A stretch of DNA of 44,085 nucleotides from an uncultured Gammaproteobacteria bacterium (GTDB taxonomy: Bacteria; Pseudomonadota; Gammaproteobacteria; Pseudomonadales; Pseudohongiellaceae): contig CAJXQP010000003.1 of the NCBI GenBank assembly GCA_913058275.1, forward strand, positions 1 to 44,085, given 5' to 3'. Positions 1-44,085 of the stretch are shown one piece after another (positions within the stretch are counted from its first letter, which is position 1; the number at the start of each line of letters is the position of its first letter). The notes beneath the pieces are model-generated. The model was not told the DNA's origin. It worked only from the letters and a program-made list of their open reading frames with translations, and made no database searches. The position numbers and the translations under genes were made by a program.

Positions 1-396
1 CATCAAGAGAGTGCGCTGATGATTGCTAAACGCATTTCCGACCATCCGGCCGTAACCGCGGTGCACCATCCGGGTCTTAGTCCGGCACCCTACTCCTCGT
101 TGAGTGGCTATGGTGGTCTATTCAGCTTTGAAGTCGATAATTCGATCAACATCCCGGCCTTTTGCAATTCATTAGAATTGTTTCGTCTTGGTGTCAGCTG
201 GGGAGGTTACGAAAGTCTAGTTATGCCGGCCGAAGTTTCTATTAACCAGGCAGGTTCACCGAGTGCAGCGATAGACTTTGGCGTTTCAAGCAGACTCATT
301 CGTTTATTCGTGGGCCTCGAGGATCCAGAGGATCTTTGGCAAGAGCTCCATGCGGCACTTGCTTCGGCGCTGTCCACCGAGGCCTCCAATGCGTAA
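1..396 (+). CDS. PLP-dependent Cys/Met metabolism enzyme, C-terminal fragment
   Basis: This is the 3' end of a gene cut by the window start; the frame is open from base 1, ahead of the first ATG at 19. The residues match the C-terminal small domain of the fold-type I transsulfuration family (cystathionine gamma-synthase, beta-lyase or methionine gamma-lyase). The visible motifs are 'LGVSWGGYESLVMPA', where family members keep a glycine/serine-rich substrate-binding stretch, and the terminal 'RLFVGLEDPEDL'. The PLP lysine lies in the missing part, so the exact reaction cannot be assigned. The stop overlaps the nhaC start by 8 bases (ATGCGTAA), which suggests translational coupling with the exchanger. 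Confidence 0.85.
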   Translation, partial: HQESALMIAKRISDHPAVTAVHHPGLSPAPYSSLSGYGGLFSFEVDNSINIPAFCNSLELFRLGVSWGGYESLVMPAEVSINQAGSPSAAIDFGVSSRLIRLFVGLEDPEDLWQELHAALASALSTEASNA

Positions 397-1798
397 ACCC
401 ATTTCCCTTTTTGAAGCAGCACTGCCGCTTCTCACCATGCTAATTTGTCTTGTGGTTGGCGGATTCTTCTTCCCAATGGGCACAGATTTATTGGTGCTCG
501 TGATGCTCGTCGCTAGCGCCGTCGCCGGCGTTATCGCAGCACGTCATGGTCATGACTGGGATGCCATTCAACGAACAACAGGCGAAAAAATTGCCTCAGT
601 ACTGCCGGTTATTCTGATCCTGTTGTCGATCGGCATGTTGATTGGTACGTGGATGTTCAGCGGCACCATACCAATGCTGGTCTATTATGGAGTGCAGTTG
701 ATCGATCCGCAGTTCATGATCATCACGGCGTTTCTAGTGACTGCGATGATGTCCCTAACCGGCTCATCGTGGGCAGCGGCGGGAACAATCGGTGTCGCAT
801 TAATAGGAGTGTCTACTGCAATCAACGCACCGTTAGCCGCAACCGCAGGCGCAGTAGTTTCCGGCGCTTATTTCGGCGACAAGCTCTCGCCCTTGTCTGA
901 CCAGACCAATATCTGCGCGATCGGCGCAAATGCTAATCTTTATGATCACATTCGTAATATGGTCTACACGGCGGGGCCATCTTTTGTAGTGGCGCTGATT
1001 GTGTACTTTGTTGCCGGCACAATGGCAGACAGTAACTCAGCAGCAGGGTCAGACATCAATTACCCAATTCTTCGCGAGATCGAGCAGGCCTACACCGTGA
1101 GCTGGCTCGTATTTATACCTGCGCTAATAGTCATTCTCGGTACATTCAATCGCAAACCAGCAGCCCTGGTAATGGTAGTTTCCTCAGTTACTGCAATGGC
1201 GGTTGGAATCGGTGTGCACGGATTCAGTGTTTACAATGCAATCCTAAGCGCCACGTCAGGATTCAATGTCAGCATGATCGACACGATGGCGAATGCGCCT
1301 AGTGACATGCTGCAATCCTTGTTAAACCGTGGCGGCATCAACTCGATGTCGAGCACACTCATTATCATTGTTGCGGCGTTCCTGCTTGCCGCCGGCATGA
1401 ATGTGTCCGGCGCGTTGGACAAACTGCTGCAAACGATGATTGAGCGTGTGCAATCTGTGTTCGGTCTAATCGCAGCAACGCTGGCATCGGGAGCCACAAT
1501 GATTGCACTGACCAGCCACGGCGGTGTTACGGCATTAATCGTCGGCGGCTTATTTCAGGATAGCTACCGCGAGCGCGGATTGGCCCCTGAGAACCTGTCT
1601 CGTTCACTAGAAGACTCAGTGACAATTCTCGAGCCACTGATGCCCTGGACCGTATCTGCCATCTTCATGGCAACAACTCTGGGCGTACCTACTGTGGAGT
1701 ACATGCCATGGGCGGTGTTTTGTATGACTGGCTGGATGTTCTCGTTGTTACTGGCCGCGCTCTATACGCGCACCGGGTTTGGGTTGAAGTCCCTGTAA
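389..1798 (+). CDS. nhaC: NhaC family Na+/H+ antiporter
   Basis: This is an inner membrane secondary transporter of about 469 residues, the usual NhaC length. It has many hydrophobic helices and the family-typical segments 'SLTGSSWAAAGTIGVAL', 'GAYFGDKLSPLSDQTN' and, near the C-terminus, a long 'LTSHGGVTALIVGG' region. By family it exchanges Na+ for H+ to control pH and sodium. The track ORF opens at 278, but its first 37 codons lie over the previous gene out of frame and look non-membrane. The ATG at 389 begins 'MRKPISLFEAALP', directly before the first helix, so I choose it. It overlaps the upstream PLP gene by 8 bases. Substrate preference is inferred from the family only. Confidence 0.88.
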   Translation: MRKPISLFEAALPLLTMLICLVVGGFFFPMGTDLLVLVMLVASAVAGVIAARHGHDWDAIQRTTGEKIASVLPVILILLSIGMLIGTWMFSGTIPMLVYYGVQLIDPQFMIITAFLVTAMMSLTGSSWAAAGTIGVALIGVSTAINAPLAATAGAVVSGAYFGDKLSPLSDQTNICAIGANANLYDHIRNMVYTAGPSFVVALIVYFVAGTMADSNSAAGSDINYPILREIEQAYTVSWLVFIPALIVILGTFNRKPAALVMVVSSVTAMAVGIGVHGFSVYNAILSATSGFNVSMIDTMANAPSDMLQSLLNRGGINSMSSTLIIIVAAFLLAAGMNVSGALDKLLQTMIERVQSVFGLIAATLASGATMIALTSHGGVTALIVGGLFQDSYRERGLAPENLSRSLEDSVTILEPLMPWTVSAIFMATTLGVPTVEYMPWAVFCMTGWMFSLLLAALYTRTGFGLKSL

Positions 1799-1815
1799 GT
1801 TCATAGCCTAAAAAC

Positions 1816-1840
1816 GTGGTCTGTCCCCGATTTATCTTTT
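1816..1840. repeat. Possible degenerate copy of the GGGGACAGATTTATTTT repeat
   Basis: The short gap between nhaC and the next gene holds CTGTCCCCGATTTATC, which combines the reverse complement of GGGGACAG with GATTTAT. It resembles the better copies near 4329, 6843 and 16265, but it is weak on its own. Confidence 0.3.
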
Positions 1841-1886
1841 GCTTTAGTATAAAGCGCAATCTCCCTGACAATACGGCGGAACGACC

Positions 1887-4289
1887 ATGGCCTATTCACT
1901 CATCGGTAAGAACTTTACTCCACCGGATGTACACGGCAAGGTAAACGGTAAAGCCAAGTATGCGGAGGACTTCAAGGTTGAGGGCATGCTCTATGCACGC
2001 CTGCTCACCAGTCCGGTTCCCCATGCCCGCATTCGGCGCATCGATACCAGTGCTGCGCTAAAAATAGAAGGCGTTGTCGCCGTACTTACCGCAGACGACG
2101 TGCCTAGCGTTGAGGGTGTTGCAAATCATATTCTGACTAATGAACCTGCTTATGTGGGGGATCCTATTCTGGCGGTTGCGGCGGTTGATGAGAAAACGGC
2201 CGAAGATGCGATCGCGGCGATCACCTTTGAATTCGAAGCACTGCCCTTTACCGTAGACCCGCTTACTAGCCTGCGCCCCGGTGGGCCCGAGGCTCGCACA
2301 CAGGGGAATGTGGGCAACTCAGCTATAAGAGAAGGCATACGCTCCATCAAGTGGAGCGCTGCAGAGTTTGCTGCCGCTGGCGAGAACACCCTGCCCCAGG
2401 GAGAAGCCGCCGTAGAGTGGAGCGTGGGAGACTTGGAATCAGGGTTCAACGATGCTGCATTCGTCATCGATGAGAGTTTTGTAACCGCCAGTCACTCTCA
2501 TTTGTCCATGGAGCCCCGCTCGGTTCTTTCTTACTGGGAAAACGGCAAGTGTTTTGTCTACGGCTCTAGTCAGAGTTTCCCGGTGCCGGGCCTCGCTGCC
2601 TACATCGGTATCGCCCCAGAAGACCTCGTGTTCGTGGCCGAGTTCTGTGGCGGCGGTTTTGGTTCCAAGGGTGCCGCCTATCCGAGCATGTCGATTCCTG
2701 CACATATGTCACGTCTGACAGGTCGGCCGGTAATGCTGCGCATCTCCCGTGAAGAAGAGTATTACATTGGTTCGGCGCGGCATGGCTTTCAGGGCCACAT
2801 AAAAATGGGCTTCCGCGAAGATGGCCGCATAACCGCGGCCGATTTGTATATCGTTCAGGACAATGGCGCCAATGCGGGTTTTTCCGACTGGTTGTCCGCC
2901 GGCGATGCCGTCTCTTTAGTGTATCAACCGCTAGCCATGCGTTTCCGGGGCATTCCAGTATTTACCAATACCCCACTCAAGGGCGCGCAGCGCGGTCCAG
3001 GGCAGAATCAGGTTCACGCCGCTATTGAGCCCTTACTCGACAAAGCCGCCCGGCAGCTGGGCATCGATAGGCTGGAGATTCGCAGCATCAACGCGCCGGA
3101 AAGTGACGACCTCTACGGGGCCAGACAGAGCTCTCTCACCAGCGCACACTTGCCGGAGGCACTGGCAAAAGGTGCAGAACAGTTTGGCTGGGAAGAGAAA
3201 AGCCGACTCAGCGGGCAGCGCATTGGCAACAAGATCATCGGCGTCGGCGTCGGGCAGGCTTATCACTCGGCCGGAGCCAATGGCTTCGATGGCCTGGTTC
3301 GACTCTCCCCCGAAGGCAAACTGCATATTCATACCGGTGTCGGCAATCTCGGCACCTATTCACATACCGCTACCTCACGGGTGGCTGCCGAAATTTTGAA
3401 GTGCAACTGGGATAACTGTGTTGTCGAGCGAGGTGACAGCCGCCGTCACCTGCCCTGGAATCTAGGGCAGTTTGGCAGCAATACGTCTTTCACCATGACC
3501 CGCACCAATTACGTAGCAGCAATGGATGCTCTGGAAAAATTGTTGGAAATCGCCGCGCTGGATCTGGGCGGCTCGCCCGCCGATTACGACATCGGCGACG
3601 AAAGAGTTTTTCTTAAAGCTGACCCTTCAAACTTTATTAGCTACGCTGCCGCAGCAACGCGCGCCATCCAGATAGGCGGCAAATACAGCGGCCAGATAGC
3701 ACCGGAAGACATTAACTCAATGACTCGCAATTCAGTTGCAGCTCTTGCTGGAACCGGACTGATTGGCGTAGCAAAAGACAATCTGGAAAAAGTGGGTACA
3801 GTGCCTGCACTAGCTGCGGGCTTTGTGCAGATTGCACTGGATACAGAAACAGGCAAGTACGACATTCTGGATTACGTGGGCGTGGCTGACTGCGGCACCG
3901 TATTACATCCATTAGGGCTGGGCAACCAAATCAAGAGTGCCGCCTTCATGGGTTTTGGTATGGCTGGTTTCGAACGGCACGCCTACGATCCGCAAAACGG
4001 TCTACCGGCCAATAGCAGCTTATATCTGGCCAAGCCGCCAACCTATCTCGATGCAGCTACCGACATGAGTTGGGCAGCCATCGACAAAGCCGACCCAGAA
4101 AACCCGGTTGGCGCTAAAGGCATCGGCGAGCCTATTCAGGGCTGTGCAACCGCCGCTTTACTCTGCGCCATCTCCGACGCACTGGGTGGACATAATTTCA
4201 ATCGAGTGCCAGTAACCGCCGACATGATTGTTAACGCTGCTAGCGGCAGGCCGCAATCCCAAAAGCCTTTGCAGACGAATACCACATAA
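1887..4289 (+). CDS. Molybdenum hydroxylase large subunit (xanthine dehydrogenase/aldehyde oxidase family), orphan
   Basis: This is an 800-residue molybdopterin-binding catalytic subunit. It opens with the a/b hammerhead domain ('VHGKVNGKAKYAEDF'), then the cofactor segments 'CGGGFGSKGAAYPSM' and 'GAQRGPGQNQ'. Near the C-terminus it keeps 'GAKGIGEPIQG', whose glutamate (about residue 748) corresponds to the catalytic base of the family. It closely resembles the second large subunit at 26217-28649, including a charged insertion around residues 145-180 that precedes 'VGDLESGF'. No FAD or [2Fe-2S] subunit gene lies beside it, so it must borrow subunits or act in a different complex. It has no signal peptide; if exported, it would be hitchhiking on a Tat partner. 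The ATG is preceded by GGCGGA. Substrate unknown. Confidence 0.88.
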   Translation: MAYSLIGKNFTPPDVHGKVNGKAKYAEDFKVEGMLYARLLTSPVPHARIRRIDTSAALKIEGVVAVLTADDVPSVEGVANHILTNEPAYVGDPILAVAAVDEKTAEDAIAAITFEFEALPFTVDPLTSLRPGGPEARTQGNVGNSAIREGIRSIKWSAAEFAAAGENTLPQGEAAVEWSVGDLESGFNDAAFVIDESFVTASHSHLSMEPRSVLSYWENGKCFVYGSSQSFPVPGLAAYIGIAPEDLVFVAEFCGGGFGSKGAAYPSMSIPAHMSRLTGRPVMLRISREEEYYIGSARHGFQGHIKMGFREDGRITAADLYIVQDNGANAGFSDWLSAGDAVSLVYQPLAMRFRGIPVFTNTPLKGAQRGPGQNQVHAAIEPLLDKAARQLGIDRLEIRSINAPESDDLYGARQSSLTSAHLPEALAKGAEQFGWEEKSRLSGQRIGNKIIGVGVGQAYHSAGANGFDGLVRLSPEGKLHIHTGVGNLGTYSHTATSRVAAEILKCNWDNCVVERGDSRRHLPWNLGQFGSNTSFTMTRTNYVAAMDALEKLLEIAALDLGGSPADYDIGDERVFLKADPSNFISYAAAATRAIQIGGKYSGQIAPEDINSMTRNSVAALAGTGLIGVAKDNLEKVGTVPALAAGFVQIALDTETGKYDILDYVGVADCGTVLHPLGLGNQIKSAAFMGFGMAGFERHAYDPQNGLPANSSLYLAKPPTYLDAATDMSWAAIDKADPENPVGAKGIGEPIQGCATAALLCAISDALGGHNFNRVPVTADMIVNAASGRPQSQKPLQTNTT

Positions 4290-4328
4290 ATAATTGGGGG
4301 CAGTTCTAAAAACGAAAAAAAACGAAAA

Positions 4329-4347
4329 GGGGACAGATTTATTTTGG
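4329..4347 (+). repeat. GGGGACAGATTTATTTT dispersed repeat
   Basis: This is the clearest copy of the window's short dispersed repeat, GGGGACAGATTTATTTTGG. It sits in the gap between the converging Mo-hydroxylase and lipoprotein genes. A partial copy (ATTGGGGGCAG) lies about 35 bases upstream. The arms TTTTGG and CCAAAA just downstream could form a weak hairpin. Confidence 0.6.
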
Positions 4348-4398
4348 CCACATTTTTTCCAAAATTGGAATACCCTGAGTCCAATTCTTCTCCCTTTG

Positions 4399-5145
4399 TT
4401 ACGGGATTGGAAACTTGGTTTGGGCGATGAAAGCATTTACTGCGGATAGCAGGTTTTGGCTATTATTGGAAACGACGAAAACTGACTCTTCGCGTTGGCC
4501 CGGCGTGAGGTCATGATGATCGATCAGAATTATTTCTGCACCGTGTGAAGGAATAATTTGATCGTCGAGCGCATAATATTCCGCTTCGGCGATGGCATCG
4601 AGCTGCCCGAGGTCGAACTCTGCATAAAGCTCAGCGAATGTGTTGGTCGTTCTGACAATAACTCCCTCCGGTGCACGACGATTAACATCGCGCTCTGCCG
4701 CCATCCCTACAACGACCCCGACGGTCTTGCCAATAAAGTCGTCAATGTGTGCATAGATTTCCTGGTCTTCCGGATTAATGCGCAGCGCCCTTCGCTCGTA
4801 AAGAAACGGCGAAGAAAATGTTGCTCCTGAATGCGCACGGTCGGGAAAGCTCGCAACATTCGTTGCGACTAAATCGACTTCATCACTGCTGGCTAATAAC
4901 CACGATTCATTGAAAGGAACTACGACCCAAGAAATTTCCAGCTCCGCTTCGGCAGCAAACTGCTCGACGTACCGTCTGATCCAGAGCTGCGAGTCATACT
5001 GATTAGTGGGCGCGTCCGATGTCACCGCGACGGCAAGCACGCCGGGCCTAATCGTCTGGATCTTCTGGATCTTCTGATCGATTGAGCATCCACTTACAAC
5101 TACACAAAAGCTGAGCAACAAAATGGTTCTTAAAAGCTTGTTCAT
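4399..5145 (-). CDS. Solute-binding protein family 3 lipoprotein
   Basis: This is a 248-residue predicted lipoprotein. It has a hydrophobic signal and the lipobox 'VSGC' with the acylated cysteine at residue 20. The mature part reads as an extracellular solute-binding protein family 3 fold: 'RPGVLAVAVTSDAP' opens lobe 1, 'DDFIGKTVGVVVGMAAE' is the typical crossover, and 'DLGQLDAIAEAEYYAL' matches the closing part. Members bind amino acids or similar small ligands, and some act as signalling or lytic-transglycosylase input domains. No ABC permease or ATPase gene is adjacent, so a stand-alone sensor or scavenging role is possible. It converges on the Mo-hydroxylase gene and is divergent from the amidase. 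Confidence 0.75.
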   Translation of the reverse strand: MNKLLRTILLLSFCVVVSGCSIDQKIQKIQTIRPGVLAVAVTSDAPTNQYDSQLWIRRYVEQFAAEAELEISWVVVPFNESWLLASSDEVDLVATNVASFPDRAHSGATFSSPFLYERRALRINPEDQEIYAHIDDFIGKTVGVVVGMAAERDVNRRAPEGVIVRTTNTFAELYAEFDLGQLDAIAEAEYYALDDQIIPSHGAEIILIDHHDLTPGQREESVFVVSNNSQNLLSAVNAFIAQTKFPIP

Positions 5146-5412
5146 TCAATTAATCCTCAAAATTCCTAGGTATTCTTCTAATCTATTCCCGCAAGATACT
5201 ACAAGTATCGGCTATTAGGGAGCTGGATGATTAGAGAAGGTCATGCGGACACTTACAGCCTAACAACTTAATGGCGTAAGGCAGATTTCTTGCCACCAGC
5301 AATAGCATGCCAAGGTGCACTTCCCTGTTTCCACCTTCTGCTGTATTTTACGTTAATCCCTTTAATTCTGTTCCTTTCTTTACAGTAGTCGCATTCGAAA
5401 ATGGAGTTACGC

Positions 5413-6822
5413 ATGAAACCACTCTGGCAGCTCAGCGCCACCGATCAGGCAGCAGGTATCCGTGATGGAAGCTTCACCTCAACAGCCCTTGTCGAATCTG
5501 TGCTTGAGCGCGTGGCGCAAAAGAACCCCGAACTAAATGCCATCGTCGATCCTATGGGAGAGCAGGCGCTATTGGCATCGGAAAAAGCCGATAACGCAGT
5601 AGAAAGTGGTGAAAAACTAGGACCCTTGCACGGAGTACCCGTAACCGTCAAAGTGAATGTCGATACTAAAGGGAGACCAACTACCAACGGAATGGAGGTT
5701 TTCAAAGATGTCATCGCGCCAGACAACTCACCACTCGTACAAAATCTGCTGAACGCGGGCGCCATCATCATAGGTCGCACCAATACGCCAGAAATGTCCA
5801 TGCGCCTGACTACGGATAATCCGTTGCATGGCCTCACACGCAATCCCTGGAATTTGGAAATGTCTCCCGGCGGATCGTCCGGGGGAGCGGCTGCATCTGC
5901 TGCTGCTGGTTTCGGCGCCATTCACCACGGCAATGATATTGCAGGTTCGCTGCGCTATCCTGCTACGGCCTGTGGTTTAAGCACTGTTAAACCAGGGCTG
6001 GGCCGAGTGCCTGCTTATCTTCCTTCTGCAAAAGCTGAGCGCGGTATGCTGGCACAACTCATGTCAGTGCAAGGAGCAATTTGTCGCGAAGTAAAAGATG
6101 TGAGACTCGCGACACAGGTGTTGATCAGACATGATCCCCGCGACCCCTGGCACGTGCCGATGCCATTTAGTCAGGGGGGCTCGAGTTTAACAAAAATTGG
6201 TTTTTGCCGTGAAGCCCATGGCTATCCCATTCATGAGGGCATTCTTGCCAACTTGGACCGGGCTGCGTCCATTCTTGAAGATGCCGGCTACATCGTAGAA
6301 GAGATTGAGACTCCTTCCATTGCTGAAGCCGCTAAAGCATGGCTTCAGGTAACCAACTTCGAAATGAAGAAGACTCTCGAACCAATATTCAAAGAACATG
6401 GTAGCGACATGATCAATCAGATTTTCGGTTGTTATTACCAGCTGGAAGACATGGTAGATGCCGAAGGTTATCTATTCGGTATTGCTGAACGCACCCGCAT
6501 GGTACGCGAATGGAATCTTATATTGGCAGACTACCCACTGATGTTGACGCCTTACTTAATGCGGCCAGGCTATCCCAATGATTTTGATGAAACCTTCGAA
6601 GGAGTTAAAGACCTTTTTGATTCCTCCATTTACAGCTACGGCGTGAATTACGTGGGCATGCCTGCGGGTGTTGTGCCTGTGGATCTGGTGGATGGCCTGC
6701 CATCGGGAATACAATTGATTGGTCAGAAATGGCGAGAAGATCTTATTCTAGATGCGATGGAGGTCATCGAGAATGCTACAGGCGTGATGACGCGAAAGCT
6801 TTGGGATCGAGAATCAGTTTAA
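5413..6822 (+). CDS. Amidase signature family hydrolase
   Basis: This is a 469-residue cytosolic amidase with the Ser-cisSer-Lys triad. In the track numbering the lysine is K84 ('VPVTVKVNVD'), the cis-serine S159 ('SPGGSSGG') and the nucleophile S183 ('GNDIAGSLRYPA'). The spacings of 75 and 24 residues equal those of fatty acid amide hydrolase (K142, S217, S241), which supports an active enzyme. The usual 'GTDIGGS' is 'GNDIAGS' here, a mild variation near the oxyanion hole. I move the start from 5401 to the ATG at 5413, because GGAG lies 6 bases before it. It is monocistronic, divergent from the SBP lipoprotein and convergent with a quinoprotein gene. Substrate not predictable; a GatA role is unlikely without gatB or gatC nearby. 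Confidence 0.9.
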   Translation: MKPLWQLSATDQAAGIRDGSFTSTALVESVLERVAQKNPELNAIVDPMGEQALLASEKADNAVESGEKLGPLHGVPVTVKVNVDTKGRPTTNGMEVFKDVIAPDNSPLVQNLLNAGAIIIGRTNTPEMSMRLTTDNPLHGLTRNPWNLEMSPGGSSGGAAASAAAGFGAIHHGNDIAGSLRYPATACGLSTVKPGLGRVPAYLPSAKAERGMLAQLMSVQGAICREVKDVRLATQVLIRHDPRDPWHVPMPFSQGGSSLTKIGFCREAHGYPIHEGILANLDRAASILEDAGYIVEEIETPSIAEAAKAWLQVTNFEMKKTLEPIFKEHGSDMINQIFGCYYQLEDMVDAEGYLFGIAERTRMVREWNLILADYPLMLTPYLMRPGYPNDFDETFEGVKDLFDSSIYSYGVNYVGMPAGVVPVDLVDGLPSGIQLIGQKWREDLILDAMEVIENATGVMTRKLWDRESV

Positions 6823-6842
6823 GAGGAAGGAGAAGCTAATAA

Positions 6843-6903
6843 GGGACGGACTTATTTTTCAGGATTTTCGTAGCCGAGTCTGAAAAAATAAGTCTATCCG
6901 TTC
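6843..6903. terminator. Inverted-repeat hairpin between convergent genes, built from two GGGACAGA-type repeats
   Basis: GGACGGACTTATTTTTCAG (6844-6862) pairs imperfectly with CTGAAAAAATAAGTCTATCC (6880-6899), leaving a 17-base loop. Both arms resemble the dispersed GGGGACAGATTTATTTT repeat. The position between convergent stop codons (6822 and 6911) suggests a bidirectional terminator or a REP-like element. Confidence 0.6.
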
Positions 6904-6910
6904 TAGCCCT

Positions 6911-8728
6911 CTATTCTAGAGCAAACACCCACAGCGCGGCCGGATCTTGACTACCTGGTACAAAACCAGAAAACCGGTTCTGCAACCCTAACCAAACACC
7001 CGTGTGAATATTGAGCTGCCCCGCAACAACCGCAACATATTGTTTTCCATCCACACTGTAAGTAATGGGAAACGCAGCAGGAATAGAACCAAGCGTAGCC
7101 TCCCATAAGATTTCGCCAGATTGTTGATCAAATGCCTTAAAGGTATTGTCGAGATACCCTAGGAACACCAGCCCTCCAGCGGTGGCCAAACTAGCAGATG
7201 CCGGCACGACTTCCTGCCGGTATTGCCATGCCAATTCTCTGGTTTTAAGATTGATAGCCTGTAGGCGACCGTAGTTGCCATCGCTGTTTGGTACCGGCCT
7301 GGTATCTGCACGTAATCCTGATGAGAGTAAGGTGCCGGTATCGTCGAGCAGCGTGTCCATACAGACTTCGAATATAGGCACGAACAGGAAACCAGTATCA
7401 TTGTTAATAGAGGAAGCATGCCAGTTGCGCCCACCTTGATAGTAAGGACAGACCGTTCGTACTTCTTCTGCATCGGGGAAGACATTGGGGTTGGGAATTT
7501 TTTCTCCAGTAACAGGATTTATCGCGCTAAAAAGATTTTGTACGCCAGAATCGACTGAAAATAGATACTCTCCGGTTGCTGCATCTAAGGCATCGAACAG
7601 TGCAGGTTTACCTGCGGTGACGATTACCTTTTTCATTTCACCATCGACTTCCAACTCGACAATGGAACGCTCAAAAGCCCAGTCCAAGTCGAACTGATCG
7701 TTGGCTACATGCTGGTAATGCCAAACAAGTTCTCCGGTAGCAGGCCGAAGCGCTAAAGTTGTGTTGGTATAGAGCGCATCATTGTTTACACCGCCTACAC
7801 CCAGGGAATAAAGCAAGGGACCGGTATTGTAAGTAGGCGATACACCGTAGAAGACAAGGTCCAACTCGGCATCATAGGCACCTGTGTTCCAGACCGATCC
7901 GCCCTGACGTTCCTCAAGAGGTATATTATTCCAGGTGTTTCCGCCGGGTTCGCCCGGCCTAGCCAAAGTATTAAAACGCCAGGTCTCAGTTCCAGTCTCC
8001 AAATCGATTGCAAAGATAAAACCACCACCGGGAACAAAAGAGGCTGCCACCCCTTGAATGACCTGGCCACCGGCGATAGTTGGCGCACTTCTCAGCGCAT
8101 AATCGGTGACCTCACCAGTATCTACGGCATGGTCCCAAATGACTTCGCCTGTTCGAGCGTTAAGTGCCACCATATGCAAGTCTGAAGTAGGCACCAAGAC
8201 TTTATCTTCATACAGTGCAATTCCAAACTTATGGCTGGTCACTGTTTCTCCGTCATGAGTGTAGCGCCAAAGCAGTTCACCATCGGTAGCATCCAATGCC
8301 AGTACAACATCGCCCGCGCTATAGAGAAACATGATTCCGTCATGGACTAAAGGCGTCGGCATGTTATTACCCGCCGTCACTTCTTGAGTCCAGGCTAACT
8401 GAAGATCAGCAACGCTTTGTTGGTTGATTTGATCGAGATTAGAAAACCCGAGATTATCGTAAGTGCGGCGCCAGGTTACCCAATCAGAATCTGGGGGATT
8501 CTGTAAGACTTCATCGGTGACGGAAGAATAGTCACGAAGTAAGGGAATAGAATTAGCGTCAACCGTAGCAGACTCTAATGAACTCGCTGCATTACTGCCA
8601 TAGCGTTCGAGAATTCCGCCAGAATTTTCCTCTACCTCTGCTTCTTCATCTTGCTGGGCAAAGTTCGCTCCACAAGAGAATGACAGCACGATGAATCCAG
8701 CCAGTAATTTCGGTACTATTTGCTTCAT
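6911..8728 (-). CDS. Secreted PQQ-dependent dehydrogenase-like quinoprotein
   Basis: This 605-residue protein has an N-terminal signal ('LLAGFIVLSFSCGANFAQQ') and an eight-bladed quinoprotein beta-propeller. Blade-type repeats 'LDATDGELLWRY' and 'LNARTGEVIWDH' are visible. 'WNTGAYDAELDLVFYG' and 'NDQFDLDWAFE' carry the acidic and aromatic residues typical of PQQ alcohol dehydrogenases. The C-terminus has the family-typical 'YSVDGKQYVAVV'. It lacks the cysteine pair seen in the quinoproteins at 8832 and 42880 ('GVAASFVPGGGF' replaces it). By family it would oxidise an alcohol or aldehyde in the periplasm and pass electrons to a cytochrome c; no C-terminal heme domain is present. AGGGGA precedes the ATG. 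It is followed, 103 bases upstream on the same strand, by a divergent paralogue, and is closer in sequence to the broken copy at 13668. Confidence 0.87.
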   Translation of the reverse strand: MKQIVPKLLAGFIVLSFSCGANFAQQDEEAEVEENSGGILERYGSNAASSLESATVDANSIPLLRDYSSVTDEVLQNPPDSDWVTWRRTYDNLGFSNLDQINQQSVADLQLAWTQEVTAGNNMPTPLVHDGIMFLYSAGDVVLALDATDGELLWRYTHDGETVTSHKFGIALYEDKVLVPTSDLHMVALNARTGEVIWDHAVDTGEVTDYALRSAPTIAGGQVIQGVAASFVPGGGFIFAIDLETGTETWRFNTLARPGEPGGNTWNNIPLEERQGGSVWNTGAYDAELDLVFYGVSPTYNTGPLLYSLGVGGVNNDALYTNTTLALRPATGELVWHYQHVANDQFDLDWAFERSIVELEVDGEMKKVIVTAGKPALFDALDAATGEYLFSVDSGVQNLFSAINPVTGEKIPNPNVFPDAEEVRTVCPYYQGGRNWHASSINNDTGFLFVPIFEVCMDTLLDDTGTLLSSGLRADTRPVPNSDGNYGRLQAINLKTRELAWQYRQEVVPASASLATAGGLVFLGYLDNTFKAFDQQSGEILWEATLGSIPAAFPITYSVDGKQYVAVVAGQLNIHTGVWLGLQNRFSGFVPGSQDPAALWVFALE

Positions 8729-8831
8729 TCTATTCCCCTATTTGTACGGAAAAGAATCCTGGAACGAACCACACGTAGGCAAACTCGAGTGAGTTACATA
8801 CATGAGATATTCCCCTGAATCGCTTCAGTCA

Positions 8832-10616
8832 TTATGGCAGAGCAAACACATAAACATTAGTACCGCGACTCGGACGTAACTCCGGCGTCAGGTTTACTTG
8901 TCCACTGCCAGTATTAACCGCGACATATTGTTTCCCATCGACGGCGAAGGTAATCGGATAGCCACTAACAGAAGAGCCAAGATTAACTTCCCACAGGATC
9001 TCACCAGTGTCATGGTCATGGGCGCGAAAGCGGCCATTGGAATCGCCACCGAAGATAAGTCCACCGCCTGTGGCGGCCAGCGACATGGTGCCAGCGCGTT
9101 GTTCATAGAGCCATTCGGTCTTGCCTGTCTCCGCCGAGATGGCACGGACTGTTCCAAGGTTCTCTGTGCCCGGAGTTAACTGATGGCGAGCCGCTAATGA
9201 ATAGATGGCCAAGCCGCCTTGGCCACCCGCAGTTAACGCTTGGGCAGTCTCACTTTCGAAATTTGCAGTGGCCAACATATTTGCGCAGGTATTTCGAAGT
9301 GGGTAATACATGGTATTGGTCAGTGGGCTATAGGCCCCCGCTTCCCAATCTTTACCACCGGTCCAAGACGGGCAAACGAAAACCACTTGTTCCGATTCGC
9401 GAAATACTACATCGGGGTTTTCAGTGACGGCGCCGGTTGCACCATCAATATCTTGAATAACATTTTGTTGCACAGTAGGAGTCGCCCAGAGAAATTCACC
9501 GGTAGCTCGATCCAGCGTGTAAACCACACCGGTCTTGCCCGGAATGCCAGTAATAACTTTGCGGACTTCACCGAACTCAAGGTCTGGATTTATCCACGTC
9601 ACCGCATCAGGGTCGGGTGCCACTCGGGTTTCAACTAATAACCTTTCGAAGGGGTGATCTAAATCCCAGTGATCATTCAAGTGCTGGTAGTACCAGCGCA
9701 TCTCTCCGGTATCTACTTCCAAGGCCATAGTGGAATTGTGATAAAGATGCTTGTTGTCCACACCACCGAGATAGAACTTCGGTGCCGGAGAGGTGACAGA
9801 AGTACCAAGAATGATTAGCTTAAGCTCGGGGTCGTAGCTGGGCACCATCCACGAGCCAACATGCTGCCGCTGCTCGAACGGCACATCTCCCCAAGTTTCG
9901 TCGCCCGGTTCGCCTGGCGCCGGTATTAAACGGCGTCGCCATAACTCTGCACCGGTGCTGGCATCGTGTGCCGTAATGACGCAAGCGTTGGGGCCACCCC
10001 AAGGCCGGCAGCTACGACCGGAAATAACTCTACCGTCGGCGATGATTGGCCCGGAACTGTGCGTAGCAGAGTTGACTTTATAGTCAAAAATTTTCGTTTC
10101 CCAAACCATTTCACCGGTGAGGGCATCCAGAGCGAAAACAAAATTGTCATCGCTGGTATTAATAATGAGGTTTTCGTAAATCGCTAGATTACGGTTATTA
10201 CGGGCATTGCCTCCAACCATCTCATAGAGATCGTCTGGAATATCACGGCGATATTCCCAGATAAAATCACCGGACTCGGCATCTACCGCCTGAATAACAT
10301 CATTAGCCTGAGGTACATACAAAATACCGTTATAGGCCAAGGGTGTTATTTCGCCGGTTCCGATCTCTAAATCGCGAGTCCACACCATGCGTAATTGATC
10401 TACGTTGCTGCGATCTATTTGATCCAGCGGGCTGTAGCCCCAGCTATCTAGGGTGCGGCGCCACATTAACCAATCGCTATCTGCGGGATTTTGTAACATC
10501 GCGTCGGTTACTAGCACAAAGTCGTCTTGCGCTAGAGAATTGAACGACAGGGAAAGAAATAGAACGAAACACACGAGATACTTACAGCATTTTATTCGCG
10601 GAGTATGATCAAACAT
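8832..10616 (-). CDS. Secreted PQQ-dependent dehydrogenase-like quinoprotein
   Basis: This 594-residue exported quinoprotein has a signal peptide ('FVLFLSLSFNSLAQ'), the opening 'DSDWLMWRRTLDSWGYSPL' and the W-docking repeats of PQQ alcohol dehydrogenases. It carries a cysteine pair in 'SCRPWGGPNACVITAHD', like many PQQ-ADHs. The putative catalytic acidic region is 'LNDHWDLDHPFE', and the propeller closes with 'FAVDGKQYVAVNTGSG'. It has no fused cytochrome domain. The start is supported by AGGAG 7 bases before the ATG. It shares strand and spacing with the quinoprotein at 6911 and may be cotranscribed, this gene being first. The two are clear paralogues but diverged, so they probably differ in substrate. 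Confidence 0.87.
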   Translation of the reverse strand: MFDHTPRIKCCKYLVCFVLFLSLSFNSLAQDDFVLVTDAMLQNPADSDWLMWRRTLDSWGYSPLDQIDRSNVDQLRMVWTRDLEIGTGEITPLAYNGILYVPQANDVIQAVDAESGDFIWEYRRDIPDDLYEMVGGNARNNRNLAIYENLIINTSDDNFVFALDALTGEMVWETKIFDYKVNSATHSSGPIIADGRVISGRSCRPWGGPNACVITAHDASTGAELWRRRLIPAPGEPGDETWGDVPFEQRQHVGSWMVPSYDPELKLIILGTSVTSPAPKFYLGGVDNKHLYHNSTMALEVDTGEMRWYYQHLNDHWDLDHPFERLLVETRVAPDPDAVTWINPDLEFGEVRKVITGIPGKTGVVYTLDRATGEFLWATPTVQQNVIQDIDGATGAVTENPDVVFRESEQVVFVCPSWTGGKDWEAGAYSPLTNTMYYPLRNTCANMLATANFESETAQALTAGGQGGLAIYSLAARHQLTPGTENLGTVRAISAETGKTEWLYEQRAGTMSLAATGGGLIFGGDSNGRFRAHDHDTGEILWEVNLGSSVSGYPITFAVDGKQYVAVNTGSGQVNLTPELRPSRGTNVYVFALP

Positions 10617-10927
10617 CGGCGGGCTCCTAGGGGCTGGTTTCCTTGAAAAGAACAGCTCTTTTGTTGTTCTTTAAAACTCTTTGAGAACCACCCTACCTGA
10701 TGTTTTAGAAATTTTCTATGGTGCCCGATGTTCTGTTATCACTGTCATAAAGGCTGACATGTAGTTCTAATGTTGCCGCGGTAGTACCGGGCTTCTGAGC
10801 CGCACTAGAAAGCACGCCTAATTGCTTAGATTAAGAACCGCCAATAGCCTATACTGAATTCGTACGTATCATTTGGGCGCAGTCCTGAAGTACCCAACCT
10901 ATAGTTCAACTTGTAGGGGGTCAAAAA
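10617..10927. other. Divergent intergenic region with a short inverted repeat
   Basis: No gene is supported in these 311 bases between the divergent quinoprotein and small secreted protein genes. AAAGAAC (10647-10653) and GTTCTTT (10666-10672) form an inverted repeat 31 bases upstream of the quinoprotein start, a possible operator. TATACT at 10850 resembles a -10 box, but no well-spaced -35 is present. Confidence 0.35.
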
Positions 10928-11361
10928 ATGTTTACGATTCGCAAATTCTGTTTTCCTATTCTTTTACTTATCCTGCCTCTAACTCTGAATGCACAGAGCT
11001 ATCCCCAAATGACGGGTGTCTGGAAGGGGCATATTCGTATCGTTACCTCGCCTAATCTGCGTTCAGATGACTTGGTCGCAGGAGGTGTAATAATCAGCGA
11101 AGCGGATCTAGAGTTAACGATAAGCGCGCAAGACGGCGAGGTATTCATTGGCTCTTCACAGCTCTCAACAATGGCGCGCGGGGCTGAACCTATTCTCGTC
11201 TATGGTTCAATTCGATCAACAGGTCGTGAGGCATATTTATTGACTCTCTAGGCGGCCATGGCCAGCTCTGGTTCGAAGACAACAACAATTTTGAGTACTG
11301 TTATTCATCACTGGGCACTGACAGTATTGTTTCCTACTGCGCGAAACTCCAAAAAGAATAG
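10928..11361 (+). pseudogene. Small secreted protein, frameshifted
   Basis: The ORF track stops at 11251, but the reading continues sensibly in another frame to a stop at 11361. Frame 1 gives a signal peptide ('PILLLILPLTLNAQ') and 'MTGVWKGHIRIVTSP'. After the shift at about 11231-11236 the new frame gives 'IFIDSLGGHGQLWF' and ends 'YCAKLQKE'. Adding one base (gcata to gcaata) would restore a protein of about 144 residues. This is either a recent 1-base deletion or a consensus error. The family is unknown to me; the mature protein looks like a small beta-rich secreted domain of the 'TGVWKG...' type. It sits next to the quinoproteins and is preceded by AGGGGG. Confidence 0.6.
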
Positions 11362-11424
11362 TCGAACTCGCAACAGCGTATTGGGATGCTACTACCAATA
11401 TCTCTCACCGGGCTAGTATTCGTT

Positions 11425-11493
11425 GAAATTGCGTTTTGCTTGCTTTCTAGCTCAAGTTTTACACTGCTATCAGGATTCTGGTCTGGATTAAAA
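11425..11493. repeat. Dispersed about 65-base repeat, copy 1
   Basis: GAAATTGCGTTTTGCTT, then GCTCAAGT and GGATTCTGG, align in the same order and spacing with 18327-18392, with about three quarters of bases the same by eye and a 2-base indel. This copy is noncoding, at the 3' end of the carboxypeptidase gene. Confidence 0.6.
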
Positions 11494-12705
11494 CTGTCGC
11501 TGCAGAAGCTGCAGAATCTCTGCGCGGTTGTTGACCGTTTGATTAGTTAGAATCACGAACGGATACAGGCCATCCGGTCCGGGCATGTAGCCGGCGAAGT
11601 TGTAGACGCCGGTCAAGGTGCCGCTCTTGCGTAGTACCCCGCCCGCCTCGGGTAGCAGATCGGCATAGGGCTTAAAGACTTCGAGAATACGCATCATGCC
11701 AGCTGCACTGCTGCGTTGGGTACGGGACAGACCTGAGCCCTCCAGCATAAGTAGGGACTGTGGGTCGCGTCCGAAACTATCCCCATACAATTCAGCAAGC
11801 CACTGCTGCAGGACAGCACGAGCCGACTCGCTCGTGGCAGGATAGCCACTGGCTTGCGCCCCAAGTGTGAGGAAGAGTTGATTGGCGATGAAGTTGTTAG
11901 AATAACGCAGCATGCCCTCTAGATTGTCGCGCAGAGATTGAGAACTGCGATGACTATAAAAGAGTGTCCACTCGTCTGTCACGGCTTGTTGATGAAAGTC
12001 CGCATCGGATACGGTGATGCCAGAGTCTATAAGAAAGTGCCGAAACAGTTGTTGAGCCTGTCGCAAGCCAGCAACCGGGTCATCACCCAGATTGATGCGT
12101 TGTGGTTCGCCTTGGGAAAGCTGCTCGCCTAGCTCGCGAGCAAAAGCTGTCAAGGGGGTCTGCGTCTCGCCCGTGACCAGTCTACCGTCTGTTCTCCATG
12201 CCAGATTCACCGTGTTGAAATTTACGGCCAAGGCACTATTGCGAGCAGCGTAGGGCTGATCACTTCCGCTCTCAATGGGTAGGTCGGGATTCGGTTCGAA
12301 GGCGGAGTCGTCCATGACTAGGCGGCGAATCTGCTGCAGTCCGCGCTGGTCCAGAGTATTGGCAATACGGGCAATCTCCTCGGACACCAGAAATGGGTCG
12401 CCTAAGCCTCGGATCAACAGGTCGCCACTGCCATTGCGATAAAAATGGGTCTCGAAGCGGAAGTCTTCGCCAAGCCTAGTCAGAGCCACCTGCGCTAGCG
12501 GGATCTTAAGAATGGACGCCGGTACCAGGGGTATATCAGGGTTGAGGCTCACCAGCGTCTCACCACTTGGCGAACGCAGCATCACGCTGCCATTCCCAAC
12601 CAAAGTAACTAAACGATCCTGAGCCGCAGCGGGTAGAGCCAGAGCGCAGACTAGCAACAACAGTGAAAGCGTGAACATCTGCAGAATGTGAGAAGCGAGT
12701 TTCAA
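11488..12705 (-). CDS. dacB: D-alanyl-D-alanine carboxypeptidase (peptidase S13, PBP4/DacB type)
   Basis: This exported penicillin-binding protein of 405 residues hydrolyses or trims peptidoglycan cross-links in the periplasm. The three active-site motifs are visible: SxxK as 'PASILKIP' (S64, K67), SxN as 'RYSNNFIANQL', and KTG in the variant form KSG in 'LRKSGTLTGVYNFAGY'. The large insertion typical of S13 lies between the first two. The protein is somewhat shorter than E. coli DacB (about 477). The track start is a TTG codon giving 'MKLASHILQM'. An internal ATG at residue 10 would also give a full signal peptide, and neither has a strong ribosome site. No neighbour is obviously linked to cell wall work. 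Confidence 0.85.
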   Translation of the reverse strand: MKLASHILQMFTLSLLLLVCALALPAAAQDRLVTLVGNGSVMLRSPSGETLVSLNPDIPLVPASILKIPLAQVALTRLGEDFRFETHFYRNGSGDLLIRGLGDPFLVSEEIARIANTLDQRGLQQIRRLVMDDSAFEPNPDLPIESGSDQPYAARNSALAVNFNTVNLAWRTDGRLVTGETQTPLTAFARELGEQLSQGEPQRINLGDDPVAGLRQAQQLFRHFLIDSGITVSDADFHQQAVTDEWTLFYSHRSSQSLRDNLEGMLRYSNNFIANQLFLTLGAQASGYPATSESARAVLQQWLAELYGDSFGRDPQSLLMLEGSGLSRTQRSSAAGMMRILEVFKPYADLLPEAGGVLRKSGTLTGVYNFAGYMPGPDGLYPFVILTNQTVNNRAEILQLLQRQF

Positions 12706-12879
12706 CTTGTTTATTAGCCGGTTGAATTAAAGGATTAGAGTAGTTCGATCGTCGGGCTTTGGCAATACTGATGGGGGTTGGACGCCAGAGCAAACGGGGA
12801 GAAACGTTAGGTCTATCTCCTCCTGTATGGCACCGTGCCATCATTCAGTAAAATAACTCTGCGCCTTTCTACCAAATTT

Positions 12880-12920
12880 ACTGTATTTTTACTTTAGTCC
12901 TTTTTAAACTGTATTTTTAC
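12880..12920. promoter_or_regulatory. Direct repeat ACTGTATTTTTAC upstream of the cupin gene
   Basis: The 13-base word ACTGTATTTTTAC occurs at 12880-12892 and again at 12908-12920, 28 bases apart start to start, ending 20 bases before the cupin start. Perfect spaced repeats in a promoter region can be regulator sites, but the A/T-rich content makes chance possible. Confidence 0.35.
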
Positions 12921-12940
12921 CAGCTTTGAACTAGTTGACT

Positions 12941-13570
12941 ATGAGAAAACTCGCATTGCTTCTGTTCATATGTGCTATCCCAATGGCTCAGGCCCAAGTG
13001 GATGCACCGCCTGCCTATCCTCGTGACGGGGCTATTAAAATGCTGGAGAACGAGCACGTCATCGTTTGGGATATTCGTTGGTTGAAACAGGACTACCCCA
13101 TCCACCGTCATCGCTATGACCATACCGGCGTTTACTACAGTCCGGGTGACAGGATAATCACATCGACTGCCGGTGAGGCTCGCGAGGTCCATACAGACGC
13201 TTGGAACATTTCATTTCAACTTGCAGGTGTTACTCACACTGAGTCCGGCATTAGTGATGAGCCACTTCGTGCCGTTTTTATTCAGATCAAACGTCCGGTT
13301 GCTGGCGCAATAGAAGCGAATTCATTACTGCCTCAGTTCCCACATGATTCTCCGCGGGAGCGCCGCTCAAACGAGAGAGTTAAAGTGTGGGAATACGATG
13401 AGTACTTTTCAAGCACTGCCGACCCAGCGCATTACCATGGCAATGATGCTGTGGTGGTCTGGTTTGATGCTGATACCCGGGCGAATGTGCATTTTATCTC
13501 GAGAGGTGCGGTACACAGCAATGACATTCCCACTGCAGCGGTTGGAGCGTTTATCTTCGAGATCCTTTAA
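12941..13570 (+). CDS. Secreted cupin-like protein
   Basis: The protein is about 209 residues with a cleavable signal ('LLLFICAIPMAQA'). It contains two segments that look like the two halves of a bicupin: 'YPIHRHRYDHTGVYYSPGD' early and 'AHYHGNDAVVVWFDAD' late. The histidines could bind a metal, but there is no catalytic signature to name a reaction. The TTG at 12935 is an alternative start; the ATG at 12941 gives a more normal signal peptide. It lies upstream of the broken quinoprotein on the same strand, so a role around the same periplasmic pathway is possible but unproven. Confidence 0.6.
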   Translation: MRKLALLLFICAIPMAQAQVDAPPAYPRDGAIKMLENEHVIVWDIRWLKQDYPIHRHRYDHTGVYYSPGDRIITSTAGEAREVHTDAWNISFQLAGVTHTESGISDEPLRAVFIQIKRPVAGAIEANSLLPQFPHDSPRERRSNERVKVWEYDEYFSSTADPAHYHGNDAVVVWFDADTRANVHFISRGAVHSNDIPTAAVGAFIFEIL

Positions 13571-13667
13571 TTAGTTCAGTGCTAACAGGGCATTGCTTTT
13601 TTGAAGTTGGACATTTCTTTCTAATACTATAAGTTGTCTAAACGCGCTAAATTTTGGAGTAGTCATC

Positions 13668-15096
13668 ATGTCTCTTACACACTCGGTCTTAAGAGTGTTG
13701 CTCACCAGCTTTTTGCTGACATCTACTCAGTCAACTTTCGCTCAGCCTAGTAACCGCTTAGCAGACTTAAGCCCAGTTACAGATGCGCAGCTCGCCAATC
13801 CTCCATCTGAGGATTGGTTGATATGGCGCAGGACCTATGATGCCCAAGGATTTAGCCCACTTGAGGAAATTGATAAGCGTAATGTCAGTCAATTAGGGGA
13901 GGCCTGGCGCACAGAGCTTCAAGAGGGCCCCAACATGGCTACGCCATTAGTACACGATGGGGTTATGTTTCTCGCCAGCACTCAGGACACAGTACTAGCA
14001 CTGGATGCGACCAGTGGAGAAGTATTATGGACCTATGAGCATCGCCCTACTGCCTTTCCAAGCTCGAAAATTGGCATTGCTTTGCATGGCGATAAAGTAA
14101 TTGTGCCAACCCAGAACATGCACGTAGTTGCGCTTGAAGCGCGCACCGGTGAGGTGATTTGGGATCATGCTATTGAAACACCCGGCAATACACCCCGCCC
14201 CTACTCTCTGCGCGGCGCACCTCTTGTTGCCAATGGCATGGTATTGCAGGGCGTTACGGCAACGATGATTCCCGAGGGTGGATTTATTGTCGGCCTTGAT
14301 TTGGATTCCGGCGATGAAGTGTGGCGGTTTCATTCGGTTGCCAGGCCGGGCGAGCCCGGCGGTAACACCTGGAACAACCTCGCCTTGGAAGACCGCAGCG
14401 GTGGATCTGTTTGGGTGCCCGCTAGCTATGATCCTGAGCTGGATTTAGCCTACTACGGTACCGCGCCAACCTACGATACCGCCCCTCTTCTGTATTCGCT
14501 AAATGAAGAGGGTGTGACAAATGAAGCCCTCTACACCAATGCCACGATTGCATTACGCCCCAAAACTGGCGAGCTGGTTTGGCATTTCCAGCATATGCCT
14601 AATGACCAATGGGATTTGGACTGGGTTTTTGAGCGACAGATAGTCGAACTAGAAGTTAATGGCGCCATGCGCAAAGTAATTGTGACGGCGGGAAAGATGG
14701 CACTCTATGATGCGCTAGATGCAGAAACCGGTGAATATATAGATTCATTTGACGTAGGCATTCAAAACATCGTTATTGCTATCGATCCTAAGACTGGGGA
14801 CAAGACAATTAACCCTATAGCAATACCGAATGCAGAAGAGGCGAATCTGTTATGCCCCATGGCCAATGGTGGACGCAATTGGCCATCGGCTTCCATCAAC
14901 CCCGTTTCCCAATTCCTTTCCCATTAGTTACGCCGTCGACGGCAAACAATATGTGGCTGTCGTGGTAGGCCAGCCTAGCCCCTTTCATGCGAGTATTTGG
15001 ATGGGTATGGTGAATGAGTTTCTTGGTGATCGCAGCCCTTTACTTAACCACACACGCAGCGGTCCGGCCATTGTTGTTTATGCTCTTAGCGAATAG
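13668..15096 (+). pseudogene. PQQ-dependent dehydrogenase-like quinoprotein broken by internal deletion
   Basis: The first 414 or so residues read as an intact quinoprotein close to the one at 6911 (signal peptide, 'WLIWRRTYDAQGFSPL', 'GGSVWVPASYDPELDLAYYG', 'MPNDQWDLDWVFE'). At about 14908 the sequence jumps from 'NWPSASINPVS' directly to the C-terminal blade 'FPISYAVDGKQYVAVVVG', now in another frame, so frame 1 stops at 14927. Compared with the 6911 protein about 105 residues (roughly 315 bases) are missing, including two propeller blades. TTTCCCA occurs on both sides of the join (14905 and 14917), consistent with a slippage or short-homology deletion. A good ribosome site (GGAG) and a plausible promoter (TTGAAG, 18 bases, TACTAT at 13601-13630) remain. 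Confidence 0.82.
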
Positions 15097-15236
15097 AGGC
15101 AGCTTAGATTCGAACTAATTTATTTGTCATGGCGCGATGTCAGGAAATAAATGAATAGATAATTAGAAGGGACAGTTAGCCATTGAAGTCACTGTATCCG
15201 GAATTCACCGAAGGTAGAAACCCAAGGACATAACAT

Positions 15237-16256
15237 ATGACAACTTTGCTGAAACGCCCTGCTCAAATTGGAAGCTTGCTGCTGTGCACCGCTATAGCAT
15301 GCTCAACCGCGCAGGCTCAGAACACCGCACGGCCTGATCTGGGAGGCGTCTGGAGCAATGCATCGCTAACTAATCTCACACGTCGGGACGGCGTAGAAAC
15401 CCTTGTCGTGTCGGCGGAAGAAGCAGCAGCTATGGCAGCTCGCGTACCGATTGGTGGTATTGAGGGCGGCTTTGATGAAGGTGATGGTGTCAATAACACG
15501 CCTGCCGCGGCCGCCGATGACTTCGGTAGCAGGGCGTACAATAATTTTTGGGTTGATCCCGGCTCCAACCTGGCTCTGGTCAAAGGCGAGTATCGTACTT
15601 CTTACATAATTAATCCGGAGAACGGTCAGGTCCCGCGTCTGGAAAATCCTACCACAGATTATCAGCGTACCAGCTTCGGCAGCCGATACCTGACAGGCAT
15701 CGGTAACGCGGATGGCCCCGAGGCCCTGCCCCTATCGGAGCGATGTATTTTATCTGAAAGTAAAGCCGGTCCAGCGATGCAAAGCGGACTCTATAACAAC
15801 ACCTATCAGTTTGTTCAAACCGATGATTACGTGATGATCGACGTGGAACAAATGCACGATGCGCGAATCATTCCCACCTTTCACTCGGCAGAAGAGGCCC
15901 GCGCCCATCGCCGGCCGGAAGTCTTGCAACAATACATGGGGGACTCTGTTGGCTGGTATGAAGGCGATGCTCTGGTAGTAGAAACTATCAATGTTAACCC
16001 TCTACAAATGCAGCAAAGCTCTACAGCTATTACGAAAAACGGCAAAGTTACTGAGCGCTTTATTCGTTATTCTGACTCTGAAATTGTTTACCGATTTACC
16101 GTGGAAGATTCTGATCTATACAGCCAGCCGTGGACCGCAGAGCTTAGCTTTCATACCTCAGATGGTCATCTCTATGAGTACGCATGTCACGAAGGCAATT
16201 ACTCCATGCCGGGTACTCTAGCTGGCGCACGTAGGCTAGAGGCAGAACAGAAATAG
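15237..16256 (+). CDS. Secreted 'CHEGNY' family protein of unknown function, copy 1
   Basis: This 339-residue protein has a signal peptide ('LLLCTAIACSTAQAQ') and belongs to a family present three times in this window (also 22017 and 29710). Shared landmarks in order: 'PDLGGVWSN', 'YRTSYIINPENGQVP', 'LSERCILSES', 'YNNTYQFVQTDDYVMI', 'GDSVGWYEGDALVVET' and 'YEYACHEGNYSMPG'. The mature protein has only two cysteines (SERC and ACHE), likely a disulfide. There is no enzyme signature I can name. It begins 140 bases after the broken quinoprotein with AAGGA before the ATG and may belong to that transcription unit. Similar proteins occur widely as 'hypothetical' in environmental bacteria; that is from memory, not a search. 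Confidence 0.75.
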   Translation: MTTLLKRPAQIGSLLLCTAIACSTAQAQNTARPDLGGVWSNASLTNLTRRDGVETLVVSAEEAAAMAARVPIGGIEGGFDEGDGVNNTPAAAADDFGSRAYNNFWVDPGSNLALVKGEYRTSYIINPENGQVPRLENPTTDYQRTSFGSRYLTGIGNADGPEALPLSERCILSESKAGPAMQSGLYNNTYQFVQTDDYVMIDVEQMHDARIIPTFHSAEEARAHRRPEVLQQYMGDSVGWYEGDALVVETINVNPLQMQQSSTAITKNGKVTERFIRYSDSEIVYRFTVEDSDLYSQPWTAELSFHTSDGHLYEYACHEGNYSMPGTLAGARRLEAEQK

Positions 16257-16264
16257 AATGAAAT

Positions 16265-16316
16265 GGGGACAGAATTATTTCTCCAGTGCGCTATCGGAAA
16301 ATAAATCTGTCCTTTT
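16265..16316. terminator. Hairpin of two GGGGACAGA-type repeats between convergent genes
   Basis: GGGGACAGAATTATTTCTCC pairs imperfectly with GGAAAATAAATCTGTCC, followed by TTTTT. It lies between convergent stops at 16256 and 16325, the same arrangement as the hairpin at 6843-6903. Terminator function is inferred from position and the T-run. Confidence 0.65.
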
Positions 16317-16324
16317 TGAATAAG

Positions 16325-16807
16325 TTAGTTAGATGAGCTGCCTATAGTCTCAGCTCCTGCCAAGGACACTTCTTCATCCTGAGCAGCCCTGACTCCACTT
16401 GTTGCCACTGCACCGATTAGCTGGCCATTCCTATAAACCGGTACGCCTCCTGCAAATGTGACACCACCTTCTACTGCCTCAATATCCCCCGCTTCAACTC
16501 TATTTCCATATTCCGCGGAAGTGAGGCCGGTTTGTGTCACCACTAAAGCTTTAGAAGTGGCAAAAGCAAAAGTGCGCGCTCCGGCTCCATCGATACGTCG
16601 CAACATCACTGGATTGTTATGTTGGTCGGTAATTAGAATCGTGACATTCCATCCCTTATCTCGAGCATAAGCTTCGGATGCCACCATGGCTGTCGTGGCT
16701 AGGTCATACGTCATCAGGCTAGGATCGTCTGCCCCTTGGGCGAAGACGGTTGCTGATGAGCAAAACAGTAGGGCTGATAGAACATACTTGTAGAATCTGC
16801 GTGTCAT
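16325..16807 (-). CDS. GlcG/HbpS family secreted protein
   Basis: A 160-residue protein of the GlcG/HbpS (DUF336) family. The signal peptide is 'YVLSALLFCSSATVFAQ'. The domain shows the family's 'GWNVTILITDQHNNPVMLRRIDGA' strand-loop, then 'FATSKALVVTQTG' and 'GGVPVYRNGQLIGAVATSG'. HbpS members bind heme or corrinoids extracellularly; others are uncharacterised companions of catabolic enzymes. I trim the track ORF from 16876 to the ATG at 16807, because the extra 23 residues read through a dispersed repeat and the trimmed start leads straight into the signal peptide. It follows the permease gene at 170 bases on the same strand. Confidence 0.85.
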   Translation of the reverse strand: MTRRFYKYVLSALLFCSSATVFAQGADDPSLMTYDLATTAMVASEAYARDKGWNVTILITDQHNNPVMLRRIDGAGARTFAFATSKALVVTQTGLTSAEYGNRVEAGDIEAVEGGVTFAGGVPVYRNGQLIGAVATSGVRAAQDEEVSLAGAETIGSSSN

Positions 16808-16830
16808 TGTGGTTACCTTGTTTTTCGATT

Positions 16831-16848
16831 GGGACAGATTATTTTTCC
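16831..16848 (+). repeat. GGGACAGATTATTTTTCC dispersed repeat
   Basis: A single-arm copy of the window-wide repeat, in the 5' untranslated region of the GlcG-like gene. It explains why the longer upstream ORF extension there is not real coding sequence. Confidence 0.55.
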
Positions 16849-16963
16849 AGAAAAACTGTGCGAAGGTAAGACTCATAAAAGGAGGCGAACCTATTTAGTT
16901 GGCAGCTCAGCCTTTCTACCTTTGCGCGCGAAGCTAAACAGAAAAAAAGGGAGGGATGGAATT

Positions 16964-16982
16964 GGGGACGGACACATTTAGC
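16964..16982 (+). repeat. GGGGACGGACACATTTAGC repeat overlapping a stop codon
   Basis: A variant copy of the dispersed repeat that overlaps the last codons and the TAA of the APC permease gene (minus strand). The sequence provides the end of that gene. Confidence 0.45.
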
Positions 16983-18357
16983 TATTACTCTTTGGTTCTC
17001 CTCTTTTGCGTGCAATGCCATACAGAATCCCCCCAAGGATAGTCCACGCCAGAACAATTCCCCATTCCTGCGGCCAGATCAGAGCTGCGGGGCTACCTGG
17101 CATATAGAGCAAACCCAGACCCATTGATAACACTAATGCAGAGGTGCCTACGAATTTCCCATAACGTACTTTATACGGTCTTTCTAACTCCGGCTCCTTC
17201 TTGCGTAATACGAGGAATGACCACGCCACCATGCCATAGGCAATTACAATACCAAGGCCGCCCGCATCGACAACCCAGACCAGCGCGGGCCGTCCAAAGA
17301 AAGGGCCTATGATAGAGAGCGCACCAATCAACAGGATTGCATTTTTCGGCGTGTGGTATTTAGGATGAAGCTCGCCAAGAAATTCTGGTAATAAACCTCC
17401 GTGAGCTAAGGCATAGATAGCGCGGCTGCCACCGAGGATAAACGCGTTCCAACTGGTAATAATACCCGCGAGACCGGCTATCAATAACACCGTGCCACCA
17501 GCTTCGCCGTAGATAGTAGTGTTGGCTGCTGCGGTCACTACCTCCGAAGAATTAATGGCGGCTTCGTCCAGAACCAGGCCAACCCCCAGTACGATAAAAC
17601 CATACCAGACGATGGCCATTGCTACGGAGATCATTAACACCGCGCCAATATCTTTGAACGGCAGATCTATTTCCTCGGCGGCCTGGGGAATAGTATCGAA
17701 GCCCACAAACATAAACGGCACCATTACCAGCACCAGCGTAATGCCGGAGACGCCATCCTTAAACAGGGGCTGCATATTGCTGATGTCGCCAGTGAACAGA
17801 GCCCCGCTGACAAACAACACCCCCACCAGCAAAATAGCCAACACGACCACGCTTTGCACCAGCGCTACCATGCGCACGCCTATCACGTTGAGAACGGTCA
17901 TAGTCACTGAGCCGGCTACACCTACTAATACCCAGGACAGGTAAACATCCCAACCGGCAATTTGCCAAAGGAAAAATTTATCAAGGCCCGGTATTAATGA
18001 ATCCAGCACGGTTGGCAGAGCCACTGCCTCGAAAGTTACAACGGAGACGTAGCCGAGGATGATGCCCCAGGTGCAAATAAAGGAAGCGCCGGAGCCTAAT
18101 GCGCGTTTACTGTAAACGTGCTCGCCGCCGGCGAAAGGCAGGGCCGAGGCAAGTTCAGCATAGGTAAGACCAATTACTAATATCGCCGCGCCACCGATGA
18201 GAAACGCTACAATTGCACCGAGCGTGCCTGCAGAGCTGATCCAAGTGCCCGACAGCACTACCCAGCTCCAGCCGATCATGGCACCGAAGGCCAGAGCCAA
18301 TACCTCTCGGCGGCCCAGCACTCGTAGAAATTGCGTTTTGCTTTCTTCCTTGCTCAA
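16978..18357 (-). CDS. APC superfamily amino acid permease
   Basis: An inner membrane transporter of about 459 residues with roughly 12 hydrophobic helices. The conserved helix 1 region 'VLALAFGAMIGWSWVVLSG' and the 'YAELASALPFAGGEHVYS' segment place it in the amino acid-polyamine-organocation superfamily. 'NAFILGGSRAIYALAHGGLLP' in the second half is also typical. The substrate is probably an amino acid or related amine, but it cannot be specified. The start is an unusual TTG with GGGGGTG upstream. The first 10 codons and the leader lie inside a dispersed repeat (18327-18392), so the N-terminus may be acquired. It follows the cytochrome c'-like gene by 30 bases and precedes the GlcG-like gene, suggesting one transcription unit. 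Confidence 0.88.
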   Translation of the reverse strand: MSKEESKTQFLRVLGRREVLALAFGAMIGWSWVVLSGTWISSAGTLGAIVAFLIGGAAILVIGLTYAELASALPFAGGEHVYSKRALGSGASFICTWGIILGYVSVVTFEAVALPTVLDSLIPGLDKFFLWQIAGWDVYLSWVLVGVAGSVTMTVLNVIGVRMVALVQSVVVLAILLVGVLFVSGALFTGDISNMQPLFKDGVSGITLVLVMVPFMFVGFDTIPQAAEEIDLPFKDIGAVLMISVAMAIVWYGFIVLGVGLVLDEAAINSSEVVTAAANTTIYGEAGGTVLLIAGLAGIITSWNAFILGGSRAIYALAHGGLLPEFLGELHPKYHTPKNAILLIGALSIIGPFFGRPALVWVVDAGGLGIVIAYGMVAWSFLVLRKKEPELERPYKVRYGKFVGTSALVLSMGLGLLYMPGSPAALIWPQEWGIVLAWTILGGILYGIARKRGEPKSNS

Positions 18358-18392
18358 GTCACACCCCCATCGGGATTCTGGCCCAACTTAAG
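18327..18392. repeat. Dispersed about 65-base repeat, copy 2, covering the permease start
   Basis: Matches 11425-11493 over GAAATTGCGTTTTGCT, GCTCAAGT and GGATTCTGG. It spans the last codon of the cytochrome c'-like gene, the intergenic gap and the first codons of the APC permease. Confidence 0.6.
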
Positions 18393-18876
18393 GCCTATAG
18401 CGTAGATTGGTCCAGGCGGGAGCCGTCGGCCGCTGAATTGCGATAAACCCATAATCATGATTACTGTGGCAGGCATTGCAGCCTTTGGTAAGCGAATCAT
18501 AGGCCTGCATAAATAACGCGCTGTCCTCTTCTTCTACTGCTGCTTCAAGATCCTCTAACGGTTTGGCGGTAAACAGGGTAAGCATCTCAACGATGGATTC
18601 TCTCTTGTAGCGAGGACGCAGGACTATCATGTCTGCAATCCCCTCTTTGATGGCATCCACTGCATAGGCTGCCAACGGCCAGTTCTGCTGAGAACCTGCA
18701 AACCATAACTTGCCATGCTGCACCTGTAGAGATCCCATCAGATCACCCAACCCCGGCACATAGTTGTTAGGGTCCTTGGGCGGAGGCTGCGCTATGGCGG
18801 AATTCATCTGCACTAAACTTAAGGTTAGAATTGCCAGCACTGCAATTATTCTACTCATTCGATTCTTCCTGCTCAT
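18388..18876 (-). CDS. Cytochrome c'-like secreted monoheme protein
   Basis: About 162 residues with a signal peptide ('IAVLAILTLSLVQMNSAIAQ') and a single C-terminal heme motif in 'KGCNACHSNHDYGFI'. The heme at the C-terminus, after a helical body, followed by 'FIAIQRPTAP', suggests a cytochrome c'-type four-helix bundle, where the heme is usually five-coordinate. Possible roles are electron transfer or NO binding in the periplasm. The track ORF begins 22 codons earlier at 18942; I prefer ATG 18876, though ATG 18858 (with AGGAAG upstream) is also possible. It is the first gene of a run with the APC permease. Confidence 0.78.
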   Translation of the reverse strand: MSRKNRMSRIIAVLAILTLSLVQMNSAIAQPPPKDPNNYVPGLGDLMGSLQVQHGKLWFAGSQQNWPLAAYAVDAIKEGIADMIVLRPRYKRESIVEMLTLFTAKPLEDLEAAVEEEDSALFMQAYDSLTKGCNACHSNHDYGFIAIQRPTAPAWTNLRYRP

Positions 18877-18970
18877 ACTTCTCTCTTTTTGGGCTATCGC
18901 TAGTTTATAACAGCTAGGCTCTTTAGTATTAATCTCGAACATACCTACTGAACCAATCTACTGTACAAGC

Positions 18971-18989
18971 CCAAGCCTCGATAGCTTGG
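18971..18989. other. Small stem-loop in the divergent gap
   Basis: CCAAGC and GCTTGG (6 bp, 7-base loop) lie in the 371-base gap between the cytochrome c'-like and the large heme lipoprotein genes. It has no T-run and no clear role. I see no promoter I would defend in this gap. Confidence 0.25.
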
Positions 18990-19247
18990 CTGGAACTGGT
19001 CGCTTCTGTTTGGCTGACATGATGTTCCCTCTGTTTGAGAGGGATTATGTACGATACCACCAAAATTGAAGAGAATTTAAGAGGAGAGAGGGGTTTATTT
19101 TTAGGCAATTTGAATGAATAACATCCTGAGTACACAAAGCTGGTTGAACTACCCCCCCGTCTACTCGCCGAAACCTATCCCATTTTACTGTGCTTCCTTG
19201 TAAGGTGGGTAATTCCTCTAATGCGCCAAAACAATAAAGAGTTCATC

Positions 19248-21440
19248 ATGCACACATTCCGGACTTTATCCCTCTCGCTGGCGGCACTACTTCTTACTAC
19301 CTGCGGCGACTCTGACCCCACTAACCAGTCGGCCACCTTATCCGAGGCCTCCATAGCGCTAGCCGCTGACGCCATTAGCGCAACCGGCAATGACATCGGT
19401 GGCTCTGTCACCAGCAGCAACGGCCCCGAGGCCGGGGTCTGGGTAATCGCTGAAACTCGCGACTTGGAAACTCTTTATTCCAAAACAGTGGTCACCGATG
19501 ATCAGGGGCGCTACCTAATTCCCGATCTTCCGGAGGCTAATTTTGAGTTGTGGGTACGCGGCTATGGTCTGGTAGATTCGTCGCGCAGCAACGCCAACCC
19601 CGGTCAGACGCTAGACCTCATTGCCCAGATTGCACCGAATGCCGCCGCTGCGGCTGAATACTACCCGGCAGGCTACTGGTATTCCCTGCTGGAGATTCCC
19701 GAGGACCATGAGTTTCCAGGCACCGGACCTAATGGCAATGGGATAGGTGTGGGCGTGCTAACTCAGGATGATTACATCCGCCGCGTTACCAATGGCGGCT
19801 GTGTGGTCTGTCACCAGATGGGCAACGCCGCTACTCGCACAATTCCGGAAATGTTTTCGAATCTGGAAACGAGTTTCGATGCCTGGAATCGACGGGTGCG
19901 CTCCGGGCAGGCGGGGTCCTTCATGACTAGAACATTGGCCGGCATGGGTGATCGCCGCACGCTTGAGATGTATGCCGATTGGACTGACCGTATCGCTGCT
20001 GGTGAATTGCCACCAGCACCAGCGCGGCCCCAGGGGCTGGAACGCAACGTGGTCATTACGCAATGGGACTGGGCTGATCCTACTGCCTATCTGCACGACC
20101 TAGTCACCACCGACCGCCGCGATCCGACAGTGAATGCCTATGGTAAAATTTATGGAGCCTTGGAAAACAGTGCCGACTATTTACCGGTACTGGATCCGAC
20201 TTCCCATAGTACTGAGCAGGTCACGGTGTTCCCTGAAGACCCAAATTACGTACGCGAACCACAAACCGCTATGGCAACGTCTCCCTACTGGGGCGACGAA
20301 GAGATTTGGGATGCGGCCACTACCGTACACAACCCGATGATGGACAGCGACGGCCGGGTCTGGATTACCTCCCGGGCTCGCGACCCGAGCAATGTGCCGG
20401 CGTTCTGCCAGGAAGGTTCTGATCATCCTTCTGCTCAGGCGTTTCCGCTGGGCCGCTCCGGCCGCCATCTTGGAGTCTATGATCCGAGCACTGACACCTA
20501 CACTCCCATCAATACCTGCTTCGGCACCCACCACCTGATGTTCGCCGAAGATGCAGACAATACTCTGTGGACCAGCGGCGGTGGCACTGCGGTAGGTTGG
20601 CTCAATACCCGCGAGTTTCTGGAAACTGGCGACGCTGTCGCCGCTCAGGGCTGGACACCATTCATTCTCGATACCAATGGCAACGGCCGCCGCGATGACT
20701 ACGTGGAACCCGATGCAAACATAGATCCGAGTCTCGACAAGCGCATTAACTCTGGCCTTTATGCCGTCGCGCCTGCACCCGATGGCTCGGTGTGGGGATC
20801 CAATCTCAGTTATCCAGGCGCCGTCGTACGCGTCGTGCCCGGGGCTGACCCCAGCACCACGGCTTTGACTGAGTACTACGAATTGCCGCTGGATGAAGAG
20901 GGCAATGCCGTCGAAGGTTTCTCACCGAGAGGCATGGATATCGACCGTAACGGGATTGCCTGGGTGGCTCTGGCCAGCGGGCACATGGGTCGCTTTGATC
21001 GCAGCCTTTGTCGCGGGCCACTGAATGGGCCTACAGCCACAGGTCAGCACTGCCCCGAGGGCTGGAGCTTTTTTGCTGAACCGCTCCCCCAATTCAAGAA
21101 CATTCAGCAATCGGGTAGCTCCGAGGGCAGCTATTACACCTGGGTAGATCAATTCGATACGCTAGGACTGGGATCCAACACCCCTATCAGCACCGGCAAT
21201 CAGTCTGGTAGCCTGCTAGTGCTAGACGACGGCGAATGGGTGCGCCTGATGGTGCCCTATCCATTGGGTTTTTACACGAAGTGGTTGGACGGACGCATCG
21301 ATGACCCCGATGGCGGCTGGCAAGGGCGCGGCCTGTGGGCCACTATCTCTAGCCGCGCACCTTTTCACATGGAATCTGGTGCCGGCACTACTAGTAAGGT
21401 CTATCATTTTCAAATGCGACCTGACCCTTTGTCTAATTAG
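19248..21440 (+). CDS. Large heme-binding lipoprotein with carboxypeptidase-regulatory-like domain and beta-propeller
   Basis: This is a modular exported protein of 730 residues. The lipobox is 'LLLTTC' (cysteine 19 from ATG 19248). Residues about 45-125 form a carboxypeptidase-regulatory-like beta-sandwich ('GGSVTSSNGPEAGVWVIAET', 'DDQGRYLIPDLP'). A c-type heme motif follows in 'GGCVVCHQMGN' (about residues 185-189). The remainder looks like a streptogramin-lyase/NHL-type propeller ('DSDGRVWITSRARD', 'APDGSVWGSNLSYPG', 'DRNGIAWVALASGHMGRFD'). I choose ATG 19248 over 19221 because AAGAG lies 6 bases before it and the signal is shorter. Role: likely an outer-surface or periplasmic redox or binding protein; no substrate is evident. 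It is a single-gene unit. Confidence 0.75.
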   Translation: MHTFRTLSLSLAALLLTTCGDSDPTNQSATLSEASIALAADAISATGNDIGGSVTSSNGPEAGVWVIAETRDLETLYSKTVVTDDQGRYLIPDLPEANFELWVRGYGLVDSSRSNANPGQTLDLIAQIAPNAAAAAEYYPAGYWYSLLEIPEDHEFPGTGPNGNGIGVGVLTQDDYIRRVTNGGCVVCHQMGNAATRTIPEMFSNLETSFDAWNRRVRSGQAGSFMTRTLAGMGDRRTLEMYADWTDRIAAGELPPAPARPQGLERNVVITQWDWADPTAYLHDLVTTDRRDPTVNAYGKIYGALENSADYLPVLDPTSHSTEQVTVFPEDPNYVREPQTAMATSPYWGDEEIWDAATTVHNPMMDSDGRVWITSRARDPSNVPAFCQEGSDHPSAQAFPLGRSGRHLGVYDPSTDTYTPINTCFGTHHLMFAEDADNTLWTSGGGTAVGWLNTREFLETGDAVAAQGWTPFILDTNGNGRRDDYVEPDANIDPSLDKRINSGLYAVAPAPDGSVWGSNLSYPGAVVRVVPGADPSTTALTEYYELPLDEEGNAVEGFSPRGMDIDRNGIAWVALASGHMGRFDRSLCRGPLNGPTATGQHCPEGWSFFAEPLPQFKNIQQSGSSEGSYYTWVDQFDTLGLGSNTPISTGNQSGSLLVLDDGEWVRLMVPYPLGFYTKWLDGRIDDPDGGWQGRGLWATISSRAPFHMESGAGTTSKVYHFQMRPDPLSN

Positions 21441-21498
21441 ACTAAACTAAAACCCAGAGTAGCTTGGTGCTAGCATAGAGAGATCGGATAAAAACGAG

Positions 21499-21518
21499 TT
21501 TACTTTTCGCAAAGTAAA
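21499..21518. terminator. Perfect 8-bp stem-loop after the heme lipoprotein
   Basis: TTTACTTT-TCGC-AAAGTAAA forms a perfect stem with a 4-base loop 58 bases after the stop codon. It is followed by AAATCTGTC, a partial copy of the dispersed repeat, rather than a clear T-run. Terminator function is uncertain. Confidence 0.45.
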
Positions 21519-21588
21519 TCTGTCTGCTAGCTATAGCTCCCTCTAGCGCAAATGCTTACAACTAAATAATCGGAAGTGACACTTATCC

Positions 21589-21975
21589 TTGAAAGAATGT
21601 AATCAGTGCGGAAAATGTTGTACGAAGTACGGTGGCGACGGCTTATCAGTGTCGGATGAGGAAATTCAGCTGTGGGAAACCTTCAGACCCGATCTATACG
21701 AGTATGTGCAGGATGGAGGTATCTGGACGGACCCAGCCACTGGCAAGCAGTTGGAACGTTGTCCTTGGTTGAGAAAAACACCCAATAAAGAAATATATAC
21801 CTGCGATATCTATATGGACCGCCCCGACGACTGCAAATTCTACCCGGTGACTATCACTCAGATGATAGAAGATGAATGCGAAATGTTGGAGGTACAGGAT
21901 TTGACTGACACGAAGCGCGCGCAGGATAAATTGAATAAGATCATGGTGGATAGCCGGCCTCCCTACGAATTGTAA
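21589..21975 (+). CDS. YkgJ-type cysteine cluster protein
   Basis: This small cytosolic protein (128 residues) starts with 'CNQCGKCCTKYGG', the CxxCxxCC cluster typical of YkgJ-family proteins (annotated as zinc- or iron-sulfur-binding). Further cysteines follow in 'ERCPWL', 'YTCDIY' and 'DDCKFYP', as in the family. The start is a TTG codon. No ATG or GTG is available because an in-frame stop lies four codons upstream, and GGAAGTG is present about 10 bases before the TTG. Function of the family is not established. It converges on the CHEGNY gene at 22017. Confidence 0.82.
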   Translation: MKECNQCGKCCTKYGGDGLSVSDEEIQLWETFRPDLYEYVQDGGIWTDPATGKQLERCPWLRKTPNKEIYTCDIYMDRPDDCKFYPVTITQMIEDECEMLEVQDLTDTKRAQDKLNKIMVDSRPPYEL

Positions 21976-21990
21976 GAGAGAACGCCGGCT

Positions 21991-22011
21991 TTATTACTCC
22001 GACCCCATTTC
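21991..22011 (-). repeat. GAAATGGGGTCGGAGTAATAA repeat
   Basis: On the minus strand this reads GAAATGGGGTCGGAGTAATAA. A related copy on the plus strand lies at 23107-23126, so an inverted pair flanks the CHEGNY gene 22017-22997. Confidence 0.5.
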
Positions 22012-22016
22012 TAAAA

Positions 22017-22997
22017 CTACTGCTGCCCCGTCTGCCCCAACGCCTCCAATCTACGCCAGCCGCCCAATATCCCAGCCATGGAATAGTTGCCCTCATGGCA
22101 GGCATATTCGTAAATTGGGTCTGCAGTTCGGCGCATAGGAAACATCACAGTCCACGGTGCTTCCCAGGTTGTGGGATCGCTAATGGTGAACTCATAACCC
22201 AGGGTGTCAGCATCAATCATCCAGAACTTTTCCATTAGCTGCATGTTCGCGCTGGAGTTTCCGAAGGCTGTTTCTCTGGCGAAATTCCTCGTCTCAATGA
22301 TGAGTGTGTCTCCTTCCCAATGGCCGATGGAATCGCCTTCCCACTTGCGCGGCACTTCAAGATGAGCAGTAGCATTCATTTTCACAGGACGAATGTTATG
22401 CACCATTTCATTATGGATGAGAACGAAGTCTTCGGTTTGGACAAGCTGTACATTGTTGTTATAAGCGCTGGGGATCATCGGTGGCCCGGAATTGAATCCC
22501 ATGATGCAGCGCTCTGACAGGGGCCTAACCTCGACACCGGCAGCCTCTTGGGCGGCGTTTCTTCTTAGCTGATTTCTGTTTCGAGCGGCGTCGGTTAGTG
22601 TCGGGATACGGCCGTGGGCTGGATCGACTATTAGGGAAGTACGGCCATCATCGAGGATTTCTGTACCGCGGTCGTACCAGAATTGATTGTAGTCTCCAGT
22701 AGTAGAGGTATCGGTGAAATTATCGCGGTCGCGGCGCTCGTTCTCTGCATCCTCGAAGGCGGCGGCCTGGGCTTCGGTCAGTACGTCTATGTCGGCCAGA
22801 TCTTCTGGGCGCTGAAAGGGCGTAATCGTACGAAAGTCCCAGGTGCCCTGAATATCGGGCTGCCCGTTGGCGAGCCTTGGAATATCATCGCTGGGTGATT
22901 GCGCACGAATCACGTTAGGGGCCAATAAAGGAACTGCGAGTACATTAAGCAGAAGCAATAGACCTGCTGTTTTAAGACGGGTAATTCGAATGGCCAT
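22017..22997 (-). CDS. Secreted 'CHEGNY' family protein of unknown function, copy 2
   Basis: A 326-residue exported protein (signal 'LLLLLNVLAVPLLAP'). It matches the copies at 15237 and 29710 in all landmarks: 'QPDIQGTWDF', 'GRTSLIVDPAHGRIP', 'LSERCIMGFNSGPP', 'YNNNVQLVQTEDFVLIHNEM', 'GDSIGHWEGDTLIIETRNF' and 'YEYACHEGNYSMAG'. Mature cysteines are limited to SERC and ACHE. GGAGG lies 5 bases before the ATG, a strong ribosome site. It stands alone between a YkgJ-like gene (convergent) and a SOUL heme-binding gene (divergent) and is flanked by an inverted pair of GGGTCAGAGTA-type repeats. No catalytic motif recognised. Confidence 0.78.
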   Translation of the reverse strand: MAIRITRLKTAGLLLLLNVLAVPLLAPNVIRAQSPSDDIPRLANGQPDIQGTWDFRTITPFQRPEDLADIDVLTEAQAAAFEDAENERRDRDNFTDTSTTGDYNQFWYDRGTEILDDGRTSLIVDPAHGRIPTLTDAARNRNQLRRNAAQEAAGVEVRPLSERCIMGFNSGPPMIPSAYNNNVQLVQTEDFVLIHNEMVHNIRPVKMNATAHLEVPRKWEGDSIGHWEGDTLIIETRNFARETAFGNSSANMQLMEKFWMIDADTLGYEFTISDPTTWEAPWTVMFPMRRTADPIYEYACHEGNYSMAGILGGWRRLEALGQTGQQ

Positions 22998-23106
22998 TCA
23001 AACCTCCATTATCAACTCGCTTGTTCGGTGATTAGCCGAGTTTGTCTGATCTTCAAAACTACGCCTAGTGAGTGAACTTATCAATGGCTGAAGCAGGAAA
23101 ACTTAA

Positions 23107-23126
23107 GAAATGGGTCAGAGTAGTTT
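23107..23126 (+). repeat. GAAATGGGTCAGAGTAGTTT repeat
   Basis: Partner of the element at 21991-22011 in opposite orientation, in the 5' region upstream of the CHEGNY copy 2 gene. Confidence 0.45.
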
Positions 23127-23255
23127 GTGGGCTTATGCCGCTTCTCCTAGTTAAGCTTACTAGGCACTCCGAAAGCTTCCCATTTGCGAAACTGATCTAT
23201 TCTCTGCCTTCTTCCGTATCTGGTACTATCCAACTATGTATCCACTAGGTGAAAA

Positions 23256-23933
23256 ATGAATACTGTGTCCAATTCGAAACATCTATCTGCGCTTGGTCTT
23301 ATGTTACTTGTCATTTCAGCTGAAGCGCTCGCCCTAGAGAGCCCGCAATACACTGTCGTGTATGAGGATGAGAGAGTGGAATATCGGCAGTATGAATCCC
23401 ACCTCGTTGCCGAAACAGTTGTGGAGAAATCCTCAGGCTACCGATCTGCCTCAAACGAAGGGTTTATGAGGCTATTCCGTTACATCACTGGCAACAACAG
23501 TAGCCAGTCGAAGATAGAGATGACTGCGCCCGTGCAACAAACGCCTGCCAGCGAAGAAATCGCCATGACAGCTCCGGTGCAGCGAATTGAAACATCTAAG
23601 GGATGGAGTGTGGCATTCATGCTTCCAAGCAAATATACATTGGAAACTGCCCCTCTACCTTCCGATGAACGTATAGCTTTGCGCCCGGTGCCCGGTCAAC
23701 TTATGGCAGTAGTCCGTTACTCCGGCAGATGGACTGAGCGCAATTATGAGAAGCATAAATCGCGCTTGCTTGAGAGCATCGAATCGGCTGCTGTAGAAAC
23801 ACTTGGTGTAGTTGAGTCAGCCGCTTATGACCCACCTTATGTTCTGCCCTTTCTTCGCAGAAACGAAGTAATGATTCAGGTGAAATCACTGCCGGCGTCG
23901 GCGCCTACGACTTCACTCGCAAAAGAATCGTGA
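23256..23933 (+). CDS. SOUL family heme-binding protein
   Basis: A 225-residue protein with an N-terminal signal ('LGLMLLVISAEALALES'), then the SOUL/HBP domain: 'YRQYESHLVAETVV', 'NEGFMRLFRYITGNN', 'IEMTAPVQ' repeated as 'IAMTAPVQ', and 'VVRYSGRWTERNYEKH'. Members bind heme or porphyrin through a hydrophobic cleft; physiological roles in bacteria are unclear. GTGAAAA precedes the ATG. It is divergent from the CHEGNY gene and upstream of two small membrane proteins, with no clear operon. Confidence 0.9.
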   Translation: MNTVSNSKHLSALGLMLLVISAEALALESPQYTVVYEDERVEYRQYESHLVAETVVEKSSGYRSASNEGFMRLFRYITGNNSSQSKIEMTAPVQQTPASEEIAMTAPVQRIETSKGWSVAFMLPSKYTLETAPLPSDERIALRPVPGQLMAVVRYSGRWTERNYEKHKSRLLESIESAAVETLGVVESAAYDPPYVLPFLRRNEVMIQVKSLPASAPTTSLAKES

Positions 23934-24097
23934 GATTAACTTTCAGGTAAAGCCCAGATAGTTCTCCAACAAGATCGAGAATGATGCCAACGTATTCTAT
24001 TCATTGTGTAGGCGTAGTAGACTCTTCGAATCATCCAGCACGCGTAGTAAACCACAAATTTGCGCGGGAACGCGTCTTATCAGCCTTTAATGCGTAA

Positions 24098-24108
24098 GGG
24101 GGGGGGGG
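24098..24108 (+). repeat. G11 homopolymer in the ribosome-binding region
   Basis: An uninterrupted run of eleven G residues ends ten bases before the ATG of the DUF4345-like gene and supplies its Shine-Dalgarno (GGGAG). Such tracts are prone to slipped-strand length change and to sequencing error. Confidence 0.85.
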
Positions 24109-24118
24109 AGAACTTCAG

Positions 24119-24502
24119 ATGTTAGGTAAAGGCATATTGTGGATCTCTGCCCTGCTCTTTACTGGCTATGGGCTCATTAGTTTTTCCTATCCTGAAATAC
24201 CTGCAAGCTTCGCTGGCTTGGAAATGACTAGTGGTGACGCCGTTGCTGAAATAAGGGCCATGTATGGTGGCTTGCAAACAGGCATCGGATTATTCTGTTT
24301 ACTAGCGGCGGTGAATTCAGGCTATTACCGCGCCGGTCTTACTCTACTGGTATTGGGTGTTGGGGCATTAGCGTTAGGGCGGCTGTATTCGGCGATCACG
24401 ACCGTAGATCCGGTGACTACCTATACCTATGGAGCTCTTCTGTACGAACTGACCACAACCATGCTGGCAATAATTGCTTTAAAGATTCAAACTAAAAGTT
24501 GA
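24119..24502 (+). CDS. DUF4345-like small membrane protein
   Basis: A 127-residue inner membrane protein with about four hydrophobic helices. 'LFTGYGLISFSYPEIPASFAGL' and 'AEIRAMYGGLQTGIGLFCL' match the conserved first half of the DUF4345 family, and 'GALALGRLYSAI' the third helix. Family function is unknown. The start is positioned just after a G11 tract, so its translation could depend on tract length. It is followed 52 bases later by another membrane protein on the same strand. Confidence 0.8.
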   Translation: MLGKGILWISALLFTGYGLISFSYPEIPASFAGLEMTSGDAVAEIRAMYGGLQTGIGLFCLLAAVNSGYYRAGLTLLVLGVGALALGRLYSAITTVDPVTTYTYGALLYELTTTMLAIIALKIQTKS

Positions 24503-24554
24503 GATGTACAGAATAGATGCCTTGTCTCATTCATTGAAATACTGAAGAACTAGC

Positions 24555-25094
24555 ATGACCCAGCACGAATACATATTTATTGCGGTTTCGATAATTTTGG
24601 GTTTAGCGATCACTCGATTGCTGCACACCGCTGCCCTGCTCACGCGAGCCCACGACAGCGTTGTTTTTCACTGGTCCTCAACGCTATGGGCGTTAAGTAT
24701 CTTGATCTACATACTCCAGCTGTGGTGGATTGGGTGGGGACTACGCAGTATCGAAACGTGGGCTTTTGTTGATTTTCTAGTGCTAGTGTTCGGATCCATT
24801 TTAATTTACGGGTCTGCCGAAATGGCACTGCCAGCTGCAGATAACAAACAGTTTGATATGCTGCACCACAATCAACACTTGGGTCGCTTGTCGGCCGTTT
24901 TCATGACCGTCTATTTTCTTGTTGGCCCTTACGTCAATATCGTGATGCTAGATAACGCTATTATTCCTTCCCTAGTTTTCCCGGCTATCGGGATATTCTT
25001 GTCGCTGATGGTGATTATCCTTCCTCGTCATTTTGTGCTGCTGTCTGCACTCTTTGCTGCTTACTCTTTACTGATATTATTTCTCACCGTTTAA
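24555..25094 (+). CDS. Membrane protein of unknown function
   Basis: A 179-residue protein with five or so hydrophobic segments and the opening 'MTQHEYIFIAVSIILGLAITRLLH', a pattern I have seen in uncharacterised bacterial membrane proteins, but with no named family. There are no catalytic motifs. It lies 52 bases downstream of the DUF4345-like gene and ends before a strong terminator shared with the aldehyde oxidoreductase operon, so it is probably cotranscribed with the former. Confidence 0.65.
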   Translation: MTQHEYIFIAVSIILGLAITRLLHTAALLTRAHDSVVFHWSSTLWALSILIYILQLWWIGWGLRSIETWAFVDFLVLVFGSILIYGSAEMALPAADNKQFDMLHHNQHLGRLSAVFMTVYFLVGPYVNIVMLDNAIIPSLVFPAIGIFLSLMVIILPRHFVLLSALFAAYSLLILFLTV

Positions 25095-25161
25095 TCAGAA
25101 TCAGTTTTAACAAATTTTTATCAATAGCTTGCATAACCAATATTAATTTCTCTACAACTCC

Positions 25162-25198
25162 AAACTAAAAAGCCCCGCATAACGGGGCCTTTTAGTTT
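25162..25198. terminator. Bidirectional Rho-independent terminator
   Basis: AAACTAAAAAGCCCCG-CATAA-CGGGGCCTTTTAGTTT: a long, G/C-cored stem with A and T flanks on both sides, between convergent stops at 25094 and 25214. It works in either direction. Confidence 0.93.
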
Positions 25199-25213
25199 GT
25201 CATAAAATATTAT

Positions 25214-26206
25214 TTACCCAGCCACAATTGCCTTCTTGACGAGGTTATCAATCATTGGAACCTTGTATTGATTGTGCGCTAACACTCTCGCACCATTGCT
25301 AGCTAGGGTTCCAATTGATGCTGAGGTAGTTTCATCTCGGGACTTGCCCCTGACAGCATCCTCGACATCATTTAGACGCCGCGGCTTGCATTCAACAGCA
25401 CCGGCGACAAAACGCGCGTCCTCGATAGTATTGCCATTCATCTTCATCGCGACCGCCATGCTTACCAGCGCGAAATCCCAGACGTTCCTGTCGGCAACTT
25501 TTTCAAAATAGAAGGTGGCGTTGGCCCAAGTGTTTGGAATTCTGATCGAGGTCAGGATCTCACCGGTACGTAATGCCGTAGTATTTTCAATATCGTTGGC
25601 AGGGCCGACAAAATAGTCCTCAGCCAGCACTATGCGCTCGCCATCAACACTGTTAATCACCATGCTCGCTTCCAGTGCAACCAGAGCCGGGCCTGTATCG
25701 GATGGATTAACCGCGACGCAGCGACTAGCACCGAAGATAGCATGCTCTCGATTCATACCCTCGGGCGTATCGGCGTAACAAAGATTGCCTCCGGCGCGAT
25801 AGCAGTCGAGGCCGCGGCGGTAATACCAGCAGCGGACATCCTGACTCACGTTTCCACCTAAGGTGCCCGCGTTGCGAATTTGTGGGCTGGCTACACGGTT
25901 AGCAGCTGAAGACAGTAAGCCGTAAAGCTCTTTGATCAGTGCATTGTTTGCCAAGTCGGTAAGCGTTGTTAATGCACCTATCTCGATGCCATCGGCTGTC
26001 TCGCGAACACCGCGAAGCGACTCAATGCCATTAAGGTCGATCATTGCTTCCGCTGTTTTAGCGCGGTCTTTCAACCAGCCATAGGTATCCTGACCGCCGC
26101 CCAGCAACCAGGCGCTGTCACCGAGGCGATCTGCCAGGGCTAGTGCGTCTTCAATTTGCAACGGCTGGAACAGATCCATATCCGGCATAACATCATGTGA
26201 TGGCAT
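25214..26206 (-). CDS. FAD-binding subunit of PaoABC-like aldehyde oxidoreductase, with four-cysteine loop
   Basis: The 330-residue medium subunit of a xanthine oxidase-family enzyme. FAD contacts are in 'WLLGGGQD' and 'IRNAGTLGGNVSQD'. Between residues 126 and 163 lie four cysteines (C126, C135, C143, C163; 'VRCWYYRRGLDC', 'NLCYAD', 'SRCVAV'), like the [4Fe-4S] loop of E. coli PaoB and 4-hydroxybenzoyl-CoA reductase. This supports an extra cluster rather than a plain FAD subunit. It is the last gene of the operon, 10 bases after the Mo subunit. E. coli has the order Fe-S, FAD, Mo; here it is Fe-S, Mo, FAD. Confidence 0.87.
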   Translation of the reverse strand: MPSHDVMPDMDLFQPLQIEDALALADRLGDSAWLLGGGQDTYGWLKDRAKTAEAMIDLNGIESLRGVRETADGIEIGALTTLTDLANNALIKELYGLLSSAANRVASPQIRNAGTLGGNVSQDVRCWYYRRGLDCYRAGGNLCYADTPEGMNREHAIFGASRCVAVNPSDTGPALVALEASMVINSVDGERIVLAEDYFVGPANDIENTTALRTGEILTSIRIPNTWANATFYFEKVADRNVWDFALVSMAVAMKMNGNTIEDARFVAGAVECKPRRLNDVEDAVRGKSRDETTSASIGTLASNGARVLAHNQYKVPMIDNLVKKAIVAG

Positions 26207-26216
26207 AGCAATAACC

Positions 26217-28649
26217 TCAGAATGTATTCAGTTTTAGCGATCGGGGACCGTAGGAATTATCAGCGACATGATTCACGATCATGTCAGCTGTTACCGGTAT
26301 CCGGTTAAACAGGTGGCCGTCTAGGGCATCGGCGATAGCGCTGGTCATAGCGGCCACGGCACAACCCTGTGATGGTTCGCCGATACCACGCCCGCCCATT
26401 GGATTAAAGGGGTCGGGGATATCTGCTGCAGCACTGGCCATGTTCGCCGGCACATCCAACATAGAAGGCAGCTTACTTTGGTACAGGCCGACATTCGCAG
26501 GCAGCCCGTTCTGCGGATCATAAACATGACGCTCATAGGCAGCCATGCCTATACCCCAGACTCCACCGCCATTCATTTGCTGCGAGAAACCCTGCGGATG
26601 CATGATGGTGCCGCAATCGGCGACAGCCAAATAGTCCGTCACTTCGATCTTGCCAGTATCGGCATCGATCTCTATTTCCATAAAGCCGATAATCTCTCCA
26701 GGCGGCGTGCCTTTGCGTTCTAGATTATCTTTGGCAGCACCGATCAGCCCGCTTCCTGCTAATGCGGTAACCGCTCTCTGAGTAATCGGATTCAGATCCT
26801 CGGGGTATTCTTGCCCACTGTAATGGCCGCCCAGTTCGATTGCTCGCTGCGCCGCCTCACCGTAGCTCATGCCCTTACTGGAATCATCGGTTCTGAATAC
26901 TCGTTCATCACCGATGCTGTATTCCTCTACTGTGCCGCCGAAGTCGGCCGCCGCGATCTCTTTCAGTTTGTTAAGCGCATCCATCGCCGCTACATAATTC
27001 GAACGGCTATGGGTGAAGATGGTATTACTACCACCCTGCACGGAACTGTGTGGCAAATGCTTGTCAGTGCGCGCATGCACAATTTCGCAACTGTCCCAGC
27101 TGCACTGCAATACTTCAGCGACTGTTCTCGAGGTCGCCGCATAGGAATACGTGCCCAAATTGCCGACGCCACTGTGAATATCAATTTTGCCCGATGGGTG
27201 AATTCTAACCAGGCCATCGTAGCCATAGCCACCAGCACCGTGATACCCCTGGCCTACACCAACACCGACTAGCTTGTTGCCTCGGCGGCGCGGCTGACTA
27301 GCCTTGGCCTGCCAGTCAAACATCTCGATGCCCTTGTCGATGGCCTGGGTCATGAAGGCACTGGTGACAGGTGATTGATCGGCATAAATACCGGAATCGC
27401 TATTGGCTGCGTTAAGGCGCCTGAAAGCTACCCTGTCCATGCCGAGCTGATTCGCTGCCTTGTCCATGATTGGCGCCAACACCGCCGCCATTTCATTTTG
27501 GCCGGGACCGCGCTGTGCCCCTCTTGGTGTGGTATTGGTAAATATTGGTATGTTTCGCAGGCGCATCGCACTGGGTTGAAACAACACAGATATATGCCCT
27601 GCTGATGACGATGCGCTGTTCTGCCCGGTAGGGCCGCCATCACTTATGATAATAAGATCAACAGCGGCAACTTTACCCTCCGCCGTTAAGCCGGTTTTAA
27701 TCCAGCCTTGCATGCCTGGGCGACCAATGCCGATGTAGAACTCTTCTTCTCGTGTAATGCGTAGTTGGACTGGCCGATTAAGCAACCGAGACAAATTTCC
27801 CGAGATTCCCATTGTGGGATAACTGGTACCTTTGGATCCGAAACCACCACCAGTGTTTTCGTTGATAATCACGAGATCATCAGGAAGGATTCCCAGCATC
27901 GCCGCCAATCCGTTGTTCACAGCACTTTGACTTTGCGTGGAAGCGTGGAAGTAGCACTTACCGTTTTCCCAATACACCATACTGGTGCGCGGCTCCATAC
28001 ATTGATGGGGCGTGCCGGCAGTAACAAACGATTCTTCAACTACAACAGCGCATTTAGCGAACTCGCCGTCTAGATCGCCGTATTCCCATCCTGCAGTAAA
28101 GGTGCCATCGGGCTCTTCGCCGCGACGCAGTTTTTCAATTTCCTCTGCGGGCCATTTTACTGGCTTGATGACTCCTACCAAGGCGGTGTTCTCATCGCCT
28201 TCGGGAGCCGTTAACACCATTGCGTTGCCTTCAGGGTAGGCATCCGGGCCGCCTTCAACTAGGCTATCTAGCGGATCTACCACGAAGTCTCTGCGTTCAA
28301 ATTCAACCTTGATTTGGTCTAGAGCATTTTCGGCAATATGCTCAGAAGTAGCAGCGATCGCGAGAATCGGCTGGCCTACATAAGTCACATACTCACTCGC
28401 CAATATCGGATTAGCAGGCGGCATGGTGGGCGGCAGATCGTCTGCAGTCAGGATGCCAATTACGCCATCCATTCTCAGAGCGGCCGATGCATCGATGCTA
28501 GCTATGCGAGCGCTTGGCATTGGGCTGGTGAGCAGCCTGGCGAAAACCATGCCTTCTCGACGAAAGTCTTCAGCATATTTTGCGTCGCCGGTAACCTTGC
28601 CTTCGACATCGGGTGGAACAAAATCTTTTCCAATATGCATAAAAGTCAT
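26217..28649 (-). CDS. Molybdenum-binding subunit of PaoABC-like aldehyde oxidoreductase
   Basis: An 810-residue catalytic subunit. It starts with 'VEGKVTGDAKYAEDF', has cofactor segments 'TGGGFGSKGTSYPTM' and 'RGAQRGPGQNE', and 'GGRGIGEPSQG' with the likely catalytic glutamate about residue 758. By family it hydroxylates aldehydes or N-heterocycles using water at a Mo-oxo/sulfido centre. It overlaps the upstream Fe-S subunit by 4 bases (ATGA), which supports coupled translation, and precedes the FAD subunit by 10 bases. It resembles the orphan copy at 1887 throughout, with the same insertion before 'YGDLDGEF' (residues about 145-185). It has no signal of its own; export would rely on the Tat signal of the Fe-S subunit. 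Confidence 0.92.
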   Translation of the reverse strand: MTFMHIGKDFVPPDVEGKVTGDAKYAEDFRREGMVFARLLTSPMPSARIASIDASAALRMDGVIGILTADDLPPTMPPANPILASEYVTYVGQPILAIAATSEHIAENALDQIKVEFERRDFVVDPLDSLVEGGPDAYPEGNAMVLTAPEGDENTALVGVIKPVKWPAEEIEKLRRGEEPDGTFTAGWEYGDLDGEFAKCAVVVEESFVTAGTPHQCMEPRTSMVYWENGKCYFHASTQSQSAVNNGLAAMLGILPDDLVIINENTGGGFGSKGTSYPTMGISGNLSRLLNRPVQLRITREEEFYIGIGRPGMQGWIKTGLTAEGKVAAVDLIIISDGGPTGQNSASSSAGHISVLFQPSAMRLRNIPIFTNTTPRGAQRGPGQNEMAAVLAPIMDKAANQLGMDRVAFRRLNAANSDSGIYADQSPVTSAFMTQAIDKGIEMFDWQAKASQPRRRGNKLVGVGVGQGYHGAGGYGYDGLVRIHPSGKIDIHSGVGNLGTYSYAATSRTVAEVLQCSWDSCEIVHARTDKHLPHSSVQGGSNTIFTHSRSNYVAAMDALNKLKEIAAADFGGTVEEYSIGDERVFRTDDSSKGMSYGEAAQRAIELGGHYSGQEYPEDLNPITQRAVTALAGSGLIGAAKDNLERKGTPPGEIIGFMEIEIDADTGKIEVTDYLAVADCGTIMHPQGFSQQMNGGGVWGIGMAAYERHVYDPQNGLPANVGLYQSKLPSMLDVPANMASAAADIPDPFNPMGGRGIGEPSQGCAVAAMTSAIADALDGHLFNRIPVTADMIVNHVADNSYGPRSLKLNTF

Positions 28650-29236
28650 GAGATTAACTCCGCTGCGCGCATGACGCCGTTAAGGTAATGATCATAGGCT
28701 CCACAACGACACAAGTTGCCCGACAGGCCCTGTCTCGCTTCTTCTCTAGTGGGGTTTGGGTTGGCGATTAATAAAGCGGCTGCTGAGACCACCTGCCCCG
28801 GCGTGCAGAAACCACACTGTGGCGCGAGCTCTTCAACGAATGCCTGCTGAACCGGATGCAATGTGCCATCCGCTGAGCGCAGCCCCTCCACCGTAGTGAT
28901 GTCTTTGCCTTTTACCTGGTGGGTCAATAGTGAGCATGAGTAGTTAGCAACATCATCCAACATTACAGTACAGGCACCGCACTCGCCTCGATTGCAGGCC
29001 AACTTGGTACCAGTCAAATTGAGGCGGTAGCGCAAAGTGTGCGCCAAGGTTTCTTGAGGTAGAACATCGACTCTGCGAGTGCGGCCATTGACCGACAGTG
29101 AAACGAGTCGCTCGACAGCGCCTGATGATCTGCTGCTGGCGGCATTTGCCATATAGACACCGGCACCGGTTGTGGCCGCGGTGGCGGAGAAAATTACACC
29201 CTTAATAAAGCGTCGACGGGTAACTTTAGGATTCAC
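28646..29236 (-). CDS. Tat-exported [2Fe-2S] subunit of PaoABC-like aldehyde oxidoreductase
   Basis: The 196-residue small subunit has a twin-arginine signal ('TRRRFIKGVIFSATA'). Two [2Fe-2S] sites are visible: plant-type C81, C86, C89, C101 ('CNRGECGACTVMLDD'), and the second with C141, C144, C176, C178 ('PQCGFCTPGQ', 'GNLCRCGAYDHY'). This is the composition of periplasmic PaoA (YagT) in E. coli. As first gene of the operon it is translated ahead of the Mo subunit with an ATGA overlap. The Tat signal indicates the folded complex is exported to the periplasm, with the other subunits carried along. Confidence 0.93.
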   Translation of the reverse strand: MNPKVTRRRFIKGVIFSATAATTGAGVYMANAASSRSSGAVERLVSLSVNGRTRRVDVLPQETLAHTLRYRLNLTGTKLACNRGECGACTVMLDDVANYSCSLLTHQVKGKDITTVEGLRSADGTLHPVQQAFVEELAPQCGFCTPGQVVSAAALLIANPNPTREEARQGLSGNLCRCGAYDHYLNGVMRAAELIS

Positions 29237-29709
29237 GGTTTTGACCTCCCTGACTGATAGTACTGAGAAGAATGAGTGCTCGAGACTTACATTGACCGAA
29301 TTCTAAAACTGCAGGATTCGACGGCATCATTGCTGACACGAGCTTTTAGTTAAAGCTTCTGTTCTTTGAGTGCTTTGATCTTAGAATATCTAGACCAGAT
29401 AATCCTCATGAGACTACGACTATCTATAGCAGAAATCAAACGCTTCCGTTGGTGCCACGGATATTTGGAGTAGTAGTTAGTGCCTAGACAACCCTGCCAA
29501 ACTGGCTGCAAGACAGCTATTCCCTATGGGCTGTATTCAGGCATATTCACCGGCTAGCACAGCCTCTTTACCCCTTTCTCGACGCCAGCGTGAGCAAAGG
29601 AGGCCGGGGGCCTTATTTTTGGCCCAAACATCTACCTTTTATGCCTTGAATAGAATTGTACTGCCCTATCGATTGAGCCATTATCTATTACGCCAGTTCG
29701 ATTCAATTC
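29237..29709. other. Divergent intergenic region, no supported gene; small GC hairpin
   Basis: The 473 bases between the aldehyde oxidoreductase operon and CHEGNY copy 3 hold no supported gene. GGGCC-TTATTTTT-GGCCC (29608-29625) forms a short hairpin whose loop resembles the TTATTTTT of the dispersed repeat. The track ORF at 29526 has no recognisable protein features. Confidence 0.4.
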
Positions 29710-30744
29710 ATGGAACAACTGATGAAGAGACGGTGTTCGCTGTTACTACTATTGTGGTTTTCACTACAGGCTTCCCAATCGGGGCTGGCTGCTGAAGACT
29801 ATGATGTTCCACGCACGCAGTGGGGGTTACCCGATCTACAGGGGGTCTGGAATTTCTCATCCAATGTTCCGATGCAACGCCCTGAGGAATTCGGAGAGCA
29901 GCAATTTCTCACCGATGATGAAATCAGCGCAGCACAGGGCCAGCGCTTTAGCTTGGGAGCGGCAGATGCACCGACACGGTCGGCATCAGGCGTTGAAGCT
30001 TTTTACAATGACACCATCTGGATGGAGAAAATCCGCGGCGAAGGCAACGTGCGCACTTCGCTTATCATCTTCCCACTAAACGGTCGTATTCCTGAACTTG
30101 CTCAGGGCATAGAAAATCAACCCGGCGGAGAAATAGAGGCGGTTGGAGAACGTCCGGTGAGATTTGTAATCGGTGGCATTGGCCGAGATGGCCCGGAGGA
30201 TCGAGGTCTTTCGGAGCGCTGCCTCGTGGGCTTTAACGCTGGCCCGCCGTTATCACCCAGCGTGTATAACAACAATTTGCAGATCGTACAGAACAGAGAT
30301 CATGTAGTGATCCTCACCGAGATGGTGCATGACGCTCGCGTTGTTAGACTCAAAAAAAGTCCTGCTCTGGATGAGAGCCTAGGACTCTGGTCAGGTGACT
30401 CACGTGGTCATTGGGACGGCGATACACTGGTAGTAGTAACGCAAAATTTTAATGGCTTGACGCAAAGCTTCGATGGCTTCGGCACTTCTAAAAACAAAAT
30501 ACTCACAGAACGCTTTACGCGTGTCGGGCCGCGAACCATCAACTATGAATTCACTATCGATGATTCCTCTACCTTCATTGAAAAGTTAAGCGCAATAGTT
30601 CCCCTGACTAAGGTGGAGTCTCAGCTGTACGAGTATGCCTGCCATGAAGGAAACTACGGCATGGCGAATATGCTACGCGGCGCACGCCGAAGAGATGCTT
30701 CTGAGGTGTCGGATCGCGTGGCGGATTTATTTCGGGGACTGTAA
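29710..30744 (+). CDS. Secreted 'CHEGNY' family protein of unknown function, copy 3
   Basis: A 344-residue exported protein (signal 'CSLLLLLWFSLQASQSGLAAE'), family of 15237 and 22017. Landmarks: 'LPDLQGVWNFSSNVPMQRPEE', 'VRTSLIIFPLNGRIPEL', 'LSERCLVGFNAGPPLSPS', 'YNNNLQIVQNRDHVVILTEM', 'GDSRGHWDGDTLVVVTQNF' and 'YEYACHEGNYGMANML'. The mature protein has only the SERC and ACHE cysteines. It is closer to copy 2 than to copy 1 in the 'MGFNSGPP/VGFNAGPP' and 'FQRPED/MQRPEE' regions. ATG 29710 or ATG 29722 could be the start; GGA precedes the second by 7 bases. It carries a longer C-terminal tail than the other copies. Confidence 0.77.
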   Translation: MEQLMKRRCSLLLLLWFSLQASQSGLAAEDYDVPRTQWGLPDLQGVWNFSSNVPMQRPEEFGEQQFLTDDEISAAQGQRFSLGAADAPTRSASGVEAFYNDTIWMEKIRGEGNVRTSLIIFPLNGRIPELAQGIENQPGGEIEAVGERPVRFVIGGIGRDGPEDRGLSERCLVGFNAGPPLSPSVYNNNLQIVQNRDHVVILTEMVHDARVVRLKKSPALDESLGLWSGDSRGHWDGDTLVVVTQNFNGLTQSFDGFGTSKNKILTERFTRVGPRTINYEFTIDDSSTFIEKLSAIVPLTKVESQLYEYACHEGNYGMANMLRGARRRDASEVSDRVADLFRGL

Positions 30745-30828
30745 GTTCTTTGGCTCAATAGCTCAAAACAGACCTTTACTAGAATTAGCCGGATACTCAG
30801 CTGCAAAACTGATTTCAGGGAAATTCGT

Positions 30829-31068
30829 ATGATTGGTTCAAAAACCAGCAACAACGCTTCTGATATAACCGAGCATGCATTCGTGGTTCACTCTGTTTCA
30901 TGCAAGCTTTCTCTCGCAGCTATTATTGCTCTAGGCGTGGCGTGCACGCCTGAACAACAAGCCACCGAGCCCGTTTCTACTTTTACCACCACCAACTACG
31001 CTCCTCAGAATCGATCGGATGTCGGAGGGTTGCATGGCGCGGTGGTGCAGCTGTATTGCTGGAGGTAA
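30829..31068 (+). pseudogene. N-terminal remnant of a lipoprotein resembling gamma-glutamyltransferase
   Basis: The ORF encodes a hydrophobic signal ending 'IIALGVACTPE' and then 'APQNRSDVGGLHGAVV', which looks like the start of a secreted gamma-glutamyltranspeptidase-type protein. Just there, at about 31041, the similarity ends and the frame runs into an unrelated sequence, stopping at 31066. The rest of the enzyme is absent. The family assignment is tentative because only about 30 mature residues remain. The junction is shared with the next feature. Confidence 0.45.
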
Positions 31069-31133
31069 AGCCGTCTACCCTCGCCTATCAAATGAAAACG
31101 TTAGGGATAAAGAAACCTAATAAAGATTCTTGA
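31041..31133 (+). pseudogene. C-terminal remnant of a sigma-54-type regulator (Fis-like HTH)
   Basis: In the frame opened at 31041 the sequence reads 'GGAAVLLEVKPSTLAYQMKT' followed by 'LGIKKP' and a stop at 31133. This matches the C-terminal Fis-like helix-turn-helix of NtrC/FhlA-type activators (pattern GAAxLLGxxPSTLxxxMKxLGI). No receiver, GAF or AAA+ part exists upstream. It is joined directly to the transferase-like remnant at GGTGGTGCAGC, so this is a recombination scar. It has no start codon and is not expected to be expressed on its own. Confidence 0.6.
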
Positions 31134-31315
31134 ATCGTGCTCGATTGCTATTGAATAGAAGGCGCGAAGTGAAACTTCGCTTTCCTCCCCACCTAGAGCA
31201 AAGTTCCCGATCTTAGAACCTGCGTTGATCCAATTCGACTGTCTCGGCGTTGTTAGTTGTTTGCGCCTATAATCTAGTAAACAATAATTTCATCAATTCA
31301 CCATGGAGATACACC

Positions 31316-31693
31316 ATGAACAAAAAATCCTATCCAGCCATTCTAATTCTTACGCTGTTCGCAGCGCTGTCATCCTGCGCGACGAGACCGTCCACTTCTC
31401 CGCTCGATGGAACCTGGGATTTCACCATGAGCGGCCCATTCGGAGCAGTCACAGCCACTGTCACTATGGCTACTGACGGCGAAGCTCTTACAGGATTCTT
31501 TGATTTGGGTGGCGGACGCAGCTGGCCGATCGAAGACGGCGTGGCCAATGGCAGCGATATCTCTTTTAGCATAGACCGTGACGGTTCGCCGCTGGTCTAC
31601 AACATGTCAGCCACCATCGAAGGCGATAGTGCTGCCGGTACTGCTAGCGCGATGGGAACAGAGGCTCCTTGGACGATGACTCGCGGAAGCTAG
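31316..31693 (+). CDS. Small lipoprotein of unknown function
   Basis: A 125-residue lipoprotein with lipobox 'ALSSC' followed by 'PLDGTWDFTMSGPFGAVTAT' and 'GGGRSWPIEDGVANGSDISF'. The pattern of alternating short beta strands and 'GTWD' opening suggests a compact calycin/lipocalin-like barrel, but that is inference. The ORF track opens at 31250; ATG 31316 is chosen because GGAG lies 7 bases upstream and the lipobox then sits at a normal distance. No operon partner. Confidence 0.72.
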   Translation: MNKKSYPAILILTLFAALSSCATRPSTSPLDGTWDFTMSGPFGAVTATVTMATDGEALTGFFDLGGGRSWPIEDGVANGSDISFSIDRDGSPLVYNMSATIEGDSAAGTASAMGTEAPWTMTRGS

Positions 31694-31827
31694 TTTGGAA
31701 AACTTGGTCTGCCCCTACTATTAGACTGCCGGTGAACGAAGCCTCGTGTTATACAAGAACAAGCAGTCAACTTTCATGCTACTTGCACTCATTACGTTGT
31801 TCGTTATTTCAACCAGGATGATTCAGC

Positions 31828-32409
31828 ATGTCTATCGATATCACTTTCACCTTACACAATGAAAATCTAAAGCGCTTCGAAGACGTCATTCTGAAAGCCA
31901 GGGAAACGTTAGAAACCGAGCACGGTGCGCAGCAAGTCGAATAGGCCACGATGAAAATGCCCAAGCAGGCTCCTGCCACGAACTTGCCCAGGTTCATTGA
32001 AGAACGATTCGCCAAACTCGAATTGCTTTTCAATATGGTGGGCGATACGGAATGGGAATTAAAGGACAAAGAGCGGAAGATTATCCTTAGTGCGCTCGCC
32101 TATTTTTGTGATCCTGAAGACCTTATTCCAGATCACCTGCCTGCGATAGGATTTCTTGATGATACGATCTATGTCGAAATCATAGCTCAGGAACTAAGCG
32201 CCGAAATCAGTTCCTATGAAGAGTTTTTCACTTACCGCGTTGCTGAAGAAAATCGTCGAAAAAATAGAGGCCTCGATACAACTGTAGGCCGAGAAGATTG
32301 GCTGCGGATAAACGCTCGATGCTACATTCTAGAATGCGATCTCGACGCTCCGGCAGCTCAAGCGGAGCTGGCTAGCGTACTCGAGTTTTCTAGCCGGCCC
32401 TTAGTCTAA
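31828..32409 (+). pseudogene. YkvA/DUF1232-type protein interrupted by an in-frame TAG
   Basis: The frame starting at ATG 31828 reads 'MSIDITFTLHNENLKRFEDV', stops at TAG 31942-31944, and continues in the same frame as the 152-residue ORF at 31951, with 'LPRFIEERFAKLELLFNMV' and the DUF1232 core 'ALAYFCDPEDLIPDHLPAIG' then 'FLDDTIYVEI'. In relatives I remember, these two parts are one continuous protein, so the TAG is a nonsense change (or sequence error). The downstream part has its own ATG, which could still be translated: it holds the whole conserved core. The ribosome site before it is weak. Function of YkvA proteins is unknown; they are membrane-associated in some species. Confidence 0.62.
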
Positions 32410-32736
32410 ATCGTAAACTTCAGAGATTTGGATATCTTGATCGCTTTTATTAGTTACGCGCACATACCGCCAAGGGCTATTGAAGTAAAGCACATCCCAG
32501 TCGGTAAGAATCTTATCTTCTGGCTCACACAACTCCCAACTTCGCGCATCGTTACTAACTCTCACCGCGAGGGACTGATCCGAATTGCTACTCACAACCC
32601 GCAGGTCGGACCTAAAGCCATGGTCTTCGATACGACGTATGCCAAAGTCGACGATGATGCCGCTATGCCCCAATAGCGGATTTTTTGGTAGATCGTGACG
32701 CGAAAGTTTTATCACGAGATAGATGTAGATCACCAT
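32401..32736 (-). CDS. Hypothetical membrane-anchored protein
   Basis: Starting at ATG 32736 this gives 111 residues: one hydrophobic segment ('MVIYIYLVIKLSRHDLP') and a soluble domain ending 'YVRVTNKSDQDIQISEVYDLD'. No family recognised. A TTG at 32757 overlapping the previous stop (TTGA) is an alternative start. It overlaps the end of the YkvA-like gene by 9 bases, tail to tail. It may also be the second half of one three-helix protein with the ORF at 32754, split by a frameshift. Confidence 0.5.
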   Translation of the reverse strand: MVIYIYLVIKLSRHDLPKNPLLGHSGIIVDFGIRRIEDHGFRSDLRVVSSNSDQSLAVRVSNDARSWELCEPEDKILTDWDVLYFNSPWRYVRVTNKSDQDIQISEVYDLD

Positions 32737-32753
32737 CAGATTGCCGGTGCCGA

Positions 32754-32957
32754 TCAAGCACCCAGCCCTTCCCCTACATCTGTCTGAACGATTTTGAATA
32801 CGATTGAGAATGTAAGCAGCAGTGTAATGATCCAGAGGATAGGCTCTGAGCTCCAAGCGATGCGCGCTTGTGAATTTTTTAAAATAGGCCAGCAAGCAAG
32901 CATACAGCCCCCTGTGGCTAGGAGCGTGAACGTAAATAGATCGGCGGAACTGATCAT
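32754..32957 (-). CDS. Small two-helix membrane protein
   Basis: A 67-residue protein from ATG 32957, with AAAGGTGG 5 bases upstream, so the start is well supported. Two hydrophobic helices ('FTFTLLATGGCMLACWPIL' and 'ILWIITLLLTFSIVFKIV') flank a basic loop. Its stop TGA overlaps a possible TTG start of the next ORF, giving tight coupling or marking a frameshift in one longer gene. GTG at 32966 is the longer alternative used in the track. Unknown function. Confidence 0.55.
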   Translation of the reverse strand: MISSADLFTFTLLATGGCMLACWPILKNSQARIAWSSEPILWIITLLLTFSIVFKIVQTDVGEGLGA

Positions 32958-33115
32958 GGCGACCACCTTTGTTATAGGTTTTTATCTGTGGAGACAGCGT
33001 TAATATATAGTATTTTGGACCTATTACCCTTCCCGCTTCTCAGGCTCAATGCAAACCCCACCGTTTCCATTTAGAATAAAACTACTCCAAATACCAACAT
33101 TGTAGGGTCCACTCA

Positions 33116-33295
33116 ATGACAGTCTTACTATCGATACTCGCTATACTCTATTTGGTACTAGCCGTTGGCCTTCCATTGATTGAGAAATACAGCACGCCGA
33201 AGTCCGATGAGGAGTTGGGCAAGATGACGCGATACATGCCAGCTTTGATGGCCGTTCTCATTATTGGCTCGGCTATACGCTATTTCATGGGCTAG
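33116..33295 (+). CDS. Small two-helix membrane protein (not in ORF track)
   Basis: This 59-residue ORF falls below the track cutoff. It reads 'MTVLLSILAILYLVLAVG' as helix 1, a charged loop ('KYSTPKSDEELGKMTR') and 'MPALMAVLIIGSAIRYFMG' as helix 2. AGGG lies 8 bases before the ATG. The hydrophobic-polar-hydrophobic layout with a basic/acidic loop supports a real small membrane protein. It sits alone upstream of the porin gene. Confidence 0.55.
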   Translation: MTVLLSILAILYLVLAVGLPLIEKYSTPKSDEELGKMTRYMPALMAVLIIGSAIRYFMG

Positions 33296-33410
33296 GGTGC
33301 TGGGCTCAACCTCTCGATTTAGATGCTGTCTGACATCAGATTGGGAAGTGAACTCAGCCTAGGACTGGTGTAGCATTGGCAGCGCCCTAATAACTAACAA
33401 CGACACTACT

Positions 33411-34790
33411 ATGTTCTCAAAAATTACTGGTTCGACCAAAAAATTCTTAGTTCTTTCCACTACCGTACTGATCAGTAATTCATTGATTGCGGCCGATGGA
33501 CCCTGGAGCCTATCTGATGCTCTCGGGCTAGATAACGGCTTCACGCTAAGTGGCGAGCATCAATCTCGGTTCGAGCACTACGATGGCAATGTGTTTGTCG
33601 GCGCTAGCCCCAATGACGGCGCTTTCTTTCTACGCACGACGCTAGACGCCCAGTACAAGCAAGATGGCTTTAGCGCTCAGGTGGAGATGATGGATGCCCG
33701 ACAGGGTCAAGCCGATAGAGACACGCGGCTTACCACCTCACAAGTAAGCACTCTCGATTTACTACAGGCGAATGTCGCCTACAAGTTTGGCAGTGATAAC
33801 TCTAGCGAGATCCGCGCGGGTCGTTTCACGCAGGATTGGGGAAGCCGCACTCTGATTGCTAGAAACCGTTACCGCAACACTATTAATACATTTGATGGCA
33901 TCTCCTTCAATCACACGCAGGCAAATGGCAACGAATTTAAATTCTTATCGGCGCAACCGGTACGACGAACTCCTCGAGATCGATTGAGCTTGCTCGACAA
34001 TGATCACCGTGGTGACAAGTCTAGCGAAGCGCTGCGGATTCATGGCGTGTTTGCCAACTTGCCGAACCTGCTACCCTCTGTTTTAAATATCGATTTAGAT
34101 CTAGAGACTTATTACATCGCGCTGAAAGAAAAAGACACTAGGAAACTACAAACTAGCAATCGTGAACTTCATACTTTTGGCTTTCGCGCCCGCTCTGCCG
34201 CATCGGTCAACGAGTGGGACATAAATTGGGAGTCGATTTTTCAGACAGGTGAACGCAGGGCGTCTAGCAACCCGCTTGATTCAGTGGATCTCGACCATCA
34301 GGCCTTCTACCAACGAGTGGAGCTGGCGTATAGCTTCGATACACCATCAAGGCTACGAGCGATATTCGAATTTAACTATGCCAGCGGTGACGAAAGCCCT
34401 CTCGATAACGACAGTGGCCGATTCGATACAATCCTCGGCGTGTCTGCCTTCGAGTTTGGCCCGGTTTCTCTTTACGCGCCGATCAGTCGCAGCAACATCA
34501 TTACGCCAGGAATTCGACTAACTGCGACACCTTGGACGAACGTAGCCTTGATGGCGGACTATCGGCATTTTTGGCTTGCCGAAGATAAGGACAGTTGGGG
34601 AAGAACGGGCCAGCGCGATGTAACCGGTAAAAGCGGCGACTATATGGGTCAGCATCTAGAGCTGAGAGTTAGATGGAGTGTCGTACCTGGTAATGTGCGT
34701 CTGGACAGTGGCTTGATCCTTCTTGACTCGAAAAACCTTATTGATGAGCAATCTACGTTCTTCTACATAGGAACGAATATCGACTTTTAA
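33411..34790 (+). CDS. Alginate-export-type outer membrane porin
   Basis: A 459-residue outer membrane beta-barrel. It has a signal peptide ('LVLSTTVLISNSLIAADG'), long amphipathic strands ('GFTLSGEHQSRFEHYDGN', 'DDGAFFLRTTLDAQYK'-like, 'GRFTQDWGSRTLIARNRYRN', 'HLELRVRWSVVPGNVRLDSG') and a terminal phenylalanine ('FFYIGTNIDF'), as expected for barrels. The region 'GRFTQDWGSRTLIARNRYRNTINTFDG' resembles the alginate-export domain family (AlgE-like). Some members secrete alginate, but many are substrate-specific porins; no alginate gene is near, so general uptake or efflux of a polar compound is as likely. It ends in a terminator at 34846. Confidence 0.83.
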   Translation: MFSKITGSTKKFLVLSTTVLISNSLIAADGPWSLSDALGLDNGFTLSGEHQSRFEHYDGNVFVGASPNDGAFFLRTTLDAQYKQDGFSAQVEMMDARQGQADRDTRLTTSQVSTLDLLQANVAYKFGSDNSSEIRAGRFTQDWGSRTLIARNRYRNTINTFDGISFNHTQANGNEFKFLSAQPVRRTPRDRLSLLDNDHRGDKSSEALRIHGVFANLPNLLPSVLNIDLDLETYYIALKEKDTRKLQTSNRELHTFGFRARSAASVNEWDINWESIFQTGERRASSNPLDSVDLDHQAFYQRVELAYSFDTPSRLRAIFEFNYASGDESPLDNDSGRFDTILGVSAFEFGPVSLYAPISRSNIITPGIRLTATPWTNVALMADYRHFWLAEDKDSWGRTGQRDVTGKSGDYMGQHLELRVRWSVVPGNVRLDSGLILLDSKNLIDEQSTFFYIGTNIDF

Positions 34791-34845
34791 ATTATCACCT
34801 GCGGGCGGGTCAAATTTCGAACCGCACAGTCATTTTCTAAATCAT

Positions 34846-34883
34846 AAAAAAAGCCTAACCACTAAAGCGTGATTGGGCTTTTT
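34846..34883. terminator. Bidirectional terminator after the porin
   Basis: AAAAAAGCCTAACCAC-TAAAGC-GTGATTGGGCTTTTT: stem with A and T flanks and two mismatches, 55 bases after the porin stop and 25 before the convergent SapC stop. Confidence 0.82.
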
Positions 34884-34908
34884 AATATCTGATTTACTAT
34901 CTAAAAAT

Positions 34909-35640
34909 CTAAGAGGTCGCTAGGGCTGCCTTATCCGCGTTGTACTGCATCTCAGAAATTCTTCTAAGCTGCTGCAGAGAGCTCAGGTGCGCATAGATTA
35001 AGGGAATCAATCCCTGCTTACGCAAATCTAAGAAATCTTCATCAGACAATGCATTGAGCTTCTTCTCATCAATGGTATAAACGCCATCGATATTATAGCG
35101 TGGCGAATCTTGATGATGTTGAAGTTGCAGCTGTTGCGTCGTTAACAGATCCTTCTCTTTGATTATTTTACAGATGTTTTCGGTCTGCACAGTTTGCTCT
35201 GCGGCCTTCATCATGGATTCTATGCGCTGCGCTAAGTAGGCAGTCTGCTCGCCGTCTTCTTTAAACAACGGTTCGCCCTCTGTTTCGCTCAACATAGAAC
35301 TTTCTTCATCGACCAATACGGCGAGTTGATCGCCTGTGGCGTCCACTCGAACCATGGAGAAAGGCGCATTACTGAACCTAACCGGAATGACTCGTGCCTG
35401 CCATTCCTCTGTTTGGCAATAGAGGTTGTGACCCTCTCTTAGGCCCATGATCGCGACAGGAACGAATTTTTCTCCGCTGCTATCTTTGACGAATACTAAC
35501 GAAAATTCTGAACACAGAGTGAAGAAGTCCTGCGAGATTATAGGAATCAGGTGCAGATCTTTGAAACGCGTGTAGTCGCCGGATTCGGTTATTTTTAGCT
35601 TGGCGTGTCTATCTTTTTTCAGGGGTACTGGTAAAGCCAT
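34909..35640 (-). CDS. SapC family protein
   Basis: A 243-residue protein of the SapC family. It opens with 'KDRHAKLKITESGDYTRFKD' and 'LHLIPIISQDFFTLCSEFSLVFVKD', followed by 'PVAIMGLREGHNLYCQTEEW' and 'IPVRFSNAPFSMV', all typical of the domain. The family is named after a Campylobacter S-layer locus, but its role elsewhere is not established. There is no signal peptide. The tail (about residues 165-235) is helical and charged. It is a single gene, convergent with the porin, separated by the terminator. Confidence 0.88.
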   Translation of the reverse strand: MALPVPLKKDRHAKLKITESGDYTRFKDLHLIPIISQDFFTLCSEFSLVFVKDSSGEKFVPVAIMGLREGHNLYCQTEEWQARVIPVRFSNAPFSMVRVDATGDQLAVLVDEESSMLSETEGEPLFKEDGEQTAYLAQRIESMMKAAEQTVQTENICKIIKEKDLLTTQQLQLQHHQDSPRYNIDGVYTIDEKKLNALSDEDFLDLRKQGLIPLIYAHLSSLQQLRRISEMQYNADKAALATS

Positions 35641-35834
35641 TCTCTACTACCTTTTAGTTCAATAGTCGCGGAACAGTCTACCTAGAAAGTACCTAATAAA
35701 ACAGGTCAATTGCTTGAGTGACTTTGCTTTGACTATCACTGTTTTAGCAACCCTATAGGTGCAGCGTCACTGCTGGATTTGGGTTTCTGCGCCTACCAGA
35801 TGCGCCTGGCCGTCCTCTCTGATTTTCGTAGCTA

Positions 35835-36605
35835 TCATCTTATTAGCCTGCTTGATGCCCATAGATAGAACCCCAGCAGCACCAAGAGGCAGATCACTCC
35901 AACCGTCACATGTCTGGAAATCAGCTGCTCCCAACTCCATGCATGGTCGTTGATGAGCTTGAGCGCATCTGTGGGTTCGCCACCGGTGAGGCCATAAGGC
36001 ACTTGTAAGCGATCGCTAACTGATCGCCACCAAGTCATGAACATATCCGCGAAGCCTGCGGCGCCAATACCGAGGAACCCCCACCTGAGCCCCCCTTGTA
36101 GAGTTGAGTCTCTTTGCCGAGGTAGAACGAGAGCATCAATAGCGTCGCTAACACCATGCCGCCCCCGTCACAGCCGAATAGGATGTACTGCTCGGAATCG
36201 CTCTCTGAAATCAGTAGAGTGCCGATGCCCTGCATCAAAAGCAGGAACGCCGCTATTGCCACCCAACCATTGTGCATGCGCCGGCATCGTAAAGGTGATT
36301 CTTTGGATACTGGTGCCGAAACCACTCAGCTGAACCCCGAAGGCGAAGGCCAGCATGGCAGGCAATGCGGCTAAGCAGATTATTTTCTCTAGGGCGGGAT
36401 CTTCGATTGCCGTGGCGCTGTCGACGGCCTCCACCGTAAAACCGTTATCGAGCACGTTTGGGGCGGTAGCGGAAATTGTCTCACTGTCTGCCTTGCCGTG
36501 CTGCTTGATCGCTTCGGCCTTGGCATAGTCGGCGCCACACTTCGAACAGATTGGCCCCGCATCCTTGGGATGCTCTTATCAGGCGCAATTGTCTGTGGTT
36601 TCCAT
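35835..36605 (-). pseudogene. Zinc-ribbon multi-pass membrane protein, multiply frameshifted
   Basis: No single frame gives a protein, but three frames in succession do. From about 36605 they read 'METTDNCA', a stop/frame break, then a zinc-ribbon half 'GPICSKCGADYAKAEAIKQH', then 'LAALPAMLAFAFGVQLSGFG', a shift at about 36280 into 'VAIAAFLLLMQGIGTLLISE' and 'DGGGMVLATLLMLSFYLGKE', and another at about 36085 into 'LRWGFLGIGAAGFADMFMTW' and 'HVTVGVICLLVLLGFYLWAS' ending at 35835. At least three frame changes are needed, so this is a decayed gene, not one error. Five or so helices remain. The function of the ancestor is unknown. Confidence 0.72.
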
Positions 36606-36719
36606 GTTGCCTTTCCATTTTTATTCTGGCTATTCGGTCTTCTCTCATCGCGCGAACAGCAGGGGAGGTCACCTAGAATTGACGAACTTGATTTTCGTTG
36701 TTGCCATTAATGCTGTCGG

Positions 36720-37043
36720 CTAATTCGTTCCGGGCTTTTGTTCCTGCACTAACACCCAAGGCGCCACGACCACTGCCCATAGCTCACGGTCCTCTGTCTT
36801 CCACTGCTGCGCCTGCTCGTCACTCACCTTCATGATCTGCTCTTGCTCCATCCACGCCTTCACCTGATCGTGATTATCGAAGGTGAATTCGTAGGCCACA
36901 TCGATCAAATCCAGATCGGCAGACACGGCAATCACACACTCGATCAGTTGGTGCTCGTGTAAGGCGCCCCATTTTATCTTGGCAGTATCTTGGTTTAGTT
37001 TCTGCCTGACGACTGCCGGATCCCTATCGCTTGCTTCGCTCAT
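36720..37043 (-). CDS. DUF2288 family protein
   Basis: A 107-residue cytosolic protein matching DUF2288: 'VRQKLNQDTAKIKWGALHEH', 'VIAVSADLDLIDVAYEF', 'VKAWMEQEQIMKVSDEQA' and the ending 'LWAVVVAPWVLVQE'. Family function is unknown. Its start overlaps the stop of the CoA-transferase by 4 bases (ATGA), so translation is coupled, though the two functions have no known link. Length and conserved C-terminal pattern are normal for the family. Confidence 0.87.
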   Translation of the reverse strand: MSEASDRDPAVVRQKLNQDTAKIKWGALHEHQLIECVIAVSADLDLIDVAYEFTFDNHDQVKAWMEQEQIMKVSDEQAQQWKTEDRELWAVVVAPWVLVQEQKPGTN

Positions 37044-38257
37044 ATCGAGTCGTCTGTTAGATCTGCTATCTCTTCGTCATTGAACCCAAAGCGTTTGAGT
37101 ACTTCTTCGGTATGCTCGCCTAATTTGGGCGCCGCCTTAGCGGGCAGTTTGTCAGCGCCACTTACTTTAAATGGGCTGTTAACGGTTCGCATCAATCCGT
37201 GCTCGGGATGATCCAGCGGAACGATAATATCGTTCGCCTCTTTTTGCTTATCGTTTGCAGCCTCTTCGTAGTTGGACACAACAGTGTGAGGCACATCCGC
37301 CTGCTCCAACTTAAGCAGCCAATGCGCAATCGGCTGCTTAAGTATTGTCTCGGAAACTTCTTTAATAAGCGTTGGCATGTTGGCAATCCGGGCCTCGTTG
37401 TCACAAAAACGAGTGTCCTCGGGCAAATCATTTCTATCGATAGCATTGCAGAAGGGACGCCAATCTTTCGCGGCATTCACCATGCTCATTTTAAGCAGTC
37501 GATCGTCGCTAGTTGGATAATGCAGAGAGGTAAAATTATAAGCATTCTCGCGAGGGCGCTTTTCTCTAAACTGCGCACCTGCGAGTTGCGCCTGCAGCAT
37601 GACCGCATTTGACCAGGCACCGTTAGCCAAGAGAGATGTCGATACCTTGCAACCCTCTCCCGTTTTCTCGCGCCGATAAAGGCCTGTCATTATGGAGCCG
37701 AACAGCGCCATACCGCTTGGATGATCGCCGGAGCCGTAAGGAAATTGCGCAAGCCAACCCTCATAAGGAAAAATTTGGTGTTCAATACCTGATCGCGACC
37801 AGTAGGAGACGGTGTCGTAACCGGGCTTGTGTGCCTCCTCGCCTTCTTCTCCGAAGCCAGTAGCTAGAGCGTAGATAATACGGGAATTTATAGCGCGAAT
37901 GGATTCGTAGTCGAGCTTGAGCTTGTCCAGCGCCTTCAATCGGTAGTTGGTTATCAACACATCTGCTTCGCTGACTATCTTGCAGAGTGCTGCGTAGGCT
38001 GCTGGAGACTTGAGATCTAGCACCACGCTCTTCTTGTTGCGATTATCCACCTCAAAACCATAGGCCATATCAGAAATAGGCAGGCCGTTTATCTTCCTAT
38101 GCCAGTTTCGATTGAGGTCGCCCGTCTTTGGAGGTTCAACCTTAATAACTTCAGCGCCGTAATCTGCCAATATGACGGCAGCAGATGGCGCAAGAATCAT
38201 GGATGCTAATTCAACAACACGGAGATTGCTGAACAGAGGATTTGTGTCAGTTGTCAT
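37040..38257 (-). CDS. CaiB/BaiF (class III) CoA-transferase
   Basis: A 405-residue cytosolic family III CoA-transferase, transferring CoA between carboxylic acids. Visible: N-terminal 'VVELASMILAPSAAVILADYGAEVIKVEPP', 'NRNKKSVVLDLKSP', and 'HKPGYDTVSYWSRSG', whose aspartate (D148) aligns with the catalytic aspartate of formyl-CoA transferase. The substrate is unknown; members act on oxalate, carnitine, bile acids and itaconate-like acids. It forms an overlapping pair with the DUF2288 gene. Confidence 0.9.
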   Translation of the reverse strand: MTTDTNPLFSNLRVVELASMILAPSAAVILADYGAEVIKVEPPKTGDLNRNWHRKINGLPISDMAYGFEVDNRNKKSVVLDLKSPAAYAALCKIVSEADVLITNYRLKALDKLKLDYESIRAINSRIIYALATGFGEEGEEAHKPGYDTVSYWSRSGIEHQIFPYEGWLAQFPYGSGDHPSGMALFGSIMTGLYRREKTGEGCKVSTSLLANGAWSNAVMLQAQLAGAQFREKRPRENAYNFTSLHYPTSDDRLLKMSMVNAAKDWRPFCNAIDRNDLPEDTRFCDNEARIANMPTLIKEVSETILKQPIAHWLLKLEQADVPHTVVSNYEEAANDKQKEANDIIVPLDHPEHGLMRTVNSPFKVSGADKLPAKAAPKLGEHTEEVLKRFGFNDEEIADLTDDSI

Positions 38258-38378
38258 AGAGAGTTCTTTTGATCAGTTAGGGAAGCTTGCGCGAAGTCTA
38301 GGCAAGCTCCTCTACTGAGCATCAAGACAAAAGCAGCACTGCATCAAATTGCAATCACTGCGGGGTTTCATTCAGGCG

Positions 38379-38816
38379 CTAGTCTGCAACCAAGCCTGCA
38401 ATCTCAGAGGGAGTCGCGCGCAGTGCTAACGCTACCCTATCGAAGAAGTCTAGCTCGAAACTACGGATAATCTCGTCACTGCGAATCACTTTCTGCAAGG
38501 AGGCCAAGATGAGCATGCGCTCGCGTTCATCCAGCTTGCGCGATGCAGTGGAGAGATAGCTCTCTAAAGACTGTGTCTCGAAAACCTCTGAGGAAGATGC
38601 CGTGCGTATTTCGGCGACAGAGATATCTTGCCCAAGCTCTTCTTTGAGAACTTTCTGAACTGTCTCAAGCTCAACCGTTTCAACGTTAGAGTCAGCGCGC
38701 GTTACTCGTGCTAACACCATCAGCATGACTTCCTTAAACAGTTCCTGCCTATGCTTCGCTCTGTGCTTGTTGTCACTGATCAATTTTGTGATCTTTGAAA
38801 AATCTACCAGGCTCAT
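38379..38816 (-). CDS. TerB family protein
   Basis: A 145-residue helical protein of the TerB family. The start 'FKEVMLMVLARVTRADSNVE' is the typical acidic first helix pair, and 'LILASLQKVIRSDEIIRSFELDFFDRVALAL' the second half with the conserved acidic-helix pattern. TerB proteins bind divalent metal and are linked to stress or tellurite resistance, but isolated TerB-like genes are common and of unknown role. No other ter genes are nearby. Confidence 0.87.
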   Translation of the reverse strand: MSLVDFSKITKLISDNKHRAKHRQELFKEVMLMVLARVTRADSNVETVELETVQKVLKEELGQDISVAEIRTASSSEVFETQSLESYLSTASRKLDERERMLILASLQKVIRSDEIIRSFELDFFDRVALALRATPSEIAGLVAD

Positions 38817-39132
38817 AGTATTTCCTAAGTTGTGTCCTGCTGGATTCCAGCAGCGGTTAGTGAATCCAATTGTTAGGATAGCAGAATTGTTCCATTGTCA
38901 GAACATAGTTGGGTGAATTAGCAATGTGTTTCAATAAATTACAAATTTGAGACCCGGACTTTGGCTTTCTCAGCCCATCGAAGCTAGAGCCCTCTTGTCC
39001 CCTGCCAAAAAAATTGCCAAACTACTCATTCTCGTACTGAAATATGTCTCTCTACGCTATCCAAACTATGGTGGCCAAGCGGCGAAACTTCAATGCGGCT
39101 CGAAGACAATATTACGGAAACACGAAGGCACT
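38817..39132. other. Intergenic region, nothing supported
   Basis: The 316 bases between the TerB-like gene and the FMN-binding gene contain only the in-frame upstream extension of the latter (38947-39132), which has no signal or domain. I see no promoter or RNA I would defend. Confidence 0.4.
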
Positions 39133-39702
39133 ATGCCACTGCAGCATTCGATTCATTCTTGGCTAAAGACTCTATTGAGCACTGGACTGCTCGTGCTCGT
39201 AATTCTATCCAATGGCGCGATCTTCAATGGCGGCGTTCAGGCCAAAAATAAGGATCACACCACCATAAGACTGCTCAAAGAAGTCGTGCCGGGCGCGGAT
39301 AGCTTCTCGGAGAAGGAAGGTGAGGTTCCCGTCTACAAGGCCTATAAGACTGACTCAGACACTGGCGAGCAGACCCTGATCGGCTATGCCTTCGTCTCCG
39401 CGGACACCCATCCCGAGCCTAGCGGTTACACCAGCCAGATCGACAGCCTCATCGGTATGGATCTTGAGGGCAACATCGTTGGCTTAAAGGTCATCTATTA
39501 CAAAGAATCCCTGCGCCATACTTGGGGAGATTTCTTTGCCTGGGATGGCTATGAAGAACAGTTCGTTGGTAAACGCGCCGAACAGCGATTCCAGATTGGC
39601 AACGACATAGACGGCATCGTGAAGGCCACAATCTCAAGCAAGGCCATGGCCAGGGGTGTTAGGCACTCTGTCCGCGCTGTTACCCTAGAGTATCTGCGCT
39701 AG
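39133..39702 (+). CDS. FMN-binding domain protein
   Basis: A 189-residue exported or membrane-anchored protein. An N-terminal hydrophobic stretch ('LLSTGLLVLVILSNGAIFNGG') precedes an FMN-binding domain of the NqrC/RnfG/NosR kind: 'YTSQIDSLIGMDLEGNIVGLKV' and 'GIVKATISSKAMARGVRHSV'. The threonine in the 'ATISS' region corresponds to the family's flavin-attachment position, but the usual S/T-G-A-T is K-A-T here, so covalent flavinylation is uncertain. No ApbE gene is visible. I move the start from 38947 to ATG 39133, where GAAGG lies 4 bases upstream. It is followed 132 bases later by the cyclase gene. Confidence 0.8.
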   Translation: MPLQHSIHSWLKTLLSTGLLVLVILSNGAIFNGGVQAKNKDHTTIRLLKEVVPGADSFSEKEGEVPVYKAYKTDSDTGEQTLIGYAFVSADTHPEPSGYTSQIDSLIGMDLEGNIVGLKVIYYKESLRHTWGDFFAWDGYEEQFVGKRAEQRFQIGNDIDGIVKATISSKAMARGVRHSVRAVTLEYLR

Positions 39703-39834
39703 TTCTTGCTCGACTATTCTTAGCATAGCTATAAGAAAGCCCTGCAGGTGTGTTCTCTGCTTGATAGCGCTAGACTCTCTCGCGCAAGCTCTCTATTCTG
39801 GATTGAAATTCGCTCACCTGAAAAGGCTATCCTC

Positions 39835-40890
39835 ATGCGCAACACCTTCAAGTCTATTAAATCACTCGCTAGCATCGGTAGTGTTTGTGCCGCCATGTTT
39901 GCACTTAGTCAGGCTCATGCTCAGCCGTTTGAGGCGCATCCCTCAACTCAGGAAGAGTCTATCAAGGTGACGCTGGAAACGCTGGCTGGTTGGGAGCAGG
40001 AGCTCTCCAACTGGGGACGCTGGGGACCTGATGACCAGCGCGGCACCCTTAACCTGATTACGGCTGCGAAGACTAAACAGGCCGCCTCTTTGGTGCTCTC
40101 AGGCGAAAGCGTGACCTTGCAGCACTTCGTAACCACCGAACCGCCCGCAATAGACAGTGCCGCCTTCGGCCCTACCGATCATTGGATGAGCCGAATAGAC
40201 CCAGTCACCGGCGAGCCTTCCTTCGCCCTGGATGAGATTCAGTTCTCTCTGCACGACGGCATGCTGTCTCACCTGGATGCACTGTGTCATTACCGCACCG
40301 AGATCGATGGCGAATACATTATCTTCAACGGCTACCCGCAGAACCTCACCGCCACTGGTTGTGAGGACCTAGCTATCGATCGCATGGGCACCTCTTATGT
40401 GACTCGCGGTATTCTGGTGGACATGCCTTTGATGCGCGGCGTCGAATGGCTGGACCCAAGCACTCCCATCTATGTAGAAGACTTGCTCGCTTGGGAAGAA
40501 TTTGCCGGTGTAACTATTAGCAGTGGCGACGCCTTATTCGTTCGCACTGGACGCTGGGCCATGCGCGATGCAGAAGGTCCTTGGCAGTACGGTCAGGCCG
40601 GCGCAGGTTTGCATGCCTCGGTACTGCCCTTTCTGCGTGAGCGAGATGTAGCAATATTGATAGGTGATGCGGTGAATGATGTGCAGCCTTCCGGCGTGTC
40701 GGGAATCAATAGGCCGATACACCAACTGACTCAGGTGAACCTAGGCCTGCCGATCGTCGACAACGGTTACATGAAGGACGTAGCAGAGACTGCAGCACGA
40801 CTGCAGCGCTGGGAATTTATGACGTCTATTCAGATCAACCCGATTAAAGGCGGTACAGCGAGTCCCTTTAACGCTCTGGCGACATTTTAG
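39835..40890 (+). CDS. Secreted cyclase-family (kynurenine formamidase-like) hydrolase
   Basis: A 351-residue protein with signal 'IGSVCAAMFALSQAHAQ' and a cyclase-family domain (PF04199 type): 'GTLNLITAAKTKQAASLV', the metal-binding segment 'HDGMLSHLDALCHYRTEIDG' with SHxD and a following histidine, 'TRGILVDMPLM', and 'GDALFVRTGRW'. Relatives hydrolyse N-formylkynurenine, isatin or similar amides or lactams with a divalent metal. Exported forms occur in environmental bacteria. The start is moved to ATG 39835 (track 39748) because the signal peptide begins there and AAAGG lies 9 bases upstream. Confidence 0.87.
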   Translation: MRNTFKSIKSLASIGSVCAAMFALSQAHAQPFEAHPSTQEESIKVTLETLAGWEQELSNWGRWGPDDQRGTLNLITAAKTKQAASLVLSGESVTLQHFVTTEPPAIDSAAFGPTDHWMSRIDPVTGEPSFALDEIQFSLHDGMLSHLDALCHYRTEIDGEYIIFNGYPQNLTATGCEDLAIDRMGTSYVTRGILVDMPLMRGVEWLDPSTPIYVEDLLAWEEFAGVTISSGDALFVRTGRWAMRDAEGPWQYGQAGAGLHASVLPFLRERDVAILIGDAVNDVQPSGVSGINRPIHQLTQVNLGLPIVDNGYMKDVAETAARLQRWEFMTSIQINPIKGGTASPFNALATF

Positions 40891-40911
40891 GCTGCCAGCG
40901 AGTTAGGACAC

Positions 40912-41484
40912 TCAGCGTGGATAAGCATCGCTCGCAGTGAAGGCTCGATAACCCTCGGCCATAGCTTGCGCGCAGTCGCCCGGCGCAGCTCCTCCAGCGA
41001 AGAAACCTTCGCAGGGCTGTGCTATTAATTCCGGCATGTTGCTACGCACCCAATCCCGTGCCTGGTAATAGATTGGTAAATCGTTAGAGCTAGTTTCCAC
41101 CGAAGACACTCTCCCATCCTCGAAGGCAATCTCGAAAGTATCCGTAACAAAGAAGTCGACAGCGAGCGCGAGCATCGGATCATCCTTTACCGTTATGGGA
41201 CAGCTAACTATGTTCGATGATTTGACCACACACTGTCTGCGTTCCACGATCTCGTAATTTCCACCTTCAGCCCAACCTTGGTAATACAAGAGTGACTCTT
41301 GTGAATCTTCTGCGTGCTCGAGCGCCTGTTTGAGACGCACCCTGTCGAATGAATAAAAGTCATCGATAAGGGATTCCGCAAGAGGCAACAGGGTTTCGGT
41401 GTCAGCAGGAGAAATCAATTTATCCGTAAAGCCACAGCCTTGAAACCCAGCAACTAGAACAACCATTTTTACTAGATTTCTCAT
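40912..41484 (-). CDS. Lipoprotein of unknown function
   Basis: A 190-residue probable lipoprotein with a short signal and 'GFQGC' as lipobox (cysteine at 17). The mature part has no family I recognise; the pattern 'AESLIDDFYSFDRVRLKQAL' with 'GNYEIVERRQCVV' suggests a small alpha-beta (NTF2-like) fold, which is a guess. Four further cysteines could pair. Its ATG lies 3 bases after the stop of the sterol-desaturase-type gene, so the two are coupled. Confidence 0.6.
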   Translation of the reverse strand: MRNLVKMVVLVAGFQGCGFTDKLISPADTETLLPLAESLIDDFYSFDRVRLKQALEHAEDSQESLLYYQGWAEGGNYEIVERRQCVVKSSNIVSCPITVKDDPMLALAVDFFVTDTFEIAFEDGRVSSVETSSNDLPIYYQARDWVRSNMPELIAQPCEGFFAGGAAPGDCAQAMAEGYRAFTASDAYPR

Positions 41485-41487
41485 AAT

Positions 41488-42384
41488 TCAGAGCTCTCGT
41501 AACGCTTTGTCAGACTTGAAAGGAATAAGGAGTTGAGTAACTATCGAGAGTTTTTCACCGCTGCCATTGCCTACCTGCTCAATATGACTCTTCCCAGAGA
41601 ATGTTCCGAATAGACGGTCCCATATAATAACTGTACAGCCGAAATTAGTATTGCTCTCTTTGTAGATACAGGAATGGTGCAGCTGATGCCATTCAGGTGT
41701 GTTGAACAGCCAACCCCATGCGCCCGAGACCAAAGGCAAATTGCTATGGCATAGGTGTGCCGTGTTGAGGCGAAACACGACGACCACTGCTACCACTTCA
41801 GCGCTAGCTCCTAGAAATGCCAAGGCGACTGCAGCACCTAAATTCAGCCCGAGGAATTCCAGTGGGTGAGTACGCTCAGCTCTGGCCACACTCATCTTGG
41901 TTATATGGTGATGAGTTGCATGGATTCGCCAGAGAAACATGAAACGATGCTGGAGGCGATGCGCCCAATAGCCAATTAATTCGGCGGCAAATACACCGAT
42001 AAGTGCTGCTATTAGCAGGCCGCCGGGAGTCGCCGCTTCTAGCCGAAATGGAAACCCTGATGCTTCCCGCACAGATTCAAACAGATTCGAGATGGGCGTG
42101 TCATAGGCTTGATCGTAGATTGGAGCCCAGATCAGAAAGGTACCGACTAACCAAAATAGATCCTCGGCGAGGTCCTTCCAGTTCAGCAACCAATCCTTCC
42201 TCTTTGGGAGTAGCCGTTCTGCAAGCAGTAACAGAGGAATTGGAGCAAACAAGAACAACGGTACGAGCAGCGACAGATCGGCCCATCCGTTGATAGCGGC
42301 GCTCGCCGTAAGTAAGGAAAGGCCGAGGACAATAATCGGCTGTGGTAGTGACCAAAGTGAAAAGAGGTTTGAGTTTTTTTGCAT
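41488..42384 (-). CDS. Sterol desaturase / fatty acid hydroxylase family membrane enzyme
   Basis: A 298-residue polytopic membrane di-iron enzyme. Histidine clusters are visible in the family order: 'YWAHRLQHRFMFLWRIHATHHH' (HxxxH and HxxHH) and later 'WHQLHHS' with 'CHSN' between. This fits hydroxylases and desaturases acting on lipids or sterols; the specific substrate is not predictable. Several N-terminal helices ('IIVLGLSLLTASAAINGWA', 'LLVPLFLFAPIPLLLLAE') precede the catalytic domain. ATG 42384 is chosen over GTG 42390 because ACGAG sits 6 bases before it. It is coupled to the downstream lipoprotein. Confidence 0.88.
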   Translation of the reverse strand: MQKNSNLFSLWSLPQPIIVLGLSLLTASAAINGWADLSLLVPLFLFAPIPLLLLAERLLPKRKDWLLNWKDLAEDLFWLVGTFLIWAPIYDQAYDTPISNLFESVREASGFPFRLEAATPGGLLIAALIGVFAAELIGYWAHRLQHRFMFLWRIHATHHHITKMSVARAERTHPLEFLGLNLGAAVALAFLGASAEVVAVVVVFRLNTAHLCHSNLPLVSGAWGWLFNTPEWHQLHHSCIYKESNTNFGCTVIIWDRLFGTFSGKSHIEQVGNGSGEKLSIVTQLLIPFKSDKALREL

Positions 42385-42445
42385 GGGCACTCGTTAATTC
42401 AAGTTAGGCGTTAGTCAAAAAATATCTGCGTGAAGCCATAAGAAG

Positions 42446-42883
42446 CTAGGGCTTTGAAACGATAGCTATGGAATCAAGAGCTTCCACACTGGACGGCAAT
42501 TCTTCGTCGCCCTCTGGAAATGCATTCTTATGCAGTATATAAGCGACCACATTCAAGTAGTCTTTTGCTGGTAGTTGGCCTGGGCGATCGGTGGGCATTT
42601 CGGCTTGAATCTTCTCGTAAAAAACGCCAAGTGTCCTTCCTTCCCATAAAAACATGAAACCCATTCCTACTAAGCCGGGTGAGTTGCTGTTGCCGCCTAG
42701 GTCCTGTCCGTGACAGGCGATACAGGTTGCAGTGTATACGGCTTCTCCACGAGCCGCTTGCTCGGCTGTATATACTCCTTCCCATATCGCTGTATTTTCC
42801 TGCCCACTACTAACATTCGTCGCCAGTGCGATCGCCGCGAAACAGAAGATAACTCTTAGGACAGACAAATTAGATGTCTTCAT
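42446..42883 (-). CDS. Class I c-type cytochrome, partner of quinoprotein
   Basis: A 145-residue exported monoheme cytochrome c. Signal peptide 'VIFCFAAIALATNVSSGQE'; heme motif C54-x-x-C57-H58 in 'TATCIACHGQDLGG'; the distal methionine is probably M96 in 'QAEMPTDRPGQLPAKDY'. Its ATG overlaps the quinoprotein stop by 4 bases (ATGA), so it is made together with the dehydrogenase. The natural reading is that it accepts electrons from the PQQ enzyme, as cytochromes c do in related alcohol dehydrogenase systems. Confidence 0.9.
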   Translation of the reverse strand: MKTSNLSVLRVIFCFAAIALATNVSSGQENTAIWEGVYTAEQAARGEAVYTATCIACHGQDLGGNSNSPGLVGMGFMFLWEGRTLGVFYEKIQAEMPTDRPGQLPAKDYLNVVAYILHKNAFPEGDEELPSSVEALDSIAIVSKP

Positions 42884-44053
42884 TCCGGTAGCGCAAAAAC
42901 ATTTATCGAGCTGCCATTACGCGGCCGACTTAGTTCCGGCGCGAGTTCTCTGGGCAGGCTGCCCGACCAACTTGCACCGCCGGTGCCGACCGGCATAGCG
43001 ATATACTGTTTGCCATCGACACTGTAGCTGATAGGAAATCCCTGATTCGATGTAGCGAGGCGAACCTGCCACAACAGCTCTCCATTCTCAGCATCCAATG
43101 CCGACATAGTGCGGTTCCAGTCACCAATAAAAACGAGGCCACCTGCGGTAGTCAGCGCTGCCGTATTAAACGGAGCTCGCGTCCTGTAACGCCACTTAAC
43201 TTCGCCGCTGGGTATATTCAGCGCAAGCACCTCACCCAAGTTGCCATCTGATTCAGGGTGATGGTAATTGATACGCCGCACTGGACCTGTGCCGCCGCCC
43301 CCTAGCTGTCGTTCTGTGGGGCCAAAAGTAGCGAGCTCGCAATTCAGCGTGATCGGAATATACATGGCGCTGGTGTCCGGTGAATAGGCCATCGCGCGCC
43401 AGCTTTTGAAGCCTGAAGTGCTCGGGCACATATTTAACTCCTCGCCGATGCGCGGAATCATACCGTCGCGATAGCTGATTCTTCCGGTGATTGGATCAAG
43501 ATTGACGATGGTCTGGTAACCGATATCAGTACCCTTGATGAACTCGCCTGTCTCCCGGTCCAGTTGCCACAGGATGCCGAGTTTGCCCATCTTGAACAGA
43601 GACTTCCTGCCATCGACATCGATAAGAATGTTCTCGAACACCTCATCCATGTCATGCGTCTCACCAGGTAGGTGTTGAAAGTACCAGGCCATCTGACCGT
43701 TATCTGGATTCAATGCCAGTGTGGAGTTGGTGTAGAGCGCGTCGCCGTCGCTACCGCGCACGGCTCTTGCCCAGGGTTTGGCCTGTGACGTGCCCCAATA
43801 GATCAGATTTGCTTCAGGGTCATAGGAACCTGCGACCCAGGCATCGCTGCCCGCTCGAAATCTAAGAGGTAGATCGCCCCAAGTATCGCCGCCCGGATCT
43901 TCGGGCCGGGCGACAGTAGACGTGCGCCACTTCTGCTCACCCGTGGCTGGATCATGGCCGGTGATGAAACAGACGTCTTCCTTATAGCGATCACAGCCGG
44001 TAATGCCGGTCACCAAAGTACCATTGGCGACGATTGGGCCCGCGGTATAGAAA
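42880..44053 (-). CDS. PQQ-dependent dehydrogenase-like quinoprotein, N-terminus missing
   Basis: About 391 C-terminal residues of a secreted quinoprotein, cut by the contig end. Propeller features: the cysteine pair 'GCDRYKEDVCFITGHD', 'SDAWVAGSYDPEANLIYWG', the acidic site 'ETHDMDEVFE', and the closing 'YSVDGKQYIAMPVG'. It resembles the 8832 protein (which also keeps the cysteine pair) more than 6911. The track gives its start as 'MCIRDS', but these residues come from adapter sequence at 44054-44085; genuine coding ends at 44053 with no start in view. It is coupled by overlap to the cytochrome c gene, the only quinoprotein here with an adjacent acceptor. Confidence 0.9.
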
Positions 44054-44085
44054 CTGTCTCTTATACACATCTGACGCTGCCGACG
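44054..44085. other. Nextera/Illumina adapter contamination
   Basis: The window ends in CTGTCTCTTATACACATCT, the 19-base Tn5 mosaic end, followed by CTGACGCTGCCGACG from the read-2 Nextera adapter. It is not genomic and creates the false N-terminus 'MCIRDS' of the last ORF. Confidence 0.98.

Follow-up and report, generated by a model that had tools for sequence, protein, structure and literature searches.

The last 32 bases of the contig analyzed here are almost certainly untrimmed Nextera adapter sequence, and the MCIRDS start of the open reading frame (ORF) that begins within them is spurious. The window, by which we mean the whole 44,085-bp stretch of DNA under study, is the entire contig C3 (positions 1 to 44085) of a 419-contig, 3.16-Mb assembly; because it spans the complete contig, the contig truly ends at its right edge. 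The following features lie at or near that edge.

42446..42883, minus strand: intact cytochrome c gene, 145 amino acids (PF13442, PF00034), adjoining the dehydrogenase gene
42880..44053, minus strand: C-terminal 390 residues of a PQQ-dependent dehydrogenase, methanol/ethanol family (PF01011, TIGR03075)
44045..44053, plus strand: probable Tn5 tagmentation site, GTATAGAAA, matching 6 of the 7 informative positions of GTNYWRNAC
44053..44070, minus strand: false start MCIRDS, made of adapter bases 44070 to 44054 and one genomic base (44053), from the ORF list and comparison of the junction codon with relatives
44054..44072, plus strand: synthetic 19-bp Tn5 mosaic end, CTGTCTCTTATACACATCT, exact match, with 416 exact copies in the assembly
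44073..44085, plus strand: first 13 of the 14 bases of the Nextera Read-1-side adapter arm, GACGCTGCCGACG, in reverse complement as found at the end of read 2, exact match

Positions 44054 to 44085 read CTGTCTCTTATACACATCTGACGCTGCCGACG, which is the 33-base Nextera adapter CTGTCTCTTATACACATCTGACGCTGCCGACGA without its final base. This adapter is what read 2 of a Nextera library shows on read-through, according to a report that also documents the Read-1-side arm (PMC3906532), and the same sequences are given for trimming elsewhere (PMC6460022). On alignment, all 32 of 32 bases are accounted for by an exact mosaic end followed by the documented arm, the order that identifies Nextera read-through, which bears out the proposal of an initial annotation made from the letters alone. 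The window's own adapter tail stops one base short of reaching the index, and the mosaic end is present in a single copy in this contig. A match by chance is so improbable as to be negligible: about 5e-15 occurrences of the 32-mer are expected in the window, and about 2e-5 mosaic ends are expected in the whole assembly, versus the 416 seen.

Adapter ends across the assembly

The exact copies of the 19-bp mosaic end (219 forward and 197 reverse) compare with 838 contig ends, and about half of the assembly's contig ends carry an adapter remnant. A reversed-pattern control of the mosaic end gave no matches in the same search. The first 12 bases of the mosaic end occur 438 times, and shorter adapter stubs are present on some other contig ends (L339 and L340), so the count of 416 is a lower bound on the number of adapter-bearing ends. 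Most of the exact copies (365/416) run on into an adapter arm, and both arms are present, the Read-1-side 30-mer in 146 copies and the Read-2-side 30-mer in 219. Among the contig ends that were fetched, 61 of 61 copies face outward, none of them more than 54 bases from the end; contig-end placement rests on these 61 ends and on the coordinates of the matches, rather than on inspection of all 416.

Beyond the arms, a single i7 index, CGAGGCTG, and a single i5 index, ATAGAGAG, occur in every assembly end that is long enough, the i7 index in 165 exact 42-mers of the assembly. Contig end L336 runs through P7 into poly-A, as expected for a read that passes the end of the library molecule. Several metagenome bins from the SRR3933xxx series share one of the two indices, and none was seen with both. 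The adapter tails of the assembly cluster at 47 to 50 bases (24/61), and those fetched from a congener, G029, measure 47 to 49 bases; the pile-up at 47 to 50 bases is probably a length effect of the assembler k-mer or of read processing.

The mosaic end derives from the ends of Tn5, and a fragment of a real genomic Tn5/IS50 end or of an engineered mini-Tn5 insertion would look similar. We nevertheless regard such an origin as very improbable. Compared with the natural outside and inside ends, the mosaic end has 3 and 4 mismatches in 19 positions, respectively; it is followed by kit adapter and index sequence instead of transposon DNA; and some 416 outward-facing copies at contig ends with a library index behind them are unlike the pattern of a transposon.

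The sequence on the genomic side of the junctions also points to adapter. We assembled a set of 307 contig-end mosaic ends, of which this assembly contributed 61 and public GTDB and IMG/VR contigs the rest, and compared the 9 bases before each with GTNYWRNAC, the target motif reported for Nextera kits (PMC8224930). The match was 3.72 of the 7 informative positions across the 307 junctions, versus 2.52 for background 9-mers (P ~1.5e-53), and 3.92 versus 2.52 for this assembly alone (P ~7e-15). Given this enrichment, the junctions are best read as tagmentation cut sites. We found no evidence against the adapter explanation.

The events behind such an end can be proposed as follows. Cutting by a Tn5 transposome would have left a library insert that was too short for the read, so that read 2 would have continued past it, first into the mosaic end and then into the arm on the Read-1 side. 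The adapter was presumably left untrimmed, or trimming failed, and the assembler would have added the read-through bases to the contig and halted there. On the opposite strand, the mosaic end (AG ATG TGT ATA AGA GAC AG) supplies a start codon and no in-frame stop, by which the truncated PQQ-dehydrogenase gene gains its spurious MCIRDS start.

Truncated gene at the contig end

The gene cut off here encodes an ordinary PQQ-dependent alcohol dehydrogenase. Its fragment matches PF01011 above the cutoff of that family, and its match to TIGR03075 (249 bits, positions 156 to 530 of 530) falls below the 480-bit full-length cutoff, plausibly owing to the missing N terminus. Relative to the TIGR03075 family, the loss of the N-terminal third from the gene in the window reflects the end of the contig and has no biological cause. 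Judging from the family and the gene order, the enzyme likely oxidizes alcohol in the periplasm and passes electrons to the cytochrome. Paralogues of the dehydrogenase are abundant, with 35 matches to the window protein in the assembly and 14 to 37 per genome in congeners; several lie on the window's own contig, at 7016 to 10574 (minus strand), 13752 to 14258 (plus strand), and 42880 to 44053 (minus strand).

Homology is lost exactly at the junction. When the minus-strand ORF, adapter included, was compared with six congeners by BLASTN, the alignments (79 to 97% identity) started in 6/6 cases at query base 33, the first nonadapter base. Upstream of this point, the congeners continue as ordinary coding sequence, in which ...ADPTLGY is followed across the junction by FYTAGP(I/V)..., without MCIRDS. 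The full-length protein is 587 to 595 amino acids long in four congeners, with 197 to 205 residues preceding FYTAGP, and the fragment in the window lacks about that many N-terminal residues. The mosaic end is absent from the corresponding loci of the relatives. The claim of the initial annotation that the terminal bases do not continue a genome thus agrees with the comparison, in which similarity begins at the first base inside the adapter. Searches of the assembly for the missing 5′ part of the gene returned only paralogues of at most 48% identity and the window's own 20-residue overlap, so the missing part falls in an assembly gap; the true upstream continuation in this strain would be that predicted from the sequences of its relatives.

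False protein termini

The minus-strand ORF at 44070 to 42880 encodes 396 amino acids and begins ATG TGT ATA AGA GAC AGT (MCIRDS). In its sixth codon, AG is adapter and T is genomic, and relatives have TAT (Tyr) at this position. An in-frame ATG followed by a long ORF is also what a genuine alternative N terminus would present, in a strain-specific truncated or restarted enzyme. This reading is extremely improbable, since all of the MCIRDS residues are adapter encoded except for the last base of the S codon, congeners have 197 to 205 further residues and no MCIRDS, and unrelated ORFs at other contig ends of the assembly share the identical start. The adapter-derived start had been expected to make the last ORF pass as a complete protein. 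That start is real as read, but the same frame is open to the contig edge (401 amino acids, RRQRQMCIRDS...), so gene callers may differ in labeling the gene complete or partial.

In the inward direction, the mosaic end reads AGATGTGTATAAGAGACAG. One of its frames, ATG TGT ATA AGA GAC AGN, gives MCIRD[S/R], with residue 6 set to S or R by the first genomic base; another, GTG TAT AAG AGA CAG, gives MYKRQ; and the third meets TAA. The outward frames give LSLIHI, CLLYTS, and VSYTHL. Among the 307 contig-end copies, ORFs of at least 100 amino acids include 49 that start with MCIRD[S/R] and 36 that start with MYKRQ. The earlier reading is refined accordingly: MCIRDR is possible as a start besides MCIRDS, and MYKRQ (from GTG) is a further false start that is nearly as frequent.

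It had also been suggested that database proteins with the MCIRDS start are probably the same artifact. Besides the 49 ORFs, this is supported by Escherichia phage Lambda_ev066 protein VUF54226.1, flagged as incomplete at that end, which reads LSLRRQRQMCIRDSP..., contains RRQRQMCIRDS, and has adapter at the record end; the general statement draws on such examples. At the other terminus, phage ev207 protein VUF52988.1 ends in ...VSYTHLTLPTICSV, and the Klebsiella plasmid RefSeq protein WP_286497426.1 ends in ...CLLYTSDAADD. An annotated tail fiber coding sequence of phage vB_EcoM_WFK terminates within adapter. It is very likely that the mosaic-end peptides MCIRD[S/R], MYKRQ, LSLIHI, CLLYTS, and VSYTHL form a recurrent, screenable signature of false termini in protein databases and that a preserved index helps to identify the library of a contig. 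When the literature was searched for MCIRDS and its sister peptides from the mosaic end, no paper on false protein termini in databases came up, and a search on AntiFam and adapter returned nothing evidently relevant by title and abstract.

Occurrence in other genomes and records

The mosaic end was found in 3 of 58 relatives and in 6 of 399 genomes of the phylum (~1% of the phylum sample), this assembly being included in both counts. The adapter 33-mer occurs in 26 of 50,697 phage records and 8 of 72,556 plasmid records and in none of 20,395 complete Escherichia coli records. Among the matches listed, 121 of 133 mosaic ends in GTDB contigs and 125 of 127 in IMG/VR contigs lie within 100 bases of the end of the fetched stretch. 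The congener G029 contains 30 mosaic-end copies with a different i7 index, TCCTGAGC, and its contamination is therefore independent.

Other arrangements were also seen. In the interior of a 4.3-Mb contig of another genome (L329; G353:C1:448500-448750), CTGTCTCTTATACACATCT is followed directly by GATGTGTATAAGAGACAG; the pair resembles the junction adapter of Nextera mate-pair libraries, less one base, and would have been built into the chromosome during assembly. Internal mosaic ends flanked on both sides by nonadapter sequence are present in two GTDB contigs (L145 and L151) and in phage MK373775.1 (L320), and these are probable chimeric joins through adapter. In seven NRRL actinomycete scaffolds (L083, L115, L136, L152, L168, L181, and L192), the mosaic end is followed by C, CT, CTG, or CTGA and then by runs of N, and in L111 it is followed by CTGAGCGGGCTGGCAA. 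In these scaffolds and L111, what seems to be an earlier version of the Nextera adapter has stayed on the ends of the constituent contigs.

Comparison with known systems

The value of these observations is for data quality only, in that synthetic sequence sits on about half of the contig ends of this assembly. Adapter ends create false start and stop contexts for genes at contig edges and mask their truncation, and identical peptides at the termini of unrelated proteins can mimic conserved motifs. The mosaic-end signature is easy to screen.

The oligonucleotide, the cause (an insert shorter than the read), and the order of mosaic end, arm, index, and P7/P5 are the same as those described for Nextera XT read-through (PMC3906532); there the sequence was in reads, whereas here it persists in a deposited assembly. 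Adapter concentrated at contig ends has been described in microbial genome databases for both isolates and metagenome-assembled genomes, and there too the copies at right ends are forward and those at left ends reverse complemented (PMC11536531). That study counted the TruSeq 12-mer AGATCGGAAGAG, and neither the word Nextera nor the word protein appears in its main text. The same 19-mer is translated in transposon-made fusion proteins, with LSLIHI... at one end and ...DVYKRQ at the other (PMC4106830), but those are deliberate in-frame insertions into a cloned gene rather than a sequencing artifact. Contig-end adapter contamination and Nextera read-through are thus already known, and MCIRDS-type termini are a small, practical, and nonbiological addition to them.
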